Assembly (NCBI GenBank): GCA_023511725.1
Contig: JAIMAY010000023.1
Span: 1-43,952, forward strand
Source: Alicyclobacillus sp.
Lineage (GTDB): Bacteria; Bacillota; Bacilli; Alicyclobacillales; Alicyclobacillaceae
Length of the DNA stretch: 43,952 bases
Direction of reading: 5' to 3'
Program-made: the position numbers and the translations under genes
Notes under the pieces: model-generated
Database searches by the model: none
What the model was told of the DNA's origin: nothing
What the model saw: the letters and a program-made list of their open reading frames with translations, nothing else
Shown here: positions 1-43,952 of the stretch, one piece after another
Layout of the letters: the number at the start of each line of letters is the position of its first letter
How positions within the stretch are numbered: the stretch's first letter is position 1

Positions 1-46
1 TCAATCCTTGCCAAAGGACACTGATATTGTGCTCAAGAAATTGCTC

Positions 47-72
47 GCGGCCGGCGCATCGGCCGCTTTTTT
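47..72 (+). terminator. Rho-independent terminator
   Basis: A perfect 7-bp GC stem (47-53 with 60-66, loop 54-59) is followed directly by six T at 67-72. It would end a rightward transcript whose gene lies left of the window. Confidence 0.75.
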
Positions 73-112
73 GTTCCCGTTGTCCGTGCTGAACTAGGCT
101 GGTTGAGGAGGC

Positions 113-142
113 GGCACGGCACTCGCAGGTATGTGCCGTGCC
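113..142. repeat. 9-bp inverted repeat, unknown role
   Basis: GGCACGGCA at 113-121 pairs perfectly with TGCCGTGCC at 134-142 across a 12-base loop. No T-run follows on either strand, so it is not a classical terminator. It lies in the decayed left part of the window. Confidence 0.4.
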
Positions 143-341
143 ACAACCGGAAAAAAGGCGTTGAGCAAGAGCGGCCGTAGCCGAGGAGAGGCAGCAGATT
201 GATAACAGGTGGTACAGCCCCATGGGATTCGGTGCACACCCCTACACGTACAGCTTGCTCATCACCATTATGTGCGACGGAGGGGAATCGTATGCTGTCA
301 CAGCCATGGCATGCAAGTCCATGTGGATCTAGCAACTCGAT

Positions 342-734
342 CACTGCGAAGGCGGAAATGTCAACGCCATCATCGCGCAAGCGAAAGCTGCTGGCGTCAA
401 CTCGCTCATCGTAAAAGCCCCATGCACCACGCGCTGGTCGCAGTTCTCCAAGGCGCGGGTCGGTTCACTGCACCTCGCTGGCCTCAACGTTAGCGCGTGG
501 GGATATTGCTAGGCAAGGATCCGGCGGGTGGCCGCCCTAGCCGCGTTGAACCTTGGCGCAGACTTCTATGTTGCGGACGTGGGAGTGGAGCTCGACAAAG
601 GCTCGATGGCAACTGCTGCAGAAAAGCTCATGTCGGCCATTAAGCAGGGAGCAGGCGGGAAGCCGGTTGGGTATACGTCGTTCGCATTGCCTCAGTACCA
701 TCCCGACTTCCCGTTCACAGTGTTCTCCAAGTAG
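342..734 (+). pseudogene. Remnant of a hydrolase-like (TIM-barrel type) gene
   Basis: One frame reads as well-formed protein from about 345: GGNVNAIIAQAKAAGVNSL..., then LNVSAWGYC. It hits TAG at 510-512 and resumes in the same frame with LNLGADFYVADVGVELDKGS... and GYTSFALPQYHPDFPF, ending at TAG 732-734. Between the two good stretches the +1 frame reads GKDPAG, which suits a barrel loop, so the break looks like two compensating indels rather than a simple nonsense change. No start with a ribosome site is visible; a TAG at 330-332 blocks the frame upstream. From memory the motifs resemble secreted glycosidase- or lysozyme-like barrel domains of Alicyclobacillus-type bacteria, but the family is not certain. 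Both ends appear lost. Confidence 0.5.
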
Positions 735-834
735 CCCGGATGGCATCCTGTACCACCTGAGCACTCGCCTGCAATGTCGATCCCTGGATTCGCCTTCCCG
801 TTGACCCTTTCCGATCCTCGTGCACACCCGTCGA

Positions 835-1665
835 TCAGTCCACAAATGGGCCGTTGTAGATGGGCTGCTCACCGATGGGCGGTCCGGCGGCATAGACGAA
901 TCGTAGCGCGCCGTTACCGATGCGCGCAGCACCGTTGACTGCCTCGTCTTCCGTGGCGCGCATCGCCCGCAACGAGGATGCGGTTGCGGTCTCTGGCAGG
1001 AAGAGAAGATCCCCCTTGCTTGCTGCAACCCCCTCCATTGAACCTTCACTGACTTCAAACGGCTTGTCAAGGCGCGCCGCCTCTAGCGCAAACACTCCGC
1101 TGCCCTCAAGCACATAGAGAAATCCCTGGTACCCCGCAGGAATCTCTCCGGCATACGTCGATCCCGACTCAATGGTCACGTCGACATACCGGATATCGCG
1201 GTGAATGGTCACTGGAGACCCCGGTCCGACAATGGTACGGACGGTGACATCGGCCTGCGTAATCGTAGGAATCTGCTGGGGAGCAAACTCCGCATACGTC
1301 GGATCGAGCCGCTTGTCCGACCGCGGCAGGTTGATCCACAGCTGCAGCCCGGTCGCTGTCTCTTGTCCCGCCGGCATCTCGGAGTGGATGATGCCGCGCC
1401 CCGCCGTGAAGGTCTGCACACCACCGGCGGGAATGACCGTGGCGTTGCCGGCACTGTCTTCGTGCGCCATGGCGCCGCCGAGGGACATACGAGATGATTT
1501 CAAAACCCCTATGCGGATGGTCCGGGAAGCCGTCGGGCTTGGTCATCGCGAAGTGGTCGAGGCCGGGTCCGGATACATCAATCCACGCGTCGGAAACACG
1601 CGCTGCGGGTACCGCCCCATCAGCGCCGGGTCCGACGCGCGGCCGACTCGACGCAGTTCTGTCAT
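835..1665 (-). pseudogene. Pirin-family gene with two frameshifts
   Basis: The reading starts at ATG 1665 (MTELRRVGRA) behind GAGGTGAT and spans 831 bases, close to a full pirin of about 280 residues. Three frames must be joined. The N-terminus runs to about 1570, the middle frame holds LDHFAMTKPDGFPDHPHRGF (about 1510-1570), and from about 1495 the third frame gives GGAMAHEDSAGNATVIPAGG then FTAGRGIIHSEMP and continues to the stop at 835. The second shift is explained by one extra C: the DNA reads TATGTCCCTCGG where TATGTCCTCGG would stay in frame. Pirins are bicupin proteins; several are quercetin-dioxygenase-like, with iron-binding His and Glu that are visible here (HPHRG, HSEMP). Either a true pseudogene or two sequencing errors; the decayed surroundings favour the former. 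Confidence 0.75.
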
Positions 1666-2295
1666 GATGTGATCACCTCAGTCTGTCTTCGTCTTCCAGT
1701 ATACGCCGAAGGAAGAAAGAGGGACAAAACGCGGCGGTACCCGGCTAGACAAGGGGCCCGGGTAGACAGCTCCGGACCCCGCGAAGAATAGCAGCAACTC
1801 TCTCGCATGGTGTCGCCAAAACACAACACCGTGTCGACCGGGGTAGAGGTTGAACGCGGTGTGAAGCGCCGCCAAGTGGCTCACTACCAGCTACTACCGC
1901 TTGTGCAGAGATGCAGCGAGTCAGGTAGTGTTGGACACGCTAACCGCGACACGGAAGAGGGACCTAATCATTCTGTCTCAATCTTCTTCTGATGCATATT
2001 TACCGCCCTATCGTTGTCACGCAGAAGCCACACTGTATCCCCGTCGGCAGCAGAAGTGGGGTACGCGATCGCGTGTGATGCTCGTGAACACGACAGGGCA
2101 GACCAAGGAGACGGTCTGCCCGCCAAAAGGGAATATCTATGTTCGGTCAATTGAGGCGTTGCCGTGTGTGTTGATGAAGCCGTGAAATGTGTGCGGATTG
2201 TGTGCGAACTCAGCCCACATCAGCGAAATAAACACAAAATGAGTGGAGCAGAGAAAACCCGAAATCCGTTACTCTCCGTTACTCAATGAAGATCG
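1666..2295. other. Gene-free stretch between the pirin remnant and the tRNA locus
   Basis: About 630 bases without a convincing gene on either strand: the open frames are short, lack ribosome sites and match no family I recognise. It contains a perfect inverted repeat (2096-2121) and short direct repeats near the right edge (TGTGTGCG twice around 2188-2210; CCGTTACTC twice around 2265-2285). Such repeats next to a tRNA fragment would fit the end of an old integrated element, but that is inference. Confidence 0.4.
2096..2121. repeat. 9-bp perfect inverted repeat
   Basis: GGGCAGACC (2096-2104) and GGTCTGCCC (2113-2121) flank an 8-base loop. No T-run follows on either strand. It could be a protein-binding palindrome or an RNA hairpin; no gene nearby decides this. 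Confidence 0.4.
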
Positions 2296-2324
2296 TTGAC
2301 ACTCAGACAAACTCATGATAACAT
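2296..2324 (+). promoter_or_regulatory. Sigma-A-type promoter ahead of the tRNA locus
   Basis: TTGACA (2296-2301), 17 bases, TAACAT (2319-2324). The predicted start near 2331 is just before the tRNA-Val fragment, so this promoter can express tRNA-Ser. Confidence 0.6.
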
Positions 2325-2343
2325 CCGAAAAGAACGATGTGAT

Positions 2344-2388
2344 TGCCTTACAAGCAGGGGGTCAGCGGTTCGAGCCCGTTACCGCCCA
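2344..2388 (+). pseudogene. 3' half of tRNA-Val(TAC)
   Basis: The sequence holds an anticodon loop CTTACAA (anticodon TAC, 2349-2351), the 3' anticodon stem GCAGG, a T-arm with TTCGAGC, and the 3' acceptor strand ACCGCCC plus discriminator A (2388). No CCA is encoded. The acceptor 5' strand and the D-arm are absent; the sequence upstream (2325-2343) is unrelated. It cannot form a tRNA. It is either an attachment-site scar left by a tRNA-integrating element lying to the left, or a deletion of the 5' half between a native promoter and the anticodon loop. Confidence 0.75.
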
Positions 2389-2397
2389 TTCACACGC

Positions 2398-2491
2398 GGA
2401 GTGATGGCCGAGTTGGTCGAAGGCGCTCGCCTGCTAAGCGAGTATACGCCCAAAAGGCGTATCGACGGTTCGAATCCGTCTCACTCCGCCA
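2398..2491 (+). tRNA. tRNA-Ser(GCT)
   Basis: Acceptor stem GGAGTGA (2398-2404) pairs with TCACTCC (2481-2487), followed by G and an encoded CCA (2489-2491). The anticodon stem-loop CTCGC-CTGCTAA-GCGAG (2426-2442) gives anticodon GCT at 2433-2435, reading AGC/AGT serine codons. A long variable arm (about 2443-2463) and the TTCGAATC T-loop are typical of tRNA-Ser. It is followed by a terminator and preceded by the tRNA-Val fragment. Confidence 0.95.
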
Positions 2492-2501
2492 TACCGTTGC
2501 G

Positions 2502-2531
2502 GCGCGTCGCGTGACAGCGGCGCGCTTTTTT
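2502..2531 (+). terminator. Terminator of the tRNA-Ser transcript
   Basis: A 9-bp stem with one G-T pair (2502-2510 with 2517-2525), a 6-base loop and six T (2526-2531). Confidence 0.85.
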
Positions 2532-2613
2532 GTTCGTGCAGAGCTAGAAAGGTCCGGACGCGTATGGGATAACGCGGCGTGGGTCACCGTAAGCCTGGAA
2601 GGAGGCTGGTACG

Positions 2614-4119
2614 GTGGCCGATCCGGGGACGCAGGTGCTCGATCGGGTTGCACCCGATTTGGAGCAGAACGTCAGATTTGTGGACGACGCGCTCGGGATC
2701 GGAACGAGTTGGGACATCGTGCGCAAGCCCTTCTCGTTTGGTGGGCTGCGCATGACCTCGTACGTCCTGAATGGATATTTCATGACCATTCACGTGCTGG
2801 TGCTACTGCAGAACGTGGAGCAACTGGTCAAGGACTACGTGGCCGAGCACAGCACAGGCCCGGTCGACATGTGCGACCTCGTGCAGTATCTCAACACGCG
2901 GATCCCGTTCGTGCAGGTCCAGACCCTGACCGACATGCACCAGGTGCTCCACTTTATCCTGTCGGGGCCGATGGTGACCTTCATCGATGGTTGCGATCAA
3001 GCGCTGTTGGTGGACACGCGCGTATACCCGATGCGCAGCATCAGTCCGCCGCAGATTGAGCGCGTGGTCCGTGGTCCTCACGATAGCTTCACGGAAACCA
3101 TGCTCCTCAACGTCGCGATGATCCGCCGACGCCTGCGGGATCCGCGGCTGCGGGTCGAGTTGATGCAGATTGGCAGCCGGTCCCAGACCGACGTCAGCCT
3201 TCTGTACATCGAGGATGTCACCAATCCAGATCTGGTGAATCGCATTCGCGAGAAGCTCAAGGCCATCCAGGCGGACACCGTCGCCATGGGCGAGCAGGCC
3301 ATCGTGGAGCACATCTCCCGTATTCGTTGGAATCCCTACCCGCTGGCACGCTACACGGAGCGCCCGGATGTTGCAGCCACCGCCTTGATTGAGGGGCAGG
3401 TGGTGATCATCGTGGACACTTCGCCGGAGGCCATCATCGCGCCCACCACATTTTTTCAGCATTTGCAACATCCGCAGGAGTACCATTCGAATCCGCTGCT
3501 TGGCACCTATCTGCGCTGGATCATCCTGATTGCCGTGTTCGCGAGCATCTTTTTACCTGGCGTGTTTCTTCTATTCAATGCGCATCCCGAATGGATCCCC
3601 CCGCGGCTGGCGTTTTTCAAAGCGGACAGATCAGATCCCTTGCCGCTCTGGACCGAACTTGTCCTGGTGGAGTTTGCGCTGGATGTGATGCGGCTGGCCG
3701 TGATCAACACACCCGTGTCGCTCGCCTCCTCCGTGAGCATTGTGAGTGCCTTGTTGTTCGGACAGTTTGCGTCCGCCATTCACCTGCTCCAGCCAGAGGT
3801 CTTGGTGTACATGGGCTTCGTCATGATTGCCCAGTTCGCCACATCCTCCTACGAACTCGGGGAGGCCAACCAAATGGCTCGTTTCTGGGTCATTGGTTGG
3901 ACGGCGGCTTTGGGATGGCCGGGTCTGGTGATTGCAGCCCTCGGTTGGTTCATCTATCTAGGCTGCACGCGCAGTTTCGGCGTGCCGTATTTATGGCCGT
4001 TGTGGCCGCTGACCTGGCGCAACGGCCTGCGCGAAGTGCTGATTCGAGCTCCCATGTACCGCATCACGGGCCGACCTGTCATGCTCCATCCGAAGACATC
4101 TCACCGCAAAGGTTCTTGA
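2614..4119 (+). CDS. GerA-family spore germination protein (SpoVAF/GerAA-like)
   Basis: A 501-residue protein starting at GTG 2614, with AAGGAGG about 8 bases upstream. GerA A-subunits sit in the spore inner membrane and form the nutrient-responsive germinant receptor; SpoVAF is the paralogue linked to the SpoVA channel. The N-terminal soluble half carries family stretches such as GIGTSWDIVRK, FIDGCDQALLVDTR and the SLLYIEDVTNP block. The C-terminal half has about five hydrophobic segments (IILIAVFASIFLPGVFLLF near residue 304, then segments to about 470). The segment GTSWDIVRK followed by VLNGYFMT is more like SpoVAF than a classical GerAA, but I cannot separate them firmly. No GerAB or GerAC partner follows: the next gene is an AAA+ ATPase, so this is an orphan subunit. 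A weak terminator at 4181-4203 separates the two. Confidence 0.9.
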   Translation: MADPGTQVLDRVAPDLEQNVRFVDDALGIGTSWDIVRKPFSFGGLRMTSYVLNGYFMTIHVLVLLQNVEQLVKDYVAEHSTGPVDMCDLVQYLNTRIPFVQVQTLTDMHQVLHFILSGPMVTFIDGCDQALLVDTRVYPMRSISPPQIERVVRGPHDSFTETMLLNVAMIRRRLRDPRLRVELMQIGSRSQTDVSLLYIEDVTNPDLVNRIREKLKAIQADTVAMGEQAIVEHISRIRWNPYPLARYTERPDVAATALIEGQVVIIVDTSPEAIIAPTTFFQHLQHPQEYHSNPLLGTYLRWIILIAVFASIFLPGVFLLFNAHPEWIPPRLAFFKADRSDPLPLWTELVLVEFALDVMRLAVINTPVSLASSVSIVSALLFGQFASAIHLLQPEVLVYMGFVMIAQFATSSYELGEANQMARFWVIGWTAALGWPGLVIAALGWFIYLGCTRSFGVPYLWPLWPLTWRNGLREVLIRAPMYRITGRPVMLHPKTSHRKGS

Positions 4120-4180
4120 CCGGGATCACCGACAGGCGCCCAGGCGCATACGTTACTGTGCGCGCGTGACCTTGGCCGCC

Positions 4181-4203
4181 GACGGGTGGCCCGGTCCCTT
4201 TTT
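4181..4203 (+). terminator. Possible terminator after the GerA-like gene
   Basis: A short hairpin (GACGGG 4181-4186 with CCC-G-GTC 4190-4196, one bulged G) precedes five T at 4199-4203. The stem is short, so partial read-through into the next gene is likely. Confidence 0.4.
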
Positions 4204-4220
4204 GATCTGAGGTGATCCGG

Positions 4221-5201
4221 ATGGCGTACGGTACGTGGAGAATCCCACGGTCGCGGGCCAATCAGGTGATTGCAGACTACGAAAGCGGACAGTTGGCGCT
4301 GTCGGAGGCGCTTGAGGCGCTGGGGGGATCCTCTCGCCCACCGCTGCAGGAAGCCGAGACGGCGCCGCTGTCGCGCGAGCGCCTGCGGCAGTTGTTGACG
4401 GAACTCGATTCACTGGTCGGTCTCGAGCACGTGAAGGATACCGTGCGTGAGATCTTTGCATTTCTCTATATGCAGCAGCGCCGGCGCGATTGTGGGCTGA
4501 GGACGGAACCGGTGGTCCTGCACATGGTGTTCAAAGGCAACCCGGGGACCGGTAAGACGACGGTCGCGCGCATCATGGCCAAGATGTTCCGCGAAGCGGG
4601 ACTCTTGGAAAAGGGGCATCTGGTGGAGGTTGAACGGGCGGATCTGGTGGGTGAATACATCGGCCACACGGCGCAGAAGACGCGAGAGCAGATCCGCAGG
4701 GCGATGGGCGGCGTGCTGTTCATCGATGAGGCGTATTCGCTGGCGCGCGGTGGAGACAAGGATTTCGGCCGCGAGGCCATCGACTGCCTGGTCAAACACA
4801 TGGAGGATCACCGCAATCGGTTCATTGCCGTGATCGCCGGCTATGAGCGCGAGATGGAATGGTTTCTGCGCACCAACCCCGGTCTACCCAGCCGTTTCCC
4901 GATTCATCTTACGTTTTCGGACTACGACGTCTCGCAGCTGGTGGAGATAGCGAAACGAATGGCATGGGAGCGGCAATACCGGCTGAGTCCAGAGGCGGAG
5001 CTCAAACTGCGCAGACTGGCGGCCGAAGCCAAGGCGCGAGCGGCATGGGGTGAGCCTTTCAGCAACGCGCGCTGGGTTCGCAACCTCATGGAGCGCGCCA
5101 TGCGACGCCACGCCGTGCGGCTGTTTGAGGCGGTCACCGTGTCGCGGGAGCAGATGATGCGGCTCGAAGCGGCTGACCTGGAAGAGGGAGGTGCGCCATG
5201 A
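4221..5201 (+). CDS. spoVK: SpoVK/CbbX-type AAA+ ATPase
   Basis: A 326-residue AAA+ ATPase. ATG 4221 is preferred over the in-frame GTG 4212 because GAGGTGAT (4209-4216) overlaps the latter and is well placed for the former. Seen: Walker A GNPGTGKT (residues 106-113), Walker B LFIDEA (166-171), a sensor-1 region VIAGY (about 204-208) and an arginine in GLPSRFP (225). The short N-terminal helix and the ELDSLVGLEHVKDTVRE lead-in are typical of stage V sporulation protein K and the rubisco-activase-like CbbX group, which form ring ATPases that remodel partner proteins. In Bacillus SpoVK is needed late in sporulation; its client is not settled. The stop overlaps the start of the next gene (ATGA), so the two are translationally coupled. 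Confidence 0.88.
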   Translation: MAYGTWRIPRSRANQVIADYESGQLALSEALEALGGSSRPPLQEAETAPLSRERLRQLLTELDSLVGLEHVKDTVREIFAFLYMQQRRRDCGLRTEPVVLHMVFKGNPGTGKTTVARIMAKMFREAGLLEKGHLVEVERADLVGEYIGHTAQKTREQIRRAMGGVLFIDEAYSLARGGDKDFGREAIDCLVKHMEDHRNRFIAVIAGYEREMEWFLRTNPGLPSRFPIHLTFSDYDVSQLVEIAKRMAWERQYRLSPEAELKLRRLAAEAKARAAWGEPFSNARWVRNLMERAMRRHAVRLFEAVTVSREQMMRLEAADLEEGGAP

Positions 5202-5827
5202 AGCGCTCGCTCGTGATGGGCCGAAGCAACGCGGGTAAAACCTTGTTTTGCATTCAATTCGCGCGCTATCTCGGCGTGCGCGACGCCGAGTGGTTGGTGG
5301 AGCGGACGGACGGCACGCTCGAGAGGCAACGGATTTCCTTGGATACTGCGCGCCAGCTCTGGTCTGGCGATGGTCAGCGCACGCGTGGGCTGCACTCGTT
5401 GATGATTGAGCTGCCGCGAGGCAAAGGCGTGCGATCCCTATGGCTTACGGACACGACCGGTCTGCGCGAAGACATCGACGAAAGCCCTGACCTTCGCGCC
5501 GACATGGCGCAAACCCTTCGTGCCATGTTGGAGTCGCAGGTGATCCTGCACGTCGTGGATGCCAGCGCCGTGGGTCGGGCGCTGGCGGAGGCAGGCCGGG
5601 ACGGCTCTCCCACCGGCGCTTGGGGGGATCTGGATGAGCAGCTGGCCGCATTCGGTATGGCCCACGCCGGCTATGTGCTGCTCGCCAACAAGATGGATCT
5701 GCCGGAGGCCCGCGCAGGTCTGGCCTATCTCCGGAAACGTCTGGACAAGCGGCGCGTGCTGCCGGTCTCTGCGCGTTGCGGCACCGGTTTTCGCGAGGTG
5801 AAGCAACATGTCTGGCGGATGGCTTGA
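5198..5827 (+). CDS. Small P-loop GTPase coupled to the SpoVK-like ATPase
   Basis: A 209-residue protein with a full set of GTPase motifs: G1 GRSNAGKT (residues 8-15), G3 DTTG (85-88), G4 NKMD (164-167) and G5 SAR (191-193). The order and spacing suit the TRAFAC (Era/EngB-like) class, but there is no KH or other C-terminal domain, so it is not Era, Der or HflX. The start ATG 5198 overlaps the upstream stop by four bases and the 3' end overlaps the next gene by 20. Context suggests it acts with the AAA+ ATPase and the membrane protein as one module. The cellular role is unknown; annotating it as a GTPase is secure, anything more is inference. Confidence 0.85.
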   Translation: MKRSLVMGRSNAGKTLFCIQFARYLGVRDAEWLVERTDGTLERQRISLDTARQLWSGDGQRTRGLHSLMIELPRGKGVRSLWLTDTTGLREDIDESPDLRADMAQTLRAMLESQVILHVVDASAVGRALAEAGRDGSPTGAWGDLDEQLAAFGMAHAGYVLLANKMDLPEARAGLAYLRKRLDKRRVLPVSARCGTGFREVKQHVWRMA

Positions 5828-6440
5828 GGCGCTGCACATCTTCGGCTGCCTACTGCTGACCGGTGCCTCCGTGAAATTGATGGACGACTACCTGGATGCG
5901 GACTTTGACCTGTGTCGGGGACACCGCACACTCGCCGCGCGATGGGGGCGGGCCACGCTGCCCTACGCGCTGGTGTTGGGTATGATCGGCGCGGCGCTGG
6001 ACGCACGATTGGCCGCCGCGGTGCTTCTCGCCAGCTATGCCGTCGGGATGTTCACGGCGTGGCGAGAGCAGTTGCCCACGCGACTGCCGGCATGGGCCGA
6101 GATCGGCGGAGCCATCGTCTTGGCCGTCGTCTGCGCCGGTTGGCGGGATGCCGTGTGGGCCATCGCGATGATGGCCGTGATCGACTGGGTGGATGACCTG
6201 CTCGACATGTACGGCGACGGTCTGTCCAACCAGTTCAATCTCGCCCTGCGCATTGGCCCGATTGAGACCGTGTTCCTCGTGTTGTTGGCGTTGCTGGTCG
6301 CGGTGACGGTCAGTCCCACCTACACGATGTGGGCTTTCATCGCGCTCGCGGTGCTCAGTGTGCTGTCCGAGTGGTCCACACGCAAGGTGGAGCCGGCAGT
6401 ATCCCGCGACGGGGAGGTGTATCACCGTGGGTCCGATTGA
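5808..6440 (+). CDS. Polytopic membrane protein with UbiA-like aspartate motifs
   Basis: A 210-residue protein with about six hydrophobic segments. The start ATG 5808 has GAGGTGA six bases upstream and lies inside the end of the GTPase gene. After the first helix comes MDDYLDADFD (residues 25-34), which fits the first aspartate motif of UbiA-type prenyltransferases ([N/D]DxxDxxxD). A second acidic cluster DWVDDLLDMYGD (126-137) stands where UbiA proteins have their second DxxxD motif. UbiA enzymes bind prenyl diphosphate through Mg on these aspartates and are usually near 290 residues with 8-9 helices, so this would be a short or diverged member. Alternatively it is an unrelated membrane protein with acidic loops. 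Its operon partners give no substrate clue. Confidence 0.55.
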   Translation: MSGGWLEALHIFGCLLLTGASVKLMDDYLDADFDLCRGHRTLAARWGRATLPYALVLGMIGAALDARLAAAVLLASYAVGMFTAWREQLPTRLPAWAEIGGAIVLAVVCAGWRDAVWAIAMMAVIDWVDDLLDMYGDGLSNQFNLALRIGPIETVFLVLLALLVAVTVSPTYTMWAFIALAVLSVLSEWSTRKVEPAVSRDGEVYHRGSD

Positions 6441-6669
6441 ATTTTTGTGGCTGGCCACGCTGCTGCTGGCCATGTTCTTGGGATTTGCCGCAGGCCGCCG
6501 ACTCGGCATTCAACAGGGGCGGAAACAGGAGCAGCGGACGCTCCCCATCGAGCTGCGTGTTGCGGCGCTTGAGCGCGGCATCTGCCCCATCTGCGGGGCG
6601 CGGTCCGCTCATGATACAATACCAGTCGAGTCTCATCACCCAGATGCCGAGAGTGGAGGCCGGCAATGA
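6427..6669 (+). CDS. Small membrane-anchored protein with a CxxC pair
   Basis: An 80-residue protein starting at GTG 6427 behind GGGGAGGTG. It opens with a single hydrophobic helix (about residues 5-24, IEFLWLATLLLAMFLGFAAG), followed by a basic stretch and a CPICG motif near residue 57 with histidines further on. This suggests a one-pass anchor carrying half of a zinc ribbon, or a redox CxxC. It overlaps the upstream gene by 14 bases and its TGA overlaps the ATG of the next gene, so it is part of the same unit. I recognise no family. Confidence 0.6.
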   Translation: MGPIEFLWLATLLLAMFLGFAAGRRLGIQQGRKQEQRTLPIELRVAALERGICPICGARSAHDTIPVESHHPDAESGGRQ

Positions 6670-7907
6670 CCACACGCACTGAACATGTTCAATGGATAGA
6701 GGCCGCGGAGCAGGCCGTAGCTCCGGCCTGGCGTCGGATTGCTGAAATTGCGCTGGCCAATCAGCGCAAGGTACTGGATGCTTTTCGGACTGAGCGCGTC
6801 AGCGAGGTGGACCTGCACGGGTCCACGGGGTACGGGCTGGACGACGAGGGGCGCGACAAATTGGAGCGTGTTTTTGCGAGGGCACTGGATGCGGAGGCGG
6901 CGCTTGTTCGACCGCAGATCATCTCCGGTACCCACGCTATCCGGCTCGCGCTGTTTGGCGTTCTCCGACCGGGAGACCACTTCATCATCGCCACCGGGCA
7001 GCCGTACGATACGCTGGAGGCCGTGATTGGCATCCGGTCGACGCCGGGGAGCTTGGCGGAGTGGAGCGTGCAGTGGACGCAGGTGGACTTACGCCCAGAT
7101 GGCCGCGTCGATACGGAGGCGGTACTTTCCGCTTGGCGTTCCAACACCAGGCTGGTCCTGTTCCAGCGATCGCGCGGCTACAGCCAGCGACCCGCGCTCT
7201 CCGTGGGCGATATGGCGGACGCGTTCGCCCGGATTCGCGCGCATGCGCCGGACGTGATCATCGCGGTCGACAACTGCTACGGTGAATTCACCGAGGAGAG
7301 GGAGCCGACGGCGGTCGGCGCCGACCTTATCATGGGCTCACTGATCAAAAACCCGGGGGCGGGGCTGGCTCGAACCGGCGGCTACGTAGCGGGGAGGCAC
7401 ACGTATGTGGTGCAGGCGGCCGCGCAACTGACCGCGCCCGGTATCGGCGCGGAGATGGGGCCCACGCGCGGGATGCTCGAGTGGTTCTACCAGGGCTTGT
7501 TCATGGCGCCGCACGTGGTGGGGCAAGCCCTCCGAGGTTCGGTGCTGGCCGCCAAGGTGCTGGCCGATATGGGTTTCGAGGTGTCGCCGGCTTGGGACGA
7601 GCCACGGTCCGACCTGATTCTGGCCGTTCGTTTCCCTAGCGCGGACAAGCTGCTGGCGTTCTGCCGAGCGGTACAATCCGTGGCTCCCGTGGACGCGCAT
7701 GCGCTTCCGGAACCCGAATCGATGGCGGGTTACGCCGATCCGGTGGTGATGGCGGCCGGCACCTTCGTTCAGGGGAGCTCCATCGAACTGTCAGCGGACG
7801 CTCCGCTTCGCCCGCCGTTTATCGGTTATCTGCAGGGTGGGCTGACGTACGAGCATGTGAGGATAGCGCTGGAGGAAATTGTGCGGGCTTTGGTGCAGGG
7901 GTCATAA
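6666..7907 (+). CDS. ynbB: PLP-dependent methionine gamma-lyase family protein (YnbB type)
   Basis: A 413-residue fold-type I PLP enzyme. The start ATG 6666 has GTGGAGG upstream and overlaps the preceding stop. Seen: HGSTGYGLDD (51-60), the SGTHAIRLALFG segment that binds the cofactor phosphate, VDNCYGEF (201-208) with the PLP-contacting aspartate, and SLIKNPG with the likely Schiff-base Lys228. The family has been called aluminum-resistance protein, but members are cystathionine/methionine lyase-like by fold. Its place just before glnR-glnA is the arrangement known in Bacillus. The physiological substrate is unknown. Confidence 0.85.
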   Translation: MTTRTEHVQWIEAAEQAVAPAWRRIAEIALANQRKVLDAFRTERVSEVDLHGSTGYGLDDEGRDKLERVFARALDAEAALVRPQIISGTHAIRLALFGVLRPGDHFIIATGQPYDTLEAVIGIRSTPGSLAEWSVQWTQVDLRPDGRVDTEAVLSAWRSNTRLVLFQRSRGYSQRPALSVGDMADAFARIRAHAPDVIIAVDNCYGEFTEEREPTAVGADLIMGSLIKNPGAGLARTGGYVAGRHTYVVQAAAQLTAPGIGAEMGPTRGMLEWFYQGLFMAPHVVGQALRGSVLAAKVLADMGFEVSPAWDEPRSDLILAVRFPSADKLLAFCRAVQSVAPVDAHALPEPESMAGYADPVVMAAGTFVQGSSIELSADAPLRPPFIGYLQGGLTYEHVRIALEEIVRALVQGS

Positions 7908-7952
7908 CGTCCACCAGTCCAGTGTCAGGGTTGCTGACGGGACATTCGTACC

Positions 7953-7981
7953 TTGTGGAACGTTTCACGTCGTGTTAGGAT
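7953..7981 (+). promoter_or_regulatory. Candidate promoter of glnR-glnA
   Basis: TTGTGG (7953-7958), 17 bases, TAGGAT (7976-7981), ending 34 bases before the glnR start. TGTTA-N7-GGAAC, starting at 7973, partly resembles the GlnR/TnrA site TGTNA-N7-TNACA and would sit on the -10, which would suit autorepression. The match is imperfect. Confidence 0.4.
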
Positions 7982-8015
7982 CAAGGAACCAGGCAGAGGT
8001 AAAGGGGGATGGGCG

Positions 8016-8405
8016 GTGGACCCGACCCAGCGCAAGGAACTTCCGCTCTTTCCTATCGGTATTGTGCAAAAGCTGACGGGGCTTTCGGCGCGCCAGATCC
8101 GATACTATGAACAGCACGGGCTGGTGCACCCGGCCCGGTCGGAGGGCAAGCAGCGTTTGTTCTCGTTTGCCGACGTGGAACGGTTAATGGAGGTACGGCG
8201 GCTGCTTGATGAGGGACTCAACATGTCAGGCGTGAAGGAACGGCTGAGTCGCGAAGGGAAGCTCCCGGCGGCGTCCGGATCGGATGAAAACGCTTCCGAA
8301 TTGTCCGACGAAGTGCTGTTGCGACATCTGCAGCAGGAACTTCTCGAGGGAGGCGCATCTCTGCTGCAGGGTGAGTTGTCGCGCTTCTACCGGCGTCGAA
8401 CGTGA
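8016..8405 (+). CDS. glnR: MerR-family nitrogen regulator GlnR
   Basis: A 129-residue protein starting at GTG 8016 behind AAGGGGGAT. A longer reading from 7953 would extend into the promoter and has no ribosome site. The winged helix-turn-helix (about residues 12-60) has the MerR signature LSARQIRYYEQHGLVHPARSEG, and the C-terminal tail is short, as in GlnR and TnrA. GlnR is a dimeric repressor that senses nitrogen excess through feedback-inhibited glutamine synthetase and represses glnRA. The 33-base gap to glnA supports one operon. Confidence 0.9.
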   Translation: MDPTQRKELPLFPIGIVQKLTGLSARQIRYYEQHGLVHPARSEGKQRLFSFADVERLMEVRRLLDEGLNMSGVKERLSREGKLPAASGSDENASELSDEVLLRHLQQELLEGGASLLQGELSRFYRRRT

Positions 8406-8438
8406 GATGCTTCGAGCTAGGCGTGTGGGAGGTGGGCC

Positions 8439-9776
8439 ATGAGACCGGATTACAGCAAGGATGACATTCTCAGACTCGCCTCGGAGATGGACGTTCGCTA
8501 TGTGCGACTGCAATTCACGGACCTTCTCGGCATGGTGAAAAATGTCGAGATTCCTGTGGACCAGTTGCCGAAGGCCCTGGATAACAAGATGATGTTCGAC
8601 GGTTCGTCCATCGAAGGCTTTGTACGCATTGAGGAGTCGGACATGTATCTGGTACCCGACCGGAGTACCTGGCTGGTGTTTCCATGGGACTCTGGCCAGG
8701 GTCGTATCGCCCGGCTGATCTGCGACGTTTTTCTGCCGAACGGCGAACCATTCCCCGGAGACCCGCGGTCGGTCTTAAAGCGGATGATGGAGCGTGCGCG
8801 GGGGATGGGGTACACCACCTTCAACGTGGGTCCAGAACCGGAATTCTTCCTGTTTAAGATGGGCCCTGACGGCCGGCCCACGACGGAGGTCAACGACGAG
8901 GGCGGCTATTTCGACTGGGCGCCGCTGGATCTGGGTGAAAATTGCCGCCGCGAGATTGTCCTGGCTTTGGAGGCCATGGGCTTTGAGATTGAGGCGTCGC
9001 ACCACGAGGTGGCGCCCGGTCAGCATGAGATCGATTTCAAATACGCGGATGCCGTCGAAGCCGCGGACAACATCGCGACGTTCCGGCTGGTGGTCAAGAC
9101 CGTCGCCCGCCAACATGGCTTACACGCCACGTTTATGCCGAAGCCGGTGTACGGTATCAATGGATCAGGCATGCACTGCCATCTGTCGCTGTTTCGAGGC
9201 GAACAGAATGCGTTTTACGATGAGAAGGACCCGCTCGGGCTCAGCACGGATGCGCGCCACTTCCTCGCGGGCATCCTGGCGCATGCGCGGGGATTTACGG
9301 CCATCTGCAATCCTTTGGTCAATTCTTACAAGCGCCTGATCCCCGGGTATGAAGCGCCCAACTATGTCGCATGGTCGGCACGAAATCGCTCCCCGTTGGT
9401 GCGGGTGCCGGCTGCCCGCGGGATGAGCACACGGATTGAGGTGCGCAGCCCGGATCCTTCGGTGAATCCGTACCTGGCCATCGCTGTAATGCTCGCAGCT
9501 GGACTGGATGGAATTGCAAAAAAACTCCAGCTGCCGCCGCCGGTCAATCGAAATATCTACGTGATGTCGGACGCTGAAAAGCGCGCTGCGGGGATTGAGA
9601 GCCTGCCAGAGAACCTGGACCGGGCTCTGGACGCCTTGGTCGAGGATGAGGTGATCCGAGAGGCCCTCGGTGAGCACGTGTTCACTCACTTTGTCGAGGC
9701 GAAACGCATTGAGTGGAACATCTACCGCACGCAGGTGACAGAGTGGGAGCGTGAACAGTACCTCAGCCTCTATTGA
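8439..9776 (+). CDS. glnA: Glutamine synthetase, type I
   Basis: A 445-residue enzyme making glutamine from glutamate, ammonia and ATP in the cytosol. ATG 8439 has GGAGGTG nine bases upstream. Seen: the N-terminal beta-grasp domain with [11 protein letters not shown], metal-binding [27 protein letters not shown], the ATP-site [14 protein letters not shown] and the C-terminal [12 protein letters not shown]. The length of about 444 residues and the absence of the adenylylation-loop insert fit the Bacillus GSI-alpha type, which is regulated by feedback and by GlnR rather than by adenylylation. Confidence 0.97.
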
Positions 9777-9787
9777 TACCGTCATGC

Positions 9788-9871
9788 CGGCGCAGACGTG
9801 TTCACAGGCTCAGCTGCGCGGCGCCACGTCTGCCGAACATGGGGCCTGCAGCCCGTATCAGGCTGCGGCCC
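9788..9871. terminator. Two strong hairpins between convergent glnA and lexA
   Basis: The first hairpin pairs 9788-9800 with 9825-9835 (11 bp plus one bulge). The second pairs 9842-9853 with 9861-9871 (11 bp plus one bulge, 7-base loop). Neither is followed by a clear T-run on either strand. Their place between two convergent genes suggests a bidirectional transcript-end or processing function. Confidence 0.45.
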
Positions 9872-9887
9872 TAAAGCCGGCCGGCCT

Positions 9888-10520
9888 CTACTCCAATTCC
9901 CGAAAGACCCCCACGACCTTCCCGAGAATCGTGACGTGCTTGTAGCGAAGGGGCTCCATGGCGGAGTTTTCCGGTTGCAACCGGATCCATCCGTCCTCCC
10001 GGTAAAATCGCTTCACTGTCGCCTCGTCATCTTCCGTCATGGCGACGACGATGTCTCCATTGACCGCCGTGGGCTGTTTCCGCACAATCACGTAGTCCCC
10101 GTCAAGGATCCCTGCCTCCACCATGCTGTCGCCTTGTACCCGGAGAATGAACACCTCCCCGTTGCGGGCCAGGTGGGCAGGAAGCGGGAAGTACCCTTCC
10201 ACGTGCTCCACCGCGGTGATGGGAAGACCGGCCGTGACCTTGCCGACCACGGGCGCCATGACGGTGTGTTCGCCGTTCTCGTCGGGCACCCTTTGCGGAT
10301 GGCCGTCCGTCAGCAAAATCGCGCGTGGTTTCGTCGGATCCCTGCGCAGATAGCCCTTCGCTTCAAGGCGGGCAAGATGCCCATGAACCGTGGAACTGGA
10401 CGCCAAGCCCACGGCGTCACCGATTTCCCGAACGGACGGTGGATACCCTCGGGTTCGTATGCTCTCACGGATGAAATCGAGGATGGCCTGCTGGCGCCGG
10501 CTCAAACGTTCCACAGCCAT
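9888..10520 (-). CDS. lexA: LexA SOS repressor
   Basis: A 210-residue repressor. ATG 10520 ([11 protein letters not shown]) sits behind GAGGGGAG; longer frames upstream run into the promoter. The N-terminal winged helix (residues 1-65) has the family stretch [15 protein letters not shown]. The cleavage site is Ala97-Gly98 (KVTAGLP) and the self-cleavage dyad is Ser132 (QGDSMVEAG) with Lys170. RecA filaments on damaged DNA trigger cleavage and lift repression. It is divergent from a LysM gene, with LexA boxes in between including one on its own promoter, so it is autoregulated. Confidence 0.97.
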
Positions 10521-10548
10521 GTCTCCCCTCGCGTGCCATACTGCCGTC

Positions 10549-10584
10549 AGTATACCATGATACGTCCGATGCAAACAAGTGTTC
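10549..10584 (-). promoter_or_regulatory. lexA promoter with SOS box 1
   Basis: On the minus strand the -35 TTGTTT (complement of 10573-10578) and the -10 TATACT (complement of 10549-10554) are 18 bases apart. The LexA-box-like AAACAAGTGTTC (10573-10584) has one mismatch to GAAC-N4-GTTC and covers the -35. Confidence 0.65.
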
Positions 10585-10593
10585 GTAAAAGCC

Positions 10594-10623
10594 TTGACGG
10601 AACATATGTTCGTGGTTTAGAGT
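10594..10623 (+). promoter_or_regulatory. SOS promoter of the LysM gene with SOS box 2
   Basis: TTGACG (10594-10599), 18 bases, TAGAGT (10618-10623). The perfect palindrome GAACATATGTTC (10600-10611) fills the spacer, so LexA binding would block RNA polymerase directly. Confidence 0.8.
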
Positions 10624-10629
10624 GAAGGG

Positions 10630-10641
10630 GAACATTCGTTC
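10630..10641 (+). promoter_or_regulatory. SOS box 3
   Basis: GAACATTCGTTC matches GAAC-N4-GTTC exactly and lies at or just after the expected transcription start of the LysM gene, giving a second operator for tight repression. Confidence 0.75.
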
Positions 10642-10667
10642 GTATTCAGGCTCGGGGGTGGAGGAGC

Positions 10668-11039
10668 ATGCGGAAGAGCACAGTGCACGTGTTGTCTGGG
10701 CGCGGGACGCGGGAGGGCGTACGTCGAGCGGCGGGGTTCGGCCAGCTTCGCGCGGTGCGGCGCAAGCACGGAATTCCTGTGAGGCCGCGATGGCTGCTTG
10801 CGGCGGTGGCGGCGTTGAGCGTGGCCTTGCCACACTGGGTGCATGCCGCCTCCACAGCGAGTGCAAACCCGCGCGTCTATGTGGTTCGAGCGGGTGACAC
10901 GCTGTGGTCCATCGCGGAAACCATGATGCCAGATAAGGATACGCGCCGGGCGGTGGACGAATTGGAGCAACTCAACGCGTTGTCGGGGGCGGAGATTTAT
11001 CCAGGGGAGCGCCTCCTTCTGCCGCCTGCCGGGCGTTGA
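10668..11039 (+). CDS. yneA: SOS-induced LysM protein, YneA-type cell division suppressor
   Basis: A 123-residue protein starting at ATG 10668 behind GGAGG. After a basic N-terminus (1-41) there is one membrane segment (about 42-60, RWLLAAVAALSVALPHWVHA), then an extracytoplasmic LysM domain (about 69-120: VYVVRAGDTLWSIAE ... LNALSGAEIYPGERLLLP). LysM domains bind peptidoglycan. In Bacillus, YneA has the same layout and the same position divergent from lexA, and delays septation during DNA damage. Two good LexA boxes precede it. The N-terminal basic extension is longer than in B. subtilis YneA. The function is inferred from architecture and regulation. Confidence 0.85.
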   Translation: MRKSTVHVLSGRGTREGVRRAAGFGQLRAVRRKHGIPVRPRWLLAAVAALSVALPHWVHAASTASANPRVYVVRAGDTLWSIAETMMPDKDTRRAVDELEQLNALSGAEIYPGERLLLPPAGR

Positions 11040-11117
11040 TCGTCTCTGAGGTGGGCGACGTCGAGCTGTCGCAGGAGTCCAGTGTCCATATGCACCACGT
11101 TCATGCTGATCTTCGAA

Positions 11118-11143
11118 TGTAAGCCGACCCAGGCCGGCTTACA
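11118..11143. terminator. Hairpin overlapping the HAD gene stop
   Basis: TGTAAGCCG (11118-11126) pairs with CGGCTTACA (11135-11143). The stem includes the TAA stop of the leftward phosphatase gene. It lies between convergent genes and lacks a T-run, so it is a weak or bidirectional terminator at best. Confidence 0.4.
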
Positions 11144-11927
11144 GCAATCTCAACAGCTCCAACGCGTGGACAAAGCCGTCCTCATCCACCGGCCTCGAGA
11201 CATATTGGGCCTGTCGCTGCACATCCCGGGGCGCGTTCCCCATGGCCACGGAGTGTCCGACCAAATGGAACATGCCAACATCATTCCCTCCATCTCCGAC
11301 GTGCGCGGCTGCCGCAGGCGGCAGCTGAAGATGCTCCAGCAGTGCCCTTGCGCCCAGTGACTTGTCGCTGCCTCGGATCTGCAGGTCCACACCCCGCGGT
11401 GCCCATCGGTACAATAGGCACTCGGGAAACCAACGTTGAACGGTCAGATCCCAATCCGCGGTCATGAGCAGATTGGCTTGAAACAGGCGCTGCCGAATGT
11501 GACGCCAGCGGCCCTCGGGCAGGAGTTTGAGCGGCGGAAAGGCAAACGCGTCCAGCACCGGTTGCACGTTCTCGGGCAGCTTATCCAACACCCATGCTTC
11601 GTCATCGGTATGATAAACCGCGGGGAGTCGATGTTGCGCGGCGAAATCGCGGATACCATCCGCGGTATCGGGGGCCATGCTGGTGGCATGGACGACCTGC
11701 CCATCGGAGTGGACGAGGGCTCCGTTGAAGTAGACCGCGTGCCGCACGCCCAGCGCCTCCACCACCGGTCTGGCATGGAGGGTAGAGCGGCCCGTGCACA
11801 GGGCGATCTCGATGTCCCCCCGCTGCAACAGGTGCTCAATGGCTCGACGTGCGGATGGAATGACGCGCCTGTCGTCAAAAATGGTCCCGTCGATGTCGAT
11901 GAACAAGATCCGGATAGGGTGGCTCAT
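11139..11927 (-). CDS. HAD-superfamily phosphatase, Cof type
   Basis: A 262-residue protein starting at ATG 11927 with AGGAGAC upstream. Motif I is FIDIDGTIFDD (nucleophile Asp11, acid/base Asp13), motif II is in LCTGRS, motif III is the Lys in SDKSLGA and motif IV is GDGGNDVGM near residue 221. The insert between motifs II and III is the C2 cap of Cof/SupH-type sugar-phosphate phosphatases. Length and motifs are complete. Members hydrolyse a broad range of phosphate esters, and the substrate cannot be read from sequence. It is divergently oriented to glyS. Confidence 0.88.
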   Translation of the reverse strand: MSHPIRILFIDIDGTIFDDRRVIPSARRAIEHLLQRGDIEIALCTGRSTLHARPVVEALGVRHAVYFNGALVHSDGQVVHATSMAPDTADGIRDFAAQHRLPAVYHTDDEAWVLDKLPENVQPVLDAFAFPPLKLLPEGRWRHIRQRLFQANLLMTADWDLTVQRWFPECLLYRWAPRGVDLQIRGSDKSLGARALLEHLQLPPAAAAHVGDGGNDVGMFHLVGHSVAMGNAPRDVQRQAQYVSRPVDEDGFVHALELLRLL

Positions 11928-12073
11928 TCTCGTCTCCTATTCAACGATGACGTTGGTCCTTTACATTATGCGCGATGCCAAAGCCCAGGGCCAGCCGCAT
12001 TGCATGGGATCCGGCTTTCAGTTAACATGATCACTATATTTTGGACACCGTGAGGATGGAGGACTTCAAGATC

Positions 12074-13453
12074 ATGCCCGTAACGATGGAACAACTGGTG
12101 GCCCTGGCCAAACACCGCGGATTCATCTTTCCTGGTTCCGACATCTACGGTGGACTCGCCAACACGTGGGACTACGGTCCGCTCGGTGTGGAACTGAAGA
12201 ATAACCTGAAGAGAGCTTGGTGGAAGAAGTTCATCCAGGAATCACCGTACAACGTTGGCTTGGACACGGCTATCCTGATGAATCGGCAGGTGTGGGTGGC
12301 ATCCGGACATGTGGGGCATTTTCATGACCCAATGATCGACTGCCGTCAATGCAAGGCCCGCCACAGAGCGGACAAGCTGATTGAGGCTGCACTGGAGGAG
12401 CAAGGCATTGAACAGGTCGTCGACGGCCTCCCCTTCGAAGAGATGGAGCGTCTGATCCGGGAGTATGATATTCGCTGTCCGGACTGCGGAAGTGCGGACT
12501 TCACGCCCATCCGTCAATTCAACATGATGTTCCGTACCTTTCAGGGCGTGACCGAGGATGCATCGAGCGAAGTGTTTCTGCGCCCGGAAACGGCGCAGGG
12601 CATCTTCGTCAACTTCAAGCACGTGATGCGAACCATGCGCAAGAAGTTGCCGTTTGGCATTGGCCAGATTGGCAAGAGCTTTCGAAATGAGATCACGCCG
12701 GGCAACTTCATCTTTCGCACCCGAGAGTTCGAACAGATGGAGTTGGAGTTCTTCTGCGAACCGGGGACCGACATGGAATGGTTTCGGTACTGGCGAGAGT
12801 TCTGCTTCGAGTGGCTGCTGTCGCTGGGGATTCAAAAGGATCACCTTCGCTACCGGGACCACGAGCCGGCGCAGCTCTCCCATTACAGCACAGCGACCAC
12901 GGATATCGAGTACCAGTTTCCATTCGGTTGGGGTGAGCTCCTGGGGGTCGCGGATCGGACGGACTATGACCTTCGTCAACACAGCGAGCATTCGCACGAG
13001 GACTTCACTGTGGAGGTTGAGGGGAAGGAACCGTTCATTCCCTACTGTATCGAACCGTCCATCGGTGTGGACCGGTTGCTGCTCGCCGTGTTCGCCGATG
13101 CTTATGAGGAACAGGCGCTGCCGGATGGAGACGTGCGTACCGTGCTTCACTTCCATCCAGCCATCGCACCGTACAAGGCGGCGGTCTTTCCGCTGTCGAA
13201 GAAACTCAGCGACGGTGCACGCGCTGTGTACGACCGCCTGATCAAGGAGTTTATGGTGGACTACGACGAGTCGGGTTCCATCGGCAAGCGGTACCGTCGG
13301 CATGACGAAATTGGCACGCCGTATTGCATCACGTATGATTTCCAGTCGGAAGAGGATCAGTGCGTAACCATCCGTGATCGGGACAGCATGGAGCAGGAAC
13401 GGGTGCCTATCGCGGATGTGGCGGACTGGCTCCGCGAGAAAACTCGCTATTAA
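12074..13453 (+). CDS. glyS: Glycyl-tRNA synthetase, dimeric (GlyQS) type
   Basis: A class II aminoacyl-tRNA synthetase of 459 residues that charges tRNA-Gly in the cytosol. The frame is open from TTG 12041, but GGAGG at 12058-12062 points to ATG 12074 ([17 protein letters not shown]). Seen: [20 protein letters not shown] near the N-terminus, motif 2 [23 protein letters not shown], the glycine-pocket acidic segment and motif 3 [10 protein letters not shown], then the anticodon-binding domain. This is the single-chain eukaryote-like type found in Bacillus and Thermus, not the two-subunit glyQ/glyS. I see no T-box leader between 11928 and 12074. Confidence 0.95.
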
Positions 13454-13522
13454 AGCGCACAACTGCGCCTTGATGCATGGTGCGCGCGATGCGTGGGCAC
13501 AACATGCCTGGGGGTGGCGCAC

Positions 13523-13711
13523 ATGTCAGGGCAGCACACGGAAAACCACAATCCGGCTTTCACGTTCTTCGGGGCGCTGCGGAGCGGAGAGCGCTATGAG
13601 GCGGTGGTCCAAGAGCGGAACCGGAGGATGGACGATGCGGCGCTCACGCCGATTCCGTGGAAGCAGTACCATCGGGCGAATGTGCCGCATCTCGCGCGCC
13701 ATTCGAACTGA
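13523..13711 (+). CDS. Small protein of unknown function
   Basis: A 62-residue hydrophilic protein. ATG 13523 follows GGGGGTGG; an in-frame ATG at 13493 has no ribosome site. The sequence is rich in His, Arg and Asn (HTENHNPAFTFFGALRSGER..., ending PHLARHSN) and has no membrane segment or cysteine motif. A good terminator follows 30 bases downstream, which supports a real short transcript. No family recognised. Confidence 0.5.
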   Translation: MSGQHTENHNPAFTFFGALRSGERYEAVVQERNRRMDDAALTPIPWKQYHRANVPHLARHSN

Positions 13712-13742
13712 TGGCGTTTGACAGTGGCAGTCACACCCGGCG

Positions 13743-13772
13743 AAGGGAGCGGTACCAATGACCGCTCCCTTT
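13743..13772 (+). terminator. Rho-independent terminator
   Basis: An 11-bp perfect stem (AAGGGAGCGGT 13743-13753 with ACCGCTCCCTT 13761-13771) with a 7-base loop ends in a short T-run. It closes the glyS/small-gene transcript. Confidence 0.75.
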
Positions 13773-13809
13773 CGTGTTGTTGCGGGCGGTCCCAACTTCT
13801 GCGCTCAGG

Positions 13810-13815
13810 TATAAT
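13810..13815 (+). promoter_or_regulatory. -10 element of the SDR gene
   Basis: A perfect TATAAT lies 52 bases before the SDR start. I see no good -35 at 17 bases, so only the -10 is supported. Confidence 0.4.
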
Positions 13816-13867
13816 GAGCTTGACCGAGCGAGATGCGCCGGGGAACTAGCCGAGAGGAGGATTCCCT

Positions 13868-14656
13868 GTGGACCTTGGATTGCACGGTGTGAGGGTGCTT
13901 GTGACCGCGGCCAGCAAAGGACTGGGGTTTGCTACAGCACGCGCCTATGCACGCGAGGGCGCGCGCGTACTGATTGCGAGCAGAGACGAAGCGGGATTGA
14001 AAGCAGCGGCTGAACAGATTCAACAGGTCACGGGTCAGGCCGTAGAGTGGGCGGTTTGCGACGTTACAAAACCCGACGATATCCGCCGACTGTTTGAGAC
14101 TGTGGATACGCGGCTGGGTGGACTCGAGGTCCTGATCAACAACGCGGGCGGACCTGCGCCGGGGTCGTTCGAAACGGTGCGGGAAGAGGACTGGTACCAG
14201 GCGTTTGAGCTGAATCTCATGAGTGTCGTGCGCTGCGTTCGTGAGGCGATCCCGCGCATGCGCCGCAGTGGGTGGGGCCGGATTGTGAACTTCACGTCGT
14301 CGTCGGTGCGACAGCCGGTGGACAATCTGATCCTTTCCAATACCATGCGGGCGGGAGTGCTGGGGCTGGCCAAGAGCTTGGCGCTCGAGTTGGCGAAGGA
14401 CGGTATCCTGGTCAACACGCTGGGACCCGGGCGCATTGCGACAGATAGAGTCGCGTTCCTGGATGAGGATACGGCGCGGCGTACCGGAACACCGGTGGAT
14501 GAGGTCCGGGCACGGTGGGAACGCCAAATCCCGCTGGGGCGCTACGGAACGCCGGACGAATTCGCGGAAGCCGCGGTGTTTCTCGGATCCCGGGCCAATG
14601 GCTACATCACCGGGCAGACGCTGCTGGTGGACGGAGGCATGGTCCGCAGCCTGTAG
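13868..14656 (+). CDS. Short-chain dehydrogenase/reductase lacking the usual Tyr/Lys
   Basis: A 262-residue SDR starting at GTG 13868 behind GAGGAGG. The Rossmann motif TAASKGLG (13-20) and NNAG (91-94) are intact, and the C-terminal TGQTLLVDGG is typical of 3-oxoacyl-ACP-reductase-like SDRs. The catalytic Ser lies in FTSSS (142-146). At the usual YxxxK the sequence reads SNTMR, so Tyr is replaced by Ser157 and Lys by Arg161. This pattern is known in a subgroup of BKR-like SDRs whose chemistry is unclear. Function as an NAD(P)-dependent oxidoreductase is therefore uncertain; it may bind the cofactor without canonical proton relay. It stands alone between a terminator and the riboswitch. Confidence 0.85.
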   Translation: MDLGLHGVRVLVTAASKGLGFATARAYAREGARVLIASRDEAGLKAAAEQIQQVTGQAVEWAVCDVTKPDDIRRLFETVDTRLGGLEVLINNAGGPAPGSFETVREEDWYQAFELNLMSVVRCVREAIPRMRRSGWGRIVNFTSSSVRQPVDNLILSNTMRAGVLGLAKSLALELAKDGILVNTLGPGRIATDRVAFLDEDTARRTGTPVDEVRARWERQIPLGRYGTPDEFAEAAVFLGSRANGYITGQTLLVDGGMVRSL

Positions 14657-14701
14657 AACGCTGGCAGCGCCGGAGGGCTGGCCTTGCGCCAGACTTCGTG
14701 T

Positions 14702-14707
14702 TATACT
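14702..14707 (+). promoter_or_regulatory. -10 element of the metH riboswitch transcript
   Basis: TATACT lies about 35 bases before the riboswitch P1 region. The -35 is weak (TGGCCT at 17 bases). Confidence 0.5.
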
Positions 14708-14737
14708 ACAAAAAATCAAGGCAATGAGAATGGTCAC

Positions 14738-14850
14738 CTTTATCGAGAGCGGCGGAGGGACTGGCCCGATGAAGCCCGGCAACCGGTGCTTGTGCACACG
14801 GTGCCAACTCCTGCGGGATTGGATCCCGAGAGATGAGGGTGCAGGACCGG
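14738..14850 (+). ncRNA. SAM-I (S-box) riboswitch
   Basis: The conserved S-box core is plain: CTTTATCGAGAGCGGCGGAGGGAC, then GGCCCGATGAAGCCCGGCAACC (14764-14785), a variable P3 arm and a 3' side with GATGAGGG. It binds S-adenosylmethionine and, when occupied, favours the terminator at 14860-14889, switching off metH and yitJ. It begins about 25 bases after the predicted transcript start. Confidence 0.95.
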
Positions 14851-14859
14851 TTTTGACGG

Positions 14860-14889
14860 AAGGGCGCCCTGTAGAAGGGCGCCTTTGTT
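14860..14889 (+). terminator. Riboswitch expression-platform terminator
   Basis: AAGG(G)CGCCC pairs with GGGCGCCTT with one bulged G, followed by TTTGTT. It sits between the SAM aptamer and metH. Confidence 0.8.
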
Positions 14890-14917
14890 GTAGGTGCGGA
14901 TGGTACAGAAGGACGGG

Positions 14918-17900
14918 ATGGGTGACATGCGGTTGGAGGATGCGCTCAGACAGCGGGTGCTGGTGCTGGACGGCGCCATGGGCACCATGCTACAGCAGCA
15001 GGGGCTCACAGCGGAGGACTTTGGTGGCGCGCTCTATGAGGGATGCAATGAAATCCTGTGCCTCAGTCGACCGGACGTCGTCCGGTCCATTCACGAGGCC
15101 TACCTGCGAGCCGGCGCCGACATGATTGAGACCAACACGTTCGGGGCCACGCCCGTCGTCCTCGCGGAATACGGGCTCTCCCGGCGCGCAGAGGAGATCA
15201 ACGAGGTGGCGGCGCGCCTCGCGCGCGAGGCCATAGAAGGGGTTGGGGGGCCGGATCGGTTCGTCGCGGGCGCCATGGGTCCTACCACCAAAACGCTGTC
15301 CCTGACCGGCGGCGTGACATTCGACGAACTTGTGGAGGCGTATCGCATTCAGGCGCGGGGGCTGTTGCGCGGCGGGGTGGATCTGCTCCTGCTGGAGACA
15401 GCGCAGGACATGCTCAATGTGAAGGCGGCCACCCTGGGCATTCGCGCAGCCTTCACAGACGTGGGGAAAACCGTCCCCGTTATGATCTCGGGCACCATCG
15501 AGGCGATGGGCACGACCCTGGCCGGTCAGACCGTGGATGCTTTCTATCTCGCCGTGGAGCACCTATCACCGCTGGCCGTCGGACTCAACTGTGCTACGGG
15601 CCCGGAGTTCATGCGTGATCACCTCCGACAACTTAGCGCCATCGCTCGCTGCGCCGTCAGTTGCTATCCCAACGCGGGTCTGCCGGATGAGGATGGTCAT
15701 TATCACGAAACCCCTGCGAGTTTCGCGGCCAAGGTGGCCGACTTTGTCCAGCAGGGCTGGCTCAACATCGTGGGGGGATGCTGCGGGACCACGCCCGCGC
15801 ACATCGCGGCGCTGAAGCAGGCCGTGCAGGGGTTGCCACCGCGCCCCTTGGCGGGTGACCATCCGCACGCCATCTCCGGACTCGAAGCGGTCTACCTGGA
15901 GCCGCAGACGAGGCCGCTGCTGGTTGGGGAGCGCACGAACGTCATTGGCTCGAAGAAGTTTCGCGATCTCGTCGCCGCCGGCGATTACGAGGCCGCGGCC
16001 GAGATCGGCCGGTTGCAGGCCCGTGCCGGAGCGCAGGTGATCGACGTCTGCTTGGCGGACCCGGATCGGGATGAGGCAGCGGATATGGAGGCGTTTCTGC
16101 CACATCTGCTGCGGCGGATCAAGGTGCCGGTGATGATTGACACCACCGATGCGCGCGTGGCCGAGTTGGCGCTGCGGCGGATTCAGGGGAAGGCCGTGAT
16201 CAACTCCACAAATCTCGAGGACGGCGAGCCACGACTGCTTCGATTCGGCGAGCTGGCCAAAACCTACGGTGCGGCGCTTGTCGTCGGTTGCATCGACGAA
16301 CAGGGGATGGCAGTCACCGCTCGGCGCAAGCTGGCCGTCGCGGAGCGTGCGCTGGAGCTTCTGACCACGCGCTGCGGGCTGTCCGCGCAGGACATCATCT
16401 TCGACGCACTCACCTTCCCCGTGGGCACGGGCGACGAGGCGTATATCAGCGCTGCGAAGGAGACCATCGAGGGCATACGGCTGCTCAAACAGCGTTTCCC
16501 CGAGTGTGCGACCATCCTCGGCATCAGCAATGTCTCGTTCGGTCTGCCCGCCGCGGGTCGCGAGGTCCTCAACGCAGTGTTTCTCTACCACTGCACCAAG
16601 GCAGGGCTGGATTACGCCATTGTCAACACGCAGAAGCTGGAACGGTTCGCCAACATCCCGGCGGAGGAGCGCGCGCTGTGCGAGCGACTGCTGTTCGAGA
16701 CGTCCCAGGACGCTGTGGCCGAGTTCACAGCCTATTTCCGGCAACGGCGGAAGGAGTCCGCAGCGCAGCCGCGAGCGACGCTGCCGCTGGAGGAGCGGCT
16801 GGCGCGCTATGTGGTGGAGGGCAGCAAGGAGGGCTTGTTTGCCGATCTCGATGAGGCGCTGCGACGTTATACCCCGCTCGAGATCATCAACGGTCCCCTC
16901 ATGGCTGGGATGGATGAGGTGGGGCGGCTGTTCAACAACAATGAACTGATTGTGGCCGAGGTGCTGCAGAGTGCGGAGGTGATGAAGGCCGCCGTCGCCT
17001 ATCTCGAGCCACACATGCCTCGCACCCAGGATCGGACGAAGGGAACCGTACTGCTGGCGACAGTCAAGGGCGATGTGCACGACATCGGGAAGAACCTGGT
17101 CGAGATCATCCTGTCGAACAATGGCTACCGCGTGATCAATCTGGGCATCAAGGTGCCGCCGGAGCAGTTGATTGAGGCCGTGCGCGAACACCGTCCGGAT
17201 CTGGTCGGATTGTCCGGGTTATTGGTGAAGTCGGCTCAGCAGATGGTGGTTACAGCGGAGGACCTGCGGCATGCCGGCGTTCGTATCCCGCTCATCGTGG
17301 GTGGCGCCGCGTTGACCAAGAAGTTCACGATGACGCGGATTGCCCCCGTCTACGACGGGCCCGTGGCGTACGCGAAGGATGCGATGGATGGTCTCGACAT
17401 CGCCAACCGGCTCATGGACCCCGCCAAGCGGGACGCCTACATCGAGGTGCTTGCCCGAGAGAGAGAGGCCATGGGCACCTCCGCCGCCGCGGCGGGTCCA
17501 GCGCGCCCCGGACGGGCGAGGTCCTCCGACGTGGACCGCCGCGCGCCGGTGTTCGTTCCGCCGGATTTGGAGCGGCACGTGTTGCGCAGATACCCGGTCG
17601 GCCTGGTGCGGCCCTACCTGAACATGCAGATGCTGCTCGGCAAGCACCTCGGTCTGCGCGGGAATGTGGAGAAGCGGCTGGCCGAGCGGGATCCAAAGGC
17701 GCTGGAGTTGATGGGCGTGATGGACCAACTGTTGGAGGAAGCGGCCACCACGGGACTGCTGGAGCTCCACGCGGTGTACCGGTTTTTTCCGGCCAAAGGG
17801 GACGGGGATACCCTGTGCATCCTCCATCCGGCCCGGCCCAGCGAGGTGCTCGAACGCTTCGTGTTCCCGCGCCAGCCGCAGCCGCCGCATCTGTGCCTGG

Positions 17901-18379
17901 CGGATTTTGTTCGGCCTTGGGAGAGTGAGGAGCACGACTACGTGGCGATGTTCGTGGTGACAGCTGGCCCGGGTATCCGCGAGCGTGCCGAGGCACTGAA
18001 GGCGGAGGGCGCCTATCTCAGATCGCACGCGCTGCAGGCGCTGGCGTTGGAGATGGCGGAGGCGTTCGCGGAGCGGCTGCATCACATGTTGCGCGATATC
18101 TGGGGCTTCCCGGATCCGCCGGAGATGACCATGCGCGAACGCTTTATCGCCAAGTACCAGGGCATCCGGGTGTCCTTCGGATATCCGGCCTGTCCGAATC
18201 TGGAGGACCAGGCGAAGCTGTTCGGGCTGCTCCACCCGGAGGACATCGGTGTGCGCTTGACCGACGGCTTCATGATGGATCCGGAAGCCAGCGTGAGTGC
18301 GCTCGTGTTCGCGCATCCACAGGCGCGTTACTTCAATGCAGGCGGAAATGATGATGAACCGGCCGGCGCCACCGGTTGA
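14918..18379 (+). CDS. metH: Cobalamin-dependent methionine synthase
   Basis: A 1153-residue enzyme moving the methyl group of 5-methyl-tetrahydrofolate to homocysteine via cobalamin. ATG 14918 (MGDMRLEDALRQ) is chosen because AAGGACGGG lies just upstream; GTG 14894 is also open. Four modules are visible. The homocysteine domain (1-310) has Zn-cysteines in GLNCATGP (about 225) and GGCCGTTP (about 288). The pterin domain (about 330-590) starts with GERTNVIGSKKF. The B12 domain (about 630-860) has the lower-ligand histidine in DVHDIGKN near residue 720. The AdoMet reactivation domain (about 890-1150) contains RPYLNMQML and the GYPACPNLEDQ region. All parts are present, so the enzyme should be active. 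Its stop is 14 bases before yitJ. Confidence 0.96.
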   Translation: MGDMRLEDALRQRVLVLDGAMGTMLQQQGLTAEDFGGALYEGCNEILCLSRPDVVRSIHEAYLRAGADMIETNTFGATPVVLAEYGLSRRAEEINEVAARLAREAIEGVGGPDRFVAGAMGPTTKTLSLTGGVTFDELVEAYRIQARGLLRGGVDLLLLETAQDMLNVKAATLGIRAAFTDVGKTVPVMISGTIEAMGTTLAGQTVDAFYLAVEHLSPLAVGLNCATGPEFMRDHLRQLSAIARCAVSCYPNAGLPDEDGHYHETPASFAAKVADFVQQGWLNIVGGCCGTTPAHIAALKQAVQGLPPRPLAGDHPHAISGLEAVYLEPQTRPLLVGERTNVIGSKKFRDLVAAGDYEAAAEIGRLQARAGAQVIDVCLADPDRDEAADMEAFLPHLLRRIKVPVMIDTTDARVAELALRRIQGKAVINSTNLEDGEPRLLRFGELAKTYGAALVVGCIDEQGMAVTARRKLAVAERALELLTTRCGLSAQDIIFDALTFPVGTGDEAYISAAKETIEGIRLLKQRFPECATILGISNVSFGLPAAGREVLNAVFLYHCTKAGLDYAIVNTQKLERFANIPAEERALCERLLFETSQDAVAEFTAYFRQRRKESAAQPRATLPLEERLARYVVEGSKEGLFADLDEALRRYTPLEIINGPLMAGMDEVGRLFNNNELIVAEVLQSAEVMKAAVAYLEPHMPRTQDRTKGTVLLATVKGDVHDIGKNLVEIILSNNGYRVINLGIKVPPEQLIEAVREHRPDLVGLSGLLVKSAQQMVVTAEDLRHAGVRIPLIVGGAALTKKFTMTRIAPVYDGPVAYAKDAMDGLDIANRLMDPAKRDAYIEVLAREREAMGTSAAAAGPARPGRARSSDVDRRAPVFVPPDLERHVLRRYPVGLVRPYLNMQMLLGKHLGLRGNVEKRLAERDPKALELMGVMDQLLEEAATTGLLELHAVYRFFPAKGDGDTLCILHPARPSEVLERFVFPRQPQPPHLCLADFVRPWESEEHDYVAMFVVTAGPGIRERAEALKAEGAYLRSHALQALALEMAEAFAERLHHMLRDIWGFPDPPEMTMRERFIAKYQGIRVSFGYPACPNLEDQAKLFGLLHPEDIGVRLTDGFMMDPEASVSALVFAHPQARYFNAGGNDDEPAGATG

Positions 18380-18393
18380 TGGGGGAGGGCAAC

Positions 18394-20301
18394 ATGCCGC
18401 AGCATGACTTTCTACGTCGTCTGAGACATGGCGAGGTTGTGTTGGGAGACGGTGCGATGGCCACGCTGCTGCATCAGAGCGGCGTGACGGCGCGCACGTG
18501 CCTGGAGGCGCTGTGCCTGGATCAACCGGCGTGGGTGGGTCGTGTCCATCGAGCCTACGTCGCTGCCGGCGCGGAGCTCATCCAGACCCATACCTTTGGC
18601 GCGCACCGACTCGCGCTGGAGCGGTTTGGGGAGGCCGCGCGCACGGAGGACATCAACCGGGCCGCTGTGGCGGTGGCGCGCGCCGCGGCGGGGGACGCGG
18701 CATGGGTGTTTGGCACTGTCGGACCCGTTCGTGACCAGGCCGCCCCGCGGTCGGAGGCGTTGACGGCGGAGGAGATTTCCGAGGTTGCGGCCGAGCAGAT
18801 CCGCGTGCTGGTGAGCGAGGGGGTCGACGGCCTCATTCTCGAGACGTTCGCTGATCTCGAAGAGATGCTGGTCGTGCTGCGGGTGGCCCGTTCCATCACG
18901 CCGCTTCCCATCATCGCCAATCTGTCACCCTTGGTCGTCGGTGTGACGCGAGACGGCATCCCGGTGGCCGACGCCTTCCAGGCATTGCGGGACGAGGGTG
19001 CAGAGGTGACGGGGTTGAACTGCCGTCTCGGGCCCGCAGGCATCCTGCGCAGCTTCGAACGTCTGCCGCAACCGTGGCCAGCGCCCCTTGCGGCGGTGCC
19101 CAACGCCGGCTTGCTCCAGATGCAGGAGGGGGACGTCGGCTTCACCGGCAGCGCCGACTACTTCGCCGATGTGATGATGCAGTTGGTGGCGCTCGGAGCC
19201 CGGTTCATCGGTGGCTGTTGCGGGACCACGCCGGCGTACATCGCTTGCTTGCGAGAGCGGTTGGCACAGTCCCCAACCGCGGGGCCCGGATTCGACCTGC
19301 AGGCGCACCGTGCGCGTCCGGCGGTGCGCCTTGGCGAGACGCCCGTGCATCCGCGGGAGCAGCTGGTGGATGTCGATTCGCCTCTGCCCTCCACTCGCAC
19401 GCTGCCGGAACGCGTTCGCGAGGAAGTCACGGTGCTGGTTGAACTGGATCCGCCGAGGACCCTGGATGTACGCCGATTCTTCGAAGGTGCCGCGGCTCTC
19501 AAGGAGGCGGGGGCCGATTACCTCACCCTGGCGGATAACTCGCTGGCATCCGTTCGGGTCAGCAATATGGCGCTTGCGGCACAACTGGCTCGCCTCGGCA
19601 TCGAGACGATTGTCCACGTGACGTGCCGGGATCGAAACCTGATTGGGCAGCAGTCGCATTTGATGGGTCTGCATGTCCTCGGGATTCGTCACGTGCTGTT
19701 GGTCACGGGTGATCCCAGCCGGTTCGGCGAACTGCCGGGTGCCACGCCTGTCTACGACACGTCGTCGATGGAACTGACGCGCATGGTAAAGCGCCTCAAC
19801 GAAGGCATCGCCTTCTCCGGCCAGCCCATGCGTGAGCCGGCGCAGTTTGTGGTGGGCACGGCGTTCAATCCGCATGTGGCGCAGTTTGACAAGGCGCTGG
19901 AGCGATTGCGGCGAAAGGTCGAGGCCGGCGCGGATTTTGTCATGACGCAGCCGGTGTTTGATCCTCAGTTGATGGAGCGGATCGCGCGCGCCGCCGAGAC
20001 GGTGGGCGTGCCCGTGTTCATCGGCATCATGCCGCTCGTGAGCGCGCGCAACGCGTGGTTTCTGCATCACGAGGTGCCCGGCATTCGCATCCCTGAACCC
20101 ATCCTGGCGAGGATGGCCGAGGCGCCGTCCGAACAGGCTGCGGAGGAGGGACTGCGCATCGCCACCGAATTGGTGGACCACGCCCTCACCCTGTTTCGGG
20201 GCATCTATCTGATCACGCCGTTTCTGCGTTATCGGCTGACCGCCGCGCTGGCGCGTTATGTTCGCGATCACGCCCGTCGCGCAACGCCGGAAACGGCATG
20301 A
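18394..20301 (+). CDS. yitJ: Bifunctional homocysteine S-methyltransferase / methylenetetrahydrofolate reductase
   Basis: A 635-residue fusion. ATG 18394 follows GGGGGAGGG; the in-frame ATG 18376 overlaps the metH stop and is less likely. Residues 1-300 form a homocysteine-binding barrel with GDGAMATLL at the start and Zn-cysteines in GLNCRLGP (about 207) and GGCCGTTP (about 272). Residues 340-630 form an FAD-binding MTHFR barrel (VLVELDPPR..., LLVTGDP, FVMTQPVFDP, GIMPLVSARNA). It supplies 5-methyl-tetrahydrofolate to MetH next door, under the same SAM riboswitch. B. subtilis YitJ has the same fusion. Confidence 0.93.
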   Translation: MPQHDFLRRLRHGEVVLGDGAMATLLHQSGVTARTCLEALCLDQPAWVGRVHRAYVAAGAELIQTHTFGAHRLALERFGEAARTEDINRAAVAVARAAAGDAAWVFGTVGPVRDQAAPRSEALTAEEISEVAAEQIRVLVSEGVDGLILETFADLEEMLVVLRVARSITPLPIIANLSPLVVGVTRDGIPVADAFQALRDEGAEVTGLNCRLGPAGILRSFERLPQPWPAPLAAVPNAGLLQMQEGDVGFTGSADYFADVMMQLVALGARFIGGCCGTTPAYIACLRERLAQSPTAGPGFDLQAHRARPAVRLGETPVHPREQLVDVDSPLPSTRTLPERVREEVTVLVELDPPRTLDVRRFFEGAAALKEAGADYLTLADNSLASVRVSNMALAAQLARLGIETIVHVTCRDRNLIGQQSHLMGLHVLGIRHVLLVTGDPSRFGELPGATPVYDTSSMELTRMVKRLNEGIAFSGQPMREPAQFVVGTAFNPHVAQFDKALERLRRKVEAGADFVMTQPVFDPQLMERIARAAETVGVPVFIGIMPLVSARNAWFLHHEVPGIRIPEPILARMAEAPSEQAAEEGLRIATELVDHALTLFRGIYLITPFLRYRLTAALARYVRDHARRATPETA

Positions 20302-20373
20302 ATGGATCATCCCGCCGCGCCGCCGTTGTGATAGAGTGAAGAGAGAAACCCCGCCGGGAGGGGTGATGCGGGC

Positions 20374-21417
20374 ATGACCCAGATACACACCGCGCAGGAG
20401 AGCGCTCGTGGACCGCGTGACCGCATGGGCCGAGCGCTGCGAGACCTGCGCATCTCCGTCACAGATCGGTGCAATTTTCGCTGCCGTTACTGCATGCCAC
20501 GCGAGGTCTTCGGCCCGGACTTTGCTTTTCTTCCGCACGAGGCCCTGTTGACATTCGAGGAGATCACCACCCTGGCGCGCATCTTCGTCACTCTCGGCGT
20601 GCGAAAACTCCGCCTGACGGGCGGAGAACCGCTGTTGCGCCGCGACCTCGAGCAGTTGGTGCGGATGCTGGCCGCGATTCCCGGGGTGGAAGAGATTGCG
20701 CTGACGACGAACGGTTCCCTGCTCACGCCGGCGAAGGCAAAGGCGCTGCGTGAGGCGGGACTGACCCGCGTGACGGTCAGTCTGGACAGTCTGGACGATG
20801 ACGTCTTCATGCGCATGAACGATGTACACTTTCCCGTGCAGCGGGTGCTCGCAGCCATCGATGCCGCGGCGGCGGCCGGACTCACACCTGTGAAGGTCAA
20901 CATGGTGGTCAAGCGAGGGATGAATGATCACTGTGTGCTCGACATGGCCCGTCACTTTCGAGGGAGTGGGCACATTCTCCGGTTCATCGAGTATATGGAC
21001 GTCGGAACCAGCAATGGCTGGCGTATGGAGGATGTGGTGCCCGCTGCTGAGATCCTGGAGCAGATCCATCGCGTGTGGCCGCTGGAGGCCGTACCGCCCC
21101 GTTATCCCGGCGAGGTGGCGACCCGTTATCGCTACGCGGATGGGGCGGGGGAGATTGGCGTGATTGCCTCCGTGACACGGCCGTTCTGCGGTGGGTGCAC
21201 GCGTGCCAGGCTGTCGTCGGACGGGCAACTGTACCTGTGCCTGTTTGCGGCGAAGGGATATGATCTGCGCAGTCTGCTGCGCGCGGGCGCCGCCGAAGAC
21301 GAGATCCGAACCCGGGTTCGCGAGATCTGGGAAGGGCGTACCGACCGTTATTCGGAGATTCGAACGGCCGCGACGCGCGGCCTGCCCAAGGTGGAGATGT
21401 CCCGAATTGGGGGCTGA
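20374..21417 (+). CDS. moaA: GTP 3',8-cyclase MoaA
   Basis: A 347-residue radical SAM enzyme that, with MoaC, turns GTP into cyclic pyranopterin monophosphate, the first step of molybdopterin synthesis. ATG 20374 has GGGAGGGGTG upstream. Seen: the SAM-cluster motif CNFRCRYC (Cys33, 37, 40), [11 protein letters not shown], the second-cluster cysteines in [18 protein letters not shown] (about 271, 274, 288) and the C-terminal Gly-Gly needed for activity. It lies upstream of a molybdenum hydroxylase gene set, separated by a promoter, and probably supplies its cofactor. MoaC and other pathway genes are not in the window. Confidence 0.96.
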
Positions 21418-21441
21418 GGGAGGGCCTCTACGCCCCTTGTG

Positions 21442-21470
21442 TTGCCAAGGATTCAGAATACACGTATCAT
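21442..21470 (+). promoter_or_regulatory. Promoter of the cox/xdh operon
   Basis: TTGCCA (21442-21447), 17 bases, TATCAT (21465-21470). The predicted start near 21477 leaves a leader of about 164 bases before coxS. Confidence 0.6.
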
Positions 21471-21473
21471 TGT

Positions 21474-21640
21474 GTCTGAGGTCGACTGTCCACGCAGACT
21501 TTTTCAGGTGTCGGGCCTCTGAGAAATCGCTATCATCCCCGGGGGAGGTGACGACTGGCACAGTTCACGGCAGAGTCGCGAGAGTCGCCATCGACGCTGA
21601 AGCATCGCACGCCATGATGCAAAGGTGGAGGTGCTGAATT
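21474..21640 (+). other. Long untranslated leader of the cox/xdh operon
   Basis: About 165 bases without an open frame. It starts with a weak hairpin (GTCTG 21474-21478 with CAGAC 21495-21499) followed by TTTTT (21500-21504), which looks like a weak terminator for moaA or an attenuator, and continues with GC-rich pairing segments (CCCCGGGG near 21540). It does not match a riboswitch class I can name; I could not fit it to the Moco motif. GGAGGTG at 21627-21633 is the coxS ribosome site. Confidence 0.35.
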
Positions 21641-22180
21641 TTGGAAGCCACACGCATGACGGTGACAGTAAGGGTCAACGGACGAGAGTACACCCGAGCG
21701 GTGGAGCCGAGACTGCTGCTGGTTCACTTTCTGCGGGATGAGCTCGGGCTGACCGGAACGCACATCGGCTGCGACACCAGCCAATGCGGTGCCTGCACGG
21801 TGCTGCTGAACGGCGAGGCGGTCAAGTCCTGCACGGTGTTGGCGGTTCAGGCGGACGGGGCGGAGGTCACGACGATTGAGGGTCTCGGGGATTTGTCCCA
21901 CCTGCATCCGGTCCAAGAGGGATTCTGGGAGAAACACGGGCTGCAGTGTGGTTTTTGCACGCCCGGGGTGATCATGACGGCGGCCGGGATGTTGGCGCAG
22001 AACCCCAATCCCACCGAGGAGGAGATCCGCGAGGGATTGGAGGGCGTGATCTGCCGCTGCACCGGATACCAGAACATTGTGCGCGCCGTGCAGTATGCGG
22101 CGGAGAAGATGAAAGGTGCGGGCGCGGAGACTGAGGTCGCGGCTGCCGGCGCGGATGCCAGCGCGGGAGGGGATGCCTGA
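21641..22180 (+). CDS. coxS: [2Fe-2S] small subunit of a molybdenum hydroxylase
   Basis: A 179-residue protein carrying two [2Fe-2S] clusters that pass electrons from the molybdenum site to FAD. TTG 21641 is chosen because GGAGGTG stands 7 bases upstream; ATG 21656 is the alternative. The plant-ferredoxin-type cluster uses Cys44, 49, 52 and 64 ([12 protein letters not shown]...C). The second cluster uses Cys103, 106, 138 and 140 (CGFCTPG...CRCTGYQNI). The C-terminal tail of about 25 residues is Ala-rich. The stop overlaps the coxL start (TGATG). Confidence 0.95.
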
Positions 22181-24525
22181 TGGCCACGGTGTTCGGCAAG
22201 GCGGTGAAACGCCGAGAAGATCCGCGTCTCATCACAGGTCACGGCCAGTACACGGATGACGTGCGGTTGCCGGGGCTTTTGTATGCGGCCATTCTCCGGA
22301 GCCCGCATGCGCATGCGCGCATCCGCAAAATCGATACGTCGCAGGCATTGCGGCATCCCGGGGTCGTCGCGGTGTTCACCGGGCAGGACATCCAGGGCAA
22401 GATGGGCACCATCCCGACCGCGTGGTTGCCGCCGGATTCGGGGATTGTCACGCCCCCTCACCACGCGCTGGCGGTGGACAGGGTCCGGTACGTGGGCGAT
22501 GGCGTCGCCATGGTCATCGCCGAGGACAGGTACACGGCCCGGGACGCGCTGGATCTCATCCAGGTCGAGTACGAGGTCCTGCCCGCCGTCGTCGACCAGG
22601 AGGCCGCGATGCAGGAAGGCGCACCGCAGTTGCATGACGAGGCGCCGGGGAACGTGGCGTTCCATTGGAAGGTGGGCAATTTCGATCCGAGCGCGGTCCA
22701 GGATGCCGATGTGGTGATCCGGCAGCGTTTCCGCCAGCAGCGACTGGTGCCCAACCCGATGGAGCCGCGGAGTGCCGTTGCGGATTACAACCCCGCCACG
22801 GGTGAGATGACGATGTGGCTGACATCGCAGAACCCGCACATCCATCGCTTCCTGCTCAGTGGCATCCTCGGGATTCCGGAGCATAAACTTCGCATCATTG
22901 CGACCGATGTGGGCGGCGGCTTCGGCTCCAAGATCCCGTGCTACCCGGATGAGGCGCTGGTCGGCTTCGCCGCGAAAACGCTCGGTCGTCCGGTGAAGTG
23001 GACGGAAGATCGCCGCGAGCACTTTATGGCGACCACCCATGGTCGCGACCATTACGACGACGTTGAGTTGTACGGCAAAAAGGATGGCACCATCCTGGCG
23101 ATCCGGGTGCGCGCGACGGCCAACATGGGCGCGTACCTGTCCACGGCGGCGCCGGGTGTGCCAACCATTCTGTTCGGCCTCATCATCTCCGGGCCCTATC
23201 AGATTCCGTACGCCGAGGCGGATGTGTACGGGGTGTTCACCAACACCACGCCAACGGACGCGTACCGCGGGGCGGGCCGACCCGAAGCCACCTACCTGCT
23301 GGAGCGGATGGTCGACCTGTTCGCGCGCGAGATTGGCATGGACCCGGTGGAGGTCCGCCGCAAGAACCTGGTGCGGGCGGAACAGTTCCCGTACAACAAC
23401 CCGATGGGATTGACCTATGACAGCGGCGATTACCACGGAGCGCTTCACAAGGCGCTTGAGATGGCGGGTTACGCGGAGTTCCGCCGGCAACAGGAAGAGG
23501 CTCGTCGCGCCGGCCGGTTGGTGGGCGTCGGGGTGACCACCTACGTGGAGATCTGCGGCCTGGGTCCGTCACAGGTCGCGGGTGCCGTCGGGTTCCAGGG
23601 CGGCTTGTGGGAGAGTGCGCAGGTGCGCATCCATCCCACCGGCAAGGTCACGGTGTTCACCGGGTCGTCGCCGCACGGTCAGGGCGAGGAAACCACCTTC
23701 GCGCAGATTGTGGCGGATCGTCTGCACATTCCCGTCGAAGACGTGGAGATTGTGCATGGTGACACGGCCCGCATCAGCATGGGCTGGGGCACTTACGGTT
23801 CGCGCAGCACACCGGTCGGCGGCAGCGCCATCGCACTGGCGACGGAGCGCGTGATCGAGAAGGCGAAGAAAATCGCCGCTCATATGCTGGAGGTCGGTGA
23901 GGCCGATGTGGAATTTGAGGAAGGTCAGTTCCGCGTCAAGGGCGCGCCGTCCCGCCAGGTGAGCTTGGGCGATGTGACGCTCCAGGCGTATCTGGCATGG
24001 AACCTGCCACCGGGCGTCGAACCGGCACTGGAAGGCCAGGCATTCTATGATCCAAGCAACTTCACCTACTCCTTTGGCACGCACATCTGCCAGGTGGAGG
24101 TGGACCGCGATACAGGCGAGGTGAAGATCCTGCGCTATATCGCGGTGGATGACTGCGGGCGTGTGATCAATCCGATGATCGCCGAGGGGCAGGTGCATGG
24201 CGGCATCGTGCAGGGCATCGGCCAGGCGCTGTGGGAAGGTGCGCACTACGACGAGCAGGGCCAGCTCGTCACCGGCACGTTTATGGATTACGCGATGCCG
24301 CGGGCGCACTTCTTCCCGACGTTTGAAACAGCCTTCCAGGAAACGCCATCTCCCCACAACCCGCTCGGCGTCAAGGGAATCGGCGAAACCGGAACCATCG
24401 CCTCGACACCGACGGTGGTCAACGCTGTACTGGATGCGCTCAGCCCGTACGGCGTGCGGGACATCGAAATGCCGCTGACGCCGGAGCGCGTGTGGCGCGC
24501 TATGAAAGGAGCGCAGGAAGCATGA
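22180..24525 (+). CDS. coxL: Molybdopterin large subunit, form II CoxL/xanthine-dehydrogenase type
   Basis: A 781-residue molybdenum-cofactor subunit. ATG 22180 overlaps the coxS stop. Seen: VGGGFGSK, AYRGAGRPEATYLLERMVD (about residues 361-380) and the catalytic glutamate in KGIGETG near 735. The AYRGAGR loop is that of form II proteins; true aerobic CO dehydrogenases (form I) have AYRCSFR. So this is a hydroxylase of the xanthine/aldehyde/nicotinate type, and CO oxidation is not supported. The substrate cannot be deduced. Use of the coxL symbol refers to the family only. Confidence 0.9.
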   Translation: MATVFGKAVKRREDPRLITGHGQYTDDVRLPGLLYAAILRSPHAHARIRKIDTSQALRHPGVVAVFTGQDIQGKMGTIPTAWLPPDSGIVTPPHHALAVDRVRYVGDGVAMVIAEDRYTARDALDLIQVEYEVLPAVVDQEAAMQEGAPQLHDEAPGNVAFHWKVGNFDPSAVQDADVVIRQRFRQQRLVPNPMEPRSAVADYNPATGEMTMWLTSQNPHIHRFLLSGILGIPEHKLRIIATDVGGGFGSKIPCYPDEALVGFAAKTLGRPVKWTEDRREHFMATTHGRDHYDDVELYGKKDGTILAIRVRATANMGAYLSTAAPGVPTILFGLIISGPYQIPYAEADVYGVFTNTTPTDAYRGAGRPEATYLLERMVDLFAREIGMDPVEVRRKNLVRAEQFPYNNPMGLTYDSGDYHGALHKALEMAGYAEFRRQQEEARRAGRLVGVGVTTYVEICGLGPSQVAGAVGFQGGLWESAQVRIHPTGKVTVFTGSSPHGQGEETTFAQIVADRLHIPVEDVEIVHGDTARISMGWGTYGSRSTPVGGSAIALATERVIEKAKKIAAHMLEVGEADVEFEEGQFRVKGAPSRQVSLGDVTLQAYLAWNLPPGVEPALEGQAFYDPSNFTYSFGTHICQVEVDRDTGEVKILRYIAVDDCGRVINPMIAEGQVHGGIVQGIGQALWEGAHYDEQGQLVTGTFMDYAMPRAHFFPTFETAFQETPSPHNPLGVKGIGETGTIASTPTVVNAVLDALSPYGVRDIEMPLTPERVWRAMKGAQEA

Positions 24526-25382
24526 TTCCGAGTGCCTTTGCGTATGAGCGAGTGCAGACCGTCGAGCAGGCGGTGAGAGCGCTGCAGGCGAACCCGGGGG
24601 CGAAGCTCTTGGCCGGTGGCCATAGCCTGATCCCGCTCATGAAGATGCGCCTCGCCACGCCGACGCGCCTGGTCGACATCTCGGGTATCCGGGAACTGCG
24701 GGGCGTCTGGAAAAAGGATGATCGGCTGGTCATCGGCGCGCTCACCACGCATCGCGAGATCGCCACAGACAGAGTGGTGCGCACTCATCTGCCGGCGCTC
24801 GCGGAAGCGGCATCCCGGGTGGGTGACCTGCAGGTTCGCAACCGGGGCACCATCGGAGGCAATCTGGCCCACGCGGATCCGTCTTCTGACCTGCCCGCCG
24901 TGGCCCTGGCGTTCGACGCCGTGTTCGATGTGCTGGGTCCAGAAGGGATGCAGACCGTGCCCATTGACGGCTATTTCCTCGGGCCGCTCGTGACCGCGCT
25001 GCCTGAGAACAGCGTTATCACGGCGGTTTCTCTGAAGCTGCCGCCGTCCGGGACACGCAGCACATACGTCAAGTATCCACACCCGGCGTCCGGCTACGCT
25101 GTCGTCGGGGTGGCGGCCGCCGCCCGCGTGGAACCGGACGGTGTGATTGACTTTGTGCGCGTCGCCGTCACGGGCGCGGGGGATGTACCCTACCGGGCGC
25201 AGGCTGTGGAGGACGCGCTGCTGGGCCAGCACGTCTCCGATGACCTGATCCGGGAGGCTGCGGCGCACGCTGCTGACGATGGCTCCATCTCCGGAGACCT
25301 GTTTGCTTCGGAGGCGTACCGCAGACATCTGTGCAGTGTGTACGTGGAGCGAGCGTTGCGCAAGGTGCTGTCCCGAGGTTAA
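24522..25382 (+). CDS. coxM: FAD-binding medium subunit of the molybdenum hydroxylase
   Basis: A 286-residue flavoprotein subunit. ATG 24522 (MIPSAFAYERVQTVEQAV) overlaps the coxL stop as ATGA. The two FAD-binding motifs are present: AGGHSLIPLMKMR near residue 33 and TIGGNLAHADPSSDLP near 112. The C-terminal CO-dehydrogenase-flavoprotein domain follows. It accepts electrons from the CoxS clusters and passes them to the terminal acceptor. With CoxS and CoxL it completes the heterotrimer. Confidence 0.95.
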   Translation: MIPSAFAYERVQTVEQAVRALQANPGAKLLAGGHSLIPLMKMRLATPTRLVDISGIRELRGVWKKDDRLVIGALTTHREIATDRVVRTHLPALAEAASRVGDLQVRNRGTIGGNLAHADPSSDLPAVALAFDAVFDVLGPEGMQTVPIDGYFLGPLVTALPENSVITAVSLKLPPSGTRSTYVKYPHPASGYAVVGVAAAARVEPDGVIDFVRVAVTGAGDVPYRAQAVEDALLGQHVSDDLIREAAAHAADDGSISGDLFASEAYRRHLCSVYVERALRKVLSRG

Positions 25383-25467
25383 ACGATACCCGCCCGGAGG
25401 TGACTCCGGGACGGTATCGTCCTGGCACCGGCCACCATCGCATGCGATGCCCGGAGGGGGAACAGGC

Positions 25468-26394
25468 GTGCAGAACCCATTTCGCGACGTTCACGAGTTG
25501 CAATCCCGTTTAGCCGAGCAGGGTTACATCGCCGATCCCGGCCTATGCACGGCCATCTACCTCGCCTTCGCGCTAGAGCGGCCGTTGTTCCTCGAAGGTG
25601 AGGCGGGCGTCGGCAAAACCGAGGTCGCCAAGGTGGTGGCGGCCGTCAGCGGGCGGCCTCTGGTGCGGCTGCAGTGCTACGAAGGTATCGATCGCGCCAG
25701 CGCGCTCTACGAGTGGGACTATCCGCGCCAACTGCTTCATATCCGCATACTCGAAGCGGCGCATGCAGCGGGTGGCACCGCTCTCGACGAGCGGAGCCTC
25801 GCGGGTCACCTCTACAGCGAACCGTTCCTGTTGCGCCGGCCCTTGCTGGAGGCCATCACCGCCACACCGGCGCCGGTGCTGTTGATTGACGAGATCGACC
25901 GCAGCGACGAGGAATTCGAAGCGTTTCTCCTCGAGGTGCTCGGGGAGTATCAGGTGAGCATTCCGGAGTTGGGCACCATCCGCGCTCACGAGACGCCGTT
26001 CGTCGTACTCACGTCCAATCGCACGCGAGAGGTTCACGATGCGCTCAAGCGCCGGTGCTTGTACTGGTGGATAGACTATCCAACCTTTGACAAAGAACTG
26101 CAGATCATCCGGCAGAAGGTACCGGGTCTACCGGAGAAACTCGCCGCCCATGTCTGTGGCTTTGTGCAGCGATTGCGCAGGGAGCCGTTGTACAAGCTTC
26201 CGGGGGTTGCTGAAACTCTGCAGTGGGCCATGGCGCTGGAAGCGCTGGGGACACAGCGTCTGACGCCGGAGAGGGTGGAGGAAACCATAGGCTGTCTGCT
26301 CAAGTACCGCGATGACCTGGAGTTCGTTCTGCGAGCGCGCGATCCCGGTGCAGTGTCGATTCGCGGCATGCTCGCGGAGATTGGGGTGATCTGA
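25468..26394 (+). CDS. coxD: MoxR/CoxD-type AAA+ ATPase
   Basis: A 308-residue AAA+ ATPase. GTG 25468 is chosen for GGAGGGGG nine bases upstream; the frame is open further left, into coxM. Walker A is GEAGVGKT (about residues 44-51) and Walker B is VLLIDEIDR (about 138-146); sensor-1 asparagine is in LTSNRTREV. MoxR-type ATPases act with VWA proteins; in aerobic CO dehydrogenase clusters CoxD with CoxE helps insert sulfur and copper at the molybdenum site. Since this CoxL is form II, its maturation role may be different. It is followed by coxE after three bases. Confidence 0.9.
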   Translation: MQNPFRDVHELQSRLAEQGYIADPGLCTAIYLAFALERPLFLEGEAGVGKTEVAKVVAAVSGRPLVRLQCYEGIDRASALYEWDYPRQLLHIRILEAAHAAGGTALDERSLAGHLYSEPFLLRRPLLEAITATPAPVLLIDEIDRSDEEFEAFLLEVLGEYQVSIPELGTIRAHETPFVVLTSNRTREVHDALKRRCLYWWIDYPTFDKELQIIRQKVPGLPEKLAAHVCGFVQRLRREPLYKLPGVAETLQWAMALEALGTQRLTPERVEETIGCLLKYRDDLEFVLRARDPGAVSIRGMLAEIGVI

Positions 26395-26397
26395 CCC

Positions 26398-27645
26398 GTG
26401 CCGAGCGACGGCGTGCGGCCACCTTCGGGAATGCCTGAGCTGGCGGGGTTCACCCCTGCCTTCCTGGCGTTTCTGCGGGGATTGCGGCGACTCGGCTTTG
26501 CACTTGGACCGGAGGAGATCTCCACCGCCATCCAGGCGCTGGCGTGCATCGGGGTGGAGCATCCCCAGCTGGCGCGTGCGGCGGTGGAGGCTGCGGTGGT
26601 GCGTCAACCCGAACAGATACCGCTGTTTCGCGCCGCCTGGCAGCAGTTTCTCGTGTTGATCCAACGGGCGCCCGACCCATGGTTGTCGCAAAACACACTG
26701 ACCGCGAATATCGCCCGCATGCGGCAGGAACGTCTGAGCCGGCCATCCGTGATCTGGATGGGCGCGGAGGGTGGTGCGGCCGACGCGCCTCGCGACGGAG
26801 GCGATCCGGATCTTGCGCCGGATCTCGCGGTTCGCCGCGGAGCCAGCCGGGATGAGCGTCTGCAGCATGCGGACTTCGCACGGTTGACACCCATGGAGCA
26901 GCGAGAGATGCGGCGCACGCGCGGGCATCTGCCCACACCGTCGCGGGTCGGCCATCGGTGGGCGACGGCGCGGCGCGGCAGACAACTGGACCTTTCGGCG
27001 ATGGCTGAAGCGGCTCGCGCTACCGGTGAGTGGTATCGACTGCGTTATCGGGGGCGCAAGGTGGTACCCAGACCGGTTGTGATCCTGTGTGACGTGAGCG
27101 GATCCATGGAGCCGTACAGCCGCCTGCTGCTTCGCTTTGCGCACACGCTGTTGGCTCAGCGGGGACGGGTGGAGGTGTTCGTGTTCAGCACGCGCTTGAC
27201 CCGGATCACGCGAGCCCTGCGCATGCATGACCCGGACCGGGCGCTGGAGGACGCCTTGCGGCTTACGCCGGATTACGCCGGAGGGACGAGGATTGGCGAG
27301 GCAGTTCGCACGTTCAATCTCGAGTGGTCGCGCCGGATTTTGCGTCGGGGTGCCCGGGTGTGGTTGGTGACAGACGGGTTCGATACCGGGGCGCCGGATC
27401 TTCTGGGAGCCGAAGTACAGCGGCTTCGCAAGTTGGCGAGGGGCCTGTTCTGGCTCACGCCTACCCTGGCGGACCCGGCCTATCAGCCGGTTACGACGGC
27501 CGCCCAGACACTGGTGGCAGCGGTGGATGCAGTGTTTCCTGCGTACTCGTGGCATACATTGGAACAGACTTGGCGCAGCACAGCAATGCATGAGGCGCCA
27601 GCGCGCGCTGGACTCGGAGCGTTGAAACAACATCGAGGTGGCTGA
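26398..27645 (+). CDS. coxE: VWA-domain protein, CoxE type
   Basis: A 415-residue cytoplasmic protein starting at GTG 26398, with GGGGTGAT ahead; ATG 26431 is possible. The N-terminal half (1-210) is helical. The C-terminal VWA domain (about 225-400) has the MIDAS motif CDVSGSMEPYS (about 229-239), the threonine in GGTRIG and VTDGFD. CoxE-like proteins partner a MoxR ATPase, here the gene just upstream, and are needed to mature molybdenum hydroxylases. No signal peptide. Confidence 0.88.
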   Translation: MPSDGVRPPSGMPELAGFTPAFLAFLRGLRRLGFALGPEEISTAIQALACIGVEHPQLARAAVEAAVVRQPEQIPLFRAAWQQFLVLIQRAPDPWLSQNTLTANIARMRQERLSRPSVIWMGAEGGAADAPRDGGDPDLAPDLAVRRGASRDERLQHADFARLTPMEQREMRRTRGHLPTPSRVGHRWATARRGRQLDLSAMAEAARATGEWYRLRYRGRKVVPRPVVILCDVSGSMEPYSRLLLRFAHTLLAQRGRVEVFVFSTRLTRITRALRMHDPDRALEDALRLTPDYAGGTRIGEAVRTFNLEWSRRILRRGARVWLVTDGFDTGAPDLLGAEVQRLRKLARGLFWLTPTLADPAYQPVTTAAQTLVAAVDAVFPAYSWHTLEQTWRSTAMHEAPARAGLGALKQHRGG

Positions 27646-27646
27646 C

Positions 27647-28792
27647 ATGCTGGAAGTGGTGCAAGCATTGACATCCTGCGTGGAGCGTGGTACTCGGGCC
27701 GTTCTCGCGACCATCATCGACGTGGAGGGTAGCGCCTATCGTCGGGAAGGCGTCCGTGCCCTGATTCACGAGGACGGTTCTATCGTTGGTGTGGTCAGCG
27801 GCGGTTGCGTGGAGCGTGATCTGGCAGAGCACGCGCGCGCCGTCCTGGAGAACGGTGAGCCGCGAGAGGTGTTCTACGACTTTCGAGCGGCGGAGGACCT
27901 CCTGTGGGGCATGGGCGTAGGCTGCAACGGTGCCATCACCTTGTGGCTGGAGCCGTTCGATCCGGTCGCACAGCGAGAACGGGCGGCGGCCACTTTGGCG
28001 GCTCTGCGCAGACGGCTTGAGACGACCCAGCCTTATCGAACTTTGACCATCCTCCGGAGTCCAGACGGTAGTCCCGTGTTCCCTGGCCAGATCCTTGAGG
28101 AGCCGGACGGCACGGATGGCGTCGATTGGGCGTCCCTGCCCGCGCAGGGGCTCGTGGACACGAGCGTGCAGGGCGTGACGGTCCGCGCTTTTGTGGAGAC
28201 GGTGCGGCCACGCCCGCGGCTGGTGGTGTTTGGCGCGGGAGCGGATGCCATGCCGGTGGTGCGTACGGCCTCAGGTCTCGGCTGGCACGTCACCGTGGTG
28301 GACCATCGACCGGAACGGATGAGCCGGACGCACTTCCCGACCGCTGATGATCTGGCGCTTCGACCCCGACATGCCTACACGCAGGGGCTCATGCTGGGTG
28401 AGAGCACGTATACAGTCATCATGACGCACAATTACGAGATCGACATGCACCTGTTGTCCTCGCTGTTGCCACTGCCCATCCCGTACATCGGGTTGCTCGG
28501 TCCGCGCAAACGCCTGGAGCAGATGCTGATGGATCTGGAGCAGACCGGGCATAAGGTCGATTCTGCTCACCTGGAAAAACTGTATTCGCCCGTGGGTCTC
28601 GATATCGGTGCCGAGTCACCGGAGGATATCGCCATCAGCATCATCGCGGAGATCCAGGCGGTCCGCAGCGGGCGCCAGGGAGGGTTCCTGCGCACCCGTC
28701 GCGATCCGCTTCACGCACGGTCGCAGGTGAACCATGCTGCATCCGGGCCCGCCGCCAATGCTGCCGGAGGAGGCACCCGGTGTGGCCTCTGA
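27647..28792 (+). CDS. xdhC: XdhC/CoxF-type molybdenum cofactor insertion protein
   Basis: A 381-residue protein. ATG 27647 has GAGGTGG well placed; GTG 27638 lies inside that ribosome site. The N-terminal XdhC domain shows EGSAYRREG and VVSGGCVERD; the C-terminal Rossmann domain starts at VVFGAGADA (about residue 195) and contains the MTHNYEIDMHLL and YIGLLGPRKR segments. XdhC binds molybdenum cofactor, promotes its sulfuration and hands it to the apo-hydroxylase. Its 3' end overlaps the next gene by 59 bases. Confidence 0.92.
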   Translation: MLEVVQALTSCVERGTRAVLATIIDVEGSAYRREGVRALIHEDGSIVGVVSGGCVERDLAEHARAVLENGEPREVFYDFRAAEDLLWGMGVGCNGAITLWLEPFDPVAQRERAAATLAALRRRLETTQPYRTLTILRSPDGSPVFPGQILEEPDGTDGVDWASLPAQGLVDTSVQGVTVRAFVETVRPRPRLVVFGAGADAMPVVRTASGLGWHVTVVDHRPERMSRTHFPTADDLALRPRHAYTQGLMLGESTYTVIMTHNYEIDMHLLSSLLPLPIPYIGLLGPRKRLEQMLMDLEQTGHKVDSAHLEKLYSPVGLDIGAESPEDIAISIIAEIQAVRSGRQGGFLRTRRDPLHARSQVNHAASGPAANAAGGGTRCGL

Positions 28793-29438
28793 GGCATCCG
28801 TCGCGGGAGTGGTACTCGCGGCAGGCGCATCGCGCCGGATGGGGCAGGACAAACGGCGGCTGCTGCTGCCGGGGGGCGATCCGATGCTTCTGGCGACCCT
28901 ACGCCAGGCTCTCGCGTCCGGCGTCAGCCGCTGGTGGGTGACGCTGCGCTCGGGGGAGGCATCGCTGTGGCAGTGCCTGCAGGACCGTCTCATCGGTGCC
29001 CACGATGGACAGCGTGAAATCCGGGTGTTGCACCCCATCTTTGTGCGCGATCCGAGCGAAGGCATGGCCGCATCGATTCGGGCGGCTGCCGAGCGCGCGC
29101 AGGCGCACGCCGACGTGGCGGCGCTCATTGTTTTGCTGGGGGATCAGCCGGGCGTATCGGCGCAGGTGATCAGCCGCTGTGCCCAACTCTGGCTGCAGCA
29201 GCGGCCAGCCGTGGTGCGCACGCGCTACGCGGACGGGCCGGGACACCCGGTGGTGCTGGCGCGTACCGTTTGGCCGTGTCTGCTCGCGCTGCAGGGCGAT
29301 GTGGGGGCTCGCGCAATCTTCGAAACGTATCGTGAGCAGACGACGTGGCTGGACGTCGCTGGGCCCGCCCCGCCCGACATTGATACCCCGGAGGCGTACC
29401 GCTCACTGTGGCAGGGGACCCCGCCGGGCCTTGGATGA
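28734..29438 (+). CDS. mocA: Molybdenum cofactor nucleotidyltransferase (MocA/MobA-like)
   Basis: A 234-residue nucleotidyltransferase. ATG 28734 has a modest GCAGGTG; the first 20 residues are Pro-rich and a later start is possible. The signature VVLAAGASRRMGQDK (about 25-39) binds the nucleotide; VLLGDQPGVS supplies the metal aspartate and the C-terminal DIDTPE is typical. MocA attaches CMP to molybdopterin (MCD cofactor) for xanthine-dehydrogenase-family enzymes. Overlap with xdhC supports joint action on the cofactor. Confidence 0.88.
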   Translation: MLHPGPPPMLPEEAPGVASEASVAGVVLAAGASRRMGQDKRRLLLPGGDPMLLATLRQALASGVSRWWVTLRSGEASLWQCLQDRLIGAHDGQREIRVLHPIFVRDPSEGMAASIRAAAERAQAHADVAALIVLLGDQPGVSAQVISRCAQLWLQQRPAVVRTRYADGPGHPVVLARTVWPCLLALQGDVGARAIFETYREQTTWLDVAGPAPPDIDTPEAYRSLWQGTPPGLG

Positions 29439-29499
29439 TCCGACTTCTCTCCGGAGCACGAAAGGTTGAACCGCACACAGCACAGGGGAGGGGAGAAGG

Positions 29500-30198
29500 T
29501 TGGCAGTTACTTCTCGCTGGACCAAGGTCCAGTTTGTGACAGCGGAAGAGGCTGCGCGGGTGGTCCGGCGCGGCCAACGGGTGATGGTGAGCGGGTTCGG
29601 TGCATCAGGTATTCCAGAAGCGGTGCTCGCCGCGCTCGCCGATTGGCCGGAGGCGACAGACCTCACGGTCTTCAGCAACAACATCACCGCCGGCACGGGT
29701 TTGGAGCGGTTGTTCGAGCTCGGGCGGATCCGCAAAGTGATTGGCACGTATTTCACCAGCAATCCGAAAGTGGTGCGAGCGTGGCGGGAGGGGCGGATCG
29801 AGATCGAGCTGATGTGCCAGGGCACGTTCGCCGAAGCCCTGCGGCTGGGCGGCGCGGGAATCCCCGCCTTCTACACCCCCACGGGCGCGGGGACACCGCT
29901 GGCGGAAGGGAAGGAAACGCGCGTGTTCGATGGTCGGCCGTGTGTGCTGGAACGGAGCTTAACGGCCGATGTGGCGCTGGTGCGCGCACATCGCGCGGAC
30001 GAAGCGGGTAACGTGGTGTACCGAAAAGCTGCGCGTCAATTCGGCCCGCTGATGGCCACAGCGGCGAAGGTGACCATCGTCGAGGTGGACGAGGTGGTGC
30101 CGGTGGGGGTGCTGGACCCGGAGGCCATTGTCACGCCGTTCGTGTTCGTCGACATGATTGTGGTAAGGGGGGATCGGTATGCCGGTGGCTCTACCTGA
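29500..30198 (+). CDS. CoA-transferase subunit A (3-oxoacid type)
   Basis: A 232-residue class I CoA-transferase alpha subunit. TTG 29500 follows GGGGAGGGGAGAAGG. Family motifs are the early glycine-rich VMVSGFGASGIPEAVL, SNNITAGTGLERLFELGRI and GAGIPAFYTPTGAGTPLAEGKE. It pairs with the next gene, with which it overlaps by 20 bases. Such enzymes move CoA between a CoA ester and a free acid (succinyl-CoA:3-oxoacid in ScoA/ScoB, adipyl in PcaI/PcaJ). The substrate is not readable. It is 61 bases after mocA and probably in the same operon. Confidence 0.92.
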   Translation: MAVTSRWTKVQFVTAEEAARVVRRGQRVMVSGFGASGIPEAVLAALADWPEATDLTVFSNNITAGTGLERLFELGRIRKVIGTYFTSNPKVVRAWREGRIEIELMCQGTFAEALRLGGAGIPAFYTPTGAGTPLAEGKETRVFDGRPCVLERSLTADVALVRAHRADEAGNVVYRKAARQFGPLMATAAKVTIVEVDEVVPVGVLDPEAIVTPFVFVDMIVVRGDRYAGGST

Positions 30199-30910
30199 GT
30201 CCCTTCGTCTAACGAAGGCTCAGGTGCGGCATTACATCGCTTGGAGGTGTGCACGGGAGCTGCAGGATGGCGTGGTCAACCTGGGGATTGGCATTCCCAT
30301 TCTGGTCGCGGACTACTTCGACCCGAGCCGGCGCATCGCCCTGCACAGCGAGAACGGGATCCTCGGGGTGGGGCCATCGCCGTCACCGGATGCTGCCGAT
30401 CCCGACCTCATCAACGCCAGCAAGCTTCCCGTGACGGAGTTGCCGTACACCTCCTATTTCGACAGCGCCCTGTCGTTCGCGATGATGCGAGGCGGGCATC
30501 TGGACGCCACCGTGGTGGGAGGACTGCAGGTAGCGGAGAACGGAGATCTCGCGAGCTGGGCGGTCCCCGGTGAGGACGTGCTGGGCGTCGGTGGCGTGAT
30601 GGACCTGGTGGTGGGCGCGCGGCGTGTGATTGTGGCGATGACCCACCTGTCGGAAGACGGCGAGCCGAAGCTGGTGTCTCGCTGCACCTATCCGCTCACA
30701 GCGCCCGGCTGTGTCGACACCGTCGTCACGGAATTCGCCGTGTTCAAATTCCGCGAGGGTCGCATGTGGCTCACCGAGCTGATTGAGGAGATGGATCTGG
30801 ACCTACTTCGGCGGATCACGCCGGCGTCGTTTTCGGTGGCGCCTGATCTGCAGCGCAGAGGGCGCGCTGGCGTCCTACCTCTCCTGAAGTGTTATCGGCA
30901 ACAAGGGTAG
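30179..30910 (+). CDS. CoA-transferase subunit B (3-oxoacid type)
   Basis: A 243-residue beta subunit starting at ATG 30179 inside the end of subunit A, with AAGGGGGGA just upstream. The catalytic glutamate, which forms the glutamyl-CoA thioester, is Glu58 in [21 protein letters not shown] and [14 protein letters not shown] are family blocks. The neighbouring molybdenum hydroxylase suggests that both act in breakdown of one substrate, for example a hydroxylated acid that must be activated as its CoA ester; this is inference. Confidence 0.92.
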
Positions 30911-30924
30911 GGCGCACACGGAGC

Positions 30925-30946
30925 GCGGTGCCTGAGGCGCCGCTTT
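30925..30946 (+). terminator. Terminator-like hairpin after the CoA-transferase genes
   Basis: GCGGTGCC (30925-30932) pairs with GGCGCCGC (30936-30943) with one G-T pair, three-base loop, and TTT. It probably ends the cox/CoA-transferase operon, in front of a convergent gene. Confidence 0.5.
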
Positions 30947-30948
30947 GC

Positions 30949-30990
30949 GCTGGTTTCAATTGGCGCGATGCTGGTTTCAATGGGCGCGAT
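30949..30990. repeat. 21-bp tandem duplication
   Basis: The 21-base unit at 30949-30969 is repeated at 30970-30990 with one difference (T/G). It covers the stop codon of the leftward thioredoxin-like gene, so the gene ends in one copy and a second in-frame TGA lies in the other. Confidence 0.85.
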
Positions 30991-31288
30991 GATGCTGGAT
31001 GAATCGCATCACATCCTGAACAGATTGAAACTCATACAACCGGTTCTCAGCATGATCGCCGCGTGCTGCAACCAGACACGGCACGCCGGTGATTTGCCAC
31101 GCCTGTACAAGGCGTTGCGTTGTCTCCACCGGACAATCGATGATATCTATCCCGCCTCCGCTGCGCATCACCACCTCGAGCATTTTACGCACTACCAGGC
31201 AGGTGCCACAGCGCCTGGTGTAGAAGAAGTAAAGCACTGGCAGCTGACTGGCGCCTGGCGGCGCCACTTTGTTGGCTGGAATCCACAT
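30977..31288 (-). CDS. Thioredoxin-like protein with a CxxC motif
   Basis: A 103-residue protein. ATG 31288 (MWIPANKVAPPG) has TGGGAGG nine bases upstream; the frame is open further to TTG 31345. After the first strand (LPVLYFFY) comes RRCGTCLV with the redox CxxC near residues 29-32, then IDIIDCPVE and the cis-proline loop TGVPCLV. The fold is thioredoxin/glutaredoxin-like, without a signal peptide, so cytosolic. Partner and substrate are unknown. It converges on the CoA-transferase operon. Confidence 0.75.
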   Translation of the reverse strand: MWIPANKVAPPGASQLPVLYFFYTRRCGTCLVVRKMLEVVMRSGGGIDIIDCPVETTQRLVQAWQITGVPCLVAARGDHAENRLYEFQSVQDVMRFIQHHRAH

Positions 31289-31420
31289 GATGCAGGGCCT
31301 CCCAGTGAGTGCGTAGACCTGCGCCCTCCGCACCCAGGATAACACAAGAGCCTGGCACCGCAGAGGGTCTCACACAGTACCCCATACGCCGTCGGGTCGG
31401 AATAGGAGCTGCGCCTACGA

Positions 31421-32041
31421 ATGATGTCCTCCGAACACATCCGTGTTGACCTGTTGTCGTTTCGTATCGACACGCCTCGCTTGACATTGCGCCCGATAAC
31501 GCAGTCGGATGCCGGCGTGATTCAGGTGCTGGCGGATGACGCCGAGATCGCCCGAAACACGCTGCAAATCCCGCATCCGTATCCGCCCGGCGAAGCCTCG
31601 AAGTGGATTGAACGGGCGATATTGGCGGCGAGCGCTGGGAAGATCCTGACACTGGTCCTAACCGCCAAGCCTGCGACTTTGGCGGATGGTATACCGGCCG
31701 ACACTGCCTTGGGGACCCTGAGCTTGGGGTTTGACTGGCCGAACTCGCGCGGTGAACTGGGATATTGGCTGGGCACGGCCTATCATGGCCGTGGAATGAT
31801 GACAGAGGCCGTTACAGCGCTGGTACGGGACTCCTTCGACCGTCTGGGGCTGGCTCGCGTGTTTGCCCAAGTCTTTAGTGGAAACCGAGCTTCGCAGCGG
31901 GTCCTGGAAAAAGCGGGGTTTCGGCATGAGGGCACCCTTCGACGACACATCCGAAAGGACGGTGCGTGGAAAGATCTGCACGTCTATGGATGCCTTTGTG
32001 ACGAGTGGCGCGTCTCGAAGGACAAAAAACTGTCGGTATAG
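31421..32041 (+). CDS. GNAT N-acetyltransferase, RimJ/RimL type
   Basis: A 206-residue acetyltransferase starting at ATG 31421 with AGGAGCTG upstream. Seen: TPRLTLRPITQSDA at the N-terminus, the acetyl-CoA loop YWLGTAYHGRGMMTEAV (about 111-127) and SGNRASQRVLEKAGFRHEGTLRRHIRKDGAWKD... features typical of the RimJ/RimL ribosomal-protein alanine acetyltransferase group, which also includes detoxifying enzymes. The substrate is not known. The IS110 element begins a few dozen bases downstream. Confidence 0.88.
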   Translation: MMSSEHIRVDLLSFRIDTPRLTLRPITQSDAGVIQVLADDAEIARNTLQIPHPYPPGEASKWIERAILAASAGKILTLVLTAKPATLADGIPADTALGTLSLGFDWPNSRGELGYWLGTAYHGRGMMTEAVTALVRDSFDRLGLARVFAQVFSGNRASQRVLEKAGFRHEGTLRRHIRKDGAWKDLHVYGCLCDEWRVSKDKKLSV

Positions 32042-32122
32042 TGGAAGCCCGAGATTGCAGCTACCGTGAAAATGGCACAAAAAAGGTGCTCATACTACCG
32101 TTGTTGCAGTGTATGCCAAAAA

Positions 32123-33340
32123 TTAGGCGGTTTCTTCAACTGTCACTTTTGGACCAAGCTTCTCCAACGACTGAATGTGACGCCGAATGGTTGCCTGCCG
32201 CTTACGCTTGTCTTGGTGCATCGGACCTGGATCCTTGTAGTCAGTACCGGAGACCAGCATATGGTATATCACGACTAGCATATAGTGACCCACTGCTACG
32301 GCTGCCTTTTTGGACCCCCGTCGGGCGGCGATACGGTGATACTTGGCAGACAGATAGGTGTTCCTGGTTCTGGCGGCTGAACGGGCGGCTTCAACCAGGG
32401 CCTCTCGTAACCAACGATCTCCCTTGCGGGTCTTCCCACTTCGTCGCTTGCCCGCACTCTCGTCGTTGCCCGGACACATACCGGCCCACGAGGCAAGGTG
32501 CTTTGCTGTGGGGAACCGGCTCATGTCAGTGCCTATCTCTGCCAGAATCAACTCAGCCGTCTGTCTGCCAATCCCCGGTATCGTGTCGAGCCGCCGGAGG
32601 TCTTCCTCAAAAGGGCGCATCCGCTTCTCTATTTCTTCACTGACCTCGTCGATCAACTCGTCGAGCTCGTCAATATGCCTCAGCTGCATAGCGAGCATCT
32701 TCTGTTGGTGCGGTCGAACCACGCCGTGCAGGGCCCGTTCCAGCTCCTTGACCTTGTCACGAAGCCGACCTTTAACCAGATGTTTCACATCTGCGGGATC
32801 GAGCGTCCCACTGACCAGTTCGCTCAAGATGGCTCGCCCTGAAACCCCAACCACGTTGCTCGCCACGGAAGCCAACTTGATATTGGCCCCTTCAAGAACC
32901 TTCTGTAGCCGGTTGACCTCGCTGGCTCGTTCACGAATCAGGGACTTTCGATACCGAACCAGTTCCCGCAATTCACGCTGGTTCCGGTCCGGGATGTAAC
33001 TGCCCCGGAGTAAGCCGTGGCGCAACAGCTCAGCTATCCATTCGGCGTCCCGGACGTCCGTCTTGCGACCCGGAACCTGTTTGATATGCTGGGCGTTGAC
33101 CACGAGTACCTCTACGTCCTGATCCTCCAACAGGTTGTAAATGGGCTTCCAATAGACGCCGGTACTCTCCATGGCCACGTGAGTGCACCCATGACCGAGG
33201 ATCCATTCCACCATACATTCCAGTTCATCGGTCATGGTACCAAACGTTCGAATCTCCTTCGTCTCCGGCGTGATGGCGCAGGCAACAACATTGTTTTTGT
33301 GGACGTCCAATCCACAGCATCGCTCGTGCACGACACGCAT
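32123..33340 (-). CDS. IS110-family DEDD transposase
   Basis: A 405-residue recombinase starting at ATG 33340 ([15 protein letters not shown]); the frame is open to TTG 33526 but that extension would cover the non-coding end. The RuvC-like N-terminus has the acidic set Asp12 (CGLDVHK), Glu58 (AMESTG), Asp95 and Asp98 (KTDVRDAEW). A central coiled region follows (about 140-280). The C-terminal Tnp domain has [29 protein letters not shown] and the serine-containing [13 protein letters not shown] region that holds the catalytic Ser in this family. All key residues are present, so the enzyme looks active. In IS110 elements the recombinase uses a bridge RNA from the element's own non-coding end to choose donor and target. 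Confidence 0.95.
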
Positions 33341-33545
33341 AGATGGCCACCCCATGATAGAAGTGACAGCCACATGGCGACCGATCGATAGGAATTCTAC
33401 CGTACGTGCTTCCCGGAAACGGGAGCGACAATTCGCGGTGCTCCAGGTCGGCCGCTCCGTCCGTCTTAACCACGGACTCGAAGTACCAAGCGGATTCGAG
33501 CTCTGCGTGGCTGCTAGGTAACACAATAAAATACCTGCAACGCAT
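33341..33545 (-). ncRNA. Candidate bridge RNA region of the IS110 element
   Basis: This stretch, upstream of the transposase on its own strand, is where IS110-group elements encode the bridge RNA. It is about 200 bases, is rich in possible stems (for example ACCTGGAG with CTCC..., CCGTTTCCGGG, GTGGC with GCCAT near the start codon) and has no better gene. I cannot define its ends or its target and donor loops by eye. Confidence 0.35.
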
Positions 33546-33606
33546 TTTCATGTCTTCGTGGCACCGTAAGCGGAATGAATGTCTTAACCGCCTTTTTACC
33601 CTGTGC

Positions 33607-33633
33607 AGCCGCCCTCGAGGCGGCTCTTTTTTT
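33607..33633 (+). terminator. Strong rightward terminator
   Basis: AGCCGCC (33607-33613) and GGCGGCT (33619-33625), 5-base loop, C, then seven T (33627-33633). No rightward gene lies directly before it. It probably belonged to the GNAT transcript before the IS110 element inserted. Confidence 0.85.
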
Positions 33634-33722
33634 GAAAACGTCCGAAGCACCCTTCGATACCCTGATGACACTGTGGAAGGCCAGTCATAGCAGAAAGAAA
33701 GAAGTGTAAAGTCTACGCACCA

Positions 33723-33815
33723 TGGTCGCAGACCAAAGTATACCCGGCATCCGTGTTTGACACGGCAGCGCGATTTGTCATACCTATTGATAACTTGTCG
33801 GACCAATATTATAAT
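33723..33815 (+). promoter_or_regulatory. Promoter and FadR-type operators of the gntR gene
   Basis: TTGATA (33787-33792), 17 bases, TATAAT (33810-33815) is a near-consensus sigma-A promoter. TTGTCGGACCA, starting at 33795, lies in the spacer and matches the FadR-subfamily operator TNGTNNNACNA exactly. TTGTCATACCT (33775-33785) upstream matches but for the last base, and TGGTC-GCA-GACCA (33723-33735) is a perfect palindrome with similar half-sites. The layout suggests autorepression by the encoded GntR protein. Confidence 0.65.
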
Positions 33816-33841
33816 TAATGCAACGAAAAGGAGGTAGAAGG

Positions 33842-34522
33842 TTGTCGGAAACCCAGGAATTCGATCTGCAGCAAAAAGTGATGGAGGTGATTGTCGAAAG
33901 ACTGGCCACTGGTGAGCGACTCCCTCCGGAAAAGAAGCTGGCCGCGGACCTCGGCGTAAGCCGCTCCGCTTTGCGCGAAGTGTTGCGAGCGTTTCAAGCG
34001 AGCGGGTTGGTCGTGGCTCTGCAGGGGAGTGGTTGGTATGCCCAGCCGCCTGATGTCAGCGCTTCCATTGCCGACGGATGGAACATTCTTCTACGGACGC
34101 AGCCGAACGTGCTGCCACAATTGATGGACATTCGCTATGTTCTAGAAGTGGGCTTCCTCGAAAGAGCCATTGAGACGCTGGGGATTTCAGATTTGCAGAA
34201 AATGAGGGACCTAACTGACAGAATGGTAGCGAAAGCCCGGAGAGGCGAAGAGTTTGTGGAGGAAGATAGGGAGTTTCATCGCATTTTGTTTTCCCGTACA
34301 GGAAACATTCTACTGGAGCAGCTGCTGAAGGCGTTTTGGGACCTGTTTAACCAAATCGAAGACCTGTCGTTCAGACGGTCGAGCGATCTGGTGCGTAGCG
34401 CCGAGCTTCACCAGCAATTGTTTCAAGCCATTTTGACAAAGGACCGTGAATCGGCGACCCGCTATCTTCGGGAGCAATTCACAGATATCCGTCGCAGACT
34501 TGATGGAAGCCAAACACTATAG
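33842..34522 (+). CDS. FadR-subfamily GntR transcription regulator
   Basis: A 226-residue regulator. TTG 33842 is chosen since AAAGGAGG lies 7 bases upstream; the in-frame ATG 33818 lies before that ribosome site. The winged helix (about 1-70) has GERLPPEKKLAADLGVSRSALREVLRAF. The C-terminal all-helical FCD domain (about 85-220) has the metal-binding pattern Asp/His (REFHRILF, and SAELHQQLFQAI). FCD regulators bind sugar acids and organic acids and usually repress the adjacent catabolic operon. Neighbours predict a ligand related to a sugar or uronate. Confidence 0.9.
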   Translation: MSETQEFDLQQKVMEVIVERLATGERLPPEKKLAADLGVSRSALREVLRAFQASGLVVALQGSGWYAQPPDVSASIADGWNILLRTQPNVLPQLMDIRYVLEVGFLERAIETLGISDLQKMRDLTDRMVAKARRGEEFVEEDREFHRILFSRTGNILLEQLLKAFWDLFNQIEDLSFRRSSDLVRSAELHQQLFQAILTKDRESATRYLREQFTDIRRRLDGSQTL

Positions 34523-34559
34523 CGTACCCGCGTCGTTATGTAATAGAATTTTAAGAATA

Positions 34560-34587
34560 TTGTACCCGCTTTTCGACACCTTAGACT
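34560..34587 (+). promoter_or_regulatory. Candidate promoter of the ABC transporter operon
   Basis: TTGTAC (34560-34565), 16 bases, TAGACT (34582-34587), 39 bases before the lipoprotein start. No clear FadR-type operator is seen here, so the operon may also be read from the gntR promoter. Confidence 0.4.
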
Positions 34588-34626
34588 GACCTGAAGGTTA
34601 AGTGACTGTGTTGAGGGGGGTAAACA

Positions 34627-35922
34627 ATGTTCCATTTTTGGAAATCATTTCGGAGGCAAACCAGAGTTGTCATCTCGTCGTTGACGGTATTGATGATGAT
34701 TTTAGTCACCGCGTGTGGTACAAGCAATTCGGGATCGAACACGACGGCAACCAATCAGGTGCAAACCGTCAACTACTGGTACTGGCTTGATGATCCGTCG
34801 CACAACACGATCCAGGATTTGATTGACCAGTTCAACATGACCCACCCGAATATCCACGTGGTGGGGCGGTTGATCCCGTTCAATAACTACCAGCAGACGT
34901 TGATCAACGCGGTGTCATCGGGCAATGCGCCAGACGCCGCCCGCTTCAAGGATTGGTGGGTAGGGCAATTCGCCCAAAACCATCTGCTGACCCCGTTGGA
35001 CTCGTACACAAAGCAGTGGCAATACACTTCAGACATCCTCCCCCAGTATTGGGATACGGGTCGTACTTCATCTAGTTCACCGATTTATATGCTTCCCAAT
35101 GAATATATCACGTTCTACCTTTACTACCGAAAAGACTTATTTGCGAAGGCGCACCTGACACCTCCAAAAACTTTTGATGAGTTCCTGAGCGACGCGCAGA
35201 AGTTGACCGATCCGGCGAAACACCAGTATGGATTTGCTATGCGTGGCGGCGCCGGTGGTCAGGACCAGTGGTATGCATTCATGCTGGCGGGCGGTGCGCG
35301 GATGGTGGACAGTAACGGGAACATCGTGGTCAACAACCAGAAAGCTGTTCAAGTGAACCAGTGGTACATCGACTTGTTCAGAAAATACCACGTGGCTCCG
35401 CCATCGTCGGTCACCGACTCATATGCTCAACTGCTTGCCGACTTTGAAAACGGAACGGTGGCAATGATGGCCCATCACATCGGCAGCTATGCGCTGTTGC
35501 AGCAAAAACTGGGCGACAACCTGGGTGTCGTTCCGATGCCCCAGGCAGATCCTTCTAACCCAGCCACCATGGGCTCCATGTCAGGCAATGTCATCATGGA
35601 TTCCAGCCAACACAAAACGGCTGCCTGGACTTTCATCTCGTGGCTATCGAGTCCAACGGCGATTGACGTGTTGGATCGATCTACGAATGCACAATTGCCG
35701 GTCTTGCAGTCGGTGGCGAACGAACCTTTCTTTCAGAGCAACACCGGTTGGAAAGTTGCCATAGAAGAAGAGAAGTACGCGCACGTGTGGCCGCCGCTGC
35801 CGGGTGTCGGCGCTGTCTCCGGGCATGTTTGGGAGCAGACCATGGACCAGGCCCTTCTCGGGCAAATCTCGAGCCAACAGATGCTGGACCAGATTGCCGC
35901 AACGCTGAAGAGCGGCCAGTAA
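34627..35922 (+). CDS. Sugar ABC transporter solute-binding lipoprotein
   Basis: A 431-residue extracellular binding protein starting at ATG 34627 behind GAGGGGGG. The signal is a basic N-terminus, a hydrophobic segment and the lipobox VTAC with Cys30 as the lipidated residue. A Ser/Thr/Asn-rich linker follows, then the cluster-1 (MalE/UgpB-like) fold: VNYWYWLDDPSHNTIQDLIDQFN, FNNYQQTLINAVSSGNAPDAA and the later SGNVIMDSSQHKTAAWTFISWLSS. This family binds oligosaccharides, sugars and polyols. The two downstream permeases complete the importer; no ATP-binding subunit is encoded here, so a shared MsmK-type ATPase elsewhere must drive it. Confidence 0.92.
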   Translation: MFHFWKSFRRQTRVVISSLTVLMMILVTACGTSNSGSNTTATNQVQTVNYWYWLDDPSHNTIQDLIDQFNMTHPNIHVVGRLIPFNNYQQTLINAVSSGNAPDAARFKDWWVGQFAQNHLLTPLDSYTKQWQYTSDILPQYWDTGRTSSSSPIYMLPNEYITFYLYYRKDLFAKAHLTPPKTFDEFLSDAQKLTDPAKHQYGFAMRGGAGGQDQWYAFMLAGGARMVDSNGNIVVNNQKAVQVNQWYIDLFRKYHVAPPSSVTDSYAQLLADFENGTVAMMAHHIGSYALLQQKLGDNLGVVPMPQADPSNPATMGSMSGNVIMDSSQHKTAAWTFISWLSSPTAIDVLDRSTNAQLPVLQSVANEPFFQSNTGWKVAIEEEKYAHVWPPLPGVGAVSGHVWEQTMDQALLGQISSQQMLDQIAATLKSGQ

Positions 35923-35940
35923 AGAGGGGGTGTCGACTAG

Positions 35941-35970
35941 GTGACGGGAGCGGAGCTCAGTCCCCGTCAC
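35941..35970 (+). repeat. Intercistronic hairpin between lipoprotein and permease genes
   Basis: GTGACGGG (35941-35948) pairs perfectly with CCCGTCAC (35963-35970), and GAGC/GCTC can pair inside. No T-run follows. Hairpins here often protect the upstream mRNA and raise binding protein over permease levels. Confidence 0.55.
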
Positions 35971-36013
35971 CAGTCGTTACTCACTCTGGACCGCGCGCAG
36001 AAGGGGGGGTTTC

Positions 36014-36937
36014 ATGGACACAGTGACCCAGGTCGCCATCGCCGATGTGAAGCGAAGGCATCGGGAGAGCGGCTTGAGATCCATCTGGTACCTGCTGCCG
36101 GCGGGAGTGATTGTCGCTCTTGTAATCGGCTATCCGGTTTTGCGGGCCGTTATGCTCAGTTTCTTCAGGTTTAGTCCCCTTGGTGGCAGTGTTACGTTCG
36201 TTGGCATGCACAACTACGTACAAGTTTTGACGTCCAGGCAGTTTGGAGCAGCCGCTCTGCACTCTGTCATTTGGACGTTTGGGGTGGTTGCGTTTCAGTT
36301 TGTGTTCGGTCTAATTGGGGCGGTGCTACTCAACCAGAAGTTTAGAGGCCGCGGGATTGTCCGGGGACTGGTGCTGATCCCCTGGGCCACGCCGAGTGTG
36401 CTTGCCGCAATGATGTGGATGTGGATTCTCGATGCGAACTACGGAGTGTTGAATGATCTGTTGACCCGGCTTGGGCTTGCCTTTCTGGCCCGTCCCTGGT
36501 TTTCACAGCCGCACACTGCGCTCCCGGCGTTGATGCTGATTGATGTGTGGCAGGGGATTCCGTTCTTCGCCGTAATGCTTCTTGCCGCTATGCAGACCAT
36601 TCCCGACGACCTGGTGGAGGCCTCGAAATTGGACGGCGCCACTGCCTGGAAGACGTTTTGGAGCGTCAAATTCCCGATCATTTTGCCAACCTGTCTGATC
36701 ACCACGTTGCTGAGAATTGTGTGGACCGCAAGCTATATGGATTTGATTCTAATCATTACTCAAGGGGGACCGGGATACGCTTCGCTCACCATCCCTGCGG
36801 ACGCATACTACACGGCTTACTCGGATTTGAATTTTGGGGGGGCAACGGCGATGGCAGTGATTCAGGCGATTGTATTGCTCGGGGTCGTCATGGTGTATCT
36901 CAAGCTTCTGTCCAAACAGGGGATCCTCGACAAATGA
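36014..36937 (+). CDS. Sugar ABC transporter permease (MalF/UgpA type)
   Basis: A 307-residue membrane protein starting at ATG 36014 behind AAGGGGGGG. It has six predicted membrane segments, the first at about 21-42 (WYLLPAGVIVALVIGYPVL). The EAA loop, which contacts the ATPase, is VEASKLDGATAWKTFWSVKFPIILP (about 201-225). It forms the channel with the next gene, whose start overlaps its stop. Confidence 0.93.
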   Translation: MDTVTQVAIADVKRRHRESGLRSIWYLLPAGVIVALVIGYPVLRAVMLSFFRFSPLGGSVTFVGMHNYVQVLTSRQFGAAALHSVIWTFGVVAFQFVFGLIGAVLLNQKFRGRGIVRGLVLIPWATPSVLAAMMWMWILDANYGVLNDLLTRLGLAFLARPWFSQPHTALPALMLIDVWQGIPFFAVMLLAAMQTIPDDLVEASKLDGATAWKTFWSVKFPIILPTCLITTLLRIVWTASYMDLILIITQGGPGYASLTIPADAYYTAYSDLNFGGATAMAVIQAIVLLGVVMVYLKLLSKQGILDK

Positions 36938-37770
36938 TCATCGTGGGTCATGTGCTGCGCCGATCGGTGTTGTGGATCCTGCTCTTCTGCTGGCTTGCCT
37001 TTGCACTCGGGCCGTATCTGTGGATGTTCCTTACGTCCGTGAAACCCGCGAGCGAACTGAGCACTATCCCGGTTCACTACCTGCCGCAGCACTGGACGTT
37101 CGCGGCATATGCGGAGTTGTTTCATACGACCCCGTTTCTCAAGTACATGACGCATAGCATCATCGTCGCGGTCGTCACGGCTTTAGCTACGCTCGTGTTG
37201 GCTGTCCCGGCTGGATTCAGTTTGTCGCGGCATCGGTTCAGACCGAAAAAGATCGTGTTGTCGGCGTTAGTCGCGTCACAATTCCTACCTTCCATTTTGT
37301 TGGTGCTTGCGCTGTTTCCCATCATGCAGAGTCTTGGGCTACTAAACCGTATGATTGGACTGGTGCTGGTCTACACCGGGTTTGTCACACCGTTCACTAT
37401 TTGGCTCGTCAAAGGGTTTGTGGACGGAATCCCGAAAGAAATGGATGAAGCGGCGCTGGTGGATGGGTGCAGTGAACTCAAGGTCATTTGGTACGTGCTC
37501 CTTCCAGTGCTGACGCCAGGACTGGTCGCGGCAGCCGCGTACATCATTATTTTCTCGTGGAACGAGTTCCTCTTTGCCTTGACATTCGCGTCGAAGGACT
37601 CCGTTGCCACGCTCCCTGTGGGCTTAAACACGTTCATTGGGGACTATGTGACACGCTGGGATCTGCTGACGGCAGGTGGAGTAGTGTCTGCAATCCCCAT
37701 CCTGATCTTTTTCACCTTGGTGCAACGGAGGCTGATCAGCGGACTAACATCGGGCGCCGTGAAAAGTTGA
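36934..37770 (+). CDS. Sugar ABC transporter permease (MalG/UgpE type)
   Basis: A 278-residue membrane protein. ATG 36934 (MIIVGHVLRRSVLW) overlaps the previous stop; the frame is open much further upstream, but that lies within the other permease gene. Six membrane segments are predicted. The EAA loop is MDEAALVDGCSELKVIWYVLLPVLTPG (about 170-196). It ends 19 bases before the transketolase gene, tying import and metabolism into one transcript. Confidence 0.93.
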   Translation: MIIVGHVLRRSVLWILLFCWLAFALGPYLWMFLTSVKPASELSTIPVHYLPQHWTFAAYAELFHTTPFLKYMTHSIIVAVVTALATLVLAVPAGFSLSRHRFRPKKIVLSALVASQFLPSILLVLALFPIMQSLGLLNRMIGLVLVYTGFVTPFTIWLVKGFVDGIPKEMDEAALVDGCSELKVIWYVLLPVLTPGLVAAAAYIIIFSWNEFLFALTFASKDSVATLPVGLNTFIGDYVTRWDLLTAGGVVSAIPILIFFTLVQRRLISGLTSGAVKS

Positions 37771-37789
37771 AGCCAGTGAGGTGTATAGC

Positions 37790-38635
37790 ATGACGGTGGA
37801 TATGGTAGAGGTGGCGCGGCGAATCCGTCGCGACGTGATTCAAATGATTGCTGCAAGCCAATCCGGGCATCCGGGCGGGGCGCTGGGCGCGGCGGAGATC
37901 CTTTCTGTACTGTATTTTGACAAGATGAACCACAATCCAAAGAACCCGGACTGGCCGGCCAGGGACAGGTTCGTTCTCAGCAACGGGCACATTTGCGCCG
38001 CCCTATACTCGGCTCTCGCGCGGAGCGGGTACTTCCCGGTTGAAGAACTGCTAACGTTTCGCCGACTGAACTCCCGATTGCAGGGACATCCCTCGAGGCA
38101 CGACCTGCCCGGGATTGAGACGGCCGCAGGGCCGCTCGGACAAGGGCTGTCCATCGCCAACGGGATGGCATTGGGACTGCGGCTGCAGAATGTGGATGCA
38201 AAGGTGTACTGCCTTGTCGGCGACGGGGAGATTCAGGAAGGGCAGTTCTGGGAGGCCGCGATGACATCGGCTCATTACCGGCTGAACAACCTGGCTCTCA
38301 TCCTGAGCTGGAACGGACTGCAGATTGACGGCGCCGTGGCCGACGTGAAGAACATGGAGCCGATTGCCGCCAAGTTTCAGGCGTTTGGTTGGAATGTGGT
38401 GGAGATTGATGGACACGACATCCCCCAAATTCAACAGGCGTTTGAAGAGTTCAGCCGATCCCACAATCAACCAACCGCCATCATCGCTCGCACGGTTATG
38501 GGCAAGGGTGTGTCCTTCATGGAGGACAAGGCGCTGTGGCATGGGAAAGCACCGTCTCGCGATGAGGCTGCAAGGGCACTGCAAGAGATTGGACCGAGTT
38601 CATTCGGCGAGGATCTCGACATCCAGTTCGCGTAA
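37790..38635 (+). CDS. Transketolase, N-terminal (ThDP-binding) subunit
   Basis: A 281-residue half-transketolase. ATG 37790 (MTVDMVEVARRIRRD) has GTGAGGTG upstream; GTG 37781 is possible. The pyrophosphate-binding domain is complete: SGHPGG (25-30), SNGH (64-67), GPLGQG (115-120) and the ThDP motif GDGEIQEG (144-151) with the Mg ligand Asn175. The residue before the usual aromatic-Asn pair reads SWNG instead of the common DxN, a small departure. Transketolases move a two-carbon ketol unit between sugar phosphates. Split forms are known in archaea and in several specialised sugar pathways. The C-terminal partner follows after 13 bases. Confidence 0.92.
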   Translation: MTVDMVEVARRIRRDVIQMIAASQSGHPGGALGAAEILSVLYFDKMNHNPKNPDWPARDRFVLSNGHICAALYSALARSGYFPVEELLTFRRLNSRLQGHPSRHDLPGIETAAGPLGQGLSIANGMALGLRLQNVDAKVYCLVGDGEIQEGQFWEAAMTSAHYRLNNLALILSWNGLQIDGAVADVKNMEPIAAKFQAFGWNVVEIDGHDIPQIQQAFEEFSRSHNQPTAIIARTVMGKGVSFMEDKALWHGKAPSRDEAARALQEIGPSSFGEDLDIQFA

Positions 38636-38648
38636 GGGAGGATATCTC

Positions 38649-39608
38649 ATGACGGTTGCGAGTGGCCGCGATGGATTTGGTCAGGCACTGGTCGATCTCG
38701 GTGCCCAAAATCACCGGGTCGTTGCACTGACCGCAGATTTGGCGGAATCCGTGAGAGTGCACTGGTTTGCAGAGAAATATCCGGAGCGGTTCTTTCAGAT
38801 TGGCATTGCCGAGCAGGACATGATTGGCACCGCTGCGGGGCTCGCCTTGACCGGGCTGATCCCGTTTGCTACTACGTTCGCGGTGTTCGCCGCGCATCGT
38901 GCGAACGAGCAGATTCGTTTGGCCTGCTGCTACAACCGGGCCAACGTGAAAATTGCCGTAAGCCATGGTGGGGTGACGGTGGGCGAGGACGGAGCGACGC
39001 ACCAGGCGTTGGAAGATATTGCCGCGATGCGGGTTCTGCCCGAAATGACTGTATTGGTGCCGGCCGATGCCGCAGAGGCGAGGCTGGCTACGATAGCGGC
39101 CGCCGAACTAGAAGGCCCCGTTTACCTCAGGTTGGGGCGGACACCGGTTCCGACCGTGACGGACGGCACTGGTGACTTTACGATTGGCAAGGCCAAGGTG
39201 CTGCGAGCGGGGAGGGACGCCACCGTGATCGCCTGCGGGGTGATGGTAGGCGTCGCCCTGGAGGCGGCGGACAGGCTGAGCCGAGAGGGGATATCGGTTG
39301 GCGTGGTGAATATGCACACCATCAAGCCCCTTGACGTGGAGGCCGTTGTACGTGCAGCAGAGGAAACTGGATGTGTGGTCACGGCGGAAGAACACTCGGT
39401 GCTCGGCGGTCTCGGGAGTGCGGTATGCGAAGCGTTGGCTGAGCGTGCTCCCGTGCCGGTCGTCCGAGTGGGGACGCGCGATACGTTTGGTGAATCGGGC
39501 ACACCGGATGAACTCCTGCGGAAGTACGGCTTAACCTGCGACGCCGTGGAGGCAGCTGTCAAGCTGGCGGTCGCGAAGAAAGAGAGCTTGTCCGCGGTTC
39601 ATCGGTAA
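38649..39608 (+). CDS. Transketolase, C-terminal (pyrimidine-binding) subunit
   Basis: A 319-residue partner. ATG 38649 (MTVASGRDGFGQALVDLG) has GGGAGGATAT upstream. The pyrimidine-binding domain holds the cofactor-activating Glu55 in GIAEQDMIG and the AVSHGGVTVGEDGATHQALED block; the C-terminal domain (about 195-310) has VVTAEEHSVLGGLGSAV. With the N-terminal subunit it should form an active heterotetramer of about 600 residues per pair. A DXP-synthase-like or pyruvate dehydrogenase-like activity is less likely given the domain split and GPLGQG motif upstream. Confidence 0.92.
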   Translation: MTVASGRDGFGQALVDLGAQNHRVVALTADLAESVRVHWFAEKYPERFFQIGIAEQDMIGTAAGLALTGLIPFATTFAVFAAHRANEQIRLACCYNRANVKIAVSHGGVTVGEDGATHQALEDIAAMRVLPEMTVLVPADAAEARLATIAAAELEGPVYLRLGRTPVPTVTDGTGDFTIGKAKVLRAGRDATVIACGVMVGVALEAADRLSREGISVGVVNMHTIKPLDVEAVVRAAEETGCVVTAEEHSVLGGLGSAVCEALAERAPVPVVRVGTRDTFGESGTPDELLRKYGLTCDAVEAAVKLAVAKKESLSAVHR

Positions 39609-39637
39609 CCACACATGATTTTCGGGAGGGAAAGGAC

Positions 39638-40453
39638 ATGCTCTTCAAAAAGCACACGACCGTTCAAGATACTCCCGGCTATCACGAACTGATTGAAGGC
39701 GAGGCGGAGCACCTTCACTTACTGCGGTTCGGTCTGCTGAACCTGACGGCCGAATATCCGTCGGTCACACGCAACAGCGGCAACGAGGAAATCGGTCTGG
39801 TCATCTTGACAGGTCGCGTCACGGTTCACGTGGGCAACCAAGAGTTTGCCCATCTCGGTGGACGAGAGTCTGTGTTTACCGCACCCGCAACTACGGTGTA
39901 TGTGCCGATTCACACGGAGTATACCGTGACAGTAGAAAGTGAGGTTGCGTCTGTCGCCGTCTGCCGGTCCGCCGCCTCAAAGTCCTATGAACCATTCGTC
40001 GTGCAGCCAGACGACGTTCTCGTTGCGCTGAGGGGGCAGAACAACTGGCGGCGTGAAGTACGGGATATCATGACAGGGAACGTCGAAGGCCGGGTTGATC
40101 GCTTGGTCATTGGCGAAACCATCAACTATCCCGGCGAGTGGTCCGGCTACCCTCCGCACCGGCATGAGGAAGACAGGCCACCCGAAGAACTTAGCTTTGA
40201 AGAAATCTACTACTTTAAGGTTGAACCGAAAGACGGTTTCGGCATCCAAGTCCACTACGGGTCAAAGTACCACGAAGATGCGGGTTACGTGATCCAGGAC
40301 GGCGACGCGTTCGCGATACCGGACGGATTCCATCCGGTCGTCGCCGCGGGCGGATACCGAGTCTACTACCTCTGGTTCATGGCGGGTCCATCGGGAAGGA
40401 CGTTGACGCCTTTCGAGGATCCGAAGCATCGATGGGTAAAGGATTTGAAATGA
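39638..40453 (+). CDS. iolB: IolB/KduI-family isomerase (5-deoxyglucuronate isomerase type)
   Basis: A 271-residue bicupin starting at ATG 39638 behind GGGAGGG. Metal ligands expected for IolB are all visible: His174 and His176 in YPPHRHEED, a Glu in SFEEIYYF (188-189) and His232 in DGFHPV. The GFGIQVHY segment between them is typical of IolB. IolB interconverts 5-deoxy-glucuronate and 2-deoxy-5-keto-gluconate in myo-inositol breakdown; KduI relatives act on 4-deoxy-5-keto-uronate. None of the other inositol genes (iolG, iolE, iolD, iolC, iolJ, iolA) is next to it, so the real substrate here is open. Confidence 0.85.
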   Translation: MLFKKHTTVQDTPGYHELIEGEAEHLHLLRFGLLNLTAEYPSVTRNSGNEEIGLVILTGRVTVHVGNQEFAHLGGRESVFTAPATTVYVPIHTEYTVTVESEVASVAVCRSAASKSYEPFVVQPDDVLVALRGQNNWRREVRDIMTGNVEGRVDRLVIGETINYPGEWSGYPPHRHEEDRPPEELSFEEIYYFKVEPKDGFGIQVHYGSKYHEDAGYVIQDGDAFAIPDGFHPVVAAGGYRVYYLWFMAGPSGRTLTPFEDPKHRWVKDLK

Positions 40454-40493
40454 AATTGCCCAAGTGGGCGTTCTCTCAAGGTGTTGAGGAATG

Positions 40494-40532
40494 GGAGCCA
40501 GCCTCCGATGAAACGGAGTTGGCTCCTTTCTT
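40494..40532 (+). terminator. Terminator of the sugar operon
   Basis: GGAGCCA (40494-40500) pairs with TGGCTCC (40520-40526), with an inner CTCCG/CGGAG stem, followed by TTTCTT. It is 41 bases after the iolB stop. Confidence 0.85.
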
Positions 40533-40771
40533 AGCGGCTGAGAACCGATTACGAGCGCTCGAAGTGAATTCTGTAGCGTTTGGCCGCACTGGCGCAGGAG
40601 ACCTGGGCTCGGGAACGGGAAGGGATGGCTCAAAGGCTCGCACAGGCTCAAGCGGCCCAAGAGCAGGCGGCCCAATTGGCGAGTCTTGCACAGACGGTTT
40701 GCGAGGAGGTGAGCGGCGGGCCACGACGCTGGAAGCCCGTGTACAAGCTGACAGCGCCCCCGAGCCGGGCG
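40533..40771 (-). other. Region 3' of tnpB, possible omega-RNA and element right end
   Basis: No convincing gene. On the rightward strand an 85-codon frame from TTG 40580 encodes an Ala/Gln-rich helical stretch, but it overlaps tnpB and lacks a ribosome site. On the tnpB strand this is the place where TnpB elements make their guide (omega) RNA; GC-rich stems can be drawn, for example GCCCG-GCT-CGGGGGC near 40760 and GGGC...GCCC near 40715-40740. I cannot place the right end. Confidence 0.3.
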
Positions 40772-41887
40772 TCATGCGCTCCGGCTCTGCCGCAATGCCT
40801 CTGCACCCCGCTGGGCGATCACGCGGCTTGCGGCTAGGTCCCCGTTGCACTGGTACCCGCACTCTTTGCAGCGAAACCGATGGTGCTTCTGGCTTCGGTT
40901 GGTGGATTCACAGTGCCCGCATCGTGGGCACGTTTCGCTCGTGCCCGCCGGATCGACGAAGACCACTGCGATTTCGGCTTCCTCCGCCTTGCAACGGATG
41001 AACTCCGCCAATTGCCGGAATGCCCAACTCATCCTCCAGTACCGCTCCTTCAGTCGGAACCGGACGGACAGGTTGGTGCTTGTCAGGTCTTCGAGAACGA
41101 TGAGGGGACGCTTACCCTGGGCCTGCGCGAATCGGATCACTTGCCGGGCGATCTTGTGGTTCGTGTCCGTCATGAAACGGGATTCTCTTCGGCCGATGGC
41201 TGCGAGGCGGCGCTTGGCCGAGCGAGTGCCTTTGCGCTGAAGCTGTTGGCGCAGACGGATGTAGCGTAGGCGGGTCTGTTTGACGCGCCCGCCGCGGATG
41301 AACAGAACCTTCCGCCCGGACGAAGCGGTGACCAAAAACCGCATGCCCTGGTCAACACCGATAACGGCGTCAAAGTCCTGCGACGGCTCCGGGACGGTTT
41401 TCGACACCGACACATGCAAGAACCAGCCGTTGCGCTTCTTGACGAGTTCAGCCGCGCCGAACGTCCAGCCGTCATGCAGGTAACGAACATACGGAGGCTG
41501 GACGTGATAGGGAATCCGAAGCCGTCCACCCAGCGTGGAGATGTGGAGCAACCCGCCGCGCAGAACATAGTTGTTCCACTGGAACACGGGCTTCGGGTGT
41601 TTGAATCTCGCCTGGGCGCCGGGGTTGCCGTTGGACTTCATGCTCTTGTGCGTCGCCGCGACGGTTCGGCAGACGGTGCAAGCCATCTGGGATCGCAGTC
41701 CGAACTCCAGGCGCAGAGTGCGATACACCGCGCGGTGCAACTGAAAGGCCGAGCGGATTCGCCGCTCGAACGCAACTTGGCTGGCGTAGTCGAGCGCTCT
41801 TCGGTTAGCGTCCATAGTTCGCTCCAGGATCGCGGCCTGTTCTTCTGTAGGCTGGAGTTTGAGAAGGATGGTGCGCGTCAGTTCCAC
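40772..41887 (-). CDS. tnpB: TnpB RNA-guided nuclease (IS605 OrfB family)
   Basis: A 371-residue protein. GTG 41887 (MELTRTILLKLQPTEEQ) is chosen since GGGAGGTG lies 8 bases upstream; the longer frame from GTG 41908 includes that site. The RuvC nuclease residues are all present: Asp179 (VIGVDQG), Glu266 (VLEDLTS) and Asp350 (CNGDLAASR). The zinc ribbon has CPRCG (320, 323) and CKECG (340, 343). TnpB proteins are guided by an RNA made from the right end of their element and cut DNA next to a short motif, which helps the element persist. No TnpA transposase is adjacent, so it is a solitary, non-autonomous unit. Confidence 0.95.
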   Translation of the reverse strand: MELTRTILLKLQPTEEQAAILERTMDANRRALDYASQVAFERRIRSAFQLHRAVYRTLRLEFGLRSQMACTVCRTVAATHKSMKSNGNPGAQARFKHPKPVFQWNNYVLRGGLLHISTLGGRLRIPYHVQPPYVRYLHDGWTFGAAELVKKRNGWFLHVSVSKTVPEPSQDFDAVIGVDQGMRFLVTASSGRKVLFIRGGRVKQTRLRYIRLRQQLQRKGTRSAKRRLAAIGRRESRFMTDTNHKIARQVIRFAQAQGKRPLIVLEDLTSTNLSVRFRLKERYWRMSWAFRQLAEFIRCKAEEAEIAVVFVDPAGTSETCPRCGHCESTNRSQKHHRFRCKECGYQCNGDLAASRVIAQRGAEALRQSRSA

Positions 41888-41890
41888 AGC

Positions 41891-41927
41891 CCCTGCACCT
41901 CCCTTCACTCGAAGGAAGGTTGCAGGG
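41891..41927 (-). promoter_or_regulatory. Hairpin over the tnpB ribosome site
   Basis: CCCTGCA (41891-41897) pairs with TGCAGGG (41921-41927), and CCTTC (41902-41906) with GAAGG (41911-41915) inside. The tnpB GGGAGGTG lies in this structure, so folding would hide it and keep TnpB levels low. Confidence 0.5.
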
Positions 41928-41936
41928 CAAAAAAGA

Positions 41937-41984
41937 CCCTGGCGCTCCTCCCCACGGTTAAAGCCGGGGCCTTCCGCGCCAGGG
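41937..41984. repeat. Left-end hairpin of the tnpB element
   Basis: CCCTGGCGC (41937-41945) pairs with GCGCCAGGG (41976-41984); inside, CCCC-AC-GG TTAAAG CC-GGGG forms a second stem. Subterminal hairpins with a TTAAAG-type loop are common at ends of IS200/IS605-type elements, where TnpA reads them as single-stranded DNA. Confidence 0.55.
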
Positions 41985-42124
41985 TGGAGGTTGGTGAAGT
42001 GGGTGAGGAGAAAGCGAGGAGCGGTGTGTCCGAACGAGGACCCCGAGATGCATGGAAGTTAAGTTCGAGCCTTTAGACGCGTTTTCCATCTGAAGTGTAA
42101 AGGAACTGGAGGCCAGTGGCATTG

Positions 42125-42562
42125 ATGCGTGGCAGATGGTGTGCGGCGCTGGGCGTCGCGTTGACTGCTACGACGGTCAGTCTCTATTGGAGCGTCTTCA
42201 ATGACTGAATTCCGTGCAGATTGTGCTGGATCGAGCGGTTGTGCATGTACCCGCTGGTATTGGTGTGTCTGCTCGGCCTGTTTCTGCCCAAGACGGCGTG
42301 TCGGTTGGCGGCGTCGTTGTTGGCGGGTGGGGTGGCGGTCTCTCTGTACCACAGCCTCCTGCAGTGGCGTGCCGCGGCCGCGCCCGTCTTGATATGTTCG
42401 CCGAACGCGTCGTGCGCGGTGCCGGAGTTCGCGTACTTCCATGCTGTCACGCCAGCGTTTTGTGCGTTGGTGGCGTTTTGCGTGATTGCCGCGTTATTGT
42501 TCGCGCCGGCGCCGATGGGATTGACGAATTGCCGCGTTCGACGAGAACGAAGGACTGCATGA
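42125..42562 (+). pseudogene. bdbC: DsbB/BdbC-like disulfide oxidoreductase with in-frame TGA
   Basis: From ATG 42125 the reading gives a first helix (GVALTATTVSLYWSVFND), then TGA at 42206-42208, then in the same frame IPCRLCWIERLCMYPLVL and on to 42562. This aligns from memory with the BdbC pattern LYFSE...xPCxLCWYQRIxMYPL, so the stop stands exactly one residue before Ile-Pro-Cys, where an aromatic is usual; TGG to TGA would explain it. A second cysteine pair (ICSPNASC) and four hydrophobic segments fit the DsbB/BdbC family, which re-oxidises thiol-disulfide proteins with quinones. Apart from this one codon it is intact at about 145 residues. No reinitiation site for a useful product is seen. 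Confidence 0.75.
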
Positions 42563-42597
42563 ACAGACGGCTCCGGTTCCAAACTTGACGCAAGCGT

Positions 42598-42644
42598 CGC
42601 GCGTTTCGCCATCAACAAGATGGCGGGGCGCGCGGTTTTGTTTT
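42598..42644 (+). terminator. Strong terminator after the bdbC-like gene
   Basis: CGCGCG-TTT-CGCCATC (42598-42613) and GATGGCG-GGG-CGCGCG (42619-42634) form a two-part stem with a 5-base loop, followed by GTTTTGTTTT. It separates this gene from the next. Confidence 0.85.
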
Positions 42645-42759
42645 CTGGGTGGATTCGTCCTGCACCTCGCACTTGAGTGGACGGGCTTAAGCGAATGAGC
42701 AGGATGTTTGAACGGAATTCCGGCGCGTGCTTCGCGGTGCGCAAAAGGAGGTTGTTCCA

Positions 42760-43952
42760 ATGGGTACAGAGCTGTTCACTACGCCTAACCCGCCATTCCC
42801 CGGATGGCAGAACCCGGCGCCCAACGTCTACACGTTCACGCTTCCCGCGCAGGGGTGGTGGAATACCCTGTTCGGTGGCGGAGCCATGAAAGAATTGGCG
42901 AACTTTATCGCCAACCTCGTCATGCAGGCCCTGGCCTGGGTCATGCACTTGGCCATTTTGCTCGCCGCCCAGTTCAGTGACCCGGCCTGGGTGGTCAACC
43001 CGGTGGCGGACAAAATCGGCACTGTCTTTCAACTCGGGTACAAGAACGCGTTTGTCCGGCTGCTGCCGTTTCTTGTGTTGGCGACGGCGCTGTATGTCGT
43101 TTGGCAGTTTTTGCGCGCCCAGCATACGAAGATTCTCACCGCCGTGGTCAGCACGGCCTTGTCTGGAGCGCTCATCTACATTTTCTTTTTCAATTTCGCT
43201 CCAGTGTTCAAGACCGTGAACAACCTTGCGCAGGCGGTGACCGCGCAGCTGGGCACGGCGGTCGAATCCACGTCCGGGTTACAGGCTGGGACGTTGTACG
43301 ATGCGCTGTGGGACGTGTACGTGCTGGAGCCCTGGGAAGCGGCGCAGTTCGGGCACGCCTCGCAAAACCTGAGTGATTTTGACGTATCGTCGGCGGCGGT
43401 GGGCCAGACATACACCAACGATCAGGGTCAGCAACAGACCATCGGCGCGGGTGACAACTGGGTGAAGCTCTTCATGACCAACACGACTGATAAGGCGAGA
43501 CAGAGCCTGCTCGGAGCCATGACCAGTGTTCCGCAGCCGTTTGCCAACCAAAAGTGGACGAGCCAGGACGTGCAGAACGCGAATCCGTACGACAATATCG
43601 TGTTCTTGCTCGTGTTGTTGCTGCTCTCCATACCCTGCCTTGCGTTTCTCGGGATGATGGCATTCCTGCTCTTTGCACTCGCGTTCATGTTTCTGCTCAT
43701 GGTGTTCCTGGGCATTGTGACGGTGCCGGTGGCGTTTGTGCCGGAGATCGGGTGGATGATGACGCTGCGCTGGATGCGTGAAGCGGTCGGGTATCTGCTG
43801 TTGCGCCTTGCCAATGTGGTGTACATGGCGGCGACGTTTGCGTTGGCGCAGATCGTGGTCGGTGCGGTCGCGGTAACCGGGGACGAGTCCTCGCTGGTGC
43901 TGGCCGCCTTGACGAATGCGCTGGTGTTTTTGGCGGCGCTGCTGTTCCGCGA
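42760..43952 (+). CDS. Large polytopic membrane protein, VirB6/TrbL/ConG-like (partial)
   Basis: The frame starts at ATG 42760 behind a perfect AAGGAGG and stays open for at least 397 codons to the window edge. A hydrophilic Pro-rich N-terminus is followed by hydrophobic segments near residues 50-70, 105-125 and 130-150, a long soluble stretch (about 155-275, with Gln/Asn/Thr-rich TYTNDQGQQQTIG) and then several further helices (IVFLLVLLLLSIPCLAFLG..., FALAFMFLLMVFLGIV, ...). A big extracytoplasmic loop between helix groups is the layout of VirB6/TrbL-type channel proteins such as ConG of ICEBs1-like conjugative elements. I see no diagnostic motif, so the family call rests on topology. Confidence 0.5.
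   Translation, partial: MGTELFTTPNPPFPGWQNPAPNVYTFTLPAQGWWNTLFGGGAMKELANFIANLVMQALAWVMHLAILLAAQFSDPAWVVNPVADKIGTVFQLGYKNAFVRLLPFLVLATALYVVWQFLRAQHTKILTAVVSTALSGALIYIFFFNFAPVFKTVNNLAQAVTAQLGTAVESTSGLQAGTLYDALWDVYVLEPWEAAQFGHASQNLSDFDVSSAAVGQTYTNDQGQQQTIGAGDNWVKLFMTNTTDKARQSLLGAMTSVPQPFANQKWTSQDVQNANPYDNIVFLLVLLLLSIPCLAFLGMMAFLLFALAFMFLLMVFLGIVTVPVAFVPEIGWMMTLRWMREAVGYLLLRLANVVYMAATFALAQIVVGAVAVTGDESSLVLAALTNALVFLAALLFR

Follow-up and report, generated by a model that had tools for sequence, protein, structure and literature searches.

Which sugar would be handled by an operon that joins an ABC importer to a two-gene transketolase (TK) and an isomerase of the IolB/KduI family? Such an operon lies in the window, by which we mean the whole stretch of 43,952 nucleotides of Alicyclobacillus sp. 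DNA that was analysed. In the reading favoured here, which comes close to an even chance but falls slightly short of it, the operon would serve the uptake and isomerisation of a hexuronate, and the resulting ketouronate would then be cut by the TK. An earlier note on this DNA had described importer, two-gene TK, IolB/KduI protein and FadR-type regulator as a contiguous set, and all seven genes are indeed present on the forward strand in the order regulator, binding protein, two permeases, split TK and isomerase (Table 1). Each is backed by Pfam: GntR and FCD in the regulator, SBP_bac_1 in the binding protein, BPD_transp_1 in both permeases, Transketolase_N in the first TK chain, Transket_pyr and Transketolase_C in the second, and KduI/IolB in the isomerase. 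The last five genes overlap or are separated by gaps of at most 29 bp. The binding protein and the permeases make up a MalFG-type (CUT1) importer set, with no transport ATPase among the operon genes. The further claim that kinase, dehydrogenase and aldolase are absent is correct for the operon, which likewise holds no pentose enzyme (Pfam scan of its genes), no glycosidase and no enzyme for a four-carbon product; the last two absences count against the favoured reading.

Table 1. Features of the operon and its flanks, in window coordinates. Percentages are protein identities to the orthologues in genome G047 and in Cohnella.
Feature	Position	Strand	Evidence
Sigma-70-type promoter TTGATA-17-TATAAT; spacer with GTCGGAC operator-like half-palindrome	33787..33815	+	11/12 matches
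FadR/GntR-type regulator (GntR + FCD), TTG start	33842..34522	+	ORF, Pfam, promoter scan
ABC-importer solute-binding protein (SBP_bac_1)	34627..35922	+	Pfam; 67% G047, 60% Cohnella
MalF/UgpA-type permease	36014..36937	+	Pfam; 71% G047, 63% Cohnella
MalG-type permease; start overlaps preceding stop	36934..37770	+	Pfam; 66% G047, 66% Cohnella
Split TK, N-terminal (TPP-binding) chain	37790..38635	+	Pfam; 71% G047, 70% Cohnella
Split TK, C-terminal chain (pyrimidine-binding + C)	38649..39608	+	Pfam; 69% G047, 74% Cohnella
IolB/KduI-family bicupin isomerase, uronate-associated group	39638..40453	+	Pfam, NCBIfam, tree, diagnostic columns, model
IS110-family transposase, operon flank	32123..33526	-	Sequence match
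IS605 OrfB/TnpB-like gene, operon flank	40772..41908	-	Sequence match

G047 (locus L044; 52-71% identity per protein) shows the same gene order, as does Cohnella laeviribosi DSM 21336 (L027; 46-74%), except that the latter has an additional gene in front of the isomerase. By this comparison the operon is a functional unit and not a chance arrangement. Upstream of its operon, G047 has one IolA-like aldehyde dehydrogenase (31%). A search for more such operons used the binding protein as query, and so would overlook TK-isomerase pairs with another importer; it found them only in G000, G047 and G430 (the Cohnella genome, identified by exact sequence overlap), with 2/398 genomes in the class (E up to 1e-80), 2/59 in the order (E up to 1e-60), 1/394 in the family of G061 (1e-80) and 1/37 in the genus of G430 (1e-60). 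Transposase-like genes border both sides of the window operon, and the operon is apparently a rare and mobile bacterial unit.

The regulator start at 33842 given earlier fits a probable TTG codon with the promoter upstream; the promoter is followed by AAAGGAGGT, and the alternative in-frame ATG, at 33818, is too near the -10 box to serve as the start. The promoter scan is barely above background (4 sites in the real vs 3.6 in shuffled sequence). A heptamer related to that in the window spacer occurs at the same spacer position in G047 (GTCTGAC) and in Cohnella (GTCATAC), as aligned by eye. The motif by itself is at chance level in the window (8 found vs 8.1 expected); it is the common place in three promoters, judged by eye, that makes it a candidate operator.

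The earlier note had seen in the isomerase an inositol enzyme out of place. Instead, the protein is distant from the IolBs of iol operons and near a group whose genes often adjoin those of altronate dehydratase (UxaA) and tagaturonate reductase (UxaB). In a tree of 50 IolB-like proteins (30 of 54 matches, namely those with longer stretches, the window's included, and all 20 further loci; 24 matches are absent), the 12 iol-operon IolBs form one clade (100/100), and the operon isomerases lie on the other side of the iol branch together with all 19 Uxa(A/B)-associated proteins in the tree. Eleven columns, each at least 85% conserved and picked without the operon rows, separate 34 uxa-type or other rows from the 12 iol rows, and at all 11 the window isomerase has the letter of the first group. 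F120, T161, N163 and W246 are among these group-specific residues. On these alignments, its reassignment to the uronate-associated group is well supported.

It is highly improbable that the protein is nevertheless a true inositol-route enzyme, which would convert 5-deoxyglucuronate to 2-deoxy-5-keto-gluconate for cleavage by TK instead of IolC/IolJ. It does share with IolB the Pfam family PF04962 and the bicupin fold, it passes TIGR04378, the NCBIfam IolB model, with 224.2 bits against a cut-off of 205, and kinship of the window/G047 pair with the iol clade is compatible with the AU test (p 0.187, not rejected), the opposing branch having a support of 100/100. Passing TIGR04378 is not discriminating, however, since all nine Uxa-associated relatives that were scanned, out of 19, pass it as well (220-254 bits); the paralogue in the window's genome scores 245 and the single iol-operon IolB scanned, out of 12, scores 384. 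Moreover, the window isomerase falls in a separate clade with diagnostic columns exclusively of the non-iol type, and no iol genes adjoin it. The window's genome contains neither an iol-type IolB nor an IolD over the cut-off, and no IolC, IolD, IolE or IolG matches were found around the two orthologous operons (16.8 kb at L027; 14 kb at L044, a stretch that ends about 0.4 kb past the last isomerase gene). A full iol cluster around the same genes in relatives, named in advance as the observation that would speak against the earlier proposal, was thus absent around both orthologues. Tree, diagnostic columns and missing iol genes together led us to drop the inositol reading. For the window isomerase, the structure model (pLDDT 90.7) has 2qjv as its best solved match, followed by KduI, the 4-deoxy-5-keto-uronate isomerase. 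KduI belongs to the same Pfam family and resembles the protein in fold and in the proposed acid-sugar chemistry, and E. coli KduI also raised galacturonate and glucuronate conversion; the identity in the structural match is only about 14-18%, however, and kduD does not adjoin the window isomerase.

What the uronate-associated group does is suggested by its neighbours. UxaB is over the cut-off in 43 of 101 relatives. Within 12 kb of it, an IolB-like gene is found in 28 and UxaC in nine of these 43 genomes, never both; genome-wide, 26 have only an IolB-like gene, 11 only UxaC, four both and two neither, and none of the 58 UxaB-less genomes has an IolB-like gene. In these counts, IolB-like means at least 40% identity to the window protein, a line chosen after seeing the tree, and the genomes are not phylogenetically independent. 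Since the IolB-like gene and UxaC are mutually exclusive beside UxaB, it has probably given way to the IolB-like group in many Bacilli as far as UxaC is concerned, a replacement of which no published account was found. For 15 of the 34 rows outside the iol and operon sets, the available stretch shows no Uxa gene within 8 kb. The window's genome, which has no UxaC, contains one such cluster (L003) with an altronate/galactarate-type dehydratase, an IolB-like protein, tagaturonate reductase, a KDG-kinase-like protein, KDPG aldolase and a TRAP transporter. The window copy adjoins the TK rather than UxaA/UxaB. Compared with the hexuronate route (UxaC, UxaB, UxaA, UxuAB, KdgK, KdgA), the operon would share the first step from uronate to ketouronate, and its isomerase group adjoins UxaA/UxaB in relatives as well as in this genome; it differs in that the isomerase is not of the UxaC family (PF02614) and in having a TK instead of reductase and dehydratase.

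The active site leaves some room for another substrate. The earlier note had counted all metal ligands as present, and the alignment agrees: the putative ligands H174, H176, H232 and E184/E188/E189 are conserved, but residues adjacent to them are atypical. Of 46 columns invariant in the uronate group, the window isomerase keeps 43 and differs at K175R, D177E and Y231F, all of which adjoin metal ligands at positions that are invariant in the iol IolBs too; D177E and Y231F, the operon-type residues, are found in G047 as well. The window enzyme may therefore act on another substrate than its Uxa-associated relatives. In line with the wider version of the earlier proposal, this could be a neutral or deoxy aldose (a pentose or 6-deoxyhexose); the cupin that isomerises it would have drifted away from uronates, and the TK would cut the resulting ketose. 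MalFG-type importers carry mostly neutral sugars, and many PDB relatives of the binding protein are named maltose- or sugar-type binders; the model of the binding protein itself (pLDDT 39.6, five sequences) was not used for ligand inference. In addition, a gene resembling rhamnulokinase (508 bits against a cut-off of 528) lies near the Cohnella operon, as does the lactate-oxidation gene LutB (over cut-off). We nevertheless regard this substrate class as rather unlikely: the changes at three positions stand against 43 retained invariant residues and a full set of group-specific columns, and the Cohnella TK-operon isomerase keeps 46/46. The Cohnella lactate genes, presumably LutA and LutC beside LutB (sub-threshold or matchless in the profile scan), look like a separate unit because they begin 171 bp past the isomerase gene under a GntR-type regulator of their own; they were considered as members of the pathway but then left out of it.

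The TK is distinct by comparison: the three operon TKs group together (100/100) on a stem of 0.76, separate from the nearest other split TKs, namely the best 29 of 288 other matching genomes in a 398-genome draw of the phylum. None of these 29 has an IolB-like gene beside it in stretches of about 1.5 kb at most on each side. The N chain and the pyrimidine/C chain are encoded in adjacent genes and keep the catalytic positions (H27, H67, H100 and H251 in the N chain; R8, H119 and R165 in the C chain), whose roles we assume to be those in E. coli and yeast TK. Otherwise invariant positions are altered in the operon TKs, namely K34E and T36V/I, and S35 between them, which we take to be the phosphate-binding serine of TK, is alanine in Cohnella. 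K34E counts against ketouronate cleavage, as its negative charge would lie close to where the distal acid group should bind. The window's genome also encodes a full-length TK of 668 residues, so the split TK is extra. The closest solved relative of its C chain is 6yaj, the C chain of the split TK of Carboxydothermus hydrogenoformans (6yaj/6yak; PMC7661550). That enzyme likewise consists of two chains and is, according to PMC7661550, the sole TK of its host, whereas the one described here is accessory, operon-bound and in a divergent clade. No published case of a TK with a ketouronate as donor was found; uronates as acceptors are published, T. maritima TK taking uronic acids in this role (PMC8317047).

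The operon might instead merely import and isomerise a uronate for the UxaAB-KDG route elsewhere in the genome. The TK would then enlarge the pentose-phosphate capacity, to deal with pentoses of the plant polymer that also supplies the uronate, and would leave the ketouronate untouched. The UxaA/UxaB/KDG-type cluster L003 and the general catalytic residues kept in the operon TKs speak for such a division of labour, and a precedent is found in the T. maritima ribose operon, which holds predicted D-arabinose enzymes and a transketolase (PMC3750489). Against it, the Uxa cluster has an isomerase of its own, with which the window paralogue shares no more than 45% identity, and the operon lacks a pentose enzyme. 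Among the three genomes found, furthermore, TKs of this clade occur only in operons of this kind, and the Cohnella TK-operon isomerase is a different member of the uronate group, sister to a Uxa-associated protein (97/89). The AU test rejects the three operon isomerases as one clade (p-AU 0.038; the group was named after the tree had been seen). TK and this type of isomerase thus seem to have met twice, and the apparent swap of the isomerase within its group, together with the operon-specific TK clade, suggests that the two enzymes act in sequence. A mere supply of the UxaAB-KDG route is accordingly judged unlikely. In G047, which also has a cluster of UxaC, mannonate dehydratase, mannonate oxidoreductase and glucuronidase, a plain glucuronate role would be redundant, which counts against the favoured reading.

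Sequential action of isomerase and TK is known from sulfo-TK breakdown, in which an unphosphorylated aldose is imported and isomerised and a dedicated split TK then cleaves the ketose, with glyceraldehyde-3-phosphate as acceptor (PMC9594981 and PMC11659671). The earlier note was right that this route uses other isomerases, SqvD being PF02952 and SqwI PF02502 (PMC9594981). The sulfo-TK system (SqvD, SqwGH, SqwI, SqwF) and the operon would share the logic of import, isomerisation and TK cleavage, and sulfo-TK clusters likewise combine a split TK with an ABC importer (PMC11659671 and PMC12890257). That the operon is itself a variant of this system, with sulfoquinovose isomerised by the IolB-like protein in place of SqvD, is very doubtful: its isomerase is an IolB/KduI cupin, and the operon contains no SqvD, SqwI or SqvB (DUF4867), no sulfoacetaldehyde reductase or dehydrogenase, no sulfonate exporter and no sulfoquinovosidase. 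With no further sulfo-TK gene in the operon, sulfoquinovose was dropped. The proposed substrate would carry a carboxylate instead of a sulfonate, and while the reported hosts of sulfo-TK are strict anaerobes (PMC12890257), the operon was found in the class of Cohnella.

The hexuronate reading can be spelled out in four steps, where we infer the identity of the sugar, the activity in the second step and the other three steps: (i) the ABC importer, energised by an ATPase from elsewhere, would take up a hexuronate, the FadR-type protein repressing the operon until a uronate is present; (ii) the IolB-like protein would act as a metal-dependent aldose-ketose isomerase and yield a 2-keto-uronate; (iii) the split TK would pass the CH2OH-CO unit of the ketouronate on to glyceraldehyde-3-phosphate, so that xylulose-5-phosphate and a four-carbon aldehyde acid, erythruronate, are formed; (iv) a further isomerase or epimerase present in some relatives may act on the four-carbon acid for a second TK turn releasing glyoxylate, similar to the role proposed for SqwI. 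Transketolases favour a D-threo arrangement at C3/C4, and D-fructuronate, derived from D-glucuronate or D-mannuronate, would therefore be the likeliest product of step (ii). Step (iv) is weakened by the second IolB-like protein of G047, which has lost a metal-ligand histidine (H176 is K) and may be dead. What survives of the original proposal is its scheme, in which a modified aldose or uronate is taken up, the IolB-like enzyme isomerises it and the ketose is cleaved by two-carbon transfer; the comparison favours a uronate. The inositol frame of the proposal fails.

More tentatively still, the operon may represent a previously undescribed, kinase-free and redox-neutral breakdown of hexuronates via an IolB-family isomerase and a dedicated split TK, the carboxylate counterpart of sulfo-TK. 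If true, this would add a transketolase branch to sugar-acid catabolism, delivering xylulose-5-phosphate with neither a kinase nor a dehydrogenase. A family label would then need correction as well: many proteins of Bacilli that the NCBI model names 5-deoxyglucuronate isomerase, a label suggesting inositol use, would be hexuronate isomerases.

The seven genes that the earlier note took for one operon are present, namely a regulator, a binding protein, two permeases, two transketolase (TK) chains and an isomerase of the IolB/KduI family, and the start seen at 33842 is the TTG of the regulator, placed there because of a near-consensus promoter and a ribosome-binding site. The catabolic genes are closely packed, with gaps of 19 bp (MalG to the N-terminal TK chain, TKN), 13 bp (TKN to the C-terminal chain, TKC) and 29 bp (TKC to isomerase); beyond TK and isomerase the operon holds no further enzyme. 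Since its G+C content (0.53-0.60) lies below most of the window (0.58-0.66), and an IS110 transposase flanks it on one side and an IS605 OrfB/TnpB-like gene on the other, the operon was probably acquired from elsewhere.

The same seven genes recur in the same order in genome G047 (identities to the window, in operon order, 52, 67, 71, 66, 71, 69 and 62%) and in Cohnella laeviribosi DSM 21336 (49, 60, 63, 66, 70, 74 and 46%); the set is a unit. Beyond these three genomes the operon is rare: close binding-protein matches were found in 2/398 genomes of the class, 2/59 of the order, 1/394 in the family of G061 and 1/37 in the Cohnella genus, and always in the same three genomes. At equal positions in the promoter spacers, compared by eye, the three operons carry GTCGGAC, GTCTGAC and GTCATAC, a likely regulator site, the motif by itself having chance frequency. 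Cohnella has an extra gene between TKC and isomerase, encoding a xylose-isomerase-like TIM barrel (PF01261) with weak likeness to IolE and hydroxypyruvate isomerase.

Coordinates of the operon, neighbouring genes and related loci (L044, G047 operon locus; L027, Cohnella operon locus; L003, Uxa-type cluster of the window's genome, G000:C35)
Feature	Location	Strand	Remarks
Whole operon	window 33842-40453	+	
Near-consensus promoter	window 33787-33815		promoter scan
Two-subunit CoA transferase	window 29500-30910	+	PF01144 twice; upstream of IS110 element
SAM riboswitch RF00162	window 14737-14839	+	1161-aa ORF begins at 14894
Aldehyde dehydrogenase	L044 8703-10142	-	~0.8 kb upstream of TK operon; best sub-threshold matches lactaldehyde, phosphonoacetaldehyde and sulfoacetaldehyde dehydrogenases; its substrate might be a C4 or C2 aldehyde acid, or it may be part of the adjoining gene set
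Second IolB-like gene	L044 414-1163	-	behind operon isomerase; long branch; contig ends ~0.4 kb beyond
Lactate-oxidation genes, GntR-type regulator	L027 8967-12677		directly behind TK operon; LutB over cut-off, neighbours presumably LutA/LutC
Rhamnulokinase-like gene	L122		opposite side of Cohnella TK operon from lactate-oxidation genes
IolB-like gene beside UxaA and/or UxaB	L003 8466-14041		
M24/creatinase-fold protein	L003 17138-18217		near uronate-group isomerase
Big_3-domain proteins	L028 3481-7596; L037 3340-4572		upstream of uronate-group isomerase; one with right-handed beta helix, perhaps pectate-lyase-like; fitting a pectin context

The earlier note contrasted the IolB-like isomerase with classical inositol breakdown and proposed that an imported deoxy- or modified aldose or uronate is isomerised by it and the ketose cleaved by TK. 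This interpretation is partly supported: the inositol frame falls away and the reading turns to uronates. The window isomerase passes TIGR04378 (224, cut-off 205), but this model does not discriminate, being passed also by 9/9 Uxa-associated proteins scanned (220-254) and by the IolB-like protein of the Uxa cluster in the window's genome (245); the score of an iol-operon IolB is 384. A tree of 50 IolB-like proteins puts the 12 with iol genes nearby in one clade (support 100/100). Across that branch lie all the others: 19 neighbours of UxaA/UxaB, 15 with a different or unclear setting and 4 from TK operons. At 11/11 diagnostic columns (at least 85% conserved yet different between iol and non-iol groups, chosen without the operon rows), the window isomerase and the first isomerase of G047 are of non-iol type; against this, a tree constrained to join the window pair to the iol clade survives the AU test (p 0.187). 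By sequence, the window isomerase falls outside the iol-type IolBs. Of 46 columns that never vary in the non-iol group, it changes 3, all next to metal ligands (K175R, D177E and Y231F; the latter two shared by G047, none by Cohnella), so the operon enzyme may prefer a different acid sugar from the Uxa-associated enzymes.

The window's genome has a separate full-length TK (668 aa, locus L053), and split TKs close to that of the window occur in 289/398 genomes drawn from the phylum at 1e-90, its own included. In a tree with the 29 closest other split TKs, the three operon TKs group together as a separate clade (100/100, stem 0.76). Catalytic histidines and two arginines are kept, and at 11 TKC and 17 TKN columns with conservation of at least 85% among those 29, all three carry other letters. 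These include K34E and T36V/I, flanking a serine (alanine in Cohnella) that we take to bind the substrate phosphate, as in E. coli and human TK structures; the changes might be the pattern expected of a TK with an altered, unphosphorylated donor, short of proof. The operon TK is read as a dedicated enzyme.

A reading of the operon as uronate isomerase plus TK is proposed. The isomerase would convert a hexuronate to a ketouronate, which TK would cut to xylulose-5-phosphate and a four-carbon aldehyde acid. Transketolases prefer ketoses of D-threo configuration at C3/C4, which makes D-fructuronate a likelier donor than D-tagaturonate. Nothing was found in the literature on uronates as TK donors; the T. 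maritima enzyme accepts galacturonate and glucuronate as acceptors (PMC8317047). In Cohnella, the TIM-barrel protein could isomerise the four-carbon acid for a second TK turn yielding glyoxylate, a step for whose sulfo-equivalent SqwI is proposed in PMC9594981. The second IolB-like gene of G047 is a weak candidate for this isomerisation, because one metal-site histidine is gone (H176 to K). On this reading the operon shares its logic with the sulfo-TK pathway; its isomerase is of a different family and its substrate class probably different. G047 holds UxaC, mannonate dehydratase, mannonate oxidoreductase, KDPG aldolase and beta-glucuronidase in a single cluster; the TK operon of this genome may therefore act on a different acid sugar. 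The Cohnella-type isomerase pairs with a Uxa-associated protein (97/89), and one common clade of TK-operon isomerases is rejected (p-AU 0.038, the group named after the tree was seen). The TK operon seems to have joined uronate-group isomerases twice, once as window/G047 type and once as Cohnella type, and these separate joinings are read as a functional link.

Locus L003 contains, in a row, an altronate/galactarate-type dehydratase, the IolB-like gene, a tagaturonate reductase (over cut-off), a KDG-kinase-like gene, a KDPG aldolase and a TRAP transporter; UxaC, the classical hexuronate isomerase, is absent from this genome (the control of the search matched in 7/14 genomes). Tagaturonate reductase is over cut-off in 43/101 relatives, and within 12 kb of it lies an IolB-like gene (at least 40% identity to that of the window) in 28/43, UxaC in 9/43 and both in 0/43. 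Genome-wide, 26 have only the IolB-like gene, 11 only UxaC, 4 both (G047, G052, G094, G096) and 2 neither (G008, G050), and the 58 genomes without tagaturonate reductase have no IolB-like gene; relatedness among the genomes, and a 40% line drawn with the tree already in view, make the Fisher values overstate significance. In many Bacilli an IolB-like gene occupies the expected place of UxaC (also L024, L031, L032, L048, L050, L073, L074 and L076-L081). M24/creatinase-fold proteins lie close to IolB-like genes at L025, L026, L028, L048, L050, L073, L074, L077 and L081 as well; we know of no explanation for a peptidase-like protein in this setting. No published report of the IolB-like group in the role of UxaC was found, passages of PMC5808187 and PMC12838403 included; the nearest is that E. 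coli KduI raises galacturonate and glucuronate conversion in extracts (PMC3578941). The uronate-group protein looks like a UxaC replacement, and since the NCBI model names these Uxa-adjacent genes 5-deoxy-glucuronate isomerase, inositol use is probably over-annotated.
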